This document shows, one piece after another, positions 1 to 64,000 of a stretch of DNA of 64,000 nt. The number at the start of each line of letters is the position of its first letter. Position 1 is the first letter of the stretch. Made by a program: the position numbers and the translations under genes. Below the pieces are notes generated by a model. That model saw only the letters and a program-made list of their open reading frames with translations. It was not told where the DNA came from and did not search any database. Source of the stretch: an uncultured Paracoccaceae bacterium (GTDB lineage Bacteria > Pseudomonadota > Alphaproteobacteria > Rhodobacterales > Rhodobacteraceae); contig CALKXV010000023.1 in the NCBI GenBank assembly GCA_938005545.1, positions 1-64,000 on the forward strand. Direction: 5' to 3'.

Positions 1-118
1 TGAACGCGAGAAGACAAAGAGGAGGACCATGAAACTTAGGCGCTTGCAGCACGCTAAATCCGCTGCTTAACTGAAAACAGATGAGCGATAACTCAACGAA
101 GTCAAAACGCCATCTGTC

Positions 119-577
119 TCAAACTATCTGATGACGGACACCCGTCATCCAGCCGTTGTCACCTCTTCCCATCTCAACCGTATCAAGGAATAGCGCGAGG
201 ATTTGCTCTTTGCTCAGTTGGCTTTCTAATCCCAGTGCAAAGCCAGTTTGTCGTATCTTACCGATACCCGGCCGAAATTCGTCAAAGCCTAGGCGTTTGG
301 AAACGGATTGCGAGATCGTTGTGAGACCTGCGCCCAGCGTTGATAAGTCAACGCCACGATGATCTTGGTAACCCGGGTCCTGCACCAAAATGAGTTGAAG
401 GAGCCGTTCAGCACCAAGGTCGCTCGGACCCTTCCCATCCGCGATCAGAACATTTGCATGCTCTGCAAACACTTCGGACTGACGCACTGCGTCCCAATAT
501 CCAAAGGCTCCGTAGCTGAGAGTTGCGAATACGAGGGCGAGCACCCCGACGGTTCCGATTTTAAGTGAATTCCGCAT
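119..577 (-). CDS. Truncated GT51 (peptidoglycan glycosyltransferase)-like protein with N-terminal membrane anchor
   Basis: TM-like N-terminus; 'LSTLGAGLTTISQSVSKRL' and 'FALGLESQLSKEQILALFLDTVEMGRG' resemble the GT51 motifs GASTITQQLAK and E..LSK.EIL..YLN...G; ends right after the last motif. Confidence 0.55.
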   Translation of the reverse strand: MRNSLKIGTVGVLALVFATLSYGAFGYWDAVRQSEVFAEHANVLIADGKGPSDLGAERLLQLILVQDPGYQDHRGVDLSTLGAGLTTISQSVSKRLGFDEFRPGIGKIRQTGFALGLESQLSKEQILALFLDTVEMGRGDNGWMTGVRHQIV

Positions 578-714
578 CTCAACTCCTCTAACCTGCTGCG
601 CCTACTTTCTATGGGCTTGGAACACACCTCGAGAATTACGAACGGGTGTGAAGTTTGTCAAAATGACACCACCAACCTAAAATTTGGACAGAGGCGTCAG
701 GTCATTTTATGCGA

Positions 715-1734
715 TCACAGATCAAGAAATGCGGCAATCGCCTCGATTGATGCATTGTGAACTGCGGCACGATCCCATCCTTCAGGATCGTCGCAAATCG
801 CGTCTTCGCCTTCTTCAATTAATAGCTGCGGCGCAGTCTGTGTACAAATCGGTAGAAACGAATAGTGATGCGCATTTGGGATCACGACATGCTCTACTTG
901 TGCAAGCTCGTCCACCAATCCGCTGCCTTCGCTGCGCACATCGACGGCGATCCAGGGAAAGGTATCGCCGAGCGTTATCAGTTGCACGGGAACTTCAATC
1001 TGCGCAGCGCTGTCTGGTGTTGCGGCAAAGGTAAAGCCGGGATCGACAGCCACGATGCGGCCAAAGCGGTCATCGGTCATATCGGCAGAAAACTGCGACG
1101 GCAGACGGTCGAAATCGACCCCACCACGCGCCAAAAATAAGCAGTCCTGTGCGGCCTCGCCAAAAGTCTTGCAATAGTCAGCGTAACTTTCGGCATTCAG
1201 GCGAAGGCCAGCAATGCCCATCACAGCAGCACCACCCAAAGAGAACCCAAGTGCTGCAACCCGATTTTCGTCAATCCGATCAGCAAAATTCGGATCAGCC
1301 AACACATGATCGAGTGCGGCACTCAGATCTGCAGCCCGCTCAGACAAACGCACCGTCCTTCGAGGCGAACTATCACCGGAGGTGGTCCCCGGGTGGTTCA
1401 ACACGACAACTAATGCGCCATGTTGTGCCAAACCAGACGCGAGCCAAGCCGTTCCATCGATGCTGCTGCCTGATCCGTGCGATAGAACAATCAATGGCAT
1501 TTCATCATCGGGCAAAGCTGCGCCGATGTATGCATCGACACCTTGGAAAACGGCATTGTCGCCTACGCGACCAACATAGGTCTCACGCCCGACCGGCGAC
1601 CATATAGCAGCGGCGATCGGTCCTGTGCGGTGATCAGCTTGCACATCAAAGCGGTCAAAGCCGACAGGGGTTTCAGCCAAAGCGGGCAACGCCATCGAAA
1701 GAACGGTGGCTGTCGTTAAAAGGGTGCGTTTCAT
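715..1734 (-). CDS. Secreted alpha/beta hydrolase (dienelactone hydrolase-like)
   Basis: Signal peptide MKRTLLTTATVLSMALPALAE; 'LIVLSHGSGSS', nucleophile elbow 'ALGFSLGGAAV'; start reassigned to the internal ATG at 1734. Confidence 0.8.
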   Translation of the reverse strand: MKRTLLTTATVLSMALPALAETPVGFDRFDVQADHRTGPIAAAIWSPVGRETYVGRVGDNAVFQGVDAYIGAALPDDEMPLIVLSHGSGSSIDGTAWLASGLAQHGALVVVLNHPGTTSGDSSPRRTVRLSERAADLSAALDHVLADPNFADRIDENRVAALGFSLGGAAVMGIAGLRLNAESYADYCKTFGEAAQDCLFLARGGVDFDRLPSQFSADMTDDRFGRIVAVDPGFTFAATPDSAAQIEVPVQLITLGDTFPWIAVDVRSEGSGLVDELAQVEHVVIPNAHHYSFLPICTQTAPQLLIEEGEDAICDDPEGWDRAAVHNASIEAIAAFLDL

Positions 1735-1852
1735 TGTGTGTCTCCAAGTGAGCTGGGAAAAGATGCTTTCATCTGCCTCGTTCATCGCTCTCCACGCGAC
1801 CTCGAACCGGTTTGAGGTCGCGCAGAACCGGATATCGGTCTAACCAACAACT

Positions 1853-2857
1853 ATGTTGACGCTTCCGATCCCTCTTGTCGTAGCCCTGATATTGGGCTTT
1901 CTGGCTGTCCGGCACGCAGTGCTGGGTGACCGGTCACTGTTGTTTTTGATGCTGATGGCCGCTTGTGCGGTGCAAGCTCTCGTCATTTCACTGTCGCAGC
2001 ACTACGGCTTGTCCCAGTTGTCCCTTGTGCAGCCTATCACTGCCGTAGTTACTCCACCGTTGGCATGGTTAACTTTTCAGTCTGCCGCCCTGCGCCGATT
2101 TGATCTCAGCCGCGATGTGATCCACGCACTCGTCCCGGCGTTCACCGCATTTTGTGCGTTCTTCGCGACTATTACTCTTGATGCCGTCCTGCCCGTCATC
2201 TTTGCGGCTTATGGCATTGCCATCCTGTTGCGCTTACGGGCCGAAGGCACCTTGCCCTTGGCAAGGTTAGACGCGGGGCCGCTGCCCGCGCGCGTCTGGA
2301 AAGCTATGGGCATTTTGCTGATCCTGTCATCGATTTCGGATGTCCTGATCGCCGTGGCACTTGGGGCAGGATATCCCGATCTGCGACCACTCATCATCAG
2401 CATCTTCACCTCATTCACGCTTCTTGGCATCGGCCTGCTAAGCCTTTCTCGCGATGCAGAGGGGAGCGATGAAAGTGAAGCCATCGACGTCGAACCCGGC
2501 CCCTCGGAAAAAGACGAAGCTATCATCACGCGCCTTGATGCATTGATGGAAAAAGACCAACCATACCTCGACCCAAATCTCACTTTGGTGCGTCTTGCGC
2601 ATCGTCTGCATGTACCGATCAAACAGCTTTCCGCCGCAATCAATATCGCCAAAGGCGAGAACGTGTCGCGATACGTCAACGGATTTCGGGTGCGCCATGC
2701 ATGTCACCTACTTAGTGCAGGAAACAGCGTAACGGATTCAATGTTGAAAAGCGGATTCAACACGAAATCGAACTTCAACCGAGAGTTCGCACGGGTGATG
2801 GGTCAATCGCCGACCGATTTATTGCGCGACGCGACACCCAAGGGCGCAGAACGGTAA
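1853..2857 (+). CDS. AraC-family regulator with N-terminal multi-TM region
   Basis: Hydrophobic N-terminal half; C-terminal 'RLAHRLHVPIKQLSAAINIAKGENVSRYVNGFRVRHACHLL...SGFNTKSNFNREFARVMGQSPTDL' typical of HTH_18. Confidence 0.85.
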   Translation: MLTLPIPLVVALILGFLAVRHAVLGDRSLLFLMLMAACAVQALVISLSQHYGLSQLSLVQPITAVVTPPLAWLTFQSAALRRFDLSRDVIHALVPAFTAFCAFFATITLDAVLPVIFAAYGIAILLRLRAEGTLPLARLDAGPLPARVWKAMGILLILSSISDVLIAVALGAGYPDLRPLIISIFTSFTLLGIGLLSLSRDAEGSDESEAIDVEPGPSEKDEAIITRLDALMEKDQPYLDPNLTLVRLAHRLHVPIKQLSAAINIAKGENVSRYVNGFRVRHACHLLSAGNSVTDSMLKSGFNTKSNFNREFARVMGQSPTDLLRDATPKGAER

Positions 2858-3004
2858 GAACCGTTTGCAAAAATCGACAAGTTACTATCATTTTTGGCCC
2901 CTTGAAAATCTTCATCATGACTTCGCAATACTGCAATGCGGCCCGTCATTGTCGACTCCGCTGCCGTTCATCAACAAACCGATAAAATTAGCAATTGCCT
3001 CAAT

Positions 3005-3238
3005 TTATCGGTTGTAACGCCTCTTCGGAGCTTCCACTCCAAATAACAATGCTCGTTGAGTTTCCAGGGCTATGAGGCTCTTGAAAAACGCCCGCCGCCC
3101 TTGAGAAATGCCACCGTTCTGCCAACCGTCGAGCATTCGGCTAATTTCCTGATTGAGCTCATCCAGAGACATGGTAGCGGCTCTGGAAGCCGTATCTTTA
3201 CCGGCAGATGATTTTCCCATCAGTAGTGTGCTCTTCAT
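3005..3238 (-). CDS. Small hypothetical protein (77 aa)
   Basis: Only reasonable ORF in this gap; no family recognised. Confidence 0.45.
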   Translation of the reverse strand: MKSTLLMGKSSAGKDTASRAATMSLDELNQEISRMLDGWQNGGISQGRRAFFKSLIALETQRALLFGVEAPKRRYNR

Positions 3239-3412
3239 GAGTGAATCGAATTAATAAAAATACGATAACTAACTCCCGCCATTTGAGCAAAGCAGACAAC
3301 CTGAACCTGTCACGGTTTAGATCAATCACCTCAATACGACATCTCAAATGTTACGAAAACTGTAACTCATCGTATCTTTTCGGTGGCAGGCTTTGCTGAT
3401 ATCGGCAAAGCT

Positions 3413-3485
3413 GACGTTCGTGTACAGCGCAGCATTTGGTAAAGAGGGCTCACCTTTAGTTTTCGCTGCCTGTCACACGAACGTC
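3413..3485. other. Long imperfect inverted repeat / RNA hairpin (about 20 bp stem)
   Basis: GACGTTCGTGTACAGCGCAGC (3413-3433) pairs with GCTGCCTGTCACACGAACGTC (3465-3485); 11 bp perfect outer stem plus 4+5 bp with single-base bulges. Confidence 0.75.
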
Positions 3486-3760
3486 GGTTCAATAGTACAC
3501 AAGGTCAGCTACTCGCCCTTGCCCCAGAAAATTCAAGGGGTTGGCGACAGTCACGGAAGACCGGTTTTGGTTGAACTGCGGCAACGGCACTGCCGCGCGA
3601 GCATTCGGCCATGCGTCGAATGTCGGCTCTGATTCAAGGATCAATACAGCACCAAACGTCTTGTGTACGATTCTGAACTTGATCCACGCAGCGGCCAGAG
3701 GTGCGGCGGAAAAAGAAGCTCTGCGTTGCCAAGTGTTCTTCAGCTCATTAACATAACCAT

Positions 3761-4105
3761 ATGGTTATTGATTCGTCTCAACTCAACAAGGTGTTCGGAG
3801 CGTTGTCTGATGAGACGCGGCGGGGCATACTTTCCCAGCTTGCGGAAGGCGAGGCTAACGTCGTCCAATTGGCGAAGCCTTATGACATGTCGCAGCCCGC
3901 TATCACCAAACACCTAAAGGTATTGGAGGCCGCCGGACTGGTTCAGCGCTGGAAGGTTGGTCGCGAAACTCGTGTACGCGCCCGAGCCGATACTGCGCAG
4001 GAAGCGGCAACTTGGATCACGTATTACTCGAAATTCTGGCAACAGCACTTCGACGTTGTTGATCAGGTCTTACGACAAAACAGGAGGAAGGAAGATGAGT
4101 GTTGA
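3761..4105 (+). CDS. ArsR-family (HTH_5) transcriptional regulator
   Basis: 'VFGALSDETRRGILSQLAEGEANVVQLAKPYDMSQPAITKHLKVLEAAGLVQRWKVGRETR'. Confidence 0.9.
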   Translation: MVIDSSQLNKVFGALSDETRRGILSQLAEGEANVVQLAKPYDMSQPAITKHLKVLEAAGLVQRWKVGRETRVRARADTAQEAATWITYYSKFWQQHFDVVDQVLRQNRRKEDEC

Positions 4106-4484
4106 TGTTTCATTTGAAAACGGAGTTTTGACGATCTCGCGCCGATATGATCGTCCAACGGACGAGGTATTTTCTGCCTGGGTGGAAGTCGGTAAAACGC
4201 AAGAATGGTGGGGCTGTGAGAACACAACCTGTGTGACTTCGGAGATCGAAACTGAGGTTGGCGGCAAATACGAGCATGCGATGACAATCACCGGAGTGGG
4301 CGTACATACTATCAAGGGTAAACTGACCGCGTATGAACCACCAGCACGCTTAGCCTACCAGGTGCCAGGTATGAGCGAGGGTGAAATCATGCAAGTGAAT
4401 GTCTCGTTCAAAGATCGCGATGGTCAAACGGAAGGCACGATGGACTGCATCGTTCGAACGTTTGGCCCGCTTCTTCAATGGTGA
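4095..4484 (+). CDS. SRPBCC/AHSA1-family protein
   Basis: 'SRRYDRPTDEVFSAWVEVGKTQEWWGCENTTC...GGKYEHAMT'; overlaps the ArsR gene by 11 nt, the usual ArsR-AHSA1 pair. Confidence 0.8.
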   Translation: MSVDVSFENGVLTISRRYDRPTDEVFSAWVEVGKTQEWWGCENTTCVTSEIETEVGGKYEHAMTITGVGVHTIKGKLTAYEPPARLAYQVPGMSEGEIMQVNVSFKDRDGQTEGTMDCIVRTFGPLLQW

Positions 4485-4552
4485 ACGTCGCGCTGCGTGA
4501 AGCTGTGTGTCACTTGGTTGATCCTGTGGATCGTCGAACAAGGGAGCAAAAA

Positions 4553-4897
4553 ATGAATCGAAAGGAAGTTTTGGCGTGTTACACGCGTGCCGTTGCTCAA
4601 CATGACGGGATCAAGATAAAGGGTGCAAAATCAACATATACGGCGATCAATGGCAATATGTTCTCTTTCGTCGATGATATCAATCGATTGTGTCTTCGCT
4701 TTTCTGAACCTCGCAAAGCCGAACTCAATGAGATGTATGGAGCAAGTGACGTTATTCAATATGGCGCAGTGATGCGAGGATACGTGGCCATTCCACCAGA
4801 GATCACTGGTGACGAATTTGTGCTTCAGGAGCTGTTCGTTGAATCATTGGGTTTTGCAAGAAGACTCAAACCTAAGGCGACAAAAAGAAAATCCTAG
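4553..4897 (+). CDS. Conserved hypothetical protein, TfoX-N-like
   Basis: ATG at 4553 after GGGAG; 'GAKSTYTAINGNMFSFVDDINRLCLRFSEPRKAEL..' reminiscent of TfoX N-terminal folds. Confidence 0.5.
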   Translation: MNRKEVLACYTRAVAQHDGIKIKGAKSTYTAINGNMFSFVDDINRLCLRFSEPRKAELNEMYGASDVIQYGAVMRGYVAIPPEITGDEFVLQELFVESLGFARRLKPKATKRKS

Positions 4898-4919
4898 CCC
4901 TGACACGAGAACTTTAGCC

Positions 4920-5203
4920 CTCAAAAGCGGTCATTGCGTCCTTCCTGATCAATGGTCGCTTCGTCCGCAACTTGATCCTTGCCGTCTGAATCCTTGCTGC
5001 GCCGTGAACGAATGGCCGATATCCACGCTGCGTCGCAACACCCAGAGCCAAGCAGATGCAGCGATTTTCCTGCTGCGGGCGCTCGCAGCGAGAAAATCCA
5101 AGGTACTAGTTAGGCTCGGAGTGGACATCTGACGGTTTTGGTCAGACAAATTCGCCCCGCGAACGGTGCCAAGGCCGGCTGTGCCGGACAAAAACCGTTG
5201 TTC
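4920..5203. other. Structured non-coding stretch with two hairpins
   Basis: GATTTTCCTGCTGCG...CGCAGCGAGAAAATC at 5063-5098; nested GAACGGT..CCGGC TGT GCCGG..ACCGTTGTTC at 5161-5203. Confidence 0.45.
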
Positions 5204-5503
5204 ACTTTTTCCATCGTGCCTGTGGCCCTTTTTGCCGATGGCTCTCCTGACAATGGCCACCGGAAAAACAACCACTGCAACGAGCACGACTAGTATCGCA
5301 CCAAAAAAATGATGCAATTTGTTGCCAGCACGCCAAAATCCGTGCGCGAGGATCGAAACGGCCAGCAAAAAGCTCGCCGTCAAATTTTTCATGGGTTCTC
5401 CTATGGGAGTTTGCTTTCCAAAAGAAGGTAACTGTTCATCCAAAGCCTGCAAAGGGCTCGAAACCACCATTACATGATTTCGTGTGAAACGGGCGCGTTT
5501 AGC

Positions 5504-6358
5504 CTAACCCAACTCAGCGGCGATCAGGTCCACCAGCTCACTTTCGCGGGTGATGTGGGCGACGTCTTCGGCTTTTAGCGTGACGCCCCAAGTGTCGGCC
5601 ATTGCGCGGTAGCGGGGTTGGCGGTGGGCGAGGGCGCGGCGATAGGCCCAGCGGACGAAGGCGTCGGGGTCGACGGTTTCGGGGGCGTTTCCGGTTTCGC
5701 CAAGATAGTCGGCCCATGCGGCTTGCAGGAAGCCGTCTTGATAGCACATGGGTTTCGGCGCTTTGTCGAAGCGGCGGGCCAGTTCTTCGGTGTGGTCTTC
5801 GCTGCCTTCGATCCAGACCATCAGAACGTTTTCTGAAAGGGCTGACAGGACGGGGTCGTTCGGGTCTTCGGGGGTGACGATCTCGCAGATGGATCCCGAA
5901 GTGTCGCAGACGAAGTTGGCGTACCCATAGATGTCGTGGGCACGGGTGACGAAATGAGCGGTGTCGAGCATGGCCGAGGTTTCGGCGGCGCGGTGTTGGC
6001 GTTGGCGGCGGAGGTATTCTTTCCACGGCACACCCCCTTTGGTGGCATCGCCTGGTTTGCCAAGGTAAGTCGACAGGGGCGACAGATCATTGAAGGTGAT
6101 GTTCGATTTCACCTGCACGCTGTCGGTCATCAGAAGTTCGCGCAACAAGGGGCTGCGCATAGCCTCGCGTTTCAGGTTATCGGAAATATAGTCGCCCATA
6201 TAGCGCGTGCCGATCCGGTAATCGACGGAATAGTGGAACCAGTCACCGGTCGCACGCAGCATGTTCGACACATGGGTTTTGCCAAGCCCGGACATCCCGA
6301 AAAGCAAGATCCTCTTTTCAGGGGCGTTGAGCCAATCTTTTGCGCACTTGTAAAGCAT
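5504..6358 (-). CDS. P-loop ATPase of unknown function
   Basis: Walker A-like 'LLFGMSGLGKTHVSNML'; 284 aa ORF ending in 'DLIAAELG'. Confidence 0.7.
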   Translation of the reverse strand: MLYKCAKDWLNAPEKRILLFGMSGLGKTHVSNMLRATGDWFHYSVDYRIGTRYMGDYISDNLKREAMRSPLLRELLMTDSVQVKSNITFNDLSPLSTYLGKPGDATKGGVPWKEYLRRQRQHRAAETSAMLDTAHFVTRAHDIYGYANFVCDTSGSICEIVTPEDPNDPVLSALSENVLMVWIEGSEDHTEELARRFDKAPKPMCYQDGFLQAAWADYLGETGNAPETVDPDAFVRWAYRRALAHRQPRYRAMADTWGVTLKAEDVAHITRESELVDLIAAELG

Positions 6359-6413
6359 TCGGGCCGTCCTTTTATCGGGGACGAGAGTTACGGGGCGTAC
6401 GTGTGTCGGTCAA

Positions 6414-7328
6414 TCAGGATGCCATGATTTTTCTCAAGGCGTGGCTCAGTCGCCCGTCTAGGACCAGAAGGCCAATCGCAAGGATGAGAAAGCCAAGGTA
6501 GGCATTGGGGGAAAGTGCTTCGGCACGAACCCAAGCGCCCAAGGCAATTGCAATGGGTGGGATCATCAGTGTGACGAGCAGGAGGTTGCCGGCACCTGCC
6601 GCCGCCAGAATGCGGTAGTACAGGATATAGGCCAGCGCGGTTGAGGCCAACGCGTAATAGGCGATGGCTGTCCAGGTTGCGGCGCTAAGGGCGAGGGGAA
6701 GCGGGCCTTCGACGATCCATGCCAGTGGTAACATCACAATGGTCGATCCGGTTAACATGCCTGCGGCGGCCACAAGGGGCGGGTGGTCTGAAAGGTGCGC
6801 GCGCGCCCAACTTCCGGCGAAGGCATAGCTGAGGGTGCCCGCGATGACCGCGATCTGAGCCAATGACCGGATGTCGAAGCTGGCAAAGTTCTGAAGCCCA
6901 ATCGCGGTTGCAACGCCGATAAACCCAAGGAACACGCCGATGGCGCGAGGCAGGGTCAGCCGTTCGCTGGGGAAGATCATAGCGGCCACGATCACGCCCC
7001 AGATGGCGGTGGCTGCATTCAGGATTGCGGTCAGGCCAACCTCGATGCTGAGTTGACCCCAGGCCATCAGTGAAAACGGGATCACGTTATTGAGGCAGCC
7101 CATGATCAGGAAGGCGCCCCAAACGCGCGGGGATGTCGGGATCGGAATGCGTTTTATCAACACAACAACCCACAGGATGATCGCGGCCCAGAGCACCCGG
7201 TGGGTGACCGATGACAGGAAGGCGATTTCGTCAAGTGCTGTGCGAATGGCAAGGAACGACCCGCCCCAGAGAAAGGCGAGCAACGTCAGGTCGATCCAAG
7301 CGCGGCCAGAGATTTGTGTGTTGGTCAT
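6414..7328 (-). CDS. EamA/DMT-family transporter
   Basis: About 10 TM segments; 'LLAFLWGGSFLAIRTALDE'. Confidence 0.85.
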   Translation of the reverse strand: MTNTQISGRAWIDLTLLAFLWGGSFLAIRTALDEIAFLSSVTHRVLWAAIILWVVVLIKRIPIPTSPRVWGAFLIMGCLNNVIPFSLMAWGQLSIEVGLTAILNAATAIWGVIVAAMIFPSERLTLPRAIGVFLGFIGVATAIGLQNFASFDIRSLAQIAVIAGTLSYAFAGSWARAHLSDHPPLVAAAGMLTGSTIVMLPLAWIVEGPLPLALSAATWTAIAYYALASTALAYILYYRILAAAGAGNLLLVTLMIPPIAIALGAWVRAEALSPNAYLGFLILAIGLLVLDGRLSHALRKIMAS

Positions 7329-7383
7329 GGGGTCGGGATAACGGGATCGGGTGGCGCTTGCGACCCGGAAGTTGCGCAAAGAA

Positions 7384-7408
7384 AAACCCCGCCGAATGGG
7401 CGGGGTTT
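7384..7408 (-). terminator. Rho-independent terminator of the FadL-like gene
   Basis: AAACCCCGCC-cattc-GGCGGGG-TTTTTCTTT read on the minus strand. Confidence 0.8.
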
Positions 7409-7431
7409 AGTTATCATCGTCGAAAAGAGCT

Positions 7432-8541
7432 TTAGAAGGAGTAACCAACCCGAATGGCTGCACCAATTGCATTATTTCCGGAGAATTGTGCGCCAACGTT
7501 AGTCGTAGCGCCACCGATGTCCACATAAGACAAACCACCTGTGATCCTCATATTGTCTTTTGTGTAAACCGCACCGATGGAGGCGGAAAGGAAACCATCG
7601 GTTGGGCCAAGGTTTCCTGTTAAACTGCCAGTGGAACGCTCGTAGCCAATCGAACCAAGAACCGACCAAGTTTCGTTTAGGCGGCGGCCCAGACCGAGGT
7701 TGTATGTGACACGGTCATCTTCGAAGAAAACGAGTGGATCGCCGGTCGTCGACGGTAAAGAAGCAAAGAACGCCGGATTAATGGCGAATTCGGACCAATC
7801 AACCCAGCGCACCGAACCGAACACAAGCGTGTCTTCGGCAATGCCGGTTTGGAATTCGAGGTTTACCGATTGTGGTGTTTCGATTTCGGTAGGAATTGTC
7901 GACACAGTGGCACCACCAACAGTTTCAATGGTGTCAAGTTCATAGTCAATTGCCGAATTATACGTCAGAGCGACTCGCAAGGCGATGTCCGGCCTTTCAT
8001 AAGCCGCTCCCACAAGATAACCGAATTCCAATTCGCGGTCACCGACAGCGGTAAAACCTCCTCCGATGAATTCAAGTCCAACATTGGCTTGGATGGTTTG
8101 GGCACGAAGACCGCCGTATACGCTAATGCCATTTCCAGTGTTGTATTGTAGGATGCCGGTTAGTGCATTGCTTTCGAAATTTGCGTTGGAGCCTTCGAAC
8201 AGGTTGCCAGTGTCGGGTGTGTAAGTCACGTCAGCGCCAAAGGGCTGATCGAAGATCACGGCATAGGACCAAGTATCATTCAAATCGGCCTTATAGGCCG
8301 CACTGAAGTCCAGGAATTCGTCGCCGATGTTGCCGCTTGGGAAGGCGCCCGTTGGAACGGGCAATACGTCAGGACCGGTACCCGAAACGTCCGGACTTCC
8401 AAAGGTTGTTCCGAACTCCAAGAACCGACCTTCTTCGAACAACGTGCGAACCGATTGGTTCGCACGCTCAATACCACCCGCTGATGCGGCTCCGGCGGTG
8501 AGTGCTGCCAGTGCGCATGTGGTTCCTAAAAGTTTCAACAT
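7432..8541 (-). CDS. Outer-membrane FadL/OmpP1/TodX-type transporter
   Basis: Signal peptide; 'SGGIERANQSVRTLFEEGRFLEFGTTFGSPDVSG', beta-rich, C-terminal F 'AIRVGYSF'. Confidence 0.8.
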   Translation of the reverse strand: MLKLLGTTCALAALTAGAASAGGIERANQSVRTLFEEGRFLEFGTTFGSPDVSGTGPDVLPVPTGAFPSGNIGDEFLDFSAAYKADLNDTWSYAVIFDQPFGADVTYTPDTGNLFEGSNANFESNALTGILQYNTGNGISVYGGLRAQTIQANVGLEFIGGGFTAVGDRELEFGYLVGAAYERPDIALRVALTYNSAIDYELDTIETVGGATVSTIPTEIETPQSVNLEFQTGIAEDTLVFGSVRWVDWSEFAINPAFFASLPSTTGDPLVFFEDDRVTYNLGLGRRLNETWSVLGSIGYERSTGSLTGNLGPTDGFLSASIGAVYTKDNMRITGGLSYVDIGGATTNVGAQFSGNNAIGAAIRVGYSF

Positions 8542-8627
8542 GTCCCCTCCCAAAAGGTTGTTGCGTGGTGTTTTGACGCATGGGGGGCGCGGCAGTCAAT
8601 TCTTGACGACACGTAAGATATGATTTT

Positions 8628-8653
8628 GTAACGTAGCGTCATAAATACGTTAC
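8628..8653. promoter_or_regulatory. Inverted repeat upstream of the fadL-like gene
   Basis: GTAACGTA-10 nt-TACGTTAC, perfect 8-bp arms. Confidence 0.35.
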
Positions 8654-9528
8654 GGTTTGTGAGTGGCTCGGGTTTCGCTGAGAAGGTTGGCGTAGTTTCC
8701 CGCAAAAATTAGCCCGGCACCGATGAAAACCCATATATTTATGGGTTCTGCGTAAAACATGGCACCGATGATGGCGATGGCCGGAAGGCGCAGGAAATCC
8801 ATCGGGGTGACCACGATGGATGGGGCAACTGCCAGAGCGTTGGTTAAACATGTGTGAGCGAGAAGGCCTGCGCAGCCAATCAGAGCGACCCAAGGCCATG
8901 CGCGCGCCGAGGGCCAGGTGATGTGTCCGTCCCATCCCGTTGCGATCAGGCCCATGACGGCTTGCATGACGGTCAGCCAGAACAGAACGCCAAGAACGGT
9001 TTCGGTTCGGGTCAGCAGTTTCGTGGTGACAATAGAGCAGGCGAAACAGATCGCCGAGGTGGCGGCCAAGGCGAGGCCGAGGGCATCGCCACCCACACCG
9101 GGGCGCGCAACGAGGAGGGCGCCCACAAAACCAAGGGTCACGGCGAGCATGCGCGGTCGGGTCAGATTTTCGCCAGCAAAGAGCAGCGCAAAGATCACGA
9201 CCCAGATGGGCGTGGTAAATTCCAGCGCAAAGACCTGAGCGAGGGTGATTAGAGGAAGGGCGGAGAACCAGAGGTTCTGTCCGATGAAATGCGCCAAGTT
9301 GCGCAGCCCGTGAAGAGGCAAGCGATCAAATCGCACGTCATGGATTTTACCGGTCGCAAATCCGACAATCAGAATAATAGCCAGCCCGATGAACGAGCGG
9401 TACATCATCAGTTCGAAGCTGCTGAGTTCGTCGAGAATCGCGCGGCCTGCAACGGCCATCGCCGAGAAGCTGACGATGGCTCCGGTCATCCAAAGAGCGG
9501 CCAGAAGTGGCCGGGAGGTGTCTGTCAT
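8650..9528 (-). CDS. EamA/DMT-family transporter
   Basis: Ten hydrophobic segments, 'RPLLAALWMTGAIVSFSAMAVAGRAILDELSSFELMMYRSFIG'; internal ATG at 9528 overlaps the upstream stop. Confidence 0.85.
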   Translation of the reverse strand: MTDTSRPLLAALWMTGAIVSFSAMAVAGRAILDELSSFELMMYRSFIGLAIILIVGFATGKIHDVRFDRLPLHGLRNLAHFIGQNLWFSALPLITLAQVFALEFTTPIWVVIFALLFAGENLTRPRMLAVTLGFVGALLVARPGVGGDALGLALAATSAICFACSIVTTKLLTRTETVLGVLFWLTVMQAVMGLIATGWDGHITWPSARAWPWVALIGCAGLLAHTCLTNALAVAPSIVVTPMDFLRLPAIAIIGAMFYAEPINIWVFIGAGLIFAGNYANLLSETRATHKP

Positions 9529-10157
9529 TCGAGGTACTTCAGATAGTCCTCGCGGGGGACATTTCCGGCCATAGCAGCGCTGGCGGCACCGGCCCGCAGA
9601 ACGTTCAAAGGCCACTTTATGGCTTCCCACAACAGACTTCGGGTCACGGCAAAGGGGGCGTCGGGGTCGGCTGCGTGATTGATCACGTTGCTAAACCCAG
9701 CCCAGCGGAACGACGCATGGGCGCGCAGCAAGTGATAGCGATGGGTGACGACAATGATCGGCGCGCTTTTGTCGAGCCGGTCGAAATCAGCGCTGAACAG
9801 GGCATTTTGCAGGGTCGAGTGCGATTGGTTTTCAACGAGAATGGCATCGGGAGCGATGCCTGCGGCCAGTGCCACGTCGCGCATGGCTTCGGCCACTGGG
9901 GGTGTGCCGCCGCCGGTTACAACCAAAAGAGTGGCCGCGCCGGATTGGTGCAGGGCCAATGCCGCGTCCAGCCGTTCTTGTGTTTCGCCGCCAAGGCCTG
10001 TGCCGTCTTTACCTGCGCTTCCGGCAAGCACCACAATGGCCGCGCCTGTTGGTGCGTCTTCGGGCGCTTCGTAAAGCGCGACGTAAAGTGCGGTTCCGAT
10101 CAATGCGCCCCAGACAGCAAGAACGCAGATCGCCAAAATCCAGCGAATTAATGTCAT
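9525..10157 (-). CDS. YdcF/DUF218-family protein
   Basis: 'AIVVLAGSAGKD..RLDAALALHQSGAATLLVVTGGG...ILVENQSHSTLQNALFS' typical of DUF218. Confidence 0.85.
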   Translation of the reverse strand: MTLIRWILAICVLAVWGALIGTALYVALYEAPEDAPTGAAIVVLAGSAGKDGTGLGGETQERLDAALALHQSGAATLLVVTGGGTPPVAEAMRDVALAAGIAPDAILVENQSHSTLQNALFSADFDRLDKSAPIIVVTHRYHLLRAHASFRWAGFSNVINHAADPDAPFAVTRSLLWEAIKWPLNVLRAGAASAAMAGNVPREDYLKYLE

Positions 10158-10394
10158 TGTCAGAGCCCCGCTCCTGAAATTTGTTGAATGAGGGATAGGG
10201 GATAGCGGGGAAGGCTGCGAGTGAATTTGACGTCGGTAGGTAAAATATTGCTGAGGCGTGGCGAATGCGTGCCGCAGATCTATTTGGTTGGGTTGGTGTT
10301 GGGGTCACGGGCGCGCACATTCAAGTGAAACCGGGCTGCGTCACGAATCTGAACCGAGTAGAACGTCTGGGTAGAGTGAATTGAGGTCTCTTTC

Positions 10395-11753
10395 GTGTCC
10401 AAGCTGAATGCGCGCATCTGTGTGGTTGTATTGGCGGCAATGCTGACAGCGCTGCCCGGCTATGCCAAGGATGATGTGCTGGGTTTGAGCAAAGCTCTTT
10501 TAATCGGAACGCCAGCCGAGCGGGACGCGGCATCTGAGAGTTTCATCGCACGGGGCAGGCCCGACGCAATCCCGTCATTGGTGCTTTTGATGCGGATCGG
10601 CGGGGCGCATGTGGCGACAAGGCGGGCACTTGCCGCTTTGACCGGGGAAGACCTAGCCACGTGGCGCGATGCGATGCACTATCAGGAAGCGCACCCGGAA
10701 ATCGTTCCGCACCCAAGCTATTATGATCTGAAGCTTTGGTACTGGGGTGGGATTGATCCGGGGTTTTTGTCGTTCTTTGACGATCCATCCGACACAGAGG
10801 TGTCGCGCATCCGATTTGAAGAGATCACTTGGGGCGGTGCCCGTGCCGACGGCATTCCACCGCTTGACGCGCCAGACTTGGTTCCGGCCAAAGAGGCGAC
10901 ATACCTTTTGGACACGGATCTTGTTTTTGGGGTCGAGATCAACGGCGACGCGCGGGCTTATCCGCTTCGGATTATGGGATGGCACGAGATGCTGAACGAT
11001 GTAATCGGCGGCGTCCCGGTGGCACTTGCCTATTGCACATTGTGTGGGGCGGGCATTTTGTTCGAAACCCAGCTTGAGGATCGCGACGCGCCGTTTATCT
11101 TTGGATCTTCTGGGCTGCTTTATCGATCCAATAAGCTGATGTTTGATCGTGAAACCAAGAGCCTATGGAACCAGTTCACCGGCGAGCCCGTATCAGGTGC
11201 GTTGGCCCATTCGGGAATTGCGTTGAAGATCCGGCCATCCACAATCACGTCATGGGCCAATTGGCGGCGCCAACATCCAGATACTTTGGCGTTGTCATTG
11301 GATACCGGCCATTTCCGCAACTACGATTCTGGTGTGGTCTATCGCGATTATTTCGCATCGCCCGATCTGATGTTTCCGACACTCGCTGATCAGAGCCGTC
11401 TTTTGCAAAAGGATCAGGTGTACGGCATTCGTACTGCGGGCGGGGCCAAGGCTTGGCCGCTTGACGCCTTTACCGATGGTGCCGTGATCAACGATCGGGT
11501 CGGATTTTCGAATGTTGTATTGATCGGAGATGCGGTGACGCAAACTGTTCGTGCCTATGATCGGGGAGACTATAGATTTTCAGGAGGCGCAAATGCTCTA
11601 AGCGATCCCAGTGGTGTTTGGCGCGTGACAGAAGCGGCTTTGACAGGGCCAACGGGTCAAAAACTGCCACGAATTGCCGGTCATGTTTCCTATTGGTTCG
11701 CGTGGGACGGATACCTGGGTGCGGAAAGTGAGCTTTATGACGCGTCAGAATAG
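10395..11753 (+). CDS. DUF3179-domain protein, exported
   Basis: 'YLLDTDLVFGVEINGDARAYPLRIMGWHEMLNDVIGGVPVALAYCTLCGAGILFE' matches DUF3179 character. Confidence 0.85.
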   Translation: MSKLNARICVVVLAAMLTALPGYAKDDVLGLSKALLIGTPAERDAASESFIARGRPDAIPSLVLLMRIGGAHVATRRALAALTGEDLATWRDAMHYQEAHPEIVPHPSYYDLKLWYWGGIDPGFLSFFDDPSDTEVSRIRFEEITWGGARADGIPPLDAPDLVPAKEATYLLDTDLVFGVEINGDARAYPLRIMGWHEMLNDVIGGVPVALAYCTLCGAGILFETQLEDRDAPFIFGSSGLLYRSNKLMFDRETKSLWNQFTGEPVSGALAHSGIALKIRPSTITSWANWRRQHPDTLALSLDTGHFRNYDSGVVYRDYFASPDLMFPTLADQSRLLQKDQVYGIRTAGGAKAWPLDAFTDGAVINDRVGFSNVVLIGDAVTQTVRAYDRGDYRFSGGANALSDPSGVWRVTEAALTGPTGQKLPRIAGHVSYWFAWDGYLGAESELYDASE

Positions 11754-11983
11754 GAAGCAACCAACCCATCGAAAAACCTGCCAACCTCGACATCGAGAAC
11801 CTGGCTCAATTGCCAAAGTTCGTCGGGCTTCATGCGTTTTTCACCCGTTTCGTATTGCTGAATTTGTGCAAGTGGAATGCCGGATTTTGCTGAAAGCTGT
11901 CCTTGGTTCAGGTTTTGCTGGCCCCTCAAGACGGATAATCTTTGGCCGACATGGATATCGAAGTTTAGTGGTTCCAGTGACAT
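11735..11983 (-). CDS. XRE-family HTH regulator
   Basis: 'IHVGQRLSVLRGQQNLNQGQLSAKSGIPLAQIQQYETGEKRMKPDELWQLSQVLDVEVGRFF'; convergent 3' overlap with the DUF3179 gene. Confidence 0.75.
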   Translation of the reverse strand: MSLEPLNFDIHVGQRLSVLRGQQNLNQGQLSAKSGIPLAQIQQYETGEKRMKPDELWQLSQVLDVEVGRFFDGLVASYSDAS

Positions 11984-12180
11984 ATTTTGATCAGTTCGTT
12001 TTTGAAATTGAATATCTGCAAATTGAAGTACCCAAGAGCGACTCTGCTTTAAGTGGATATGCCAAACTGATGAGGGTTTGAAAATTCCTAACTTATCGAT
12101 CACTAAGGGTGCATTTATTTACCAATAATGGATGAAAAATCACCCGTTCGTCTTTTGTAAAAAGCGAGGACACTTCACAG

Positions 12181-13062
12181 ATGGGCAAAGTGCGAAACGA
12201 AACCATGATTTCGTTGGATATGCTTCGGGCGTTCGACAATCTTGCGCGAACCTTGAACCTTACAGAAACTGCCGAAGCGCTTGGTCTCACACGTCAAACC
12301 GTCAGACGGCAAATTTCGGATTTGGAGATTGTCAAAAAAGGCGAGTTGTTTCGGTTGAGCAAGCACGCTTATTCGCTGACACCCCTTGGAACGTCTTCGC
12401 TGGCGGGCGCACGGTCGATGCTGCGGCAGGCCGAGGCTTGGTCGAACACATTGACGTCCGACACCGGAAGCTCGCTCCATCTGGAATATGCCAAATCCAC
12501 CGATGGTGCGGGGCAAACTTATATTTCGCAACAACACCCGATCAGTGCAATCTCGCGGTTTGGCGGCAGGATTATGAAACAGACGTTGGCCGCTTGGGGC
12601 GCGGCGTCGGCCCAGATTGAAACGGCGTCGATGTTGGACGTTCGGCCTTATCTTGTTCTTTATCGGCGTGGTGCCGAAGGTTGGATCTGCGTCGAGGTTG
12701 GCGAAAAGTCGGCCTATGCAAAGTGGTTTGGGTGGACGTGGTCCAAAAGTGCGGTTGGCCGTCTTTCGGGCGACGACAATGCCGGCGAAGATTTTAACCG
12801 CGTTATCGCCGGAGCGTACGAGCGCATTTACGGCGAAGGCGGCATTCGGCTGGATCACCTTTTTGCCTTTCTGCCCCGTGAAGAAAGCGATCAAGCGGTG
12901 CCGGTTACGTTTCAAAGACTTTTGATGGGGTGCGAATTCCCCGATGGAACACCAGCGCTTGCGGTTCTTGTCATCATTACCCGAAACGTAGAGATTTTAG
13001 GCATGGACGCAGACGATGAAAGTCTGGTCACAGATTCACTGATTGCAGAATTCGACGGCTAA
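12181..13062 (+). CDS. LysR-type HTH protein with atypical C-terminal region
   Basis: 'ISLDMLRAFDNLARTLNLTETAEALGLTRQTVRRQISDLE' LysR HTH; remainder does not read as a LysR substrate-binding domain. Confidence 0.65.
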   Translation: MGKVRNETMISLDMLRAFDNLARTLNLTETAEALGLTRQTVRRQISDLEIVKKGELFRLSKHAYSLTPLGTSSLAGARSMLRQAEAWSNTLTSDTGSSLHLEYAKSTDGAGQTYISQQHPISAISRFGGRIMKQTLAAWGAASAQIETASMLDVRPYLVLYRRGAEGWICVEVGEKSAYAKWFGWTWSKSAVGRLSGDDNAGEDFNRVIAGAYERIYGEGGIRLDHLFAFLPREESDQAVPVTFQRLLMGCEFPDGTPALAVLVIITRNVEILGMDADDESLVTDSLIAEFDG

Positions 13063-13151
13063 CCACAAAAAAATGCATGAAATACAAGCAGAGGCCGTGT
13101 CGGGCTGGTAGATTCATCCTACGATTGTCAAATACGAGAGGAGTGTCTGCG

Positions 13152-13907
13152 ATGACGGCCGTAAACTTATATGCTATGATCATAAATATTTCAAATATAG
13201 TCAAAGAGTTAGAGCTCGCCGGAATGAGGTTGGAGATTGGCGATGACTTTCCTGCCTATCGACGCCTGAGGAGTACGCAAAGCGAGCGAACCCCTGTATT
13301 TCCAATGTTCGACGCGGCAAGTTCGTTTGTTGATTCGTCTAACGGGTTTTGGGTGTGTGGTTTCGGCGAAGATGGTGAGCTTCTTCACACGCAAGCCGTG
13401 AGGATGTTGGATTTGGGCGACGCCACATTGGGCCAGCATCTGCGGGACCATCGGCACAAATATATTACCCCGAATTCAACGCCGGATGTTGATCGAACGT
13501 TCTTTTCGGACCTGCCGGTGTTGAATCGGATATCGGGGCGCGTTTGCTATCACGGAGAATTCTGGTTGCGAGGCGGAAAAGGCGGGCTTCGCAGTCAGGG
13601 GTTTACCGCATTGCTGTCGCGTATTGTGTTCGAGCTGACGCTTAAGCTCTGGTCGCCGGACTATGTTTTTGGCTTGGTGCCAATGCCGCTTGCCGCAAAG
13701 GGAATACCCGTCCGCTATGGGTATTCGCATTGCGAAATTGGAGCATGGCACGGGCCGGACCGAGAGGTCACGTCTGAAGAGACTTTGGTGTGGATGAGCC
13801 GTGAAGATATTCAGCAGTTCTTGGAATCTGTGCCGGGGTCATTGTCTGAAGAGCGAACGTTACCAAGTCGCCATGAACTGATGAAAAACATGTCGATTGT
13901 CGCGTAA
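13152..13907 (+). CDS. Uncharacterised protein, possibly GNAT-like
   Basis: ORF 13077-13907, likely start ATG at 13152 (MTAVNLY); no confident family. Confidence 0.55.
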   Translation: MTAVNLYAMIINISNIVKELELAGMRLEIGDDFPAYRRLRSTQSERTPVFPMFDAASSFVDSSNGFWVCGFGEDGELLHTQAVRMLDLGDATLGQHLRDHRHKYITPNSTPDVDRTFFSDLPVLNRISGRVCYHGEFWLRGGKGGLRSQGFTALLSRIVFELTLKLWSPDYVFGLVPMPLAAKGIPVRYGYSHCEIGAWHGPDREVTSEETLVWMSREDIQQFLESVPGSLSEERTLPSRHELMKNMSIVA

Positions 13908-13912
13908 TACAT

Positions 13913-13950
13913 CCATTGGTCCGGCATACAATTTGTATTCCGGGCCATGG
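13913..13950. terminator. Strong intergenic hairpin between the unknown gene and the MFS gene
   Basis: CCATTGGTCCGGCATACAA/TTTGTATTCCGGGCCATGG, near-complete dyad, no clear T tract. Confidence 0.55.
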
Positions 13951-13967
13951 GTTAACTGGGGTTGGAT

Positions 13968-15146
13968 ATGACGGTTATAGATAAAGACATTGGATTTATT
14001 GCTAAAGACCTTTTCGCAGTTTCAGGAATAATTTTGGCAAGCATTGCGTTCGTAATGGAGCTTACGCTTCTGCCGCTTGTTCTTTCTGACATTCAATTTG
14101 ATCTGAATTTGGATATCCACCAATTGTCGTGGGTTTTTAATACTTACGCCGTTGCCGTGGCGGTTGCAGTTCTTTTAACTGGGGTCTTGGGTGACCGGAT
14201 CAACAAGCGCGGGTTGTTTTTCTGTGGCGTGTTGTTGTTTATATTCGGCTCCATTCTGTCGGCTATATCCGAAAGCTTTTGGTATATGGTTCTTGCACGC
14301 GCGGTTCAGGGCGTTGGTGGCGGGTTATTTTCGCCACTTGTCCCTATCTTCCTGGCGCGCGCTTTCCATGAAAATCCGGGGAAAATACTGATAATTTGGG
14401 GCGGTTTGGCGGGTGTCGTCGCAACGACAATGCCACTGTTCGGCGGTGCTTTGGTGTCACTGTTCGGGTGGCGTGCAATCTTTGTTTTCTTCGCAGGCGT
14501 CGCTCTGATGTCGATCCTGCTTTCGATTGTATTTTCGCAGATTAGAAGTGTCGAACGTACGGTGTATTCGCTGAGTTACCGCAAGATATTGGAAATGAAG
14601 AACGTTTGGTTTCTGATGCTATATATTTTCTTCACATATGGTTGTGTTTCATACTTTTTGTTTTTCTTTCCGGTTATGCTTTCTAACTTGGGATCGACGC
14701 CGCAATATATTGCGATACTTTTGGCTGTTATGTGGTTTTCATTTTCGCTAACAAGTTTTCTGTTACGCGATCAGATCGATAAGCCGATTTTGAAGCAAGT
14801 TTTGTTTGTTGCGCCGGTTCTTTTTGCTTTGGGTTATTTGGTAGGCGTTACTTTCCCCGACAGCACGATCGCGGTCCTTTTCGCGGCGTTCTTGATGGGA
14901 ATTGGTTTCGCGTGCTGTAATGCCCCGTCAACGCATTTATTGTTGAAATTGGCACCCAAAGAGCTTCATGCATTTTCTGCAAGTTTGGATATCGTTTTTG
15001 CACGATTGGGGGGCGTGGCTGCGGTTGCGTTTTTCTCGGGCGTTACACCATTCACAGCGGGAATTTGTGCGACGGTCATGGCTGGATTGGCGGTTTGGTC
15101 GTGCCGAATGTGTTTCGTATCCACCAAAAGAGCGAATGTGTCTTAA
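13968..15146 (+). CDS. MFS transporter (EmrB/QacA-like)
   Basis: Multiple TM segments; 'LLTGVLGDRINKRGLFFCGV', 'ARAVQGVGGGLFSPL'. Confidence 0.85.
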   Translation: MTVIDKDIGFIAKDLFAVSGIILASIAFVMELTLLPLVLSDIQFDLNLDIHQLSWVFNTYAVAVAVAVLLTGVLGDRINKRGLFFCGVLLFIFGSILSAISESFWYMVLARAVQGVGGGLFSPLVPIFLARAFHENPGKILIIWGGLAGVVATTMPLFGGALVSLFGWRAIFVFFAGVALMSILLSIVFSQIRSVERTVYSLSYRKILEMKNVWFLMLYIFFTYGCVSYFLFFFPVMLSNLGSTPQYIAILLAVMWFSFSLTSFLLRDQIDKPILKQVLFVAPVLFALGYLVGVTFPDSTIAVLFAAFLMGIGFACCNAPSTHLLLKLAPKELHAFSASLDIVFARLGGVAAVAFFSGVTPFTAGICATVMAGLAVWSCRMCFVSTKRANVS

Positions 15147-15236
15147 GCGGCCACCAGATTTCAAAGTGGAAGACATTCCGTCATAGCCGTGCCAAGCTCG
15201 CGAAATGCTATGACCATATCCAAAGGAGAATGTATC

Positions 15237-17039
15237 GTGAAACATCAGATGTCCCTTTTGGCAGTATGCGTTGGCCTTGCCATATCAGCGCCAGCCCAAG
15301 CTCAAAACGCGGCTGACGCCGTCGCCCCGGAGGCGGACAGTGAACTTGGAACAACATTTCCAAATCTTTCCGACGCAGGACGCGCGGCCTTGGCCAAAAA
15401 GCGCGCGGGCGAACCGGTTGTTGCAGACGATTGGATGATTGCGGCGGCTAATCCCCTGGCGGTGGACGCCGGGGCCGATGTTTTGCGCGCGGGCGGCACG
15501 GCAGCGGACGCCATGGTGGCGGTGCAATCTGTTCTTGGGCTGGTCGAGCCGCAATCCTCGGGTCTTGGGGGCGGCGCATTTCTGGTTTGGTTTGATGCCG
15601 AAAGCGGAGAGTTGACGACATTGGACGGGCGCGAAACAGCGCCGATGGCCGTAACGCCAACAGTGTTCCAAGATGAGAACGGCGAGCCGCTGAAATTCTT
15701 CGATGCCGTGGTTGGCGGGCTTTCGGTTGGCGTACCGGGAACACCGAGACTGATGGAAGAGGCTCACCGCAGATGGGGGCGCGCGAATTGGGGTGGCCTT
15801 TTCGATGCGGCTATTTCTTATGCGGATCAAGGGTTTGTGGTCTCCGAACGGATGGCGGGATCGATTGAACGGGATGCGGAACGTTTGGGCCGTTTTGGGC
15901 CAACAGCGGCGTATTTTGTGCCGAATGGTGTGCCGCTCGCTGCGGGGACCACCATCACCAATGAAGATTACGCCGATGTATTGCGCCAGATGGCAGCACA
16001 TGGCGCGGAGGTTATTTACGAAGGGCCAATTGCAGAAGACATCGTGAGTACGGTTCGGAACGCCCAAGGGAACCCGGGGTTGATGGCGATGGACGATCTT
16101 GCCGCGTATCGCGTGATCGAACGGCCCGCCGTGTGTGCCGAATATCGACGAGCGGACGTCTGTGGCATGGGCCCGCCGTCATCGGGTGCTTTGACGGTCG
16201 GGCAAATTCTGGGAATGGCGGAACGATTCGACCTGGCATCCTTGGGTGCGGGTAACGTGGAAAGTTGGCGCATTATTGGCGACGCCTCGCGATTGGCTTT
16301 TGCGGACCGCGGGCGTTACATGGCCGACAGTGACTTTGTTCCGATGCCGACCAAGGGTTTGGTTGATCCGGCATATCTGTCTGGACGCGCCGAGTTTATC
16401 GAGTTCGGGAGCAGGGCGCTGGAAACGGTTTCGCCCGGCAGGCCTGCCTGGGATCATGCGATGCTTTGGGCTGATGATCAGTCCATCGAACTTCCGTCGA
16501 CCAGTCACATCTCAATCGTCGATGCCTATGGAAACGCGCTTTCTATGACGACCACGATTGAAAACGGTTTTGGCAGTCGTTTGTTTGTGCGCGGGTTTCT
16601 TTTGAACAATGAGCTGACCGATTTCAGTTTCCGAACCCATGTCGATGGCGTGCCAATTGCCAATCGCATCGAACCCGGAAAACGTCCGCGGTCTTCCATG
16701 GCTCCGACGATTGTGATGCAAGATGGCAAGCCGATCCTTGTGATTGGCAGCCCCGGCGGCAGTCGGATTATTGGCTATGTGGCCCAAGCGATTATTGCGC
16801 ACTTGGATTGGGGGATGGATGTGCAGGAGGCAGTTTCCATGCCGCATCTGGTCAACCGGTTTGGCACCTATGACGTGGAAGAAGGCACAACGGCCGAAGA
16901 CCAAAGCGCTGCTTTGACCAGATTGGGGTACGAGGTGAACGCGCGCGGTCTGAATTCTGGTTTGCACGCAATTTCCGTTGGAAATCAGCTTTCTGGCGGT
17001 GCTGATCCGCGTCGGGAAGGGATTGCCTTGGGCGAATAA
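15237..17039 (+). CDS. ggt: Gamma-glutamyltransferase
   Basis: GTG start after AAAGGAG, signal peptide; 'PQSSGLGGGAFLVWFDAESGELTTLDGRETAP', catalytic 'STSHISIVDAYGNALSMTTTIENGFGS', 'RPRSSMAPTIV'. Confidence 0.92.
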   Translation: MKHQMSLLAVCVGLAISAPAQAQNAADAVAPEADSELGTTFPNLSDAGRAALAKKRAGEPVVADDWMIAAANPLAVDAGADVLRAGGTAADAMVAVQSVLGLVEPQSSGLGGGAFLVWFDAESGELTTLDGRETAPMAVTPTVFQDENGEPLKFFDAVVGGLSVGVPGTPRLMEEAHRRWGRANWGGLFDAAISYADQGFVVSERMAGSIERDAERLGRFGPTAAYFVPNGVPLAAGTTITNEDYADVLRQMAAHGAEVIYEGPIAEDIVSTVRNAQGNPGLMAMDDLAAYRVIERPAVCAEYRRADVCGMGPPSSGALTVGQILGMAERFDLASLGAGNVESWRIIGDASRLAFADRGRYMADSDFVPMPTKGLVDPAYLSGRAEFIEFGSRALETVSPGRPAWDHAMLWADDQSIELPSTSHISIVDAYGNALSMTTTIENGFGSRLFVRGFLLNNELTDFSFRTHVDGVPIANRIEPGKRPRSSMAPTIVMQDGKPILVIGSPGGSRIIGYVAQAIIAHLDWGMDVQEAVSMPHLVNRFGTYDVEEGTTAEDQSAALTRLGYEVNARGLNSGLHAISVGNQLSGGADPRREGIALGE

Positions 17040-17060
17040 TAACACCTTCGGAATACCAAT

Positions 17061-17097
17061 AAAAAAGGACGCCAACTTTCGTTGACGTCCTTGTTTT
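17061..17097. terminator. Bidirectional terminator
   Basis: AAAAAAGGACGCCAAC-TTTC-GTTGACGTCCTTGTTTT between convergent genes. Confidence 0.8.
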
Positions 17098-17133
17098 AGG
17101 AGCGTGACGCAGGTGTCAGCGTCGCCGCTTTTC

Positions 17134-18732
17134 TTAGGTCGCGGAGTCGTTGGAAATCCATACTTCAACACGACGGTTGATTGCCTTACCACGATCAGAG
17201 GCGTTACAAGCAGACGGTGCAACTTCGCCGAAGCCAGACGCCCGCATTTCGATCTGGTTCAGACGACCAGCCGCAGCTTGACGAACTTCTTCCAGTACAG
17301 AACCGGCGCGGCCAAGCGACAAGCGGCGATTTGCTTCGAAGGTGCCAACGCTGTCTGTAAATCCGACAAAGGTTACTTTCGTTCCCTGTGGTGCGGTTTC
17401 CAGATAGTCGATCAGGCGCTTCAGATCGAGACGGCCACGTTCATCCAACTTGGCTGAACCTGTGCGGAAGCGGAACGTTGTGGACAACCGGTCGTTATCG
17501 GCCATCTCTTCGATCATTTCGCGTACAACGCCGCTTTCGAAGCCAGCATCATAGGCAGCTGCTGCGTTTGTCAAAGCAACGTAGCGATCGTCGTTTTCGT
17601 CTTGACCACGGCGTAGGATACCAAGATCGATGAAGCCCGACTTTCCGATAACGCCGTCAGCAGCAGGGGAAACCACGAAGTCCAAGAAAGATTGGGCCGC
17701 GTCGTCCAGATTGTCTGCCCGGTTGTAAAGATACATCCGACGGTTCAGAGCGTATTCTTCGGTTTTTGCCGAGAAGGCATCAGGCTTGGATGCAATGCCA
17801 CATTCGTTCACAACGGTCACCGGCTTGGCACCGCGCTGGAATGCATACCCAACGTAACCGATGGCATTGCGGTCTAGGTAGACAACGTTGGATGCTGTCT
17901 GGTCATCGCTTGCAATGCCTTGCGGAACAAAGTTGGGCCTTTCTTCTGCATAGAGGTAGTTCATGAAGAAATTATAGCCGCTCGAGTTGTCATTCTGTGC
18001 AATCACGTTGATCGGACGGTTTGGACCACCAACTTGCTGCCAGTTCGAGATATTGCCCGAGAAAATGCCGCGAAGCTGTTCGATCGTCAATTCACTCACA
18101 TCGTTCGAAGGATGTGTGATGACAACCATGCTGTCGATCGCAACGATGTGTTCTTGATTGGGGCTGACCATGTTGCCAGCGCCTTCGGCACGCAGAGCGC
18201 GCGCCTCGTCTTTCGTGATCCGACGCGAAGACATTCCGACTTTGGCAGAACCGCCAAGCAGGGCCGAGAACGCATCGTCGTCGGATGTGGCCGACACAAG
18301 GTACGATCCGATTTCGTCACCGAAGCCACCGTCGCCGATGAGCGTCGCAACTGTTTGGCCGGCTGCGGTGTTGATCAGCTCGGCGTCTGCGTCCAAGGTG
18401 GCCGCAAAGCCGCTCATCAATAGTGGCATCATACCAAGACCGATGGTGTCCGAACCCGCGATGGCGACATCGACTTCAACATCATCCAACTGAGGGCAGG
18501 CAGCACCTTCGCAACGCACGCGGCTTGCGCTGATACGCAGATCGCCCAGGGCGGTACGAATAACATAGTTGTCGTCTTTGAATTCAACAAAGTCACCGAC
18601 GAGGTTCACTGTTCCGTCTGCTGATTTCAGTGTTACCTGGTCTGCAATGGCTGCTGTTGAGACCATAAGCCCCGATGCCAGCGCAACGCAGGTCGCTGAT
18701 GTTTTAAGTTTGTTGAGCAGTCGTGTGTTCAC
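17134..18732 (-). CDS. Periplasmic PstS-type substrate-binding protein fused to C-terminal OmpA peptidoglycan-binding domain
   Basis: GTG start preceded by GGAG; 'FSGNISNWQQVGGPNRPINVIAQNDNSSGYNFFMNYL' (PstS-like) and 'FRTGSAKLDERGRLDLKRLIDYLE..VTFVGFTDSVG..ANRRLSLGRAGSV...GFGEVAPSACNASDRGKAINRRVEVWI' (OmpA). Confidence 0.88.
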   Translation of the reverse strand: MNTRLLNKLKTSATCVALASGLMVSTAAIADQVTLKSADGTVNLVGDFVEFKDDNYVIRTALGDLRISASRVRCEGAACPQLDDVEVDVAIAGSDTIGLGMMPLLMSGFAATLDADAELINTAAGQTVATLIGDGGFGDEIGSYLVSATSDDDAFSALLGGSAKVGMSSRRITKDEARALRAEGAGNMVSPNQEHIVAIDSMVVITHPSNDVSELTIEQLRGIFSGNISNWQQVGGPNRPINVIAQNDNSSGYNFFMNYLYAEERPNFVPQGIASDDQTASNVVYLDRNAIGYVGYAFQRGAKPVTVVNECGIASKPDAFSAKTEEYALNRRMYLYNRADNLDDAAQSFLDFVVSPAADGVIGKSGFIDLGILRRGQDENDDRYVALTNAAAAYDAGFESGVVREMIEEMADNDRLSTTFRFRTGSAKLDERGRLDLKRLIDYLETAPQGTKVTFVGFTDSVGTFEANRRLSLGRAGSVLEEVRQAAAGRLNQIEMRASGFGEVAPSACNASDRGKAINRRVEVWISNDSAT

Positions 18733-19129
18733 GGGTTCATCTCCTAGATTTCGCGAACTGTTGGACACAACGATCAAAACTGATGAAGCGATTGAACTTC
18801 GATTTGATAGGTGCGCGCCCATAGCCCGTCTCTGATTTCCTGTTGGAAACAAAGCGTGTAAATTGGTACAAATTGTGGTGAAATCTGGTTATTAATTAAA
18901 AATTGTGCGAAACTGAACGAATTATTGAAAGTTGGGCTTAAAATATGTAAGTACTTGATATTGTTTGGATAAAAATAGGAATTTGGACGGCGGTTCGGGT
19001 TTGATTGCGGCTAAGGTGCGACTGTGTTGGTTAAGAATGTGGGCGCGGCTGCGTCATTTGTCCTGTGAACAATCTGGCGAAACACACCCACATGCGAGAC
19101 ATCATTGACTGATCCAACCGCAAGGACGT

Positions 19130-21214
19130 TCAGGAATCTGCGTTAAATTCCATCGTGGCGAGCCACATTTCACCGTTGCGATCCACCGCAAAGCTGAACT
19201 GTGTGGTTCCGCTTTCGATTGCGGTTTCAAGAGCTTCGACAAGGGCTTCTTTGGTGTCGATCATGGCATTGTTCGGCATCATCGCAACAACGGTGTCACC
19301 GGCCTGTAAGACCGATTGATCTTGGCCGACCCCATTTGTTGCAACTGTTTTCCACTGATCGTCTTCCATTGTGGTTTGGAAGGTCATCCCGTTCGAAAGT
19401 ATGGTTTCCTGAAACGTCGGCAGTGTGATTTTCAGGTCCGATTTTTCGCCGGTTTCGGGTGTCTCAATGCCAAGCGTGACTTGAATGGGTTCGCCAACAG
19501 CGAAATTTGGGGTCCCTGTGATGATTTGGCGGGCGTCGCCGATGCTGTCGATTGGGGTGCCGTTGACGGACAAGATACGCAAACCGGGTTGCAAATGGTC
19601 TGCGACAGCACCTTCAACTGAAGCGATCACGGTCGGATCTGCGAATTGAGGAGTCACGTCGAAGTCAACTGTACCTTTGGACGAGATAGGGGCAACGTCT
19701 TGGGCTTCCACCAAAGCAGGGGCAGGGCTGCGGGGGGCCAGCGTTGGACTGGACGCCACAGATTGTTCAGGTGCAACCGCAGCCACCGGTTGAACCGCGG
19801 AATCGCTGGACGACGGTGCATCGATTGCGGCATTTGAGTCCGGGTTGGGAACAAAAACCGGTTGGGTACGGGCCGACTTCTCGAATAGTGCGACGTTTGC
19901 AATCGCATCGGATTTTGGCGCAGCGGATTCGGGTTCCGCTGAGGCAGGCGCAGGTGCCGGTGTAATGGTAGGTACCGCCGCAACAGCAATTTTTGCTGTT
20001 TCTTTGTCGTCGCCGCCAGACATCATGAATATTCCAACACCGAACATGGCCAACAATGCCGCAGTTGCAACGCCAACGTACAACCCGTTGCCGGGACCCT
20101 TTTTTACGGTGGCAGCAATCGAGGCTGCATCCTCCAGGAAAGTGCTTTCAGGGAAAACGGATTGTCTGCGTGACTGACGCTTCGCCGAATGGGAGAGTTG
20201 ATCAGTGTCGAGAGTGGAAGGCTCATCAAATTGCTGTTCGATACTTCCATTGTCGATAGCCAAAGTGGGCCGGGAAACCGCGTTCGAGTCGACAGTCATG
20301 GTGATCATGCTGCGCCACTCAGCGGCACTTTGAAACCGGTTCTTCGGAAAAACATTCAAAGCGTGGTCGATGGCGTCAAGGAACGTATCTGAATACCCGG
20401 TTACCTGTCCTTTGATCGGAACGTAAGGATCATCCTCGCCACCGGCGATGGCCGACAAGCGCGTCTGCGCATTTTTCGGCAATTCTTTAGTCATCACGTG
20501 ATAGAGCGATGCCGCGAATGAATACAGATCGCTGGATGGATATTGCTGGGCGTCTGCGACATAGAATTCCTGAGGCGAATATCCGTCCTTTACAGTTCGC
20601 ACTGCGCCGATGTAACGCGAGTCGGTTGTTTTGATGTCGCGAGCGGCACCAAAGTCGATAAGGACAGGTTCATCGTTTTCGCCAAGCAAGATGTTGTCGG
20701 GGGCAATGTCACAGTGGATGATGCCTTCGCGGTGAATGAAGTCAATCGCATCCAACAGTTTGACAACCATCTTCTCAAGCACTTCGGGCTCGATGAAGTC
20801 AGAGCTTTCGATGATTTCAAGAAGATCGTTCCCTTCAACGAAATCCATTGCGAAATAGGCCGTGTCGTTGTCTTCAAAGACCTGATGAACACTTACGATA
20901 TTCGGGTGCGACAGCCGAGCGATGCTGCGGGCTTCGGCAATAAAAAGATCGACAATGGTACGGAACGTTTGGGCTTGGGTGCGCGAGCGAACTCGAACTG
21001 TCGAATTGCTACGGCTACAGATAGCTTCGGGAAAGCACTCTTTGATGACAACCCGCCGGTGCAGACTGTCCTTGGCCAGGTAGGTTATCCCAAAGCCGCC
21101 GTTGTTCAAAAACTGCTCAATGACGTACTGGTCGCGCAGCAAAGTCGCGCCGGGCTTCAGTTCGTCGTTAAACTCGTCGTCGGGTGTGTCTTGCGTTTCC
21201 AGTTTTGAACTCAT
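19130..21214 (-). CDS. Transmembrane Ser/Thr protein kinase with C-terminal PDZ-like region
   Basis: 'GGFGITYLAKDSLHRRVVIKECFP', 'IIHCDIAPDNILLGENDEPVLIDFGAARD', TM 'LYVGVATAALLAMFGVGIFMM', Pro/Ala-rich linker, 'LQPGLRILSVNGTPIDSIGDARQII'. Confidence 0.9.
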   Translation of the reverse strand: MSSKLETQDTPDDEFNDELKPGATLLRDQYVIEQFLNNGGFGITYLAKDSLHRRVVIKECFPEAICSRSNSTVRVRSRTQAQTFRTIVDLFIAEARSIARLSHPNIVSVHQVFEDNDTAYFAMDFVEGNDLLEIIESSDFIEPEVLEKMVVKLLDAIDFIHREGIIHCDIAPDNILLGENDEPVLIDFGAARDIKTTDSRYIGAVRTVKDGYSPQEFYVADAQQYPSSDLYSFAASLYHVMTKELPKNAQTRLSAIAGGEDDPYVPIKGQVTGYSDTFLDAIDHALNVFPKNRFQSAAEWRSMITMTVDSNAVSRPTLAIDNGSIEQQFDEPSTLDTDQLSHSAKRQSRRQSVFPESTFLEDAASIAATVKKGPGNGLYVGVATAALLAMFGVGIFMMSGGDDKETAKIAVAAVPTITPAPAPASAEPESAAPKSDAIANVALFEKSARTQPVFVPNPDSNAAIDAPSSSDSAVQPVAAVAPEQSVASSPTLAPRSPAPALVEAQDVAPISSKGTVDFDVTPQFADPTVIASVEGAVADHLQPGLRILSVNGTPIDSIGDARQIITGTPNFAVGEPIQVTLGIETPETGEKSDLKITLPTFQETILSNGMTFQTTMEDDQWKTVATNGVGQDQSVLQAGDTVVAMMPNNAMIDTKEALVEALETAIESGTTQFSFAVDRNGEMWLATMEFNADS

Positions 21215-21508
21215 CGTTGAACCACTAAATAATGACCGCGCTGTGCGGATGGATTTGTTTTATTTCAAGAGTAGGAATCGCATTTGATTGTGGCGAATGT
21301 GAGGAAATGTAATTAAATTTTCTGTATTTATGACAAGTCGCTAACGGGGCGTTTCAAGTAAGGTGACGAGGCTCTGGAAGAGCAGGGCGCATTCGCTTCA
21401 CGTCCTCGGGTATTTACCCCGTCTGGGAAACACTCTGTTCATCGCGCAAAACGCGCTTTGTGTTCAAATTGTGTTATAAATCCTTAGTTGGTTGAAGGCG
21501 TGTGTAGA

Positions 21509-22072
21509 ATGTTAAAGATTGCTTTTGGTACGGTGCTTGCTTTGGCGGCAGCAAACGCAGCGGTTGCTCAGGATATTGTAACCTGGAAAGAGAACATCCA
21601 AGGCTGGCGGATCGTCGTGGATCGAACGATCGAAGACTCCTGTTTCATCATATCCGAGTTCGAAGACGATGTGCTGCTTCGTTTCCAATTCAACGTGTCA
21701 CAGCAGAATGTTCAGTTCATTGTTGCCAGTCTTCTTTGGGATACTTTGGAGACAGGAGAGGAGTACGATCTGGACGTGACCTTCGGTGAATTTGACACAT
21801 GGTCTGGCGTCGCGACGGGGCATCGGTGGAATGACATATTGCCCAGTCTCGTATTGTCGGTTCCGGTCGAGGATCGGCAGGCCTCTGAATTCATAAAGGA
21901 ATTCACAGAGAAGAGGTCGGTACGAATTGCGCACAATGGATCAGAGATCGCCCATCTTGCATTGTCAGGAACCAACGAAGCCGTGGCGTCGATGTTGGAT
22001 TGCCAAGCGTCGATGTCTCAGGTGAACCACTCAACAGACCCCGATAGCAACCAGTTCGCTGATCCGACCTAG
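21509..22072 (+). CDS. Secreted hypothetical protein
   Basis: Signal peptide MLKIAFGTVLALAAANAAVAQ; no family recognised. Confidence 0.6.
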   Translation: MLKIAFGTVLALAAANAAVAQDIVTWKENIQGWRIVVDRTIEDSCFIISEFEDDVLLRFQFNVSQQNVQFIVASLLWDTLETGEEYDLDVTFGEFDTWSGVATGHRWNDILPSLVLSVPVEDRQASEFIKEFTEKRSVRIAHNGSEIAHLALSGTNEAVASMLDCQASMSQVNHSTDPDSNQFADPT

Positions 22073-22517
22073 CTGATTAGAACTTCGTAAGCCGCCTAGC
22101 GGTCCAAGAAGGTGGGTGCGGTCGGTTAGCGGACGTCGTCCATTTTCTACACTTTGGATCGCAAGGTGTGTGCCAGTCTATATAGTCGAGGCCGGGCGAC
22201 GCCATGCAAACGTCATGCCCGGCGGTTCTGGCTTTACGTCCATGAACGTTTTTAGCCTGTGCTGTAGCATGGGTTGGGATAAATACACCGAAAACCGGAA
22301 GAGATGTGCCCAAGTTCGGGCCAAAAATCGTATCTAATCCGTGAACAATGGCTTCAGAAATCTGCGGATCAATTCCAAATTCGGGAAATTCTTTGTCAGG
22401 AATACGGCGAAACGCCACACATTCTTCCATGGTTCAACAATGATTAACCTTAAAAGCGACTAATTTTCCCGCGAGATAGCTAGGGAAAGAGTGCGAAACG
22501 TTTGTGAGGTTGGGGCA

Positions 22518-24947
22518 ATGAGCCTTCAAGAAGCAGGTTTAGCGACGGACGAAGAAGTCTTTGTCGACGAATTGAAGCCGGGCACGGAATTGATGCATGG
22601 ACAGTACACCATCGAGGGGTTCCTCGCGGCTGGTGGCTTTGGCATTACCTATCTTGCCAGGGACAGCTTGAACCGTCGGATGGTGATCAAGGAATGTTTC
22701 CCGGGTAGCTTATGCCGCCGGCGGAATTGTTCGGTCACGCCGCGTTCGCGTGCGCATCAGAACGAACTGAAGTCGATTGTGCGACTGTTCTCGCAAGAAG
22801 CGATGAGCCTTGCAAAGGCAAATCACCCGAACATCGTGGGTGTTCATCAGGTTTTTGAAGAGAACAACACCGCGTATATGGCGCTTGATTTCGTTCAGGG
22901 CAGGGATCTTCTGGAAATCCTGGAAGACGATCCTGAAACGCTGGAACCGGCACTTGTCGAGGGATACCTGACGAAGGTGCTCGACGCGATCAAACATATC
23001 CATCAGCTTGGAATTCTTCACCGCGACATCTCACCTGATAATATCATTATCAACGAGCAGAACGAGCCGATCCTTATCGACTTTGGTGCGGCGCGTGAAA
23101 GCGAGAATGAAAAAGCAACACGGATGTTGTCTGCGCTACGCGTTGTGAAAGACGGGTATTCGCCACAGGAATTCTATATTGCAGGAAGCGATCAGACGCC
23201 GTCTTGCGATCTCTATTCTTTGGCTGCCAGTTTTTACCACCTGATCACCAAGGAGTTGCCGCCCGACAGCCAATGGCGTTTGTCAGCTTGTGCCGCAGGC
23301 GATGACGACCCTTACGTTTCCTTGGGCGAAAAGACGGACGCATATTCCACGAATTTCGTGACCGCGTTGGACAAGGCGATTGCGATCCTTCCACGGGACC
23401 GGATGCAAAACGCAGAAGAGTGGATCGCTCATATGACGAGCGCTGCGCCGGTTGTGTCGGAAATCACGTCGAGCCGTGCGGACTTTGTTGCGGCCACAGG
23501 TAAAAAACCGTTCCTGCCGATTTTGTTGGCAACGACGGCCCTGGCGGCTGCCGCAGGTGTTGGCTTCTTGTTTATTTCCTCGGGTGACCCAATCGCATCG
23601 CCGGAAACGGAAGCGGGCGGTGAAGTCGACGTTTCGGTTGGTAGTAACGCTTCGGCGGCTGAACCAACCCCGGCGGTTGTTCCGGTTGTTCCCGCTCCGG
23701 TGGCTGAAACCGCTTCGGCGGCTCCGGCCCCTGCGGTAATTCCGGCACCTCCGGCTGCTTCGAATGTAGAAGAAACCCCGACGCCGGTTGAAACCATTGC
23801 CGTGGTTCCAGCAATACCAACCGAGCCTGTCGAGATCGCGCCAGTCGCGCCGGTTCAAACGACCGAAGCTCCGACGGATCCAACTCCGGCACCTGTTGAA
23901 GCGGTTCGCGATGGGCCGCCCGTGGTGATTGCCGCGATTAGACCCGTGCCAAATCCGGTCAATACGACGACCGAGGCTGGAATTGTTGAAATCTCAGGGC
24001 CAGATTTTACGGGTTTGGCGACGAATGTTGCCGCTCTGAGCCCTCCAGAAGCTGGGGACGCCGTCAACTTTACGGCTCCATCGGTTTTGCTGGGGTTGCC
24101 CGAACAGTCGCGTGGTTTGCAAGTTTTGGAAAGTGCAGCTTTGGCGCTTCAAGATACGAACCCGACCATTGATACGGTTGCCCCGGCGGCATTAATACTG
24201 GCCTCACCAGCTGCCGATCAATCGCTGGGCCAAGCTGAAGCAGAGGCCGAAGGCACCGGCGTCGGCGTTGATTTCTTTGTCGCAATGGCAGCAAAGCAAC
24301 CTGAGTTGGTGACGGCACCTTCGACCCGTTCGACCGCTGCAACCACGCTGGCGCGCGTTGCGCCCGTGCAAAATGTTGAAGTCGCCGATAACGCCGCAGT
24401 TCAAACGCGCGTCGTTCCTTATCTGCCGTTCTCGCTGTCGTTGCTAGAGCCGGGCTTGATCGTCTCTGTAACTGATGGCGCGCCAGACTGGCTTGCCGAT
24501 GCGCGTATCGTTTCGGTCAACGGTCAACCGATCACGACGAATGATCAGATCACCACAAGCCTGCAAGCGGCTGCGGCCACCGAAAACGCAGGCACCTTTA
24601 ATGTGTCCTTGGGCATTGATGCCGGTGTTGACGGTGCCGTTTCGGAACGGACGCTGGCTTTAGCGACAGAGCTTCATACGGACCTTCAAAATGGGTTGAG
24701 CTTTGTGTCACGTCAGACTGGTTCCGTCTGGACGACCCAAGTGTCGTCGATACCAAACGCATCAAACTTCCAGGTCGGGGACACGATCATGTCGTATATC
24801 CTGACTTGGGAAAATGTAGATGGCCCATCTTCAATGAAAACTATTCTAGATCGGGAGCTGGCAAACGGAACGTCCAATTTCAGCTTTGCGGTCAACCGCG
24901 GCAGTGAGATTTGGATCGCGGACTTTGATCTTGCCTCGGCCAATTGA
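22518..24947 (+). CDS. Transmembrane Ser/Thr protein kinase with C-terminal PDZ-like region (paralogue of 19130-21214)
   Basis: 'GGFGITYLARDSLNRRMVIKECFP', 'ILHRDISPDNIIINEQNEPILIDFGAARE', TM 'PILLATTALAAAAGVGFLFI', long Pro/Ala/Val linker, 'ADARIVSVNGQPITTNDQI'. Confidence 0.9.
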   Translation: MSLQEAGLATDEEVFVDELKPGTELMHGQYTIEGFLAAGGFGITYLARDSLNRRMVIKECFPGSLCRRRNCSVTPRSRAHQNELKSIVRLFSQEAMSLAKANHPNIVGVHQVFEENNTAYMALDFVQGRDLLEILEDDPETLEPALVEGYLTKVLDAIKHIHQLGILHRDISPDNIIINEQNEPILIDFGAARESENEKATRMLSALRVVKDGYSPQEFYIAGSDQTPSCDLYSLAASFYHLITKELPPDSQWRLSACAAGDDDPYVSLGEKTDAYSTNFVTALDKAIAILPRDRMQNAEEWIAHMTSAAPVVSEITSSRADFVAATGKKPFLPILLATTALAAAAGVGFLFISSGDPIASPETEAGGEVDVSVGSNASAAEPTPAVVPVVPAPVAETASAAPAPAVIPAPPAASNVEETPTPVETIAVVPAIPTEPVEIAPVAPVQTTEAPTDPTPAPVEAVRDGPPVVIAAIRPVPNPVNTTTEAGIVEISGPDFTGLATNVAALSPPEAGDAVNFTAPSVLLGLPEQSRGLQVLESAALALQDTNPTIDTVAPAALILASPAADQSLGQAEAEAEGTGVGVDFFVAMAAKQPELVTAPSTRSTAATTLARVAPVQNVEVADNAAVQTRVVPYLPFSLSLLEPGLIVSVTDGAPDWLADARIVSVNGQPITTNDQITTSLQAAAATENAGTFNVSLGIDAGVDGAVSERTLALATELHTDLQNGLSFVSRQTGSVWTTQVSSIPNASNFQVGDTIMSYILTWENVDGPSSMKTILDRELANGTSNFSFAVNRGSEIWIADFDLASAN

Positions 24948-24967
24948 GCAAGACGCATTTAGGTTAA

Positions 24968-25627
24968 GTGAGGAGAGAGCAAGTGTTCTTTTTTAAAAAG
25001 AAAAAAATGTCCAGGAAATTTGACGAACCTTTGGTTCTTGATCCTGGCGAGACGCCCCAGGCGGATATCACCGATAAGGCGCCGGCTGAACCCGAAGCGA
25101 CTGCGGTGGATCCTCTTCTGCGTAAACGCCGTCGTACACCGAACGCCAACAAAACCCGCTTGATGGGATTTGACACATCGGATGGTCGCGTCGTCGACCT
25201 GTTCGGCGAAGATAAAACATCGACCGAAATCAACCGCATTCAATACCCGGTTGCTTTGGTCATGGTCACAAAAGGCCCCGGCCTTGGCGAATGTTTTGCC
25301 ATCAAGTCGGGCATGTCGCAGATTGGTCGTGGCGAAGATCAGGCGATCCAGCTTGACTTCGGAGATCAGGCGATCTCGCGAGAGAACCACGCCGCAATCG
25401 TTTATGATCCAAAGGAACACAGCTTCCTTCTTGGACATGGCGGCAAATCGAACATCGTACGTTTAAATGGTAAGCCTGTGGTTAGCACCAGCGACCTTAA
25501 AAACGGAGATGAGGTCGAAATCGGTGAGACACAATTGCGCTTTGTCGCAATCTGCTCGGCCGACTTTAACTGGGACATTGCTGAAACCGAGGAAGGAACC
25601 GACGACGATGATGTGGAAATTGCCTGA
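24968..25627 (+). CDS. FHA-domain protein
   Basis: 'SGMSQIGRGEDQAIQLDFGDQAISRENHAAIVYDPKEHSFLLGHGGKSNIVRLNGKPVVSTSDLKNGDEVEIGETQLRFV'. Confidence 0.9.
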   Translation: MRREQVFFFKKKKMSRKFDEPLVLDPGETPQADITDKAPAEPEATAVDPLLRKRRRTPNANKTRLMGFDTSDGRVVDLFGEDKTSTEINRIQYPVALVMVTKGPGLGECFAIKSGMSQIGRGEDQAIQLDFGDQAISRENHAAIVYDPKEHSFLLGHGGKSNIVRLNGKPVVSTSDLKNGDEVEIGETQLRFVAICSADFNWDIAETEEGTDDDDVEIA

Positions 25628-26567
25628 ACCCCGCTTCGACGTAGCATCTGCCCTCGATAGAGGAGGGCGCGACTACCAAGAAGACTCGCTGGTCTCTGAC
25701 TTTGCCGTCGGTGATGACATGGGAATTGTCGTGCTTGCCGATGGTATGGGCGGACATTCCGCTGGTGATGTCGCAAGCAAAACCGTTGTGACCGAAGTTT
25801 ACAGTGAGCTGAAATTCCACAGCGATTTGTTCTTTGATAGCACGGATCATTTGTCCAAACTGATGTTGAATGCGATCACGAACGCCAATGATTGCGTGCG
25901 CGAGGCGATGGTGGAAAACCCAGAGTCGCGCGGCATGGGATCGACAATCGTTGCCGCTGTTATGGCTGGAAACCAGATGTACTGGAGCTCGGTTGGTGAC
26001 AGCCCGCTGTATCATTACCGCGCTGGCACCATGAAGCAGGTGAACGAAGATCATTCGATGGCACCGCAAATTGACGCCATGGTTGCCGCCGGTGCGTTAA
26101 AACCTGAAGAAGCAGCGACGCACCCTGATCGCAACAGCCTGACGGCTGCGGTGGCAGGCGGAAAGATTGCCCGGATGGACAATCGCGGCGTGGCACTTGA
26201 GCTGAAAGCCGGCGACATTGTCGTTGTATCCAGCGACGGACTTCAGTTTCTGACGCATAAAGCGATCACGAAGATCATTGCCCGCAATCGTCGAAAACCA
26301 AGTGCCGATATTGCCAACGCGCTTTTGCAGGCGGTCAAAGGACTTGATGATCCGGATCAGGACAACATTTCGTTTTCGGTTATCAAAGTACGTCACGAAA
26401 AGCCTGTGGTTCGCCCGCAGCGTCGCGGGAACGTGACTGAAATCGATTTCAATTCGACGCGATTGGCGGACGAAACCGTTCTTGATGAGATTGAGGTCAA
26501 AAGCGAAGTCGAAGACGATCAGAAATCTGCGTCTCCGGCCTTCGTGCATACTGCAACCAGTGGTTAG
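25608..26567 (+). CDS. PP2C-family Ser/Thr phosphatase
   Basis: 'DRGGRDYQEDSLVSDFAVGDDMGIVVLADGMGGHSAGDVAS', 'SRGMGSTIVAAVMAGNQMYWSSVGDSPLYHYRAG', 'DIVVVSSDGLQ', 'DDPDQDNISF'; overlaps the FHA gene by 20 nt. Confidence 0.93.
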   Translation: MMWKLPEPRFDVASALDRGGRDYQEDSLVSDFAVGDDMGIVVLADGMGGHSAGDVASKTVVTEVYSELKFHSDLFFDSTDHLSKLMLNAITNANDCVREAMVENPESRGMGSTIVAAVMAGNQMYWSSVGDSPLYHYRAGTMKQVNEDHSMAPQIDAMVAAGALKPEEAATHPDRNSLTAAVAGGKIARMDNRGVALELKAGDIVVVSSDGLQFLTHKAITKIIARNRRKPSADIANALLQAVKGLDDPDQDNISFSVIKVRHEKPVVRPQRRGNVTEIDFNSTRLADETVLDEIEVKSEVEDDQKSASPAFVHTATSG

Positions 26568-26573
26568 TAAAAA

Positions 26574-27740
26574 ATGTCAGACGACAATGGTGTTAATGAA
26601 ACTACGCTTCGATTGAGGCACTTGATCGAGACGGCCGATCTGTCCCGTACAGATGGTTTTCTTGCTGAACGGTGTCTTCGTCGCCTCGAGCATCCGTTGC
26701 GCGTTACTGTATTTGGTACTGACCCTAGCCACGCGGTTTCGCTGGTCAATCTAATGCTTGGAAAGGCCATCGTTCCGCCAACGATTACGCGTGCGCGCAT
26801 TCAGTTTTTGCACAGCGAAATTGACTATGCGCGCATGCAGTTTCGCGACGGCTCGCAACAGCGGACCGAGGGTTCGGATTTCGCCAGATTGTTTGACGAC
26901 GCGCCGTCAAAAGTTCGCATCTGCACCGATCTGCCGGTATTGAAAAAACTGTCTATTCTGATTGCGGCCGAGGCAAACCCGAAGTCGCTTTGTTCGGATG
27001 TGGAAAAAACCCTGCCAGCTGCCGACATTACACTTTGGGCGGGCGCTGCATTGCATCCCCCCATGGACGAAGTCTGGCAAAGCGTTCCGGATCGGCTCCG
27101 TGATCACAGCTATCTGGTGCTTTCACCTGAGATGGAAAGCGAAACCTGGACTGAACTTGCTGACGAATTTGCAGGTGTGATCCGGGTCGATCCAATTCGA
27201 GCGCAAGACGCAAAATCAGGTTCGGGCGGTGTCGACAAGGCGGCTTTCAAGGACTCAGGCGGCTTGGACGTTGTAAAAACGATCAAACATGAAATCGATG
27301 TTCTAATTCAATCCGCAATGGACGCGAGCGAGGTTTTGTTGCTGCGCTATGCCGATCAGCTAGACGCGAATGAAGATGCACCTTCGGGTGAACCGGTTGA
27401 AGCTGCTGAATCAGTTCAAGATGGGTCGGCCGCATTGCCCGAAGAAGAGTCCGCACAAGTGGTATCGATCAAGGCACAACCCCGCGCGGTTATGCCAGAG
27501 CCCGCGCCATCAGAGCCGAAGCGGCATCCGGTTATCTCGGTGCCGCTTGGAAAGCTTGCATCAAGATCACGACTGATGAACCAAGCCGATCCGGACGGAG
27601 GCCCGAAGATCACACAGCGCACAGTTTCCCTGGCGCTGAAGAACATGCCAAAAAATACGTCGCGACCAACATCAAGGGTGCGGACACGGTCACGCCCCAG
27701 TCGGGCCACCGCGACGCCGTGGTCGTTGGGGCTTGATTGA
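26574..27740 (+). CDS. Dynamin-like GTPase-related protein with degenerate P-loop
   Basis: 'LRVTVFGTDPSHAVSLVNLMLGKAIVPPTITRARIQFLH' aligns by eye with GEFSxGKSSLINALLGxxVLPxxxxPxT; 'PAADITLWAGAALHPPMDEVWQSVPDRLRDHSYLVLSPEME' like the distal G-domain. Confidence 0.55.
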   Translation: MSDDNGVNETTLRLRHLIETADLSRTDGFLAERCLRRLEHPLRVTVFGTDPSHAVSLVNLMLGKAIVPPTITRARIQFLHSEIDYARMQFRDGSQQRTEGSDFARLFDDAPSKVRICTDLPVLKKLSILIAAEANPKSLCSDVEKTLPAADITLWAGAALHPPMDEVWQSVPDRLRDHSYLVLSPEMESETWTELADEFAGVIRVDPIRAQDAKSGSGGVDKAAFKDSGGLDVVKTIKHEIDVLIQSAMDASEVLLLRYADQLDANEDAPSGEPVEAAESVQDGSAALPEEESAQVVSIKAQPRAVMPEPAPSEPKRHPVISVPLGKLASRSRLMNQADPDGGPKITQRTVSLALKNMPKNTSRPTSRVRTRSRPSRATATPWSLGLD

Positions 27741-27990
27741 CGGCAACGAAATGAGCGGATTTGGCGGATTTATTCGGTTTGGTTCGGTCAAGTATTTTGA
27801 CGATGATCCGGTTCATTTATGGATCTGTCCAAAAACAAATATCGGCCATTGTCGTAGCATTGTTACGCCTTAATTCCTGTTATTCTGCGACACAGATCTT
27901 TCCGAGTTTTTATGGTTATGGATTCCGCAATCAAGCACGCCACAGTGTAATGCGTATCGATACTCTGCTGGCGATAAAAACGAGGCTAAT

Positions 27991-29487
27991 ATGAATAAAT
28001 CAATCAGAAATCTCACCCGTTTTCCGGTAACCAATCCGTGGCGGGCGGGTTTGTCAGCTCAAGAAAAACGTGAAAAGACGAATGTTCGCGGCATGCTTGG
28101 AAAAGTGCTTGCCGCAACCATATGTTTGTCAGCTCTGGCAGTTCCATCTCTCGCACCCGCCGCGGATGGCTATGCCGGCGGCAAGGCACGCGTGAACAAA
28201 TCGGCTGGGTTGCGTGCCCAAACGGAATTTTTGGCGTCGTCGTCGTGCCGTCTTGATGCGGGAATTGATGCGGCTGCCGCGCGTGCTGATCTTATCAAGG
28301 CACGGAAAACGTTTGAGAATGTTCTAAGTGGCCTAGAGCATGGCGATCCCATGCTTGGTATCCCGACCGCCGAAAGCAGGCCGAAAAGCCTGGTTGCCTT
28401 GAAGGAAGTGAGTGGTGTGCTTGCGTCGATGAACAGCGCGCTTGATAATCTGGCTTCTGGTTTCGGAAAGCCCGGTGATGCAAATTCAGTTGAGGTCGTT
28501 CGGGCATCTTTGCGCGACAAAACCTTTGTTCTGGCATCAGAAATTTCGGGGCAATATTCTGATCCGGACGAATTGTTGCAGAGTGATGCCATCACATTGG
28601 ATTTCGCGGGTCGCCAGTTGGGCCTTGCGCATCGAATTGCAAGGACGGCATGCCAATTGTATAGGAATCCCAATGATCACGATGCGCGCGATGAATTGAA
28701 AGAAACGGTCGCGCTTCTCGAAAATTCGTTGGATGCTTTGCAAAATGGGTATCCCGCAGCCGCTATCAGCGCGCCACCAACCGATGCTGTCAGAGAAAGC
28801 CTGAATGCCGCCTATTTGCATTGGTCGGAAGCGCGACCATTGTACAATGAAATGATTGCCGGCGCGAAACCAAGCGAAGACGACGTCATGAAAGCTGCCG
28901 ACTTTGCGGTTTCGTTTGGCAAAGAGATGAACAATGCGATCACTCTTTATCTAATCGCAAGCCCCGGCCAGGATGGAGTTTATCGTGTTCCTCTTGAGGA
29001 GTACGCGCGAACACAACTGTCCAAGTGGCTGAAAAATGAGGAGCTGCTTGCGGCACTTCGTGCGCAGAATGTTGCGAATGCGGGTATCACCGAAGATCAG
29101 GTCATCGCCCTTGATCTAGACTGGCGCGCGCAGAAAGGCGAAGGCGGCGGCGAGCTAACAGAACGCCTGATGTCTCATCCTGTTTCGGTATGGTTGAAGG
29201 ACAAACAAGACGCGACGACCGGTTTTGTCACCGAGGTCTTTGTGATGGACAACAAGGGTCTGAACGTTGCCCAAAGCGAAATTACTTCGGACTACTGGCA
29301 GGGCGACGAAGCTAAGTGGCAGCAGACTTACTTGGCTGGCCCAAATGCGCTTCATATCAGTGAAGTCGAGTTTGATGACAGCACCGGTTACTATCAATCT
29401 CAGGCGTCCATGACGATCATTGACCCGACCACAAATGAACCCATCGGTGCCATAACGTTTGGCATCAATGTCCAAAGCTTAATGTAG
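27991..29487 (+). CDS. Exported protein with two PilJ-N-like repeats and extra C-terminal sensor-like domain
   Basis: Hydrophobic leader then 'ARVNKSAGLRAQTEFLASSSC', 'SEISGQYSDPDELLQSDAITLDFAGRQLGLAHRIARTAC'; C-terminus 'VTEVFVMDNKGLNVAQSEITSDYWQGDEAKWQQTY' resembles Cache/PAS-like sensors. Confidence 0.65.
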   Translation: MNKSIRNLTRFPVTNPWRAGLSAQEKREKTNVRGMLGKVLAATICLSALAVPSLAPAADGYAGGKARVNKSAGLRAQTEFLASSSCRLDAGIDAAAARADLIKARKTFENVLSGLEHGDPMLGIPTAESRPKSLVALKEVSGVLASMNSALDNLASGFGKPGDANSVEVVRASLRDKTFVLASEISGQYSDPDELLQSDAITLDFAGRQLGLAHRIARTACQLYRNPNDHDARDELKETVALLENSLDALQNGYPAAAISAPPTDAVRESLNAAYLHWSEARPLYNEMIAGAKPSEDDVMKAADFAVSFGKEMNNAITLYLIASPGQDGVYRVPLEEYARTQLSKWLKNEELLAALRAQNVANAGITEDQVIALDLDWRAQKGEGGGELTERLMSHPVSVWLKDKQDATTGFVTEVFVMDNKGLNVAQSEITSDYWQGDEAKWQQTYLAGPNALHISEVEFDDSTGYYQSQASMTIIDPTTNEPIGAITFGINVQSLM

Positions 29488-29502
29488 CCCATCATGCAAA
29501 CC

Positions 29503-29533
29503 TGGCTGGCTGCCCGTTCCGGGTGGCCAGCCA
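29503..29533 (+). terminator. Hairpin after the first PilJ-N-like gene
   Basis: TGGCTGGCTGCCCG-TTC-CGGGTGGCCAGCCA. Confidence 0.6.
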
Positions 29534-29883
29534 AGGCAAACCAAACTACAGAATCTGGTGTGTTGAAAATCGCTCCTGAAAGAGCGACGCGAGCAGCAAC
29601 AAGGATTTTGTCACGGTTTTGCCAGAATCAGACCGAGGCAATACATTGGTCGTCGCGGCGCGGCTGAGAGATTTCTGCCAACGAACCAAGCCTATCGCGC
29701 CATTTCAAGCCCCGTTTCAGTAATTTGGTTCGCACAGACTCACGTTTGGCTGTGCCCGAAGTCGGAGTGCGGGGGCCAATTCCTTCCATTTTTCTGTCCA
29801 AATTTAATCAATTTACCAATTTAGAACGTCGATGTGCGGTGAGCTACGGTTGGTTCACCCTTTTTAACGAGTGGAGCAGATCT

Positions 29884-30795
29884 ATGCATCGAACGACCAA
29901 CTTCTCTTTTCCTAAATTCAGCACTGGGGTTGCGGCAATTCTATGCGTTTCGATGCTTGGTCTCGCTCCGGTATCGTTAAGCGCTGCACAAGGTGCTGAT
30001 GGCGGAAACGAACGCATAAACTTTTCAGGTAAGCTTCGCATGCTTTCGCAGCGGGTTGCCGCATCTGCCTGCAACTATAATGCAGGCGTTGCGAAGGAAG
30101 ACAGTCTTGCTGTGTTGTCCGGTGCACAAACTGAATTCAACAAAATCACGAGAGCCCTAGAGCATGGCGACGCGGAATTGCGCATGAATGGCGCTGAAAC
30201 ACGCCGCAAGACGCTCCATGCGCTGGAAAACCTGCATGGCGAATGGGACACCATTGACGCCGCGGTCGATAACATTGTTGGTGGCAACGACGTCCAACAG
30301 AATGTTGGCGTGATATCAGAACACAATATGGCGTTGCTGTCGCAAGCCAAGCTGTTGGTAAGCGAGATTTCAGGGCAGTATTCGAACCCCATCGAGATGG
30401 TTCAAGCCGACGCCCTGTTGATCGACTTTGCGGGCCGTCAGCGGATGTTGACCCAGAAGATGTCAAAGGAAAGTTGTGAGGCATGGAGCGGGGACGCAGC
30501 CGCGTCCGAAGCCCTTGCCGGCACTATGAACATGTACGAAGCGTCGCTGGCAGCGCTTCTCGGCGGTATGGCGGCAGCAGGCATCAGACCCCCCCCGACC
30601 GAAGAAATTCGCAGCAGTCTGGACGACATTTGGTCGGATTGGTCAGAGCTGAAGCCCGAACTTGAAAATGCAGTTGCCAATGTTCCTGCATCACCTGAAC
30701 ACCGCTCCGACGTGTTTACAAAGCTTAATGTCATGTTGGTTGAGATGAACGAGGTCGTTGGATTGTACACCAAGTTCGTGAAATCCGCACGTTGA
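29884..30795 (+). CDS. Exported soluble protein with two PilJ-N-like repeats
   Basis: Signal peptide; 'ERINFSGKLRMLSQRVAASAC' and 'LLIDFAGRQRMLTQKMSKESC'. Confidence 0.75.
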   Translation: MHRTTNFSFPKFSTGVAAILCVSMLGLAPVSLSAAQGADGGNERINFSGKLRMLSQRVAASACNYNAGVAKEDSLAVLSGAQTEFNKITRALEHGDAELRMNGAETRRKTLHALENLHGEWDTIDAAVDNIVGGNDVQQNVGVISEHNMALLSQAKLLVSEISGQYSNPIEMVQADALLIDFAGRQRMLTQKMSKESCEAWSGDAAASEALAGTMNMYEASLAALLGGMAAAGIRPPPTEEIRSSLDDIWSDWSELKPELENAVANVPASPEHRSDVFTKLNVMLVEMNEVVGLYTKFVKSAR

Positions 30796-30815
30796 GATCG
30801 GGTCAAAGTACCGCT

Positions 30816-30866
30816 AAATGAGATGGCTGCCCTCCCCAGAGTTTCTGGTGGGGCAGCCCATTTCGT
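30816..30866 (+). terminator. Terminator after the second PilJ-N-like gene
   Basis: AAATGAGATGGCTGCCCTCCCCAGA-gtt-TCTGGTGGGGCAGCCCATTTCGTTT. Confidence 0.7.
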
Positions 30867-31126
30867 TTGCGCAGAACGCCCAAATTGGCAGCATGGCGAG
30901 CCTCAATTCGCCAGTTTTTCCACCCTAACAAACATGTCAAAACGCGTGATGTGCCGGTCAAGGGAAACGGGGCAATCGGCGGTTTCGATGAAAAATTGGG
31001 CGGTAGATTCTCAAGAATGATAGATTCGTATGTGCTTTTGATGGTATAGCATTTGCGACACTTCGTGGAATCCTTCACGTTAGCGCCACAGAGAAAACGA
31101 ATCTGTGATTTCTTGGGAGGATAAAC

Positions 31127-32419
31127 ATGAAATCTCTACGTAACACGGCTCTCGGCCTGTCGCTTGTCGTTGCAAGTGCGCCGTTTGCGATGGCTGACGG
31201 CCACGCAAAAGAACTGACAATCGCGATCGTGAACAACGGTCACATGATCAACATGCAAAAAGTTGCCGAAGCCTACACTGAAGAGACCGGTGTTAAGCTG
31301 AACTGGGTTTCGCTGGAAGAAGGCGTTTTGCGCGAGCAGGTCACGTCCGACACAGCAACCGGTGGTGGTCAGTACGACATCATCAACATCGGCATGCAGG
31401 AAGCTCCTATCTGGGGTGCTGCTGGCTGGATCGAACCACTTGAGTTCGGCGCTGACTATGACGTTGAAGACATTCTGCCTGCGATGCGCGCTGGTCTGTC
31501 CCACGAGGGCACACTTTATGCGGCACCGTTCTATGGTGAATCGTCGATGGTCATGTACCGCAAAGACCTGATGGACGCTGCTGGCGTTTCCATTGCTGAC
31601 AACGACAGCTGGGAAAATGTGAAAGCGGCTGCCGCTGCAATCCACGACCCAGACAACGGCGTTTACGGTGCTTGCTTGCGCGGTAAGCCAGGCTGGGGCG
31701 ACAACGGTGCGTTCATCACAACCGTTGCAAACTCCTTCGGCGCGTCGTGGTTCGACAAAGACTATAAGCCACAGCTTGATTCCCCTGAATGGAATGCAGC
31801 CGTGAACTTCTACGTTGATTTCCTGGGCACATATGGTCCTCCAGGTTCGGAAGGCAACTCGTTCAACGAGATCCTTGCGCTTTACAACGAAGGCAAGTGT
31901 GGCCTGTGGATCGACGCTACAATCGCCGCTTCTTTCTTGGAAGTAGACGGTGTTGCATACGCTCAGTCGCCTAACGCTGGTAACCCAGTTGGCGCGAACT
32001 GGTTGTGGGCATGGGCCATGGCTGTTCCTGCTGGAACACCCAACGCTGAAGAAGCAAAAGCCTTCATCGAATGGGCGACGTCGAAAGACTACGTTCAGGC
32101 CGTTGGTAACCACCCTGACTTTGGCTGGGGTTCTGTCCCAACAGGTCAGCGTGCGTCGACATATGCGCTTCCTGAGTTCCAGGCCGTTGCAAAATTCGCA
32201 GCCGCTGAAATGGCAGCGATCGATAGTGCTGCTCCAGAAGCCACAGACCTGAAGCCATACGTTGGTGTTCAGTTTGTTGCGATCCCTGAGTTCCCAGAGA
32301 TCGGCAGCGCATTTGGTCAGGAAATGGCAGCCGCTCTTTCCGGTGCCAAGTCGGTTGAAGACGCTCTGGCAGCAGCGCAAGCCGCAGCCGTCGCTATCAT
32401 GGACGAAGCTGGCTACTAA
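31127..32419 (+). CDS. smoE: Polyol/sugar ABC transporter substrate-binding protein
   Basis: Signal peptide; extracellular solute-binding family 1 features; first gene of a polyol-type operon. Confidence 0.82.
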   Translation: MKSLRNTALGLSLVVASAPFAMADGHAKELTIAIVNNGHMINMQKVAEAYTEETGVKLNWVSLEEGVLREQVTSDTATGGGQYDIINIGMQEAPIWGAAGWIEPLEFGADYDVEDILPAMRAGLSHEGTLYAAPFYGESSMVMYRKDLMDAAGVSIADNDSWENVKAAAAAIHDPDNGVYGACLRGKPGWGDNGAFITTVANSFGASWFDKDYKPQLDSPEWNAAVNFYVDFLGTYGPPGSEGNSFNEILALYNEGKCGLWIDATIAASFLEVDGVAYAQSPNAGNPVGANWLWAWAMAVPAGTPNAEEAKAFIEWATSKDYVQAVGNHPDFGWGSVPTGQRASTYALPEFQAVAKFAAAEMAAIDSAAPEATDLKPYVGVQFVAIPEFPEIGSAFGQEMAAALSGAKSVEDALAAAQAAAVAIMDEAGY

Positions 32420-32442
32420 GCTTCGCCCAACACGACAAGACG

Positions 32443-32464
32443 GCCCGGCGGCTTGCCGCCGGGC
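32443..32464 (+). terminator. Perfect intercistronic hairpin between SBP and permease genes
   Basis: GCCCGGCGGC-TT-GCCGCCGGGC. Confidence 0.75.
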
Positions 32465-32591
32465 TGATCCATCCCCCGATCTTTCCGATTGTCTGGCTTG
32501 AGTGCACCTATGCGATGCGTCCGCCCGACAAGCGACCAATTGCAGCTACGTACCGCCAGAAAAACAACTGCTTCGCAAGGGTTCCAGAGCC

Positions 32592-33530
32592 ATGTCCGAT
32601 CGTTCGATACCACGCCTACTCCAAACGCCGGCGGTTATCCTTTTGTTGTTCTGGATGCTGGTTCCGCTGAGCATGACGCTTTTCTTTTCGTTCATCCGCT
32701 ATGTGCTGAACAGCACGCGTCGCCCCGAATGGACGTCACCAAGTTTGGAAAACTGGCGGGGCTTCGGAAACTATGAATATGTATTGAATAACAAGGATTT
32801 CTGGTTCGCAATCCAGAATTCGGTCTTTATCGTTACCAGCATTCTAATCATCACCGTTATCTTTGGCCTAGCGATTGCAGTGCTGATCAACCGCTCATTC
32901 CCCGGTCGCGGCATTGTACGTGTCCTGCTGATTTCGCCCTTCTTTGTGATGCCCGCAGTGAACGCGGTTTTGTGGATCAACATGATCCTTGATCCGGTTT
33001 TGGGTCTGAACGGCGTCGCCGTCGGTGGCATCAACAACATTGTCGACGGGTTGCGCGATTTCCCGGTGCTTGGCGCATTCTTTTCGCTGTGGCCAGAATT
33101 TGAACCGATCTCTTTCCGCGCCACACAAACCTCGGCTTACGCGGTCATCATGATGGTGTCTTGGCAATGGACGCCCTTTGCGGTTTTGATCTTTATGACC
33201 TCGCTTCAGTCCGAAGATGAGTCACAAAAAGAAGCGGCGACGCTTGATGGCGCAAGCCCCTGGTCGCAGTTTATCAATCTTACGGTTCCGCATCTGGCCC
33301 GTCCGATTGCGATTGTGGTCATGATCCAGTCGATCTTTCATCTGTCGCTTTATGCGGAAATTGAGATTGTAAGCCGCGGCAACGGGAACAAGAACCTGCC
33401 GTATCTCATCGGTGAGTTTTCTTCGAACAACATTGGCGCCGCAAGTGCGACCGGCATTTTCGCAGTCATCCTGGCCAACATCATCGCGATCTTCTTGTTG
33501 CGCATGGTTGGCAAAAGCTTGATGGATTAG
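32592..33530 (+). CDS. smoF: ABC sugar permease (MalF/SmoF-like)
   Basis: Six TM; EAA loop 'EAATLDGASPWSQFINLTVPHL'. Confidence 0.85.
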   Translation: MSDRSIPRLLQTPAVILLLFWMLVPLSMTLFFSFIRYVLNSTRRPEWTSPSLENWRGFGNYEYVLNNKDFWFAIQNSVFIVTSILIITVIFGLAIAVLINRSFPGRGIVRVLLISPFFVMPAVNAVLWINMILDPVLGLNGVAVGGINNIVDGLRDFPVLGAFFSLWPEFEPISFRATQTSAYAVIMMVSWQWTPFAVLIFMTSLQSEDESQKEAATLDGASPWSQFINLTVPHLARPIAIVVMIQSIFHLSLYAEIEIVSRGNGNKNLPYLIGEFSSNNIGAASATGIFAVILANIIAIFLLRMVGKSLMD

Positions 33531-33541
33531 GGAGCAGATTG

Positions 33542-34378
33542 ATGGCAGCCGTTACCGAACGTTCAAGACTAAGCGACTTTATGTGGCCCGCCCTTGCGTG
33601 GATCGTCGCGTTGGTCTTTTTCTTCCCGATCTTCTGGTTGGTTTTCACCAGCTTTAAGACCGATGCCGATGCCGTGAAGCCTGAACACCTGTTCTTCTTT
33701 ACGCCGACGTTGGAAAACTACACCAACATGACCGAGAACTATGATTACTGGCGTTTCGCCACGAATTCGGTGATCACCTCGACCTTCGCCACTTTGTTCG
33801 CGCTGGCTGTTGGCGTGCCGTGCGCCTATGCCATGGCCTTCAACCCCAGCAAGCACACCAAAGATATCCTGATGTGGATGCTGTCGACTAAAATGCTGCC
33901 CGCGGCGGCTGTGCTATACCCTATGACGTTTCTGACAAAGAACTTCCTGGGAATTTTTGACACACATTTCCTGGTGATTTTGGTGTTATGTCTGATCAAC
34001 CTGCCGATCGCGATCTGGATGCTGTTCACCTACTTCAAGGAAATCCCGAAAGAAATCATCGAAGCCTCCAAGATGGACGGCGTCACCACATGGGGCGAAA
34101 TCAAGGATATCCTGATCCCGCTGGCGTGGGGTGGCGTTGCTTCGACCGCGCTTTTGACATTCATCTTCTGCTGGAACGAAGCTTATTGGACAGTGCGCCT
34201 GACCACGGTTGATGCCGCGACTTTGTCAAAGCTGATCGAAGGCAACCGCGCGCCCGAGGGGCTTTTCTTTGGTCGTCTGGCTGCCGTATCCACTGCCGCA
34301 GTTGGCCCAATCGTCGTTCTGGGCTGGTTCTGTCAAAAGCAGTTGGTGCAAGGCCTGACATTCGGTGCGGTGAAGTAA
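33542..34378 (+). CDS. smoG: ABC sugar permease (MalG/SmoG-like)
   Basis: EAA loop 'EIIEASKMDGVTTWGEIKDILIPLAWGG'. Confidence 0.85.
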   Translation: MAAVTERSRLSDFMWPALAWIVALVFFFPIFWLVFTSFKTDADAVKPEHLFFFTPTLENYTNMTENYDYWRFATNSVITSTFATLFALAVGVPCAYAMAFNPSKHTKDILMWMLSTKMLPAAAVLYPMTFLTKNFLGIFDTHFLVILVLCLINLPIAIWMLFTYFKEIPKEIIEASKMDGVTTWGEIKDILIPLAWGGVASTALLTFIFCWNEAYWTVRLTTVDAATLSKLIEGNRAPEGLFFGRLAAVSTAAVGPIVVLGWFCQKQLVQGLTFGAVK

Positions 34379-35142
34379 TGACACTTGATGCGGCTCCCAC
34401 AGATTTGAGCGGACGGGTGGCGTTTGTCACGGGTGCCGCAGGTGGCATCGGGGCAAGTGCTGTTGAGCATTTTGCCGCTTTGGGCGCAAAAGTTTATGCA
34501 ACTGATGTGGCTGAAAAATTTGATGGCCCCGCAACCTATCGCGCTTTTGAAATGCTGGACGATGCCAGCCTGTCTGCCTGTCTGGATTGGATCGGCGAGA
34601 TTGAGCCCGACATTCTGTTCAACAACGCTGCCCTGTTCGATATGGGCAGCATTCTGGAGGCGGGTGATCTGGCGCAATTGGATCGGTTGTTCGGCGTCAA
34701 TGTCCGGGCGTTTTACGCGATCATGCAGGCAGCGTCGAAATCTATGGTGTCCGTGGGCAAGGCCGGTTCAATCATCAATATGGCCAGCCAAGCCGGTCAC
34801 CGTGGGGAAGCACTTGTCGCACATTATTGTGCCACGAAGGCTGCGGTGATCAGTTATACTCAGTCAGCTGCTTTGGCGCTGGCACCTCACAAAATCCGCG
34901 TGAATGCAATCAGTCCCGGCGTGATTGACACCCCTATGTGGAAAACCGTCGACGGGCTTTTTGCCAAGTTCGAGGGCAAAGAGCCGGGCCAGAAGAAACG
35001 CGAAGTCGGCGCGGCGGTTCCTTTGGGGTACATGGGCGCGCCATCCGATATTGCGCGTGCCGCTGTTTTCCTAGCCTCCGACCAATCCGCCTATATGACG
35101 GCTCAAACTATTGGGGTCGATGGCGGGAACGTGTTGAGGTAA
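34378..35142 (+). CDS. smoS: SDR-family polyol (sorbitol/L-iditol) dehydrogenase
   Basis: 'FVTGAAGGIGAS', 'NNAALFD', 'YCATKAAVISYTQSAALALAPHKIRVNAISPGVIDTPMW'; TAATG overlap with the permease. Confidence 0.8.
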   Translation: MTLDAAPTDLSGRVAFVTGAAGGIGASAVEHFAALGAKVYATDVAEKFDGPATYRAFEMLDDASLSACLDWIGEIEPDILFNNAALFDMGSILEAGDLAQLDRLFGVNVRAFYAIMQAASKSMVSVGKAGSIINMASQAGHRGEALVAHYCATKAAVISYTQSAALALAPHKIRVNAISPGVIDTPMWKTVDGLFAKFEGKEPGQKKREVGAAVPLGYMGAPSDIARAAVFLASDQSAYMTAQTIGVDGGNVLR

Positions 35143-35147
35143 CGCGC

Positions 35148-36041
35148 ATGTCGATTATTGAACCTGAAATCGAAATGGTGGATCGCAGCGCCCGGTCTAT
35201 CCGCTATCTGGAACACGGATGGCCGACCGAGCTGTGTCGTTGGCATGCCCACGAGGAATACGAACTGCACTTGGTTGTTGAAACCCGCGGTAAAGCCTTT
35301 GTCGGTGATTACATCGGTGATTTCAAAGCTGGCGATTTGTTCATGACGGGGCCGAACTTGCCTCATAATTGGATCACGGATCAAGTCTGGTCGGAACCTG
35401 TCGAAACCCGCGACATGCTGGTTCAGTTCAGCCACGAAAGTGTTGAAAAACTTGCCGAGGGTTTTCCTGAGTTTGCGCAGGTTCTTCAGCTGTTGCAGCT
35501 TGCTCAAAGCGGCATCTTCTTCGAAGGGTTCAATCCGACTTTCGCGCGTGGGCACATGGAAGCCATTCGCGACAACAAAGGCGCCGAACGCATTCTGGCC
35601 TTCGTGCGGTTTTTGGTGCGTTTGAACGAACATGCGGAAAAGAAAACGCTTTCGGTCGCAAAACTTATCCATCCCAAAGGTGGAAGCAAGCAGGCCCGGA
35701 TTGCGCTGGTCGTGGACCACATCACCAAGAACTTCAAAGAACAGTTTTCTGTCGCCCAAGCAGCCGAAATGGCGAATATGACCGAGATTACGTTTAGCCG
35801 AAACTTCCAGTCGGTCACCGGCCACGGGTTTGTCGAATTTTTGAACCGAATTCGCATCGGGCAGGCCTGTGGCATGCTTTATGCCTCGGACGACCAGATC
35901 ATTTTGATTGCGCCGAAAGTCGGGTTCAAAAACCTGGCCAATTTCAACCGTCATTTCCAAAAGATCAAAGGAATGACGCCGTCCGAATATCGCGAAATCG
36001 CGCGTAAGGATCTTGCACCGCAAACGGAGACGGTGACATGA
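35148..36041 (+). CDS. AraC-family regulator with cupin-like N-terminus
   Basis: 'RWHAHEEYELHLVVETRGKAFVGDYIGDFKAGDLFMTGPNLPHNW' plus C-terminal AraC HTH. Confidence 0.9.
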   Translation: MSIIEPEIEMVDRSARSIRYLEHGWPTELCRWHAHEEYELHLVVETRGKAFVGDYIGDFKAGDLFMTGPNLPHNWITDQVWSEPVETRDMLVQFSHESVEKLAEGFPEFAQVLQLLQLAQSGIFFEGFNPTFARGHMEAIRDNKGAERILAFVRFLVRLNEHAEKKTLSVAKLIHPKGGSKQARIALVVDHITKNFKEQFSVAQAAEMANMTEITFSRNFQSVTGHGFVEFLNRIRIGQACGMLYASDDQIILIAPKVGFKNLANFNRHFQKIKGMTPSEYREIARKDLAPQTETVT

Positions 36042-37459
36042 ACCGCACGACGCATTCCCCAATATTCGCAACACGTTACGACAGATCAGCGTGCCAATTG
36101 GGCGTTGTCCATTTGGGCTTTGGTGCGTTTCACCGGGCGCATCAGGCTGTTTACTTTGACGATTATATGCATGCGACCGGTGATCTGAACTGGGGCATTG
36201 CAGCGGTCAATCTGCGCAGCTCGGAAGCGCAGCATTTTAAGACGGCCGCCGAAGACATTGAACGCCACGACGGTTACTTCCTGAAGTCCTATTCCGCTGA
36301 TGGCCACGTCGAACTTCGCCGCGTTCGGTCCCATGTGCATTTCGCCGACTGGAGCCTTGCGCGCGAGGAAACAGAGGCGGTTCTGGCGAAATCATCCGTT
36401 CATCTGGTTACGGTTACAGTGACCGAAAGCGGATATTACACGGACCCGAACGGCGATCTGAACCTCGCGGACGTAACCATTATGTCTGAGGTTGCTGGCG
36501 GCGAAAGCGAAAGCGTTTATGGCTATCTGCGGGCTGCACTTTCGGCACGCGTTGCGGCGACAGGCGCACCGCTCACGATTGCCTGTTGTGATAACATCCG
36601 ACAGAACGGGAAAATGCTGCACCGAAATTTGCTGGCCTATCTCAAGGCCTGCGGTGATCAAAGCCTTGCGCATTGGGTCGAGGCGAACGTTGCATTCCCA
36701 TGTTCTATGGTTGATCGGATCACACCGCGCAGCCCGGCTGGTTTAAGCGATGAACTTTCAGCGCTCATTGGCAAATCCGTGACCTCGCCGATCATGGCCG
36801 AAGATTTCATCCAATGGGTTCTTCAGGACAAAGCGGCGGGCTTGATGCCGAAACTGGCCAAAGCCAATGTCACGGTGACGCCTGATGTTGATCCTTACGA
36901 AGAAACCAAGATCAGGGTTTTAAACGGCGGTCACACGGCGCTAGCCTATATGGCAGCCCTGGAAGGCCTTGAGACATTCGATGCCGCCATGCGCGTGCCG
37001 GATCTAAACGCCCACTTTCAAGCGTTTGAAACAAAAGAAGTTCTGCCAGCGATCACAATTGATTTACCGTTCTCGAAAGATGAGTACCTGGCGGATATTG
37101 CGCGCCGATTTGGCAATGCCGCGATTGGCGATACGGTTGCGCGCATCTGTGCGGACGGCATGGCGAAGTTTCCGATCTTCATTCGCCCGACTTTGGAAGG
37201 GTGTTTTGCGCAAGGCATCGTTCCGATCTATTCCATCAAATCTATCGCGAGCTGGTATGTGTTTGCCCGCCACGTTGCGTCGGGTAGGATCCCATTTGAA
37301 TATGTAGAACCAAGTTGGGACGATCTGAGCGCGATGTTGGGCAACGACAGCTTTGTCACCAGCCCACAGCTTTGGGGTGACATCCCTGACACCTATCCTG
37401 AATTCGCCGATGCGTTGCGGCGCCAAATAACTGAATTGGAGGCAAAATGGCCGGTCTGA
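36038..37459 (+). CDS. mtlK: Mannitol 2-dehydrogenase-family protein
   Basis: '[21 protein letters not shown]', '[17 protein letters not shown]', 'VDRITPRS', '[15 protein letters not shown]'. Confidence 0.9.
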
Positions 37460-38478
37460 CACTGCGCGATGTGCGCAAAAGCTATGGGGCCACGCAAGTC
37501 ATGCATGGCGTTGACCTGGACATTGAAGACGGCGAATTCGTTGTTTTTGTTGGGCCTTCAGGATGTGGCAAGTCAACCTTGCTGCGGATGATTGCGGGTC
37601 TTGAAGAAATCTCCGGCGGCACCGTTGCGATTGGTGATGTGGAAGTAAACGAAGTAGCCGCGTCGAAACGCGGTGTGGCCATGGTGTTCCAAACCTATGC
37701 GCTTTATCCGCATATGACAGTTTACAAAAATATGGCGTTTGGTCTGAAACAGGCGAAAACCGACCCCAAGGAAATTGATCGTCGGGTGAAAGACGCGGCC
37801 GAAATCCTTCAAATTACCGACTATCTGGATCGCAGTCCGCGGAACTTGTCTGGTGGTCAGCGCCAGCGTGTTGCCATCGGTCGCGCCATTGTTCGCGACC
37901 CGAAAGTCTTCCTGTTCGACGAACCTTTGTCCAACCTTGACGCTGCGCTGCGTGTTCAAACCCGTCTTGAGATTGCCCGACTTCACGAACGCCTTGAAAC
38001 GACAATGATCTATGTGACCCACGATCAAGTCGAGGCGATGACGCTTGCCGATAAAATCGTGGTTTTGCGCGATGGCCGGATCGAACAAGTCGGGTCGCCG
38101 ATTGATCTTTATGAGCAGCCAGCGAATTCGTTCGTTGCGCAGTTCATCGGCAGTCCCAAGATGAATTTCTTTGCGATAAGCGATTTGGCAAGTGGCGCAT
38201 CCACCAATTTAGGCCGCGAGCTTGGTTCGGACGAACACGTTGGGCTTCGCCCGGAGCATCTTGTCCCGACCGATGGTTCTGCCGTTGTGGAAGGTAAGAT
38301 GGAATTGGTCGAAAACCTTGGTGAATACGCCTTGGTGCACCTGACCACCGAAACCGGTGTCGAGTTCATTGCCAAGACGGAAAAGCCGCCTTCAGTTGCG
38401 AAAGGGTCGACGATTGGGTTCAGCATCAAGCCCGAACTGGCGCATTTCTTTGACAAATCTTCCGGCGCGCGGAAATAG
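37447..38478 (+). CDS. smoK: ABC transporter ATP-binding protein (UgpC/SmoK-like)
   Basis: Walker A '[11 protein letters not shown]', signature '[36 protein letters not shown]'. Confidence 0.92.
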
Positions 38479-38509
38479 GCTTTTGCCCGCCTAGAGCGGT
38501 GAATTGATG

Positions 38510-38540
38510 AACGGCCCGGCTTGTGTTTGGGCCGTTTTTC
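38510..38540 (+). terminator. Rho-independent terminator of the polyol operon
   Basis: AACGGCCC-ggcttgtgttt-GGGCCGTTTTTC. Confidence 0.8.
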
Positions 38541-38550
38541 TTTGGTGGCC

Positions 38551-39867
38551 TTACAGCAGGCTTTGCGGAAGCCAGTTTGCAAGGCTCGGGAAGACCACCA
38601 CAAGGATCGCAACGATCAGGATCATGATCCAATAGGGAATTGCGCCTTTGAAGATCATTCCAAGTGTTACCGTCGGATCGGGCACGGCGGCTTTCACGGT
38701 GAATATCAAAAGGCCAAAGGGTGGCGTCAAAAGCCCGGCTTCGATGACAAGAATTCCGAAGATCGCAAAGGCCAATTCGTCGATCCCTATCGTTGCCGCG
38801 ATGGGGGCAAAAATCGGAACCGTCAAAAGGATGATCGACGTTGAATCGATGAACATGCCGAGGATAAGCCAGATCATGAATAGCATCATCATAATGACGA
38901 TGGGGCTTTCGCTGATCGAGAAGATGCTGCCGTTTATGACAGAAATTGCGCCACCCATGGCCAGAAAACGCGAATACATCGACGCCGTGATCAACAGGAT
39001 CATAATAGGGGCCGTGGTTTTGCCAGCGCGATAAATCGCATCCAACAGTTCCTTGCGGTGCATTCCTTTGATCAGCCCAACAAGCAAGGCACCGATGGCG
39101 CCGAACCCTGCCGCTTCGGTGGGTGTCAGGAACCCGCCCCAAATGCCGCCGATGACAAGCAAGATCAAACCGATGATCGACAGGCCGCTGATCAGTTCGG
39201 ATCGTCTTTGTGCGGCGGGCACGTGTTGAAATGCATCGGGCGCGCAAGCGGGGGCAATGTCGGGGTTCAACTTTGCGGTGATCACACAGTAGCCGATGAA
39301 GAACGCCGACAGCAGCAAACCTGGAAGCAGGCCTGCGATGAATAAGGCCCCAATCGAGATTTCGGTAAGGACTGCCCATATGATCATCAGTATTGACGGG
39401 GGTATGAGCATGCCCAAACAGGCGCTTCCCGCGACGACGCCAAGGGCATAGCTTTTTTTGTACCCAAGCGCTACCATCTCGGGGTAGGCCAGACGCGAGA
39501 ACGTTGCAGCTGAGGCAATAGAGACGCCGGTGATTGCGGCAAAGATCGAATTGCCCGATACAGTCGCGACAGCCAAACATCCCGGAAGCCTCAAAAAGGC
39601 GCGGTTGCAGATCGTATAGATGTCTTTTGCAGCACCTGATCGGCTGATGAATTCGCCCATCAAAACGAACAATGGGATGACGATGAAAATGTCTTTTCGC
39701 AGAGCTTCGTATGCCGTTCCCGATAGGACAGACAAGGCGATGTCTGCACTGCCAAGCATCAGATAAACCCCAAAGGCGCTGGCAACACCCAAGGCGACAG
39801 CCACGTGAACGCCAAGGAAAACCAGTGCCATCAGGACGGCCAGAAAGCTGAAGATTAGGGTCGTCAT
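38551..39867 (-). CDS. TRAP transporter large permease (DctM-like)
   Basis: 'GASAFGVYLMLGSADIALSVLSGTAYEALRKDIFIVIPLFVLMGEFISRSGAAKDIYT', about 12 TM. Confidence 0.93.
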   Translation of the reverse strand: MTTLIFSFLAVLMALVFLGVHVAVALGVASAFGVYLMLGSADIALSVLSGTAYEALRKDIFIVIPLFVLMGEFISRSGAAKDIYTICNRAFLRLPGCLAVATVSGNSIFAAITGVSIASAATFSRLAYPEMVALGYKKSYALGVVAGSACLGMLIPPSILMIIWAVLTEISIGALFIAGLLPGLLLSAFFIGYCVITAKLNPDIAPACAPDAFQHVPAAQRRSELISGLSIIGLILLVIGGIWGGFLTPTEAAGFGAIGALLVGLIKGMHRKELLDAIYRAGKTTAPIMILLITASMYSRFLAMGGAISVINGSIFSISESPIVIMMMLFMIWLILGMFIDSTSIILLTVPIFAPIAATIGIDELAFAIFGILVIEAGLLTPPFGLLIFTVKAAVPDPTVTLGMIFKGAIPYWIMILIVAILVVVFPSLANWLPQSLL

Positions 39868-39903
39868 CGAGTGCTCCGGTCGGGCAGGTTTCGGGCGGGG
39901 AGA

Positions 39904-40413
39904 TTAGTGATGGGTCAGCGCTTCGTCGGTGCCAAGTTGACCGCGCCAATCCGCGACCATCATCGACAGGTATGCGAAGGCAGCGAAGGTCGCCGTGACG
40001 ACCAACAAAAAACGGATCGGCCAAGTGTAGATGCGCAGTGATCCTTCGCCTTCATATTCGTTCAGTCGCATGGCTTCGATGGCTTCGGGGAAGGACGCGT
40101 ATCCGATAGCAGCGAACAAAAGGAACCCGAGCGCATAAGCAAGCGTTCTGAGGATCCGCTGAGCGAAGGGGGGAAGCGCGTCGGTCAAGAGCGTGGTGCG
40201 CAGCATTGAGCCGGAGTAGATCGCGAGCGGGATCTGAAGGAAGGTCACCAGGATCACCGAATTTTGCAGGATTTCCTTGGTACCGGGCAGGGGGGCCAGA
40301 AACAGAACTCGGCCAAACACATCCACCAGAATGACGATTGCCAGAATAAAAACCCAGATCGACGACAGGATATGGATCACACGAGCGACCGCGACGGTAT
40401 ATCCAAACTTCAT
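39904..40413 (-). CDS. TRAP transporter small permease (DctQ-like)
   Basis: Four TM; 'LVDVFGRVLFLAPLPGTKEILQNSVILVTFLQIPLAIYSGSMLRTTLL'. Confidence 0.88.
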   Translation of the reverse strand: MKFGYTVAVARVIHILSSIWVFILAIVILVDVFGRVLFLAPLPGTKEILQNSVILVTFLQIPLAIYSGSMLRTTLLTDALPPFAQRILRTLAYALGFLLFAAIGYASFPEAIEAMRLNEYEGEGSLRIYTWPIRFLLVVTATFAAFAYLSMMVADWRGQLGTDEALTHH

Positions 40414-40480
40414 CAGAAACCTCAATTGATGGCAATTTTCTTGATACGTTAAGACGAGAGTCCTGCGCGCGCAATAAATC

Positions 40481-40498
40481 ATTTATCAGCTGATAAAT
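40481..40498. promoter_or_regulatory. Perfect 18-bp palindrome in the divergent TRAP intergenic region
   Basis: ATTTATCAG|CTGATAAAT between dctQ-like (minus) and SBP (plus) genes. Confidence 0.7.
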
Positions 40499-40592
40499 CT
40501 TCACTAGGGTTGGATCGACGGAGGGCGCGGCGTGGGCCGAAGGTTTCTCCTGATACGACAAGAACAGGGCAAAATGCCCATTGGGAGGAACC

Positions 40593-41666
40593 ATGAAGCT
40601 TCGTTTTAGCCACTGTGCGATTCCAGCGATCGCCGCACTTTTAGCATCGGCACTGCCAGCTGCCGCAGATACATTCACCTTGCGCATCGGCTCGGGGCAT
40701 CCGAAAGGGCCAGCGCCTTATGTGACGACCATGTCGGATTTCTTTGCCGTCGAAGTGTCGCGACGTGTGGAGGAGGAAACTGACCACAAGGTGGAATTCA
40801 TCGAAGCCTATGGCGGGTCTATTGCCGGTGTCGCGGATACGCTTGAATCCGTTCAACAGGGCATTCTGGACATCGGCGGATTCTGCATTTGCTTTGAACC
40901 GTCAAAGATGTTCCTGCACAACTTTCCGTATTATCTGGCGTTCGGACCACAAAATTCATCCGATGCCATCGCGGCTGCCCGAACGGTCTATGATGAGAAC
41001 CCATGGCTGAAAGAGGTGATGACCGAAGAGTATGGCCAAAGGTTCCTGGGTCTTGGTGTTTGGGATAACTATCACCTTGGCACAAAAGACGAATGGGACA
41101 CCGTTGCTGACCTGAAAGGCATTAAGATCGGCGGGGCGGGCCCGAACCTGCCATGGCTGGAATATGTGGACGCGATCCCTGTGCAATCGACTTTGCCCGA
41201 AGGGTATCTGGCGCTAAAGACCGGCGTTTACACCGGTTGGTTGATGGTTCCGTCAGCTTACAACGGCTTTAAGTTCTATGAACCTGCGCCCTATTACACG
41301 TTGATCGGGTTCGGTGCGATGCCAGTTATCATGCTGACCGCAAACGAGAAAAAGCTAGAATCACTGCCAGAAGATGTACGCAACATTATTCTTGAAGTGG
41401 GTGCAGAATGGGAAGAAGGCAACGGCGCCAAGATGGACGCGGTGCAAGCCTTTGGTCTTGCCAAGCTGGAAGAAAACGGCGCGATTATTAAGTCGCTTCC
41501 CGAGGAAGTTCGGGCAGAATGGGCCGAAAGCCTGGTGGATTTCCCAAAGCAACAGACCGCCGAGGCCGAAAAGCGTGGGATGCCGGGTAAGGCGATCATG
41601 CAGTCTTACATCGACGCGTCAAAAGCGGTTGGTCACAAATGGCCGGTTGAATATTCGCTCGAATAG
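40593..41666 (+). CDS. TRAP transporter solute-binding protein
   Basis: Signal peptide; 'TLRIGSGHPKGPAPYVTTMSDFF...GVADTLESVQQGILDIGGFCICFEPS'. Confidence 0.88.
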   Translation: MKLRFSHCAIPAIAALLASALPAAADTFTLRIGSGHPKGPAPYVTTMSDFFAVEVSRRVEEETDHKVEFIEAYGGSIAGVADTLESVQQGILDIGGFCICFEPSKMFLHNFPYYLAFGPQNSSDAIAAARTVYDENPWLKEVMTEEYGQRFLGLGVWDNYHLGTKDEWDTVADLKGIKIGGAGPNLPWLEYVDAIPVQSTLPEGYLALKTGVYTGWLMVPSAYNGFKFYEPAPYYTLIGFGAMPVIMLTANEKKLESLPEDVRNIILEVGAEWEEGNGAKMDAVQAFGLAKLEENGAIIKSLPEEVRAEWAESLVDFPKQQTAEAEKRGMPGKAIMQSYIDASKAVGHKWPVEYSLE

Positions 41667-41674
41667 AACATTTC

Positions 41675-41705
41675 TGGGCGGCTCGGTGCCTTCCGGGCCG
41701 CCTTG
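41675..41705 (+). terminator. Hairpin after TRAP SBP gene
   Basis: GGGCGGCTCGG..CCGGGCCGCC. Confidence 0.55.
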
Positions 41706-41825
41706 TACTCAGGAAAGTTGATAGCGCACCGCAACTTTTGTTATTTCTGGTCATAGCCTGTCTGCACTTACCGTTATGCAGCAGAGTTCGTACGTCCGAA
41801 CCTGCATTTCGCTTTGGGAGGCTTG

Positions 41826-42755
41826 ATGAGGCTTGGTATTCTCCGGCATTCGGATCTTTCGGTTTGCAGTGATCCAGACCGGATTCGGGATGAGCTTTTG
41901 CTTGCGGATGAATTGGGATTTCAGCTCGCATATTTCCCCAACTTCGCACCTGAGAATGTAGAGGGGTTCCAATCTTTAGCCGATGGACAGGTTGCGATTG
42001 GGTTGGACGCGCATGCTTTTGGTGCGCATTCCCCAAGAAAGCTGGAAACCTTAATTCGAGATGTGAATGACCAGTTTGGCGGCAGGCTCGTTCTTGGCGT
42101 TCAGATGTGCTGTGGCAAGGTGTCGACCAAATGCAGGGTCGCGGCGCAGATTTTTGAGACGCTATTTTCAAGCGGTTCACCGCGTGAAGAGAGTTTTGCC
42201 GCATCGCACTTTCCCATGAAGCCACCGTGCCCAGACGTCATCGGATTGCCGGCGAAAGGAACCAGCGAAGAAGTCGCGCTGGCGGCGGCGCGTGGCTATT
42301 TGCCCTTCACTGCATGTTGGTTGGCCCAAGGCGACGTGGCGTACCATTGGCCCGCCATCGTCGAAGGCGCAACATCAGCCCATCGAAGGGCGTGCTCGTC
42401 AACTTGGAATGTGGCGCGCATGATCGTGGTGCATGATGATCCTACGAAGATTGACGCCTATGTGTTTGGGTCCGATAGCCCGATCCGCGCCTATTTTTCC
42501 CAATTGGTGAAACGCGGTGTTCTTGGGCCTGACGTTGACGCACATCTTAATCGTTTGGTGATCGCCGGAACCAGCGATCAGGTCGCAGAAAGTATTCAGT
42601 TATTGCAGGATAACGTCGGCGAAATCGGAACGCTTCACATGGTAGTTCCGAAGGGTTCCGATCCTGAAATGACACGAAAAACAATGGTTTGCCTTGCCGG
42701 ATTCGGCATGCCAATGGTTCGACAAGGTGCTTACGAGAATTTGGAGAGAACATGA
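41826..42755 (+). CDS. LLM-class (luciferase-like) flavin-dependent oxidoreductase
   Basis: 'MRLGILRHSDL...ADELGFQLAYFPNF...AAARGYLPFTACWL'; divergent but LLM-like. Confidence 0.65.
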   Translation: MRLGILRHSDLSVCSDPDRIRDELLLADELGFQLAYFPNFAPENVEGFQSLADGQVAIGLDAHAFGAHSPRKLETLIRDVNDQFGGRLVLGVQMCCGKVSTKCRVAAQIFETLFSSGSPREESFAASHFPMKPPCPDVIGLPAKGTSEEVALAAARGYLPFTACWLAQGDVAYHWPAIVEGATSAHRRACSSTWNVARMIVVHDDPTKIDAYVFGSDSPIRAYFSQLVKRGVLGPDVDAHLNRLVIAGTSDQVAESIQLLQDNVGEIGTLHMVVPKGSDPEMTRKTMVCLAGFGMPMVRQGAYENLERT

Positions 42756-43537
42756 GCGAATATAAACTTTACCATCGTGCAACGGGCCAGTCAGAAGGTC
42801 CGACGCTTTTGTTGCTCAACTCGCTTGGCACAACCACCGAAATGTGGGCCCCGCAGCGCGAATTGCTGGAACGTTTTTTTCGCGTCATTCAGATGGATAC
42901 GCGTGGTCACGGGCAAAGCCCAACTCCGCCCGCGCCGTATAGCTTTGATGATCTGGTTGCAGATGCCTTCGGGGTTCTGGATCGAAACGGTGCTCAGACG
43001 GCAAGCGTTATGGGGTGTTCGCTTGGCAGTATGACGGCGCTTGGGATGGGGATAAAGGCACCCGAACGCATAGACCGTATCATCTGTACCGCTGCGCGTG
43101 CCGATGCACCGCCGCAGTTCAAGCAAAGTTGGTATGATCGTCTTGAGATTTTGGACGAAAAGGGCATCGTGGGGCTATGGCCAGGTTCACTTGGCAACTG
43201 GCTGACACCCGCATTTCGCGACACAAACCCCGATACGATCGCCAAAATGGAATCCGAGTTCCTGAAAACAACACCAGAAGGTTATCGCGGTTGCGCGATG
43301 GCGTTGAAGGATCTGGACTATCTGAAAGACCTTGGTGATCTCGACGTGCCAACCTTGTTTGTTGCTGGTTCCGAAGACAAAGGGGCCGCACCCGAGACCA
43401 TGCGTGCGATGGCGGCCGCAGCTAAAGACGGAGCGTTTGTTCTTATCCCGGATGCTGGTCACATCATCAACGTCAACGCGCCCGAAGCGTTTTCGGTCGC
43501 GGTCATGGACTTTCTTGGAATGACCGAAGCGCCTTAG
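42752..43537 (+). CDS. Alpha/beta hydrolase, 3-oxoadipate enol-lactonase-like
   Basis: 'LLLLNSLGTTTEMWAPQRELLERFFRVIQMDTRGHGQSPTPPAPYSFDDLVADAFGVLDRNGAQTASVMGCSLGSMTALGMG'. Confidence 0.85.
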   Translation: MSEYKLYHRATGQSEGPTLLLLNSLGTTTEMWAPQRELLERFFRVIQMDTRGHGQSPTPPAPYSFDDLVADAFGVLDRNGAQTASVMGCSLGSMTALGMGIKAPERIDRIICTAARADAPPQFKQSWYDRLEILDEKGIVGLWPGSLGNWLTPAFRDTNPDTIAKMESEFLKTTPEGYRGCAMALKDLDYLKDLGDLDVPTLFVAGSEDKGAAPETMRAMAAAAKDGAFVLIPDAGHIINVNAPEAFSVAVMDFLGMTEAP

Positions 43538-43546
43538 GCCTGTGTT

Positions 43547-44197
43547 TCAATCCGATCCACGCAGCGAGCTGTAGTCTATCATGACGTTGTCACGATAGGC
43601 TCGTCGGGATGCCAGTGTTTCATAATACCGCTCGATGTTCGGGTGGGACCTGTGCGGAATGTCCATTGTGTAATAACGAAAAAGGCAGGACCCGATTGGG
43701 ATGTCGCCCAGACCTAGCTTTGCGCCGGAAATGAAATCGTGGCCTTCCAATGTCTGGTCGAAAAGGTTGAGCGTTGCGGAAAACGCATCAAGTATCTTGG
43801 TTTTGCGTTCAGGGTCACGTTGGCTCGGCGGCAGGCGAACAACCTGATAAAACAATGCGATGAAATTCGCATATGCGTTGTTCTGGAACCACTCCACCCA
43901 CATGTCGGCTTGGGCGCCTTCCGCGATATTCTTGGTCCCCAGCGTTTCCGGGGTCCCATATGCGCCGACCAAATATCGGCAAATTGCATTGGATTCCCAT
44001 AAGGTTACCGCGCCGTCGACCAGGGTCGGAACTCGCCTGTTGGGATTGAGTGCGATGTAATTCGGGTCATCGAGCCCCCCGAATTCGCCACCGGCGTCAA
44101 TTCGTTGACAAGTTAATCCAAGTTCCGCGATCACCCATGCGACTTTCTGCACATTGACGGATGTCGCACGACCCCACAGTTTGATAGTCTGATCCAT
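43547..44197 (-). CDS. Glutathione S-transferase family protein
   Basis: 'KLWGRATSVNVQKVAWVIAELGLTCQRIDAGGEFGGLDDPNYIALNPNRRVPTLVDGAVTLWESNAICRYL'. Confidence 0.9.
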   Translation of the reverse strand: MDQTIKLWGRATSVNVQKVAWVIAELGLTCQRIDAGGEFGGLDDPNYIALNPNRRVPTLVDGAVTLWESNAICRYLVGAYGTPETLGTKNIAEGAQADMWVEWFQNNAYANFIALFYQVVRLPPSQRDPERKTKILDAFSATLNLFDQTLEGHDFISGAKLGLGDIPIGSCLFRYYTMDIPHRSHPNIERYYETLASRRAYRDNVMIDYSSLRGSD

Positions 44198-44305
44198 GCG
44201 GTTTGTTTGTCCCTGAACTATCGAATTTACACGTAAGCCCTGCTACCTTGGATCATACTGGAATTCGCCCATGTGTTGGCACCCTAAAAGAAACGAAGCA
44301 ATATT

Positions 44306-45037
44306 GTGACTGACATTTCGGATCAGGAAAAACAGTTTTCCTTGCAGACCTGGCTTAAAAACCCATCAGAAGTTGACGGGGCGAAAAAGATGCGCGGTGC
44401 ATCCGAAAAGCGCGCGCGCGACATTGTTGCGGCAGCGGCTGAACACTTTTCAGAAGTGGGGTTCGCGGGCAGCACACGCGAGATTGCCAAACGCGTTGGG
44501 GTGACACAGCCTTTGCTCTATCGGTATTTCCCGACGAAAGACGATTTGATCGAAGCGGTTTATCGCACCATCTACCTTGAACGTTGGAATCCATCATGGG
44601 ACAACATATTGAAAGATCGCAATCGTTCCACGAGAGATCGATTTTTTGCGTTCTACTGTCAGTATACAGAAGTTGTGTTTGAGCCGATTTCGTTGCGTTT
44701 GTCTTATTATGCTGGCTTGAGGAACACTGGCATCAATCAATGGTACAATCACCTGATCGAAGAACTGATCCTTAAGCGGCTCGTTCGCGAACATCGGGTC
44801 GAGCTTGGGTTTGCCGACGAAGCCTATGTCAGCCCAACCGAGCTTGAACCCGCCTGGCAAATCCATGGTGGTTTGATGCATTTTGGATGGCGCAAATATG
44901 TGTTGCAGCTTCGTGTTGCACCGAATGTCGACCGGGTGATTTCGGACAATCTTGATATGTATTTCGCAGTGGCTGAGAAAGCCTATGCCAAGGCGTTGAT
45001 TAGCACCGAACCTGATATGAGCCATGATCAGAACTGA
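44306..45037 (+). CDS. TetR-family regulator
   Basis: 'ARDIVAAAAEHFSEVGFAGSTREIAKRVGVTQPLLYRYFPTKDDLIEAVY'. Confidence 0.92.
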   Translation: MTDISDQEKQFSLQTWLKNPSEVDGAKKMRGASEKRARDIVAAAAEHFSEVGFAGSTREIAKRVGVTQPLLYRYFPTKDDLIEAVYRTIYLERWNPSWDNILKDRNRSTRDRFFAFYCQYTEVVFEPISLRLSYYAGLRNTGINQWYNHLIEELILKRLVREHRVELGFADEAYVSPTELEPAWQIHGGLMHFGWRKYVLQLRVAPNVDRVISDNLDMYFAVAEKAYAKALISTEPDMSHDQN

Positions 45038-45155
45038 TTTTGTGTCGGTGACTGGCGTTGCTAGGATGCCATAAGACTTGGGAAGTTCTTTGGCGGGTTT
45101 CACGTCGGAAAGTTCCATAAGGCACAGAAAATAAATCAAAAAAGGACAATTGAAG

Positions 45156-45680
45156 ATGAGCCAGAAACTGATGCCGGATACCAGGGCCCCAGCGCTGAAG
45201 CTTCCACTCGTCGGGGGCGGCACCTTTGATCTTGCGGCCGAGACACCGGAGAATTTTACGATGGTCCTGTTTTATCGCGGTCACCATTGCCCGGTTTGCA
45301 AAGGCTATCTTGGTGGGCTGGTCAACTTGCTGGGCGACTTCGAAAAGTCTGGGTTTTCCGTCGTTGCGGCATCGATGAACGATGAAGCCCTGGCAACGCA
45401 ATCAGTCAACGAATGGGAGCTTGGAGATTTGCGCGTTGCCTACGGGGTTACGATGGAAGATGCCAAGTCTTGGGGGCTTTGGGTGTCAAAAGCCTTTAAA
45501 GATGTGGAAGCGGATTTCTTTACAGAACCGGGTCTCTTTTGGATCAAGCCGGATAGGTCGCTTTACCTCGTCGATATTTCAAACATGCCGTGGGCGCGCC
45601 CGGACTTGCGAAATTTGTTGAGTAAGGTGCCATACGCTTTGGAAAATAAATACCCGGCACGTGGAACTTTTCCGGTCTAG
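45156..45680 (+). CDS. AhpC/TSA-family peroxiredoxin-like protein
   Basis: 'LPLVGGGTFDLAAETPENFTMVLFYRGHHCPVCKGYLGGL'. Confidence 0.85.
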   Translation: MSQKLMPDTRAPALKLPLVGGGTFDLAAETPENFTMVLFYRGHHCPVCKGYLGGLVNLLGDFEKSGFSVVAASMNDEALATQSVNEWELGDLRVAYGVTMEDAKSWGLWVSKAFKDVEADFFTEPGLFWIKPDRSLYLVDISNMPWARPDLRNLLSKVPYALENKYPARGTFPV

Positions 45681-45695
45681 TGGGTTCGGCGTTCT

Positions 45696-46625
45696 TTACA
45701 TTAAAACGATCAGCCAGAACCAAATCGACACAACAGATGCGGCCGTCGCCACAAGAACGGAGGCGGCAGCAACCCGCCGCGCAGCACCGTACATATTGGC
45801 AAAAATGAAGGTGTTGATGCCAGGTGCCATAGAGGCGGTCAGAACAGCGGACCGAATAGCGTCTTGATCTAAATCCCACGCCATTCCCGTTCCGAAAACA
45901 ATCGCGGGATGAATAAAAAGAGATATCGCACAGACCATCAGGATGGCCTTTACATCGCCCTCGGGGCGATACCTAAACAAAACGCCGCCCAATCCAAACA
46001 ATGCCGCAGGCAACGCAGCATCGGCGAGCAAATCGATACTGCTGGAGAACGAGCCCGGCAATGGTGCGTTCGTGATATTGACGATTAAGCCGAGCCCAAT
46101 TCCGATCACGAATGGGTTGCGAAACATCGCGACAAGAACGTTCTTTGATTTCTGAGTAAAGCTTGAGGATCTGATTTGAGCGAATTCCATTGCGGTTACG
46201 CCGATCAAGTACAAAATCGGGACGTGAACCGCGATTATCGCGTAATTTCCTGCAAGTGCCGCTGTTCCATAAGCTCGTTCAGTAATTGGCAAGCCAAGAA
46301 GGATTGTGTTGGAGAAAAACCCGCAAAAGGCAATCGCCACAGAGTCACTTGGGTTTCGTTTGAAGAGTTTTCGCGCGCCCGTGTAAGCGATTGAAAAGCT
46401 TGCAAAAGCACCGAAGTAATATGTGCCGAGAAGGGGAAGCCTCAGGGTTCCTCCAATGTCGATTTCGGACATGGCGCGGAAAAGCAGGCAAGGGATTGCA
46501 AAGTTTTGGGTGAATTTTACAAGCCCGTCAACGGCATTTTCGCTGAACAAGCCGCGCCAACTAACGACATACCCGAAGCCAGTAACTACGAATACGGGTA
46601 GAATGATATCGAAAAGCGCTTGCAT
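45696..46625 (-). CDS. AEC-family transporter
   Basis: Ten TM; 'DIILPVFVVTGFGYVVSWRGLFSENAVDGLVKFTQNFAIPCLLF'. Confidence 0.88.
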   Translation of the reverse strand: MQALFDIILPVFVVTGFGYVVSWRGLFSENAVDGLVKFTQNFAIPCLLFRAMSEIDIGGTLRLPLLGTYYFGAFASFSIAYTGARKLFKRNPSDSVAIAFCGFFSNTILLGLPITERAYGTAALAGNYAIIAVHVPILYLIGVTAMEFAQIRSSSFTQKSKNVLVAMFRNPFVIGIGLGLIVNITNAPLPGSFSSSIDLLADAALPAALFGLGGVLFRYRPEGDVKAILMVCAISLFIHPAIVFGTGMAWDLDQDAIRSAVLTASMAPGINTFIFANMYGAARRVAAASVLVATAASVVSIWFWLIVLM

Positions 46626-46644
46626 GCTCGATTAGGATCCAAAC

Positions 46645-47508
46645 CTATTTCAATTTATCTAATTCCGGGTACAGACGTGTAAAATCCTGATCCGCCATTC
46701 CGGCATCAATGGCCGCTTGAATCCAAGCCAATGTCTGGTGACCTATGCGCATTGGACTGCCCAGCTCTTCGGATAAAGCCACGGCCATGCCAACGTCTTT
46801 TCGAAGATTAAAAATGCGCGAGCGCCCGTCCCATGTTTCGGAGAGAATGTGATCCGGGAAGCGCCGTTCAGAAATGAAACTTCGGGCGTTGCCCGCGTTG
46901 AAGACCTTTATCATGTCAGCAAGGTCAATCCCGGCGGCTTCCGCCAACCGTCCGGCTTCCGAACAGGCCAGGAAATTCGTGTGGGTGATAAGGTTGTGGA
47001 CGACTTTCATGGTGTGACCAGCGCCCGATGGTCCAAGATGGATCAACTCACCTGCGCAGGCTTCCAGAACAGATCGTGACTTTTCCAAAACGTCTGTGTC
47101 GCCACCAATCATCAAGGTCATCGTTCCTTCGTCGGCACCTTTCGCGCCACCGCCGGTCATTCCTGCATCCATGTAAGGCACACCGGACTTTGCGGCGCGT
47201 GCCGCCAACTCTTTGGTGTAAACAGGATCCGAGGTGGTAAAGTCCCAAAGGATCAATTCGGCATTTGAATTTTCGAGCATAGGATCAAGGATTTCATCAA
47301 TTTGTTCTGACCCAGGCACCACAAATATCACAACATCTGCTTTCGCTGCCATTTCGGATGGCGAAAGGATTTGTGCAATGTCCGAAAAGCGATCACGCGC
47401 CGTTTGTGCCAAATCCCAAGCCAGTAATGTATGACCTGCTTTCGCAATATTTCTTGCGATGCCTTGGCCCATGTTACCCAAGCCAACAACGCCAACCTTT
47501 TTCGTCAT
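46645..47508 (-). CDS. 3-hydroxyisobutyrate dehydrogenase-family oxidoreductase
   Basis: 'VGVVGLGNMGQGIARNIAKAGHTLLAWD', 'DAGMTGGGAKGADEGTMTLMIGGD', 'GPSGAGHTMKVVHNL'. Confidence 0.9.
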   Translation of the reverse strand: MTKKVGVVGLGNMGQGIARNIAKAGHTLLAWDLAQTARDRFSDIAQILSPSEMAAKADVVIFVVPGSEQIDEILDPMLENSNAELILWDFTTSDPVYTKELAARAAKSGVPYMDAGMTGGGAKGADEGTMTLMIGGDTDVLEKSRSVLEACAGELIHLGPSGAGHTMKVVHNLITHTNFLACSEAGRLAEAAGIDLADMIKVFNAGNARSFISERRFPDHILSETWDGRSRIFNLRKDVGMAVALSEELGSPMRIGHQTLAWIQAAIDAGMADQDFTRLYPELDKLK

Positions 47509-47750
47509 TTTCAGTTCCAATCTGTAAGTCCATCTCCCGCAATCTTTAACCATTCGGTACGCCACTCAGTTTGATCCGCTCATTCTGCCAGAAATGCCGG
47601 AATTTCACTTGAAAAATAGGCGTTTTACCCTGCCGCAAGGTTGCGAGAATTCCCCGTTTAAAGTAGTCTAGAGCTAAGTCGTGGGTTTATCCAGAACCAC
47701 ATGATGCGCCCTTTTTTACGGGCGCAAATATGGCCGCGAGGGAGGTCTAA

Positions 47751-48467
47751 ATGTTCGAAAAAATGCCCCATATCAAGGAAGAAATTTATATCGGCTTTTT
47801 AGACCGAACGATCGATATTCATTGGAATTACCATGCGCTTTTGATGGTTGGGATTTGGTTGGTTTTGGTGCCGGTTTGTATAATGATTATACGGTTTGGT
47901 AAGCCTCGCCCGACCGAATTTGGATTGCGCCGCCAAGTTCACATCAAGCACAAAGAATGGTGGTGGTTCAGCACGCATAAATACGGTTTATCGCTGGCTG
48001 TTTTTCTGTCGTTGGGCGGCGTGGCGGTAGCCTTGGCCGCGAGCGGGGGATTCAGCGGATCCGTCCATGCGATCCTTGGGAGCCTGACCGTAATTTTGGC
48101 CGTTGTTCAAGTCACGGCCGGAATGCTGCGCGGAACCCATGGCGGAAAATACTACAACAGAGCGAACCCCGATGATCCTTCAACTTGGCAGGGTGATCAT
48201 TATAGCCGCACAACGCGCCGCCGGATTTTTGAGGCGTATCACAAGACCGGTGGTTACTTCACGTTGTTCTGTGCGATTGGGGCCATCGGATCGGGGCTGA
48301 TGCAGTATCCGATGCCGGTCCTGGCCAAGATCGTGTTTATTCTACCGTTCTTCTATCTTGCTTTCTGGGTGATCATGGAATTCTTTGAGCGGAGTTACGA
48401 CGGCTATCGCGCCGTTCACGGCTATGGAAAAGAACATCCCTACAACAAAGAACGCGAATTCCTGTGA
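47751..48467 (+). CDS. Cytochrome b561-like membrane protein
   Basis: Multiple TM with His-containing helices; 'FSTHKYGLSLAVFLSLGGVAVAL', 'YHKTGGYFTLFCAIGAIGSGLM'. Confidence 0.7.
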   Translation: MFEKMPHIKEEIYIGFLDRTIDIHWNYHALLMVGIWLVLVPVCIMIIRFGKPRPTEFGLRRQVHIKHKEWWWFSTHKYGLSLAVFLSLGGVAVALAASGGFSGSVHAILGSLTVILAVVQVTAGMLRGTHGGKYYNRANPDDPSTWQGDHYSRTTRRRIFEAYHKTGGYFTLFCAIGAIGSGLMQYPMPVLAKIVFILPFFYLAFWVIMEFFERSYDGYRAVHGYGKEHPYNKEREFL

Positions 48468-48501
48468 ATAGGGGCGTGCGATTTACGAGGAGAGCCTGAA
48501 A

Positions 48502-49440
48502 GTGGCAGACGTTCTAATCAGCGAATTTATGGACCAAGGCGTTGCTGAAGGTCTTATCAACGAATTCGACGTCCATTGGGATCCGGATCTTTGGAGCAAG
48601 CGAGACGAATTGAAAAAGGAAATTGCGAGTGCGCTGGCAATCGTGGTGCGCAATGGAACCCAAGTGAACGAAGATCTTTTGGATGCTGCGCCAAACCTGA
48701 AGGTTGTTGCGCGGATGGGTGTGGGATTGGACACCATTGACGTCGAAGCCTGCAATGCGCGCGGTATTGAGGTTTGTCCGTCCATTGGAGCGAATGCCGT
48801 CTCGGTCGCGGAATATGTGATCGCGTCGGCCATGATCCTGCTGCGGGGCCCTGCCTATTTCGCGACCGCCGACGTTGCGGCGGGGGCGTGGGATCGACCG
48901 AAATTCGCTGGCGCGACCGAGATTTCTGGTCGAACTATGGGTATCGTTGGCTTTGGGTCAATCGGTCAAGTGGTTGGAGCCAAAGCACGCGGTATGGGGA
49001 TGGATGTGATCGCCTACGACGCGATGATGCCCGACGATCACGCGGCTTGGAACGATGCGCGGCGGGTGGCATTAGATGACTTGGTTGCCGAGGCTGATGT
49101 GATTTCGCTGCATTGCCCCAAACTGCCCGAAACCATTGATCTGATTGACGAACGTCAGTTTAAGTGGATGAAATCGGATGCGGTTTTGGTGAACTCTGCC
49201 CGTGGTGGCATCGTGAATGAGGCCGATTGCGCCAAAGCTTTGCGATCCGGTCAGATCGCAGGTGCCGCATTGGATACACTAGATGTCGAACCGATAACGC
49301 CGGAGGTTGGCGCGTTGTTTCAAGGTATCGAGAATCTGATCCTGACGCCCCATGTTGCCGGTGTAACGAAAGAATCCAACCGCCGTATTGCCGAAGTGGC
49401 TGCCGAAAATGTTCGGCGTGTGATGGGTGCCACCAAGTAG
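48502..49440 (+). CDS. D-2-hydroxyacid dehydrogenase family protein
   Basis: 'GRTMGIVGFGSIGQVVGAKARGMGMDVIAYD', 'VLVNSARGGIVNEADCAKALRSGQIAGAALDTLDVEP'. Confidence 0.9.
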   Translation: MADVLISEFMDQGVAEGLINEFDVHWDPDLWSKRDELKKEIASALAIVVRNGTQVNEDLLDAAPNLKVVARMGVGLDTIDVEACNARGIEVCPSIGANAVSVAEYVIASAMILLRGPAYFATADVAAGAWDRPKFAGATEISGRTMGIVGFGSIGQVVGAKARGMGMDVIAYDAMMPDDHAAWNDARRVALDDLVAEADVISLHCPKLPETIDLIDERQFKWMKSDAVLVNSARGGIVNEADCAKALRSGQIAGAALDTLDVEPITPEVGALFQGIENLILTPHVAGVTKESNRRIAEVAAENVRRVMGATK

Positions 49441-49441
49441 A

Positions 49442-49478
49442 TTTCTGGCAACGACAATTCGGTCGTCGTCGCCAGATT
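49442..49478. terminator. Bidirectional hairpin between convergent genes
   Basis: TCTGGCAACGAC..GTCGTCGTCGCCAGA. Confidence 0.55.
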
Positions 49479-49481
49479 TCG

Positions 49482-50531
49482 TTACTTGGTGATGCGATAT
49501 GTGGCCATGTCGGTGCCGACTGTTACGCCACCGCTAAAACCACCTTCACGCACCGCGCCGACGTAATCGGTTTTGCTCAACCCGCCTCCGTCGATCGGAT
49601 ACGGGACTTGGCGGGCTGCACCCATAGGCGGGATCAGGTGGGTTAGCATCAGGTGCCCGACGCCTGCGCGATCAGACAGGCTTCCCAGATCCGTGGCCGT
49701 GCTTTGCCGGAAGTAAATCGGGGGCGGAAATCCAGTTGAGCCGTCCGGGCCCATCACCGGGTGAATAACCGAATGCACCAGAATGTCGGCATTTTTGCTG
49801 AGGGTTTCAACCTGATCAGAAGTCGACGTCGCGCGCGGTGGTTTGCGTGCGTCATTTCCCGCATCCCCGCCGATCACGACACTACCGGCAGGCGTGTCGA
49901 CACGGTACGATGCGTGGCCAGGAACATGGGTGGATCGGACCGCTGAGACTGTTACGTCGTCCTTTTGCCAAACAACTTGCGGGTCATTCGTTGGATCAAA
50001 CGTCACGGCATTCATCAGATCGGCAGGCCCGCCTGCAAGTCGTTTTGGGTTTTCAACCAACCGCTGTGCCATTTCGCCGGAGGAGATCAGAGCGTCGCCA
50101 ATCGAACCGACAAAATTGGCGCAACTCAAGATGTGACCCGCCGGTGATTTCGCATCATTGCTGCAAACGACGTCCAGCTTGGGTCCGGCAGAATTAAAGT
50201 GCCAGCGCAATTGCGCCATGTCGATCAGGCCTTCGGAGTGATCGGAATGGATATGCGTAAAGAACACCGCATTTAAGCGGCCAACGGGAACGCGCGCTTT
50301 GGAAAGTTGCTGTGTGGTTCCGCGCCCTGCATCGAATTGCAACAACACATCGCTGCATCCGTTTTCTGTGTCACCGAACCGCACCAAAGTTCCGGCCCCC
50401 GCTTGTCCCATGAACACCGGCGGTCCACCTTGCGTTCCGGTCAGCGTGACCTCAAGGCATTGTTCGGCGAATGCCGGGGCCGCCATCGTGACAAGTGTCG
50501 TCGTCGCCAATGTTGCGAATAGCTTTTTCAT
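49482..50531 (-). CDS. Exported MBL-fold metallo-hydrolase
   Basis: Signal peptide; 'AVFFTHIHSDHSEGLIDMAQLRW', 'GSVVIGGDAGND'. Confidence 0.85.
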   Translation of the reverse strand: MKKLFATLATTTLVTMAAPAFAEQCLEVTLTGTQGGPPVFMGQAGAGTLVRFGDTENGCSDVLLQFDAGRGTTQQLSKARVPVGRLNAVFFTHIHSDHSEGLIDMAQLRWHFNSAGPKLDVVCSNDAKSPAGHILSCANFVGSIGDALISSGEMAQRLVENPKRLAGGPADLMNAVTFDPTNDPQVVWQKDDVTVSAVRSTHVPGHASYRVDTPAGSVVIGGDAGNDARKPPRATSTSDQVETLSKNADILVHSVIHPVMGPDGSTGFPPPIYFRQSTATDLGSLSDRAGVGHLMLTHLIPPMGAARQVPYPIDGGGLSKTDYVGAVREGGFSGGVTVGTDMATYRITK

Positions 50532-50585
50532 GTCTCTCTCCCTGTCGGTTGTGACGCAACATTTTGCGCGACGCTCCGGTTAAAC

Positions 50586-51839
50586 TTAGCCTGTGTATTC
50601 AAGAATATAGAGGCCTGCGTTGTAGTCAGACACATATGCCAAACCGTCTTTCGATACCCAGATATCGCAGGACTGGATCACTTTGGTTCGGTTTGGACGG
50701 CGGTCCATCATCCGCGCGGGTTCTGGGGGAACAAAAGCGGCGACCTCTTTCGGTTGGTATTCGTTCGAGATGTCGTAAACCCTTACGCCCGCATTTTGTT
50801 GTGTGGCAAAGATCAACTGATCGCTGACCATGCTGTCGGGTCGGTTTTCGTGGATGTTGTGCGGGCCGAAATGTGCGCCCTTGTTGACGTAATTCGCTTC
50901 GCTGGGGATTGGTACGGTGGATATGCTGACTGGATTGGACGGTTCGCGGATGTCAAACAACCAGATGTGTTTGATGCCGTCGGCGCAATTGTCCAAGACA
51001 GCTTCGTCGGCGACGACCAAAAGATTGCGGTCGGGCAGGGGCAGTGCATTGTGCGTTCCGCCGCCAAAAGGCGGGGACCAATTTCGGTGCGTGATCAGCT
51101 CGGGTTTGGTCCGATCTTTGACATCCATAATGACAAGCCCGCCATCACGCCACGCACCATAGGCCGTGTCGCCATGAACGATGGCGTGGTGCAGACCGGC
51201 ACGCGCCTGATCTTCCGAAAGTTCCTCACCCGCAGCAGCGTTCATGCCCGGCAGCCAATACCGCCCTGCTTCTTTAGGGTGTGTCGCGTCGGCCATATCG
51301 ATGGTGACAAAGATGTAGTCGGTGAACCCATCAAGCAAAACCGAAGCATAGGCCCAGCGTCCGCCGACGTACCAAAGCCGGTGCACGCCGCCGCCTTCGA
51401 CATCCATAAAGCCGATTTTTCTGGGTTCTGCCGGGTTCGAGATATCGTAAACCGACATGCCCGCTGTCCAGTTTCGATCTTCCGATGTGGTGTCAGCCGT
51501 GCCGACTTTCTTTCCCAGTTTGCCTTTATAGTATTCTTCTTCGTTCTGGAATTCCTCTGCCGCGAACATATTCTTGGCGTTGATCACCAACAGCAGATCT
51601 TCGTGACTTTGCAGATGGATGTTCCATGTGTTGGGCGGGGCCGGAACATAGGCCACCGGTTTGGGATCACGTGGGTCGGTGCAATCTACAACGCTGAACC
51701 CGTCGGAAAACATATGCCCAATAAATGCATGGTTCTTGTTGACCATAACTTGGACGCCGTCTGGTCGCCCGCCCTGATCGGAGTAGCCGAGCAATTTCAT
51801 ATTATTCACGTAATCTGGCGTCGGCAGGTCTTGTGTCAT
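50586..51839 (-). CDS. LVIVD/beta-propeller repeat protein
   Basis: Repeats such as 'HAFIGHMFSDGFSVVDCTDPRDPKPVAYV', 'GMSVYDISNPAEPRKIGFM', 'AGVRVYDISNEYQPKEVAAF'; no signal peptide. Confidence 0.75.
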   Translation of the reverse strand: MTQDLPTPDYVNNMKLLGYSDQGGRPDGVQVMVNKNHAFIGHMFSDGFSVVDCTDPRDPKPVAYVPAPPNTWNIHLQSHEDLLLVINAKNMFAAEEFQNEEEYYKGKLGKKVGTADTTSEDRNWTAGMSVYDISNPAEPRKIGFMDVEGGGVHRLWYVGGRWAYASVLLDGFTDYIFVTIDMADATHPKEAGRYWLPGMNAAAGEELSEDQARAGLHHAIVHGDTAYGAWRDGGLVIMDVKDRTKPELITHRNWSPPFGGGTHNALPLPDRNLLVVADEAVLDNCADGIKHIWLFDIREPSNPVSISTVPIPSEANYVNKGAHFGPHNIHENRPDSMVSDQLIFATQQNAGVRVYDISNEYQPKEVAAFVPPEPARMMDRRPNRTKVIQSCDIWVSKDGLAYVSDYNAGLYILEYTG

Positions 51840-51863
51840 TCTGGCATCTCCGATTGCTCTGCG

Positions 51864-52790
51864 TCAGGCTGCGCCGAGTTCTTTGTCAAACAGCGCGCGC
51901 AATTCCGGTGCGAATTGGCTTCTTGTTGTTTCCACTTCTTCGCGGGTTGCATCTGCAAAAGCCGACCGCGTGGCGTCATCGAGTTCGGTAATCTCGACGC
52001 CTTGGGCTCGAAGTTCGGCGCTGCAAATTGCATCGTCATCTTCGGCAAATTGACGCTGGGCTTTGGCTGCCCGATCAACGGCACGTTGAACCCCGGCACG
52101 AAGTTCGGGGTCAAGTGTGTTCAGGCGATTGGCGTTGAACAGAACCAAGGCCACGCCCAACAGGTGCCGCGTCATCAGGATATAACGGTGGGTTTCGTGA
52201 AGTTTAAAATTAAGGATATTCGTTAAAGGGTTTTCTTGGGCATCAACTGTTCCAATCCTGACCGCCTCGGGAAGATCGCGTACATCTATGGCGGCCGGAA
52301 CAAAACCTAAAGCAAGGAAGACACGTTTGTGATCTTCATTCGCCAAAGTGCGCAGTTTCTGTCCCGCGCAATCAGCAACAGTTTTGATCGGTGTCGCGCT
52401 TGAGATATGACGCAGCCCGTTGTCCCAATAGCCCAACACCTCGTAACCCGTGGCCGCCGCAACTTCTTGGCGCAACCGATCACCGAGTATGCCATCCAAC
52501 AGGGCGTAGGCGCGGCGGCGATCCGGAACGACGAAATGCTGATCAAAAAGCCCAAGTTCGGGCACACGTTTGGCCAGATAGCTGGACGAGAAATAGCACC
52601 CGTCTAATTCGCCACTTTCGGTCATCGACAGCAAGTCCGCCGCCTTGTGACCACGTGCAACAATATTTTCATCAAAGGAAAGCGTCACCGCACCGCCTGT
52701 TTCTTCGGCTATGGCGTCAACCAAGACACGACTGCCGCGGGTGTGGACAGATTTGTCGCCCTGATAACCGCCAAATTTGAATTCAATCAT
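51864..52790 (-). CDS. DctP-type TRAP solute-binding protein lacking a signal peptide
   Basis: 'RGSRVLVDAIAEETGGAVTLSFDENIVARG...LLSMTESGELDGCYFSSSYLAKRVPELGLFD', 'DLPEAVRIGTVDAQENPLTNIL'; begins MIEFKFGG, ATGA overlap with upstream gene. Confidence 0.8.
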   Translation of the reverse strand: MIEFKFGGYQGDKSVHTRGSRVLVDAIAEETGGAVTLSFDENIVARGHKAADLLSMTESGELDGCYFSSSYLAKRVPELGLFDQHFVVPDRRRAYALLDGILGDRLRQEVAAATGYEVLGYWDNGLRHISSATPIKTVADCAGQKLRTLANEDHKRVFLALGFVPAAIDVRDLPEAVRIGTVDAQENPLTNILNFKLHETHRYILMTRHLLGVALVLFNANRLNTLDPELRAGVQRAVDRAAKAQRQFAEDDDAICSAELRAQGVEITELDDATRSAFADATREEVETTRSQFAPELRALFDKELGAA

Positions 52791-53911
52791 GTGAGTTCAT
52801 CCATCAGTTCGCCCGGATCAGGTGGCAAGGAAACGGGTTGGCCACGCTTGGCCGAAAGATCCATTGCCATGGTCATCAAGAGATTGCGATGGCCGTCCGC
52901 TGCTGTTGCATGTGGCGTGTTGGCACCTGTGTAAAGCCGTTGGTACCAGGAATTTGTTTCCTCGCGCATTGGTCCCCAAAGCTGACCTGCATGCAAATCG
53001 CCCGGTGGATAGCTGGTCAGAAATTCCACATGGCGCGGGGGCGCTGTGTAGCCTTCTGGCGCATAACCGGCACCTTGCACGACGTTGGTGGCCATCACCA
53101 AATCACGGTGCGTGTCTTCGATGTCGATGACACCTTCTGACCCGACAATGCCAATTTCGATCCCGTACACTGCACCGGGCCAAACCTCAGGCAGGGCCCA
53201 GGAAATGTTCATCGAAAACACGGTGCCATCGTCCATTGTGAAAATACCAAGTGTCGAATCCTTGGTGCCCCACGCGCCCAACACTTTGTCGGTTGACTGT
53301 GCATAGACGCTAACAGGTTTCTTCCCCTCCATCAGCCATAGCGACATATCAAGGCTATGGGTGCCCGAGACGACCATAGGGGTCAACGTCGCCCGGTCTT
53401 GGGTGCGTTGAACGGTGGCAATGGGCACCATCTTGTTCATGAAGGCGCGGGTCACCACAGTGTGGACTTCGCCGATCTGGCCTGTGATCAGCCGTTCTTT
53501 CACAGCCAGAAACCGGCGACGGAAACGGTTGGTGTATCCAATGACGGCATCCAACCCGGCTTTTTCGATGGCCGATAGTATTTGTGCGGATTGTCTGGCG
53601 TCCGTTGCCAGCGGCTTTTCAATGAAAAGCGAATGGCCCATTTTGACGGCCAGCATCGTCGGATCGAAATGAAAGTTCTCATCGGTCGCAATGATGGTGG
53701 CAGTGACTTCCGGGCGACGCAGCAATTCGGTGTAATCGGTGGTGAAAAAGTCGGCCTGAATGTCGTCGGCAAGACTTTGGCCAATGTCGGACTTCAGATC
53801 GCACAGTCCGATCCAACCAATACCGGGATATGCCCGCGCGATTTCCGCCCGAATACGCCCAATTGTTCCACACCCCACGATGGCGAGACCGATTTCCTTA
53901 CGATCCTGCAT
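52787..53911 (-). CDS. Gfo/Idh/MocA-family oxidoreductase
   Basis: 'IGLAIVGCGTIGRIRAEIARAYPGIGWIGLCD', 'FIEKPLATDARQSAQI'. Confidence 0.92.
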   Translation of the reverse strand: MQDRKEIGLAIVGCGTIGRIRAEIARAYPGIGWIGLCDLKSDIGQSLADDIQADFFTTDYTELLRRPEVTATIIATDENFHFDPTMLAVKMGHSLFIEKPLATDARQSAQILSAIEKAGLDAVIGYTNRFRRRFLAVKERLITGQIGEVHTVVTRAFMNKMVPIATVQRTQDRATLTPMVVSGTHSLDMSLWLMEGKKPVSVYAQSTDKVLGAWGTKDSTLGIFTMDDGTVFSMNISWALPEVWPGAVYGIEIGIVGSEGVIDIEDTHRDLVMATNVVQGAGYAPEGYTAPPRHVEFLTSYPPGDLHAGQLWGPMREETNSWYQRLYTGANTPHATAADGHRNLLMTMAMDLSAKRGQPVSLPPDPGELMDELT

Positions 53912-55403
53912 GGCTTACCCCCTGTTCTGTTTTTCTTGCACTTCTGGCCACCCGAAGCACGCCTTCGATGACCACGAAAAGAACGGCCAGCATCAAAAAA
54001 GTTCCGATCCATTGTGACAGAACGAACCCCAGAGATTTGTCCTCGAAGATCAACAGCGACCGGCGAAAATTCTCATCTGCAAGCGGGGCAAGAATGACAC
54101 CCAGCACGACCGGGGCCACCGGAAATTTGAAGACCGAGAACATCCAACCGACAACGCCGGCGGCGAACATAATCCAAACGTCGAAGATCGAAAGCTTCAC
54201 TGCATAGGCCCCGATTACGCAGACCGGCAGGATCAAGGGCATCAGAATACCTCGCGGCAGGCTGAAAAGTTTCACACAAGGCCCGATCAAGGCAAATGCG
54301 GCTATGTACATCAGGATATTTGCGACGATCAACGCCGCATAGATGAAGTAAATCAGGCCGGGATGATCCAACTCAATCGTAGGTCCGACGACCACATTCT
54401 TCAATGTCAGGGCGGCCAGCAAAGCCGCCGCCGCCGCGTTGCCCGGAATGCCAAGGGCCAAGGTCGGCAACATCGAACCGCCAATGTTGGCGTTGTTTGC
54501 CGTTTCAGCGCAGACCAATGCCTGATAACTGCCCTTGCCCCATTTTTCCCGCTCGTGCGGTTTCGCGCGTCTGCGCCCGATGTCATAGGCAAGGAAAGAT
54601 GCAACATTCGCGCCCGCGCCGGGGATCGCACCGATGAATGTTCCCAAAATGCCGGACCGTACGGCGGCAGGGGAATATTTGGCCAACAAACGCAAGGGCG
54701 GAAAGACGCGGCCCACTTTCGATGGGATCGTTGGCATATCTTTTGCAGGCAAGGTGCGCAGGATTTCGGCCAATCCGAACAATCCGATCAACACTGCAAC
54801 ATAGGAAATCCCATCAAACAGCGCGAAGGTTCCGAAGGTAAAACGCGGCACGGCGTGTATGGAATCAAGCCCCACGAAAGCCACCAGCATACCAAGCCAT
54901 CCTGCGATCCAGCCCTTTAGCGGCATCGATCCGGCCGCCATTGTGCCCGCAACCATAATACCGATGACAGCCAGCCAGAACATTTCCCACGACCTGAAAT
55001 TCAATGCGAAAGTAAGGATTAGCGGGATGAACAATACAAGCAGGATGATCCCAATTCCGCCGCCGATGAAGCTTGACGCAATCGCCATACCAAGCGCTTG
55101 GCCACCTTCGCCCTTTTGGGCCAGTTGATGCCCTTCGATCATCGTCGGCACTGCATCGGGCGTGCCGGGGATGTTGATCAGAACAGCCGAGATCGCGCCA
55201 CCGAACACACTGCCGGTATAAACACCCAGCATGAATGAAATCGCGACGTCTTGGTTCATGCCCGCCGACAAGCCAATCAAAAGCCCCATGGCCATCGTGG
55301 TCGACAGGCCGGGCAGGGCGCCCCAAATGATGCCCAGGCAAACGCCCGCAAAGGTCATCAACAGCAAAGACGGGGTCAATGCCAGAAGAAGACCGTCGAT
55401 CAT
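53898..55403 (-). CDS. Tripartite tricarboxylate transporter TctA family permease
   Basis: 'GVCLGIIWGALPGLSTTMAMGLLIGLSAGMNQDVAISFMLGVYTGSVFGGAISAVLINIPGTPDA'. Confidence 0.95.
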   Translation of the reverse strand: MIDGLLLALTPSLLLMTFAGVCLGIIWGALPGLSTTMAMGLLIGLSAGMNQDVAISFMLGVYTGSVFGGAISAVLINIPGTPDAVPTMIEGHQLAQKGEGGQALGMAIASSFIGGGIGIILLVLFIPLILTFALNFRSWEMFWLAVIGIMVAGTMAAGSMPLKGWIAGWLGMLVAFVGLDSIHAVPRFTFGTFALFDGISYVAVLIGLFGLAEILRTLPAKDMPTIPSKVGRVFPPLRLLAKYSPAAVRSGILGTFIGAIPGAGANVASFLAYDIGRRRAKPHEREKWGKGSYQALVCAETANNANIGGSMLPTLALGIPGNAAAAALLAALTLKNVVVGPTIELDHPGLIYFIYAALIVANILMYIAAFALIGPCVKLFSLPRGILMPLILPVCVIGAYAVKLSIFDVWIMFAAGVVGWMFSVFKFPVAPVVLGVILAPLADENFRRSLLIFEDKSLGFVLSQWIGTFLMLAVLFVVIEGVLRVARSARKTEQGVSHAGS

Positions 55404-55970
55404 CTAAAAGCTCCCCGGCAGGGGGATGCGAAACACCAGTTGGAACACCAGTGACAAGATGAGCGTCCATGTGATCGATACGGCAGCCGTGATCCAAATC
55501 GGGCCGCGCCAGCTCAGATGAATGATTGAGGTGAGCGTGAGGATCGTTGCTGGTTCAAAGGCCGTGAGTTTCAGGTTTGTTCCAAAGACATTGAAATTCT
55601 GCTGAAACGCCAACAATTGGAGCGCGGCAATATAGATGGCGACCGCAATCGCCAACAACAACGAACGTAAATCCGTTGACGTGTCGCGGTCGTCGAAAAG
55701 CGGCAATTGAACACCGGCCTTGCGTCTGGTTAGGGCGGCAGCACCAAGACCCAATGCCATCAGCATCAAAGATGCTGCCACGATAAACGGCAAAAGCCCC
55801 GGCGCAGTATGAAGCGCGCCGGGCATCGGTAACCTGAAAGCGGCGACCATGACGGCAATCGAAATCGCGATCAGCAAGGCCGATGCAACAAGATCAAGCG
55901 TGGGCGATGCATAGCCAGACCCGGCCTCTTCACCCTCAAAGGTCACTTCAGGTTGTTTGGTATTTGACAT
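55404..55970 (-). CDS. Tripartite tricarboxylate transporter TctB family protein
   Basis: Four TM; 'RLPMPGALHTAPGLLPFIVAASLMLMALGL'; abuts tctA. Confidence 0.88.
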   Translation of the reverse strand: MSNTKQPEVTFEGEEAGSGYASPTLDLVASALLIAISIAVMVAAFRLPMPGALHTAPGLLPFIVAASLMLMALGLGAAALTRRKAGVQLPLFDDRDTSTDLRSLLLAIAVAIYIAALQLLAFQQNFNVFGTNLKLTAFEPATILTLTSIIHLSWRGPIWITAAVSITWTLILSLVFQLVFRIPLPGSF

Positions 55971-56024
55971 GTACGTGTTCAGTAAGGTGCCAGAGCCCGC
56001 GCGAAACAGACTCTGGCAATTGCA

Positions 56025-57140
56025 TTAAGTGCCTGAATCAATCGGAGGCGCCACATAGCCTTCCGGCGGCCACCAACCGTCAAAATCAGCCGGGGCTGGT
56101 AAGCCCAAGTCCGCGGCAGTTTTCACTTCGGCCCCTATCTGATCTTGGAACTTGTTGAAGATGTCGGCTGTGATCGCTTCCATCAGCGCACCCTCGCGGT
56201 CCGCTTCCTCGCCGATCTTCACATCCGATATGAAGAACTTGGAGTTTAGCATTTCAAGGAACCCGTCAGAGTTTGCAGCCAGCACGAAGGCATCTGCGAT
56301 TTCCTGAAGCACCTCTGGCGGTAAATCCCGTTTGACCATAAAATTGTACGTCGCGCCAACCGGCAAACCTTTAGCCGCCGGGATTGCAGTGCCAAGCGTG
56401 GGCAACACAGTGCCATCGTCAAGCTTGATATCTTCGCCGGAGGTTTGCAGAAGGTTGCGCAATTCGCCCGCACGGATCAGGTCGATGTGCTCGTGCAAAC
56501 CGCCCCCTGCGATATCGGTTTCACCTTGCAGACCGGCAAGCGTTGCCGGTTTTCCGCCTTTGTAGGGAACGTATTTCAGTTCAACTTCCGCAGCATTGGC
56601 AATAATCAAAGCCAGCTCGTGCCAAACGCCGCCCGTCCCGGATGTCGAGATCGACACCGAACCTGGGTTCGCTTTAGCCGCGGCGATCACATCATCAATC
56701 GTCTGGAAGGGGCTGTCTTTGCGCACCGACCATGACGCCGAAGCAGCCCCAGCTTTGAACGGTAACCAATCTTTCCACGGCGTGAAATCGGCATGGCCCA
56801 TGACCCGAACAAAGCGATTGTAGTTCGCACCACCCAGCACAGTGTACCCATCCGACGGAGAGGCACCCACGAATTGCGTTGCAACGCCGCCGACGGCTCC
56901 GGGTTTGTTCAGAACGTTGATGGTCCAACCTTTGGCGGCTGCCATCTCCTCGGCGAGCTTGCGCATGATCGTATCCGTGCCGCCACCGGCTGAATACATC
57001 ACGACGATATTGATTGGCCGTTCAGGATAGGATTGAGCGAATGCCGCAGTTGGCATCGTGATCTGAAGTCCTGCAAATCCCGCAGCAGCGCCCCCTATAA
57101 AGCGTCTGCGGTTCGGTCCTTTTTCCTTTATGTCGGACAT
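56025..57140 (-). CDS. TctC/Bug-family substrate-binding protein
   Basis: Tat-like 'NRRRFIGGAAAGFAGLQI'; 'YPERPINIVVMYSAGGGTDTIMRKLAEEM'. Confidence 0.92.
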   Translation of the reverse strand: MSDIKEKGPNRRRFIGGAAAGFAGLQITMPTAAFAQSYPERPINIVVMYSAGGGTDTIMRKLAEEMAAAKGWTINVLNKPGAVGGVATQFVGASPSDGYTVLGGANYNRFVRVMGHADFTPWKDWLPFKAGAASASWSVRKDSPFQTIDDVIAAAKANPGSVSISTSGTGGVWHELALIIANAAEVELKYVPYKGGKPATLAGLQGETDIAGGGLHEHIDLIRAGELRNLLQTSGEDIKLDDGTVLPTLGTAIPAAKGLPVGATYNFMVKRDLPPEVLQEIADAFVLAANSDGFLEMLNSKFFISDVKIGEEADREGALMEAITADIFNKFQDQIGAEVKTAADLGLPAPADFDGWWPPEGYVAPPIDSGT

Positions 57141-57175
57141 GTTCTTCCTCCCAGGTTTTTCGATCTCTGTTGAGA

Positions 57176-57769
57176 TCAGCTTTGGCCCCAGCTTGTTTCC
57201 TCAGGCCCTTTGTAATTCTTGGAATTGGTGAAGGCGGTGACGCTGCCTTCGATGTCGGTTTCCATCAGCGCGTTCCAGCGATTGTTAAACCCGAAAAGCG
57301 CAATAACGGCCCCGATTTCAACGACTTGCTCGGGCGAAAAGTGACAACGAAGCTCGGCCATATCTTCGGCGCTGGCAAAGGACGGGCACTGCCCGCCGGT
57401 TACGGCCACGCGCAAGGCGGCACGTTCGGCATCCGAAAAGATCGGGTTGGTTTCAAACTCCCACAAGGCTTCCAGCTTGTCTTCGGGAACACCATTGTCG
57501 GCGCCGTTCTTGAACGTATGGGCCGAGCAATACTGGCACCCGTTCGCAAGGCTCGTGACATGGGCCACCATCCACCGCAAAGGCGCGTCAACGGTTCCGT
57601 CCGAGCGAACAACCGCGCGGATCAATCCCAGAACGGCTTTTGCAATTTCCGGACGATGCGACAGCGTCAACATGGAGTTCGCAACAAAGCCTGTGGCCGA
57701 GGCCAGCCACTCGATATCTGCCTTCGCATCTTCTGATGCGGTCAGGTCAACGGGTGGAATATGTGGCAT
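57176..57769 (-). CDS. Carboxymuconolactone decarboxylase/AhpD-like protein
   Basis: 'MVAHVTSLANGCQYCSAHTFKNG' AhpD-like CxxC..H motif. Confidence 0.88.
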   Translation of the reverse strand: MPHIPPVDLTASEDAKADIEWLASATGFVANSMLTLSHRPEIAKAVLGLIRAVVRSDGTVDAPLRWMVAHVTSLANGCQYCSAHTFKNGADNGVPEDKLEALWEFETNPIFSDAERAALRVAVTGGQCPSFASAEDMAELRCHFSPEQVVEIGAVIALFGFNNRWNALMETDIEGSVTAFTNSKNYKGPEETSWGQS

Positions 57770-57792
57770 GGCCTCTCCAATCAGTTGGTGGC

Positions 57793-58428
57793 TTATGGCA
57801 TGGGTATGTCTGTGACGTACTTTGGCACGTTGTACCCACTTTGCACGGCGGGCCGTTCCGCAATGCGAAGATACCAATCGCGAACGTTTGGGAATTCGCT
57901 CAGATCAATTTGCTGCCAGTCAAAACGCGATGTCCAAGGCCATGTGGCCATATCGGTGATCGAATATTCGCCGCGCCCGCTTCCCGCCATATAGTCGCGC
58001 CCTTCAAGCCGGCGATCCAGAACGCCGTAAAGTCGCCGGGCTTCTTTCGAGTAACGTTCTTCGGCGTATTCCGACTTGCCCGGATTGTACTTCACGAAGT
58101 GATGAACCTGACCCAGCATCGGGCCAATACCGCCCATCTGCCACATCAGCCACTCGATGGCGGCCCAACGATCATCTTTGGGCAGAAACCGATCATATTT
58201 TTCGGCGAGATAGAGCATGATGGCACCGGTTTCCATCATCTGGACGCCGGTGTCGTGATCAACGATTGCCGGGATGCGGTTGTTGGGGGCGATCTTCAGA
58301 AAATCGGGCGCAAATTGCTCGTCCTTCGAAATATCGATGGCGTGCACATTGTATTCGACGCCAAGCTCTTCAAGCATGATTGAGACTTTGCGCCCGTTTG
58401 GGGTGGTCCAAGTATAGAGATCGATCAC
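57793..58428 (-). CDS. Glutathione S-transferase (YfcG/Nu-class-like)
   Basis: 'MIDLYTWTTPNGRKVSIMLEELGVEYNVHAIDISKDEQFAPDFLKIAPNNRIPAIVDHD'. Confidence 0.9.
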   Translation of the reverse strand: MIDLYTWTTPNGRKVSIMLEELGVEYNVHAIDISKDEQFAPDFLKIAPNNRIPAIVDHDTGVQMMETGAIMLYLAEKYDRFLPKDDRWAAIEWLMWQMGGIGPMLGQVHHFVKYNPGKSEYAEERYSKEARRLYGVLDRRLEGRDYMAGSGRGEYSITDMATWPWTSRFDWQQIDLSEFPNVRDWYLRIAERPAVQSGYNVPKYVTDIPMP

Positions 58429-58431
58429 GTT

Positions 58432-59118
58432 TCAGTCGTCCTTTAAAAGTGTCGCGCGGACAGATTTCAGATGGTTGCGCATGGCTGCGTGAGCCGCCAG
58501 ACGGTCGCGGCTTTCAAGCGCCGCTATGATTTCTTCGTGTTCTGCGAAAGAATGGTAATCAGCCGGTGGGCCGTCCTCCGGAAGCTCCAGCCGCGCCCAA
58601 ACAACCGACACCCGAACCGCGTTCGTGATACGATGCAGTTCCGCCAGCAAAGGGTTGCCCGAAGCCACTGCAATCAACTCGTGAAGGCGGGCATCAAGTC
58701 GTTCGTATTCTGGCCAATTGGTAGCGGCGCGCATACCGTCGGCTAAGTTTCGTGCTTCGGTCAAATGGCGCGGGGCGGCGTGGATGGCGGCGTGGCCAGC
58801 CAGTTCGGGTTCAAGCGAAAGCCGCGCCATCATGGCCGCATGGGGGCTCGTGATTTCCGCAAGCCGCCTAACCAGTGGCTCGTTACTTTTGTCCGCAGCC
58901 GAAGGTGTTCGAAGAAAAGTGCCGCGCCCAACATGGCGCTCGACGATGCCTTCTGCCTCCAGCGTTGTCATTGCCTTGCGAAGTTCACCGCGAGAAATTC
59001 CAATCCGTTCGCACAAATCCCGTTCAGGTGGCAAACGATCACCGGGCGCGGCACCAGAATTGGCGAGCCAACTCGCCAATGCGTCGCGTGATGCCGTTGT
59101 CGCCCCATGGAAGTTCAT
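58432..59118 (-). CDS. GntR (FCD) family regulator
   Basis: 'GDRLPPERDLCERIGISRGELRKAMTTLEAEGIVERHVGRGTFL' plus helical C-terminal domain. Confidence 0.92.
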   Translation of the reverse strand: MNFHGATTASRDALASWLANSGAAPGDRLPPERDLCERIGISRGELRKAMTTLEAEGIVERHVGRGTFLRTPSAADKSNEPLVRRLAEITSPHAAMMARLSLEPELAGHAAIHAAPRHLTEARNLADGMRAATNWPEYERLDARLHELIAVASGNPLLAELHRITNAVRVSVVWARLELPEDGPPADYHSFAEHEEIIAALESRDRLAAHAAMRNHLKSVRATLLKDD

Positions 59119-59128
59119 TGGTTAACCA
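59119..59128. promoter_or_regulatory. Candidate GntR operator 1
   Basis: TGGTTAACCA perfect palindrome immediately upstream of the gntR ATG. Confidence 0.6.
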
Positions 59129-59260
59129 TTAAGATTTAGTCTGATGTCTAGCAAGAGAGGACTCGGTTTGTGAAGTCAACTGATTAATTGTGTTTACGCG
59201 CCCAAAATGGCAGGTTACGCTTTCCAAGGCGATGCAGGATTGGTCTGTATTTTCCAGCAT

Positions 59261-59270
59261 TGATTAACCA
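59261..59270. promoter_or_regulatory. Candidate GntR operator 2
   Basis: TGATTAACCA (in ATTGATTAACCAAT) 40 bp upstream of the ADH gene. Confidence 0.55.
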
Positions 59271-59309
59271 ATATGACGATGCCAGTCCGATAGAAAGGGG
59301 GAGGTCAGT

Positions 59310-60476
59310 TTGACGGAACGCAATGCCCAAGGTGTGAAATACGCTGACATGATGCCCGTGCCTGACAAAATGAAGGCTTGGGTGTTAGGTGATCCTGACG
59401 AACTGAAGCTGATCGACAAGGATGTTCCTGTGCCCGGTCGCGCCGAAGCATTGGTGCGCATCGATGCAGTTGCAATATGTGCCACGGATCTGGAAATCAT
59501 CAGCTATGGCACCCCCGCAATGTTCGAAGGCGGTCCACCCTTCAACAAGAATTTTACGCCGGGCCACGAATACATGGGCACAATCGCGGCCCTTGGGCCG
59601 GGGGTCGATGAATTCGAAATCGGCGACCGTGTCACGGTCGAAATCCACGCCGGATGTGGCCAGTGCAAGCGGTGCCGGGCCGGCATGTACACGTCGTGTC
59701 ATAACTACGGGTTGAACTATGGCGACCGCGACAAAGGCCATCGGGCCAACGGGTTCACAACGAATGGCGGCTTTGCGGAATACGCGATTAACAACATCAA
59801 CACGATGATCAAAGTTCCCGATACGATGTCGGATGCCGAAGCAACGCTTGTCGTGACGGCCGGAACCTCGATGTACGGGCTGACTGAACTTGGCGGGTTG
59901 GTCGCTGGTGAAAGCGTTGTGGTGATCGGCCCCGGGCCAATCGGGCTATTGGCGGTGGCGGTTGCAAAATCACTCGGGGCCAGCCCGGTGGTGTTGGTGG
60001 GCACACGCGAAAACCGCAACAAGATCGGGTTGGAGCTTGGCGCGGACGTGGTTATTGATGCGCGATCCGAAGATGCGCTGGCGCGGGTCAAGGAATTGAC
60101 GGGCAAAGGCGCGGATTATGTCGTTGATTGTGCGGGAACCGAAGCCACTGTTAATCAGGCGGTTCACATGACCAACCGGGGCGGCAAGGTCTGTCTGGCA
60201 GCCTTTCCGAAGAAGCCCGTGGAATTTGATCTTGGCTATCTGGCCGTCAACAACATCTATCTTTATGGCATTCGCGGTGAAGGCAGATCGGCCACTCACC
60301 GGGCGATGGCCTTCATGGCCGACAAGCGATTTGATGCTACAAAAGTTCACACTCACACCTTTCCGATGAGCGATCTTCCAGAGGCTTTGCGCTATGCGCG
60401 CGAACGGATCGACGACGCCATCAAAGTTGTGGTTTCCATGAAAGACAGTGCCGCCAAATCGGCGGCCGCAGAGTAA
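59310..60476 (+). CDS. Zinc-dependent medium-chain alcohol/polyol dehydrogenase
   Basis: 'GHEYMGTIAALGPGVDEFEIGDRVTVEIHAGCGQCKRCRAGMYTSCHNYG', Rossmann 'VVVIGPGPIGLLAVAVAKSLGA'; start could be at an internal ATG. Confidence 0.92.
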   Translation: MTERNAQGVKYADMMPVPDKMKAWVLGDPDELKLIDKDVPVPGRAEALVRIDAVAICATDLEIISYGTPAMFEGGPPFNKNFTPGHEYMGTIAALGPGVDEFEIGDRVTVEIHAGCGQCKRCRAGMYTSCHNYGLNYGDRDKGHRANGFTTNGGFAEYAINNINTMIKVPDTMSDAEATLVVTAGTSMYGLTELGGLVAGESVVVIGPGPIGLLAVAVAKSLGASPVVLVGTRENRNKIGLELGADVVIDARSEDALARVKELTGKGADYVVDCAGTEATVNQAVHMTNRGGKVCLAAFPKKPVEFDLGYLAVNNIYLYGIRGEGRSATHRAMAFMADKRFDATKVHTHTFPMSDLPEALRYARERIDDAIKVVVSMKDSAAKSAAAE

Positions 60477-60484
60477 GGCAAAAC

Positions 60485-61402
60485 ATGACGAAAGCAATCA
60501 GAGGAATTTATGCGGCTGCGGTGTCTCCGTTTCAGGAAGACGGCTCGCTCGATACAGCGAAGCTTGTGGCCTATTGCAAATACCTGACGACCGAAGGTGG
60601 TTGCGATGGTGTGGCACCGACGGGCACGACGGGTGAGGGGAATTCAATTTCTTTCCGTCAGAAGATGCAACTTGCCGGTGCTTTCGCTGACGCTGGATTT
60701 GATCCGTCGCGCGCAATTTTCGGCACCGGTGCCTGTGCCACGCAAGACGCAATTGATCTGTCGAAGGCCGCTTTGGATGCTGGCTTTCCAAATGTTCTGG
60801 TCTTGCCGCCGTTTTACTACAAGAACCCAAGCGACGAAGGGATTTATCGTTATTTTGCACAACTGATTGAAGCGATCGGCGACGATCGTCTGCGGGTTTA
60901 TCTCTATCACTTCCCGCAAATGTCGATGACACCAATTCCGGTTGATGTTGCCGTGCGCCTAAAGAAAGACTTTGGCCCCATTGTTGCGGGATTGAAAGAT
61001 TCAAGCGGTGACATGTCGCAAGCCTTGGCATTTGCCGATGCAACCGGCGGCGTCAAAGCTGATTTTGATGTTTATCCGTCCAGCGAAGCATTCCTGTTCG
61101 AAGGATTGGCCAAAGGATGTGCCGGGATTATTTCGGGATCAACCAACGCATTCGCCAATAAAGTGAAAGCCGCATTGGTCGTTGAAGGTGCCGCACGAGA
61201 TACCGCGTTTGAAGCTGTGAAAGAAGTGCGCGCCATGGCGTCCAAATACCCATTGATGGCGGCCATGAAACAAATGGAAGCATGGCGCAGCGGCGACGAC
61301 ACCTGGACGCGCATGGCACCGCCACTGGTTCCCTTAAGCGCAGAACAACAAGCCAATCTAAAAGCAGATGTTGCGGGTTTGAAAGCTCCGGCACCGGCAT
61401 AG
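60485..61402 (+). CDS. Dihydrodipicolinate synthase/N-acetylneuraminate lyase family protein
   Basis: 'GIYAAAVSPFQEDGSLDTAKLVAYCKYLTTEGGCDGVAPTGTTGEGNSIS', 'VYLYHFPQMS', 'VAGLKDSSGD'. Confidence 0.92.
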   Translation: MTKAIRGIYAAAVSPFQEDGSLDTAKLVAYCKYLTTEGGCDGVAPTGTTGEGNSISFRQKMQLAGAFADAGFDPSRAIFGTGACATQDAIDLSKAALDAGFPNVLVLPPFYYKNPSDEGIYRYFAQLIEAIGDDRLRVYLYHFPQMSMTPIPVDVAVRLKKDFGPIVAGLKDSSGDMSQALAFADATGGVKADFDVYPSSEAFLFEGLAKGCAGIISGSTNAFANKVKAALVVEGAARDTAFEAVKEVRAMASKYPLMAAMKQMEAWRSGDDTWTRMAPPLVPLSAEQQANLKADVAGLKAPAPA

Positions 61403-61539
61403 CAACAGTTTCAGAGGCAAAACCTAGGCAAGGAGTTAGGTCGAGGAAAGCAGAAAGACACGCGACTACATCCGGGTCGATGCCACGGAAGACAGGCACG
61501 CCAAAATCGGATCAGAAATCATATCTATGGGAGGAAATG

Positions 61540-62601
61540 ATGAACAAGTTTTTCAAAACCGGTGCCGTGGCACTCACCGCTGCAAGCATCAGCTCGGCGG
61601 CAATAGCCGAGGATATCACCCTCAGAATTGGGTCCGGTCACCCGCCGGGCGTCGTCTATGCGGGGCTGATGATCGACTACTTTCAAAAAGAACTGAAAGA
61701 ACGCGTCGAAGCACGGACCGATCATACCGTGAACTTTGTCGAAGGATATTCAGGCTCGATCGTCAAGGTCACCGAAGTTCTGGAAGGCGTTCAGGACGGC
61801 ATCCTTGATATTGGCGGTTTCTGCTATTGCTTTGAGCCTTCGAACCTGCCCTTGCATGCGTTTCAGGTGATGATGCCTTTTGGAACAATGGACCCGGAAA
61901 AGTCTTTGAAGATCGCGCAAGAAGTCTATGAAGAAGTTCCGTATCTCTCTGATATCTTTGAAGAAAAATTCAACCAAGTCCTTCTTAGCCGGATCGCTGA
62001 TGGCGGTTATAACCTTGGGACATCTTTCGCTTGGGACGATCTCTCTGATCTGCAAGGCCAGAAGATCGCAGGTGCGGGTCTAAACCTGAACTGGCTCAAA
62101 CTGGCAGGCGTCTCAGAAGTACAATCGTCGCTGGCGACGGCCTATACCGAGATGAAAACCAACGTTTACGAAGGCTGGATCATGTTCCCGTCTGCTTGGG
62201 TGAACCTGAAACTTTATGAACCCGGCCCGTTCTATACGCTGATCGGTTTTGGTTCGATGACCTGGCATGGGCTGACGATCAACCAAGACACCTACAATGA
62301 ATTGCCGGACGACTTTAAAGAAATCCTGCACGAAGTCGCAGCCGATTACGAACAGCAAACCGGCATCGTCAATGCGGTTGAATACGACCGGTTGGTCGAC
62401 GATCTGCGCGGCAAGATCACCGTGACTGAGATCGATCCAAGTGTTCGCAAGGAATGGGCCGAGTCTTTGGCTGAATGGCCGCAGTCTTTGGTCGATGACC
62501 TTGAAGCACAGGGCTTGCCTGCCAAGCAGGTCTTAAACCTCGTGCTCGAACGTGCGGAAGCCAACGGCTATGAGTGGCCGGTTCGCTACGAAATCAAGTA
62601 A
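61540..62601 (+). CDS. TRAP transporter solute-binding protein (paralogue of 40593-41666)
   Basis: Signal peptide; 'TLRIGSGHPPGVVYAGLMIDYF...ILDIGGFCYCFEPS'. Confidence 0.88.
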   Translation: MNKFFKTGAVALTAASISSAAIAEDITLRIGSGHPPGVVYAGLMIDYFQKELKERVEARTDHTVNFVEGYSGSIVKVTEVLEGVQDGILDIGGFCYCFEPSNLPLHAFQVMMPFGTMDPEKSLKIAQEVYEEVPYLSDIFEEKFNQVLLSRIADGGYNLGTSFAWDDLSDLQGQKIAGAGLNLNWLKLAGVSEVQSSLATAYTEMKTNVYEGWIMFPSAWVNLKLYEPGPFYTLIGFGSMTWHGLTINQDTYNELPDDFKEILHEVAADYEQQTGIVNAVEYDRLVDDLRGKITVTEIDPSVRKEWAESLAEWPQSLVDDLEAQGLPAKQVLNLVLERAEANGYEWPVRYEIK

Positions 62602-62607
62602 GCGAAC

Positions 62608-62636
62608 GCGCTCCGCTGCCAATCGCGGCGGAGCGC
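62608..62636 (+). terminator. Intercistronic hairpin between SBP and small permease
   Basis: GCGCTCCGC-tgccaatcgcg-GCGGAGCGC. Confidence 0.65.
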
Positions 62637-62663
62637 AACTGTTCCCGAAAATTGAGGCGCAAG

Positions 62664-63164
62664 ATGGCATTGGTCCGACTGAGCGACCGGCTCACCAAAC
62701 TTTTGATGATACTGGGCGCGATCTGGGCGTTCTTCCTATGCTTTTTCATTCTGGCTGACATCATCACACGCGCCTTGAATATGCCAATCTCGGGCACAAA
62801 AGAAATCGTCGCGAATTCGGTCGTCATGATCGTTTTTTTACAAATCGGTTTTGCCATTCGAAGCAATTCAATGTTGCGCGCAGATTTTCTGGTCACGGCA
62901 CTACCAAAGCCTTTGCAAAAGGCACTTTTGATTTTCGCTCTGGTTCTTGGTGCCTTGTTGTTTTTCTTTTTGTTGAAGGCCGGAATTAAACCCGCCGTTC
63001 GATCCTTCGTGAATGGGGAGTTCGACGGCGAGGGCGCGCTTCGGGTCCCTGTCTGGCCAACCCGTTGGATGATCATTTTTGGGGCGGGGCTTGCGGGTAT
63101 CAATTACACCTTGTTGTCCATCGTCGAGATTTTCGATCTTCGCGTCGAACAGATGGATCTGTAA
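62664..63164 (+). CDS. TRAP transporter small permease
   Basis: Four TM; 'LADIITRALNMPISGTKEIVANSVVMIVFLQIGFAIRSNSMLRADFL'. Confidence 0.9.
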   Translation: MALVRLSDRLTKLLMILGAIWAFFLCFFILADIITRALNMPISGTKEIVANSVVMIVFLQIGFAIRSNSMLRADFLVTALPKPLQKALLIFALVLGALLFFFLLKAGIKPAVRSFVNGEFDGEGALRVPVWPTRWMIIFGAGLAGINYTLLSIVEIFDLRVEQMDL

Positions 63165-63168
63165 CGCG

Positions 63169-64000
63169 ATGTTCGACTTTGGAACCGCCGGGTTAATCAT
63201 TGTCCTTTTGCTGGGCCTCGTTCTTTTGGGTGTCCATGTTGCTGTGGCCTTGGGTGTCACCAGCGCTGTGGGCATCTATATGGTCACCGGCAAAATGCGC
63301 ATTGTCGAGGCGACACTTGCTTCAACCTCTGCCGAGGCACTCAGGGATTTCACCTTCGCAGTGATCCCTTTGTTCATGTTGATGGGCGAATTTATCGGGC
63401 GATCCGGGGCGATAACCGACATATATGTTGCGATAAACCGGGGTTTGAAAAAAATCCCCGCGCGTCTCGCCATCGCGACTGTACTTGGCAATACAGTTTT
63501 CTCTTTCGTCACGGGCGTTTCTATCGCGTCAGCCGCCGCCTTCAGCCGGATTGCGTACCCGGAAATGAAAGCGCACGGCTATGATCGCGGCTTTTCGCTG
63601 GGTGCAATTGCCGGGTCGTCGTGTCTTGGAATGTTGATACCGCCGTCTGTCTTGATGATCGTTTGGGGCATCCTGACCGAACAATCCATCGGGCGGTTGT
63701 TCCTTGCCGGTGTTCTTCCCGGCATGCTTCTGGCCACGCTTTTTGTCCTGTACATCGTTATTCGTGCATTGATGAAACCCGAACTTGTGGGCGAGGGTGC
63801 GGCGCGAATTGACCACGAAAACGTGCGCGTCGAAGATGGGTTCGACAGCTCGCTGGTTGAATTGAAAACCGGGCCGTTTCTGGTGTCGACGTTCGGGGTC
63901 TTCGGCATCGTCGGCGCTGTTCTCGGTGGAATTTGGTTTGGCGTTTTCACACCGACGGAAGGCGCCGGTGCGGGTGCTGCACTTGCTTTGATCCTTGCCG
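63169..64000 (+). CDS. TRAP transporter large permease, truncated by window end
   Basis: Frame from ATG 63169 reads MFDFGTAGLIIVLLLGLVLLGVHVAVALGVTSAVGIYMVTGK...; resembles the DctM at 38551-39867. Confidence 0.9.
   Translation, partial: MFDFGTAGLIIVLLLGLVLLGVHVAVALGVTSAVGIYMVTGKMRIVEATLASTSAEALRDFTFAVIPLFMLMGEFIGRSGAITDIYVAINRGLKKIPARLAIATVLGNTVFSFVTGVSIASAAAFSRIAYPEMKAHGYDRGFSLGAIAGSSCLGMLIPPSVLMIVWGILTEQSIGRLFLAGVLPGMLLATLFVLYIVIRALMKPELVGEGAARIDHENVRVEDGFDSSLVELKTGPFLVSTFGVFGIVGAVLGGIWFGVFTPTEGAGAGAALALILA

Follow-up and report, generated by a model that had tools for sequence, protein, structure and literature searches.

The locus at positions 17134–30795 of the window (the whole 64,000-nucleotide stretch analysed, from an uncultured marine Paracoccaceae bacterium) is, judging from its sequence, a derivative of a type A (membrane-kinase) operon that has lost dynB, dynC, both regulators, and the P-loop of DynA. 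The full operon encodes a kinase, an FHA protein, a PP2C phosphatase, three dynamin-like, presumably membrane-shaping proteins (DynA, DynB, and DynC), a small protein, and a tandem-roadblock-like protein, in this order. It is apparently widespread and undescribed; all of its component families are already known, and we infer its function from them. No published description of a kinase–FHA–PP2C–dynamin operon was found, which is weak evidence because the literature covered was open-licence only. The initial annotation regarded the locus as self-standing, but its core belongs to a conserved operon with two more dynamins and two more proteins, and the window genome (G000, 98.8% complete) keeps an intact copy joined to mre/rodA. 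The relevant neighbourhood includes this second locus, on contig C44 (L031), and it is the degenerate dynamin that points to the effector.

The locus comprises nine genes, all of them real open frames, and the Pfam/NCBIfam assignments agree with the inventory of the initial annotation. Transmembrane (TM) and signal segments were assigned by hydropathy. PstS–OmpA (17134–18852, minus strand) is an exported fusion (Pfam PBP_like_2, 2e-25; OmpA, 1.8e-8) and a putative phosphate/anion-binding and peptidoglycan-binding protein. Its frame starts with TTG, and the true start is probably further downstream. STK1 (19130–21214, minus strand) is a Ser/Thr kinase (Pkinase, 2.6e-31; weak PDZ_6). The other genes are on the plus strand. 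An exported orphan (21488–22072; likely ATG start at 21509) has no Pfam or NCBIfam family; it is conserved in the sister species G530 (62%) and is also found in G666, adjoining PstS–OmpA. The Ser/Thr kinase STK2 (22491–24947; likely ATG start at 22518; Pkinase, 1.3e-29) is followed by the FHA domain protein (24968–25627; FHA, 4.9e-8), with an intact GRG...SRxNHA motif, and by the PP2C phosphatase (25608–26567; PP2C, 5.5e-10), with the motifs RDYQED, ADGMGGH, GDSP, SSDG, and DPDQDN all intact. The listed PP2C frame begins at 25467; the true start is probably 25608 or 25611, overlapping the FHA stop codon. DynA' (26574–27740), a putative dynamin-like pseudo-GTPase, has no Pfam match and has homologues with an intact P-loop. 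FHA, PP2C, and DynA' are packed as in an operon, with a gap of 6 bases between PP2C and DynA'. The exported proteins PilJ1 (27991–29487; 7.8e-15) and PilJ2 (29725–30795; 5.6e-28; likely ATG start at 29884) both match the PilJ N-terminal family. N-terminal signal-like segments are seen in PstS–OmpA, the orphan, PilJ1, and PilJ2. Two terminator-like hairpins, pattern matches only, probably mark the left and right ends of the locus: one right after PstS–OmpA (17065–17092, minus strand; 12 pairs, T run) and one after PilJ2 (30894–30913, plus strand; 7 pairs, T run). A promoter pattern scan of the locus gave no excess over shuffled sequence, and no tRNA was found beneath the odd N-terminus of PilJ2.

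Both kinases retain their catalytic motifs (HRDISPDN and DFG in STK2; HCDIAPDN in STK1) and have one central TM by hydropathy. In STK1, the TM spans residues 380–398, and the C-terminus is predicted to be periplasmic and PDZ-like. In STK2, the TM (residues 344–362) is followed by a Pro/Ala-rich linker and a tandem PDZ. An AlphaFold model of the periplasmic part of STK2, built from 26 homologues, is confident over the last 190 residues (block means mostly above 90). In the model, these residues form a tandem PDZ whose best PDB matches include the PDZ tandems of DegP, DegQ, and RseP. PDZ_6 is matched in 16 of the 26 homologues, at a threshold that STK2 itself does not reach. PASTA repeats are absent, with the tandem PDZ instead, and the PknB_PASTA model scores far under its own cut-off. 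With a single TM followed by predicted periplasmic PDZ domains, the modelled STK2 is of the PDZ-bearing receptor kinase type, in line with the PDZ-bearing kinases proposed at the outset. The intact motifs and the family assignments suggest that the locus has Ser/Thr phospho-signalling activity and that the FHA protein binds phosphothreonine. G000 has five Hanks-type kinases of the same style above cut-off, so the specificity of the kinases is uncertain. Two further kinases of this genome lie outside the window (C57:39520 and C23:99691; L058 and L059), with no FHA, PP2C, or dynamin gene beside either.

DynA' shares ~22–31% identity with P-loop-bearing homologues (E down to 2e-29), indicating that it is homologous to dynamin-like proteins with a GTPase domain, most of which it keeps. 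The P-loop, GxxxxGK[ST], which is kept in 90 of 105 homologues, is replaced by GTDPSHAVS. GTP binding in the usual way has presumably been lost, and the description of a degenerate dynamin-like protein holds. The P-loop is missing from DynA' of all four stripped loci that we identified (G000, G530, G687, and G666). A conserved C-terminal motif, TPWSLGL, is present in all four proteins and was not found in DynA of 80 intact operons. The P-loop is also lost or altered in DynA of ~11 complete operons (L080, L081, L086, L090, L094, L098, L103, L105, L123, L135, and L145), so the loss alone does not imply an adaptor for a partner in trans. In the complete operons, the loss apparently occurred in more than one event.

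A search of relatives with DynA' matched larger proteins that retain the P-loop, and the 20 neighbourhoods retrieved all have a kinase, FHA, PP2C, DynA, DynB, and DynC, and usually one more protein. A DynB profile gave at least 362 confirmed relatives in GTDB genomes, and gene order was analysed in the best 80. All 80 are in Rhodobacteraceae/Paracoccaceae records or alphaproteobacterial MAGs. The first six genes are in the same order in 80/80, core genes are absent only where the contig ends, and in 78 of the loci DynC and the last gene are separated by a gene for a 126-aa protein. The operon is present in 47 of 199 Rhodobacteraceae genomes, nearly every one a different genus (about a quarter of the sampled genera). 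None was found outside the family in the sampled 385 genomes of the class Alphaproteobacteria, and a phylum sample of 399 genomes gave one weak match outside the family. DynB (~690 aa) matches the chains of Campylobacter Cj-DLP and Nostoc BDLP; DynC is ~300 aa. The model of the last gene's product (pLDDT 90) shows roadblock/longin-like folds in tandem, and its fold matches to Ragulator, roadblock, and longin proteins are weak but consistent, covering part of the protein; it has no sequence match to roadblock or longin proteins. MglB is a roadblock/longin-type GTPase regulator. A roadblock identity was also considered for the 126-aa protein and was rejected, as sequence lends it no support.

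Dynamin genes are found in other arrangements as well. In L171 (G579:C4), one kinase–FHA–PP2C cassette is flanked by two dynamin pairs in a single cluster. A second dynamin pair of G000, DynB2 and DynC2 (L147, G000:C34, 683–6182), lacks the kinase, FHA, and PP2C; a B12-binding-domain protein is encoded upstream of it and a 118-aa roadblock-looking protein downstream. A pair similar to that of L147 is present in L148 (G003:C16).

In the window, the kinase, FHA, PP2C, and DynA genes are in order on one strand. DynB, DynC, the 126-aa protein, and the roadblock-like gene are absent from the window and present in L031 of G000. L031 (G000:C44, 2119–18163) is a complete type B (soluble-kinase) operon that is immediately followed, in the same orientation, by mreB-mreC-mreD-PBP2-rodA, the latter names being assigned by reading the sequences. 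Silicimonas and Boseongicola records show the mre linkage again, and it was seen only in that clade. The stripped form is present in four of 397 family genomes, namely G000, G530 (same genus), G687, and G666, which represent three genera of the Silicimonas clade. All three carriers that are >90% complete (G000, G687, and G666) have the intact mre-linked type B operon elsewhere in the genome; they are all of one clade, so the coexistence may reflect common descent. In G666, DynA' is followed by what is left of the roadblock-like gene (115 aa, 18 bits), which reads as a deletion intermediate. That dynB, dynC, both regulators, and the DynA P-loop have gone could mark a decaying, functionless duplicate heading for loss. 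We consider this very unlikely. The remaining frames are intact against G530 and keep their motifs, purifying selection is seen on all parts including DynA' (pN/pS 0.22–0.51, synonymous sites being almost saturated), and four genomes from three genera share this reduced form.

The two operon types differ in their kinases and neighbours. Type A kinases (~680–970 aa) have a TM and a periplasmic domain; type B kinases (~420–610 aa) are in most cases soluble, and some of them end in a hydrophobic tail. The window STK2 groups with type A in the kinase tree (support 91/83) and the window PP2C with type A in the PP2C tree (support 100/95), and in both trees the window copy is apart from the soluble-kinase copy of the same genome. 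PstS–OmpA or PilJ genes adjoin 4/27 type A loci versus 0/45 type B loci (p = 0.017, for loci that are not phylogenetically independent); most type A loci have neither of them adjacent. The PstS–OmpA subfamily of the window adjoins the type A operons L035, L036, L041, L045, L088, L100, L139, L170, and L171. This locus-linked subfamily (identity at least 46%) is the rarer one of the PstS–OmpA fusion family, which is present in 99 of 199 Rhodobacteraceae genomes. PilJ-N proteins often come after this subfamily, even where kinases are missing (L161, L164–L166, and L168).

The PstS-like and PilJ-N domains, together with a PstS–OmpA paralogue family found in half of the Rhodobacteraceae genomes, would also suit a phosphate- or ligand-responsive regulator, in which PstS–OmpA and the PilJ/PDC proteins play the leading part and transport, or type IV pili/chemotaxis, is under the control of the kinase trio. 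However, the locus showed no pst, pil, or che genes. In addition, PilJ1 and PilJ2 have a signal-like helix only, the MCP domain and the cytoplasmic signalling half being absent according to Pfam and hydropathy. We therefore regard such a regulator as improbable. At its C-terminus, PilJ1 carries in addition a PDC-like sensor domain (PF22673, weak, in an orthologue), and a sequence search of PilJ1 against the PDB gave no match.

The same trio of activities is found in the PpkA-PppA-Fha pathway of type VI secretion (T6SS), whose structural genes could lie elsewhere or have been lost; a T6SS VipB is indeed present in the sister genome G530, on another contig (G530:C44:15257). However, no VipB (PF05943) is encoded anywhere in the G000 genome. 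Among the 199 family genomes, VipB is present in 45, DynB in 47, and both in 14, which is near chance (Fisher p ~0.16), and 33 of the 47 operon-positive genomes are without VipB. No co-carrier has VipB and the operon close together on a contig, within the reach that fragmented assemblies allow. The FHA protein matches the TagH-type model TIGR03354 at E = 0.022 and 14.6 bits, against a cut-off of 120, and the conserved partners are dynamins. The T6SS pathway is thus largely refuted, and a T6SS annex is rejected. The initial annotation had described a Ser/Thr phospho-signalling locus across the envelope, apart from T6SS. The locus does span the inner membrane by prediction, and the genome-wide and family-wide results bear out its separation from T6SS. 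It would have given way to a neighbourhood that is not conserved in relatives or to an adjacent T6SS cluster; the neighbourhood proved to be conserved and no operon-adjacent VipB was found among the co-carriers, so neither was the case.

We propose, with about even confidence, that the window encodes a periplasm-facing phospho-signalling branch that acts via the pseudo-GTPase DynA', possibly in trans on the dynamins encoded by the intact operon, so as to tune membrane or cell-wall growth. Domain content and recurrent adjacency suggest that PstS–OmpA, as a peptidoglycan-bound anion sensor, and the PilJ/PDC proteins would report the state of the envelope to the tandem PDZ of STK1 and STK2. The cytosolic kinase domains, as expected from their families, would phosphorylate the FHA protein, DynA', or both; the FHA protein would dock on phosphothreonine, and PP2C would reset the system. 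DynA', which is kept by selection and lacks a P-loop, may serve as an adaptor without usual GTP binding. As the locus lacks dynB and dynC, which are present beside mreB-mreC-PBP2-rodA in all three well-assembled carriers, the output would most likely reach the dynamins of the intact operon, and so membrane or cell-wall elongation, in trans.

The main alternative is self-contained envelope-stress signalling that does not end on a dynamin. DynA' would have taken on a new role as a phospho-dependent scaffold, and the signal would go to cell-wall or transport proteins elsewhere. The absence of dynB and dynC from all four stripped loci and the rewriting of DynA' with the new TPWSLGL motif are consistent with it, as is the fact that no dynB is seen in G530, though this genome is 62% complete. 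However, all well-assembled carriers have an intact dynB/dynC operon, and DynA' remains largely dynamin-like. We judge this alternative possible but rather unlikely, and favour action in trans through DynA'. More tentatively, and at somewhat less than even confidence, we suggest that the whole represents an undescribed class of system in Rhodobacteraceae: a eukaryotic-like kinase–FHA–PP2C switch over a three-dynamin machine with roadblock-type regulators, joined to mre/rodA in one clade, with the window branch feeding in periplasmic signals via a dead GTPase.

To our knowledge, few regulators of bacterial dynamins have been described, and Gram-negative Ser/Thr kinase–FHA–PP2C modules are known mainly from T6SS. 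The operon joins both across the family, in at least 362 loci, and would offer a testable regulator–effector pair for both fields. The stripped copy retains only a dead dynamin and is a natural experiment on what the phospho-switch does without dynamins of its own.

The T6SS threonine phosphorylation pathway PpkA-PppA-Fha, as in Agrobacterium (PMC3953482), resembles the window locus in that the kinase, PP2C, and FHA are encoded together, and the same kinase–FHA–phosphatase logic is expected. Unlike that pathway, the locus has no tss genes, a non-TagH FHA, and a predicted tandem-PDZ periplasmic kinase domain, and its substrates are expected to be dynamin-like. Bacterial dynamins are usually paired in operons, and the paper on Cj-DLP1/2 mentions no kinase (PMC6104087). 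Like Cj-DLP1/2 (PDB 5owv/5oxf), Nostoc BDLP (PDB 2j68), and LeoABC, the operon has several dynamin-like genes adjacent to one another. Unlike in the Cj-DLP pairs, its dynamins are inseparable from a kinase–FHA–PP2C cassette, and the window copy has only the P-loop-less member. The last operon gene, absent from the window locus, resembles the roadblock/longin GTPase regulators of Ragulator by its model only. In the actinobacterial PknB-PstP-FhaA/FhaB-RodA-PbpA locus, a kinase, a PP2C, and FHA proteins are joined to elongation genes (PMC6554272). Likewise, the intact operon, with its kinase, PP2C, and FHA genes, abuts mreB-mreC-PBP2-rodA, although the phylum and the gene order are different, PDZ takes the place of PASTA, three dynamins are encoded, and the mre linkage is confined, as far as seen, to the Silicimonas/Boseongicola clade. 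This linkage would be a Gram-negative parallel of the mycobacterial PknB-PstP-RodA locus.
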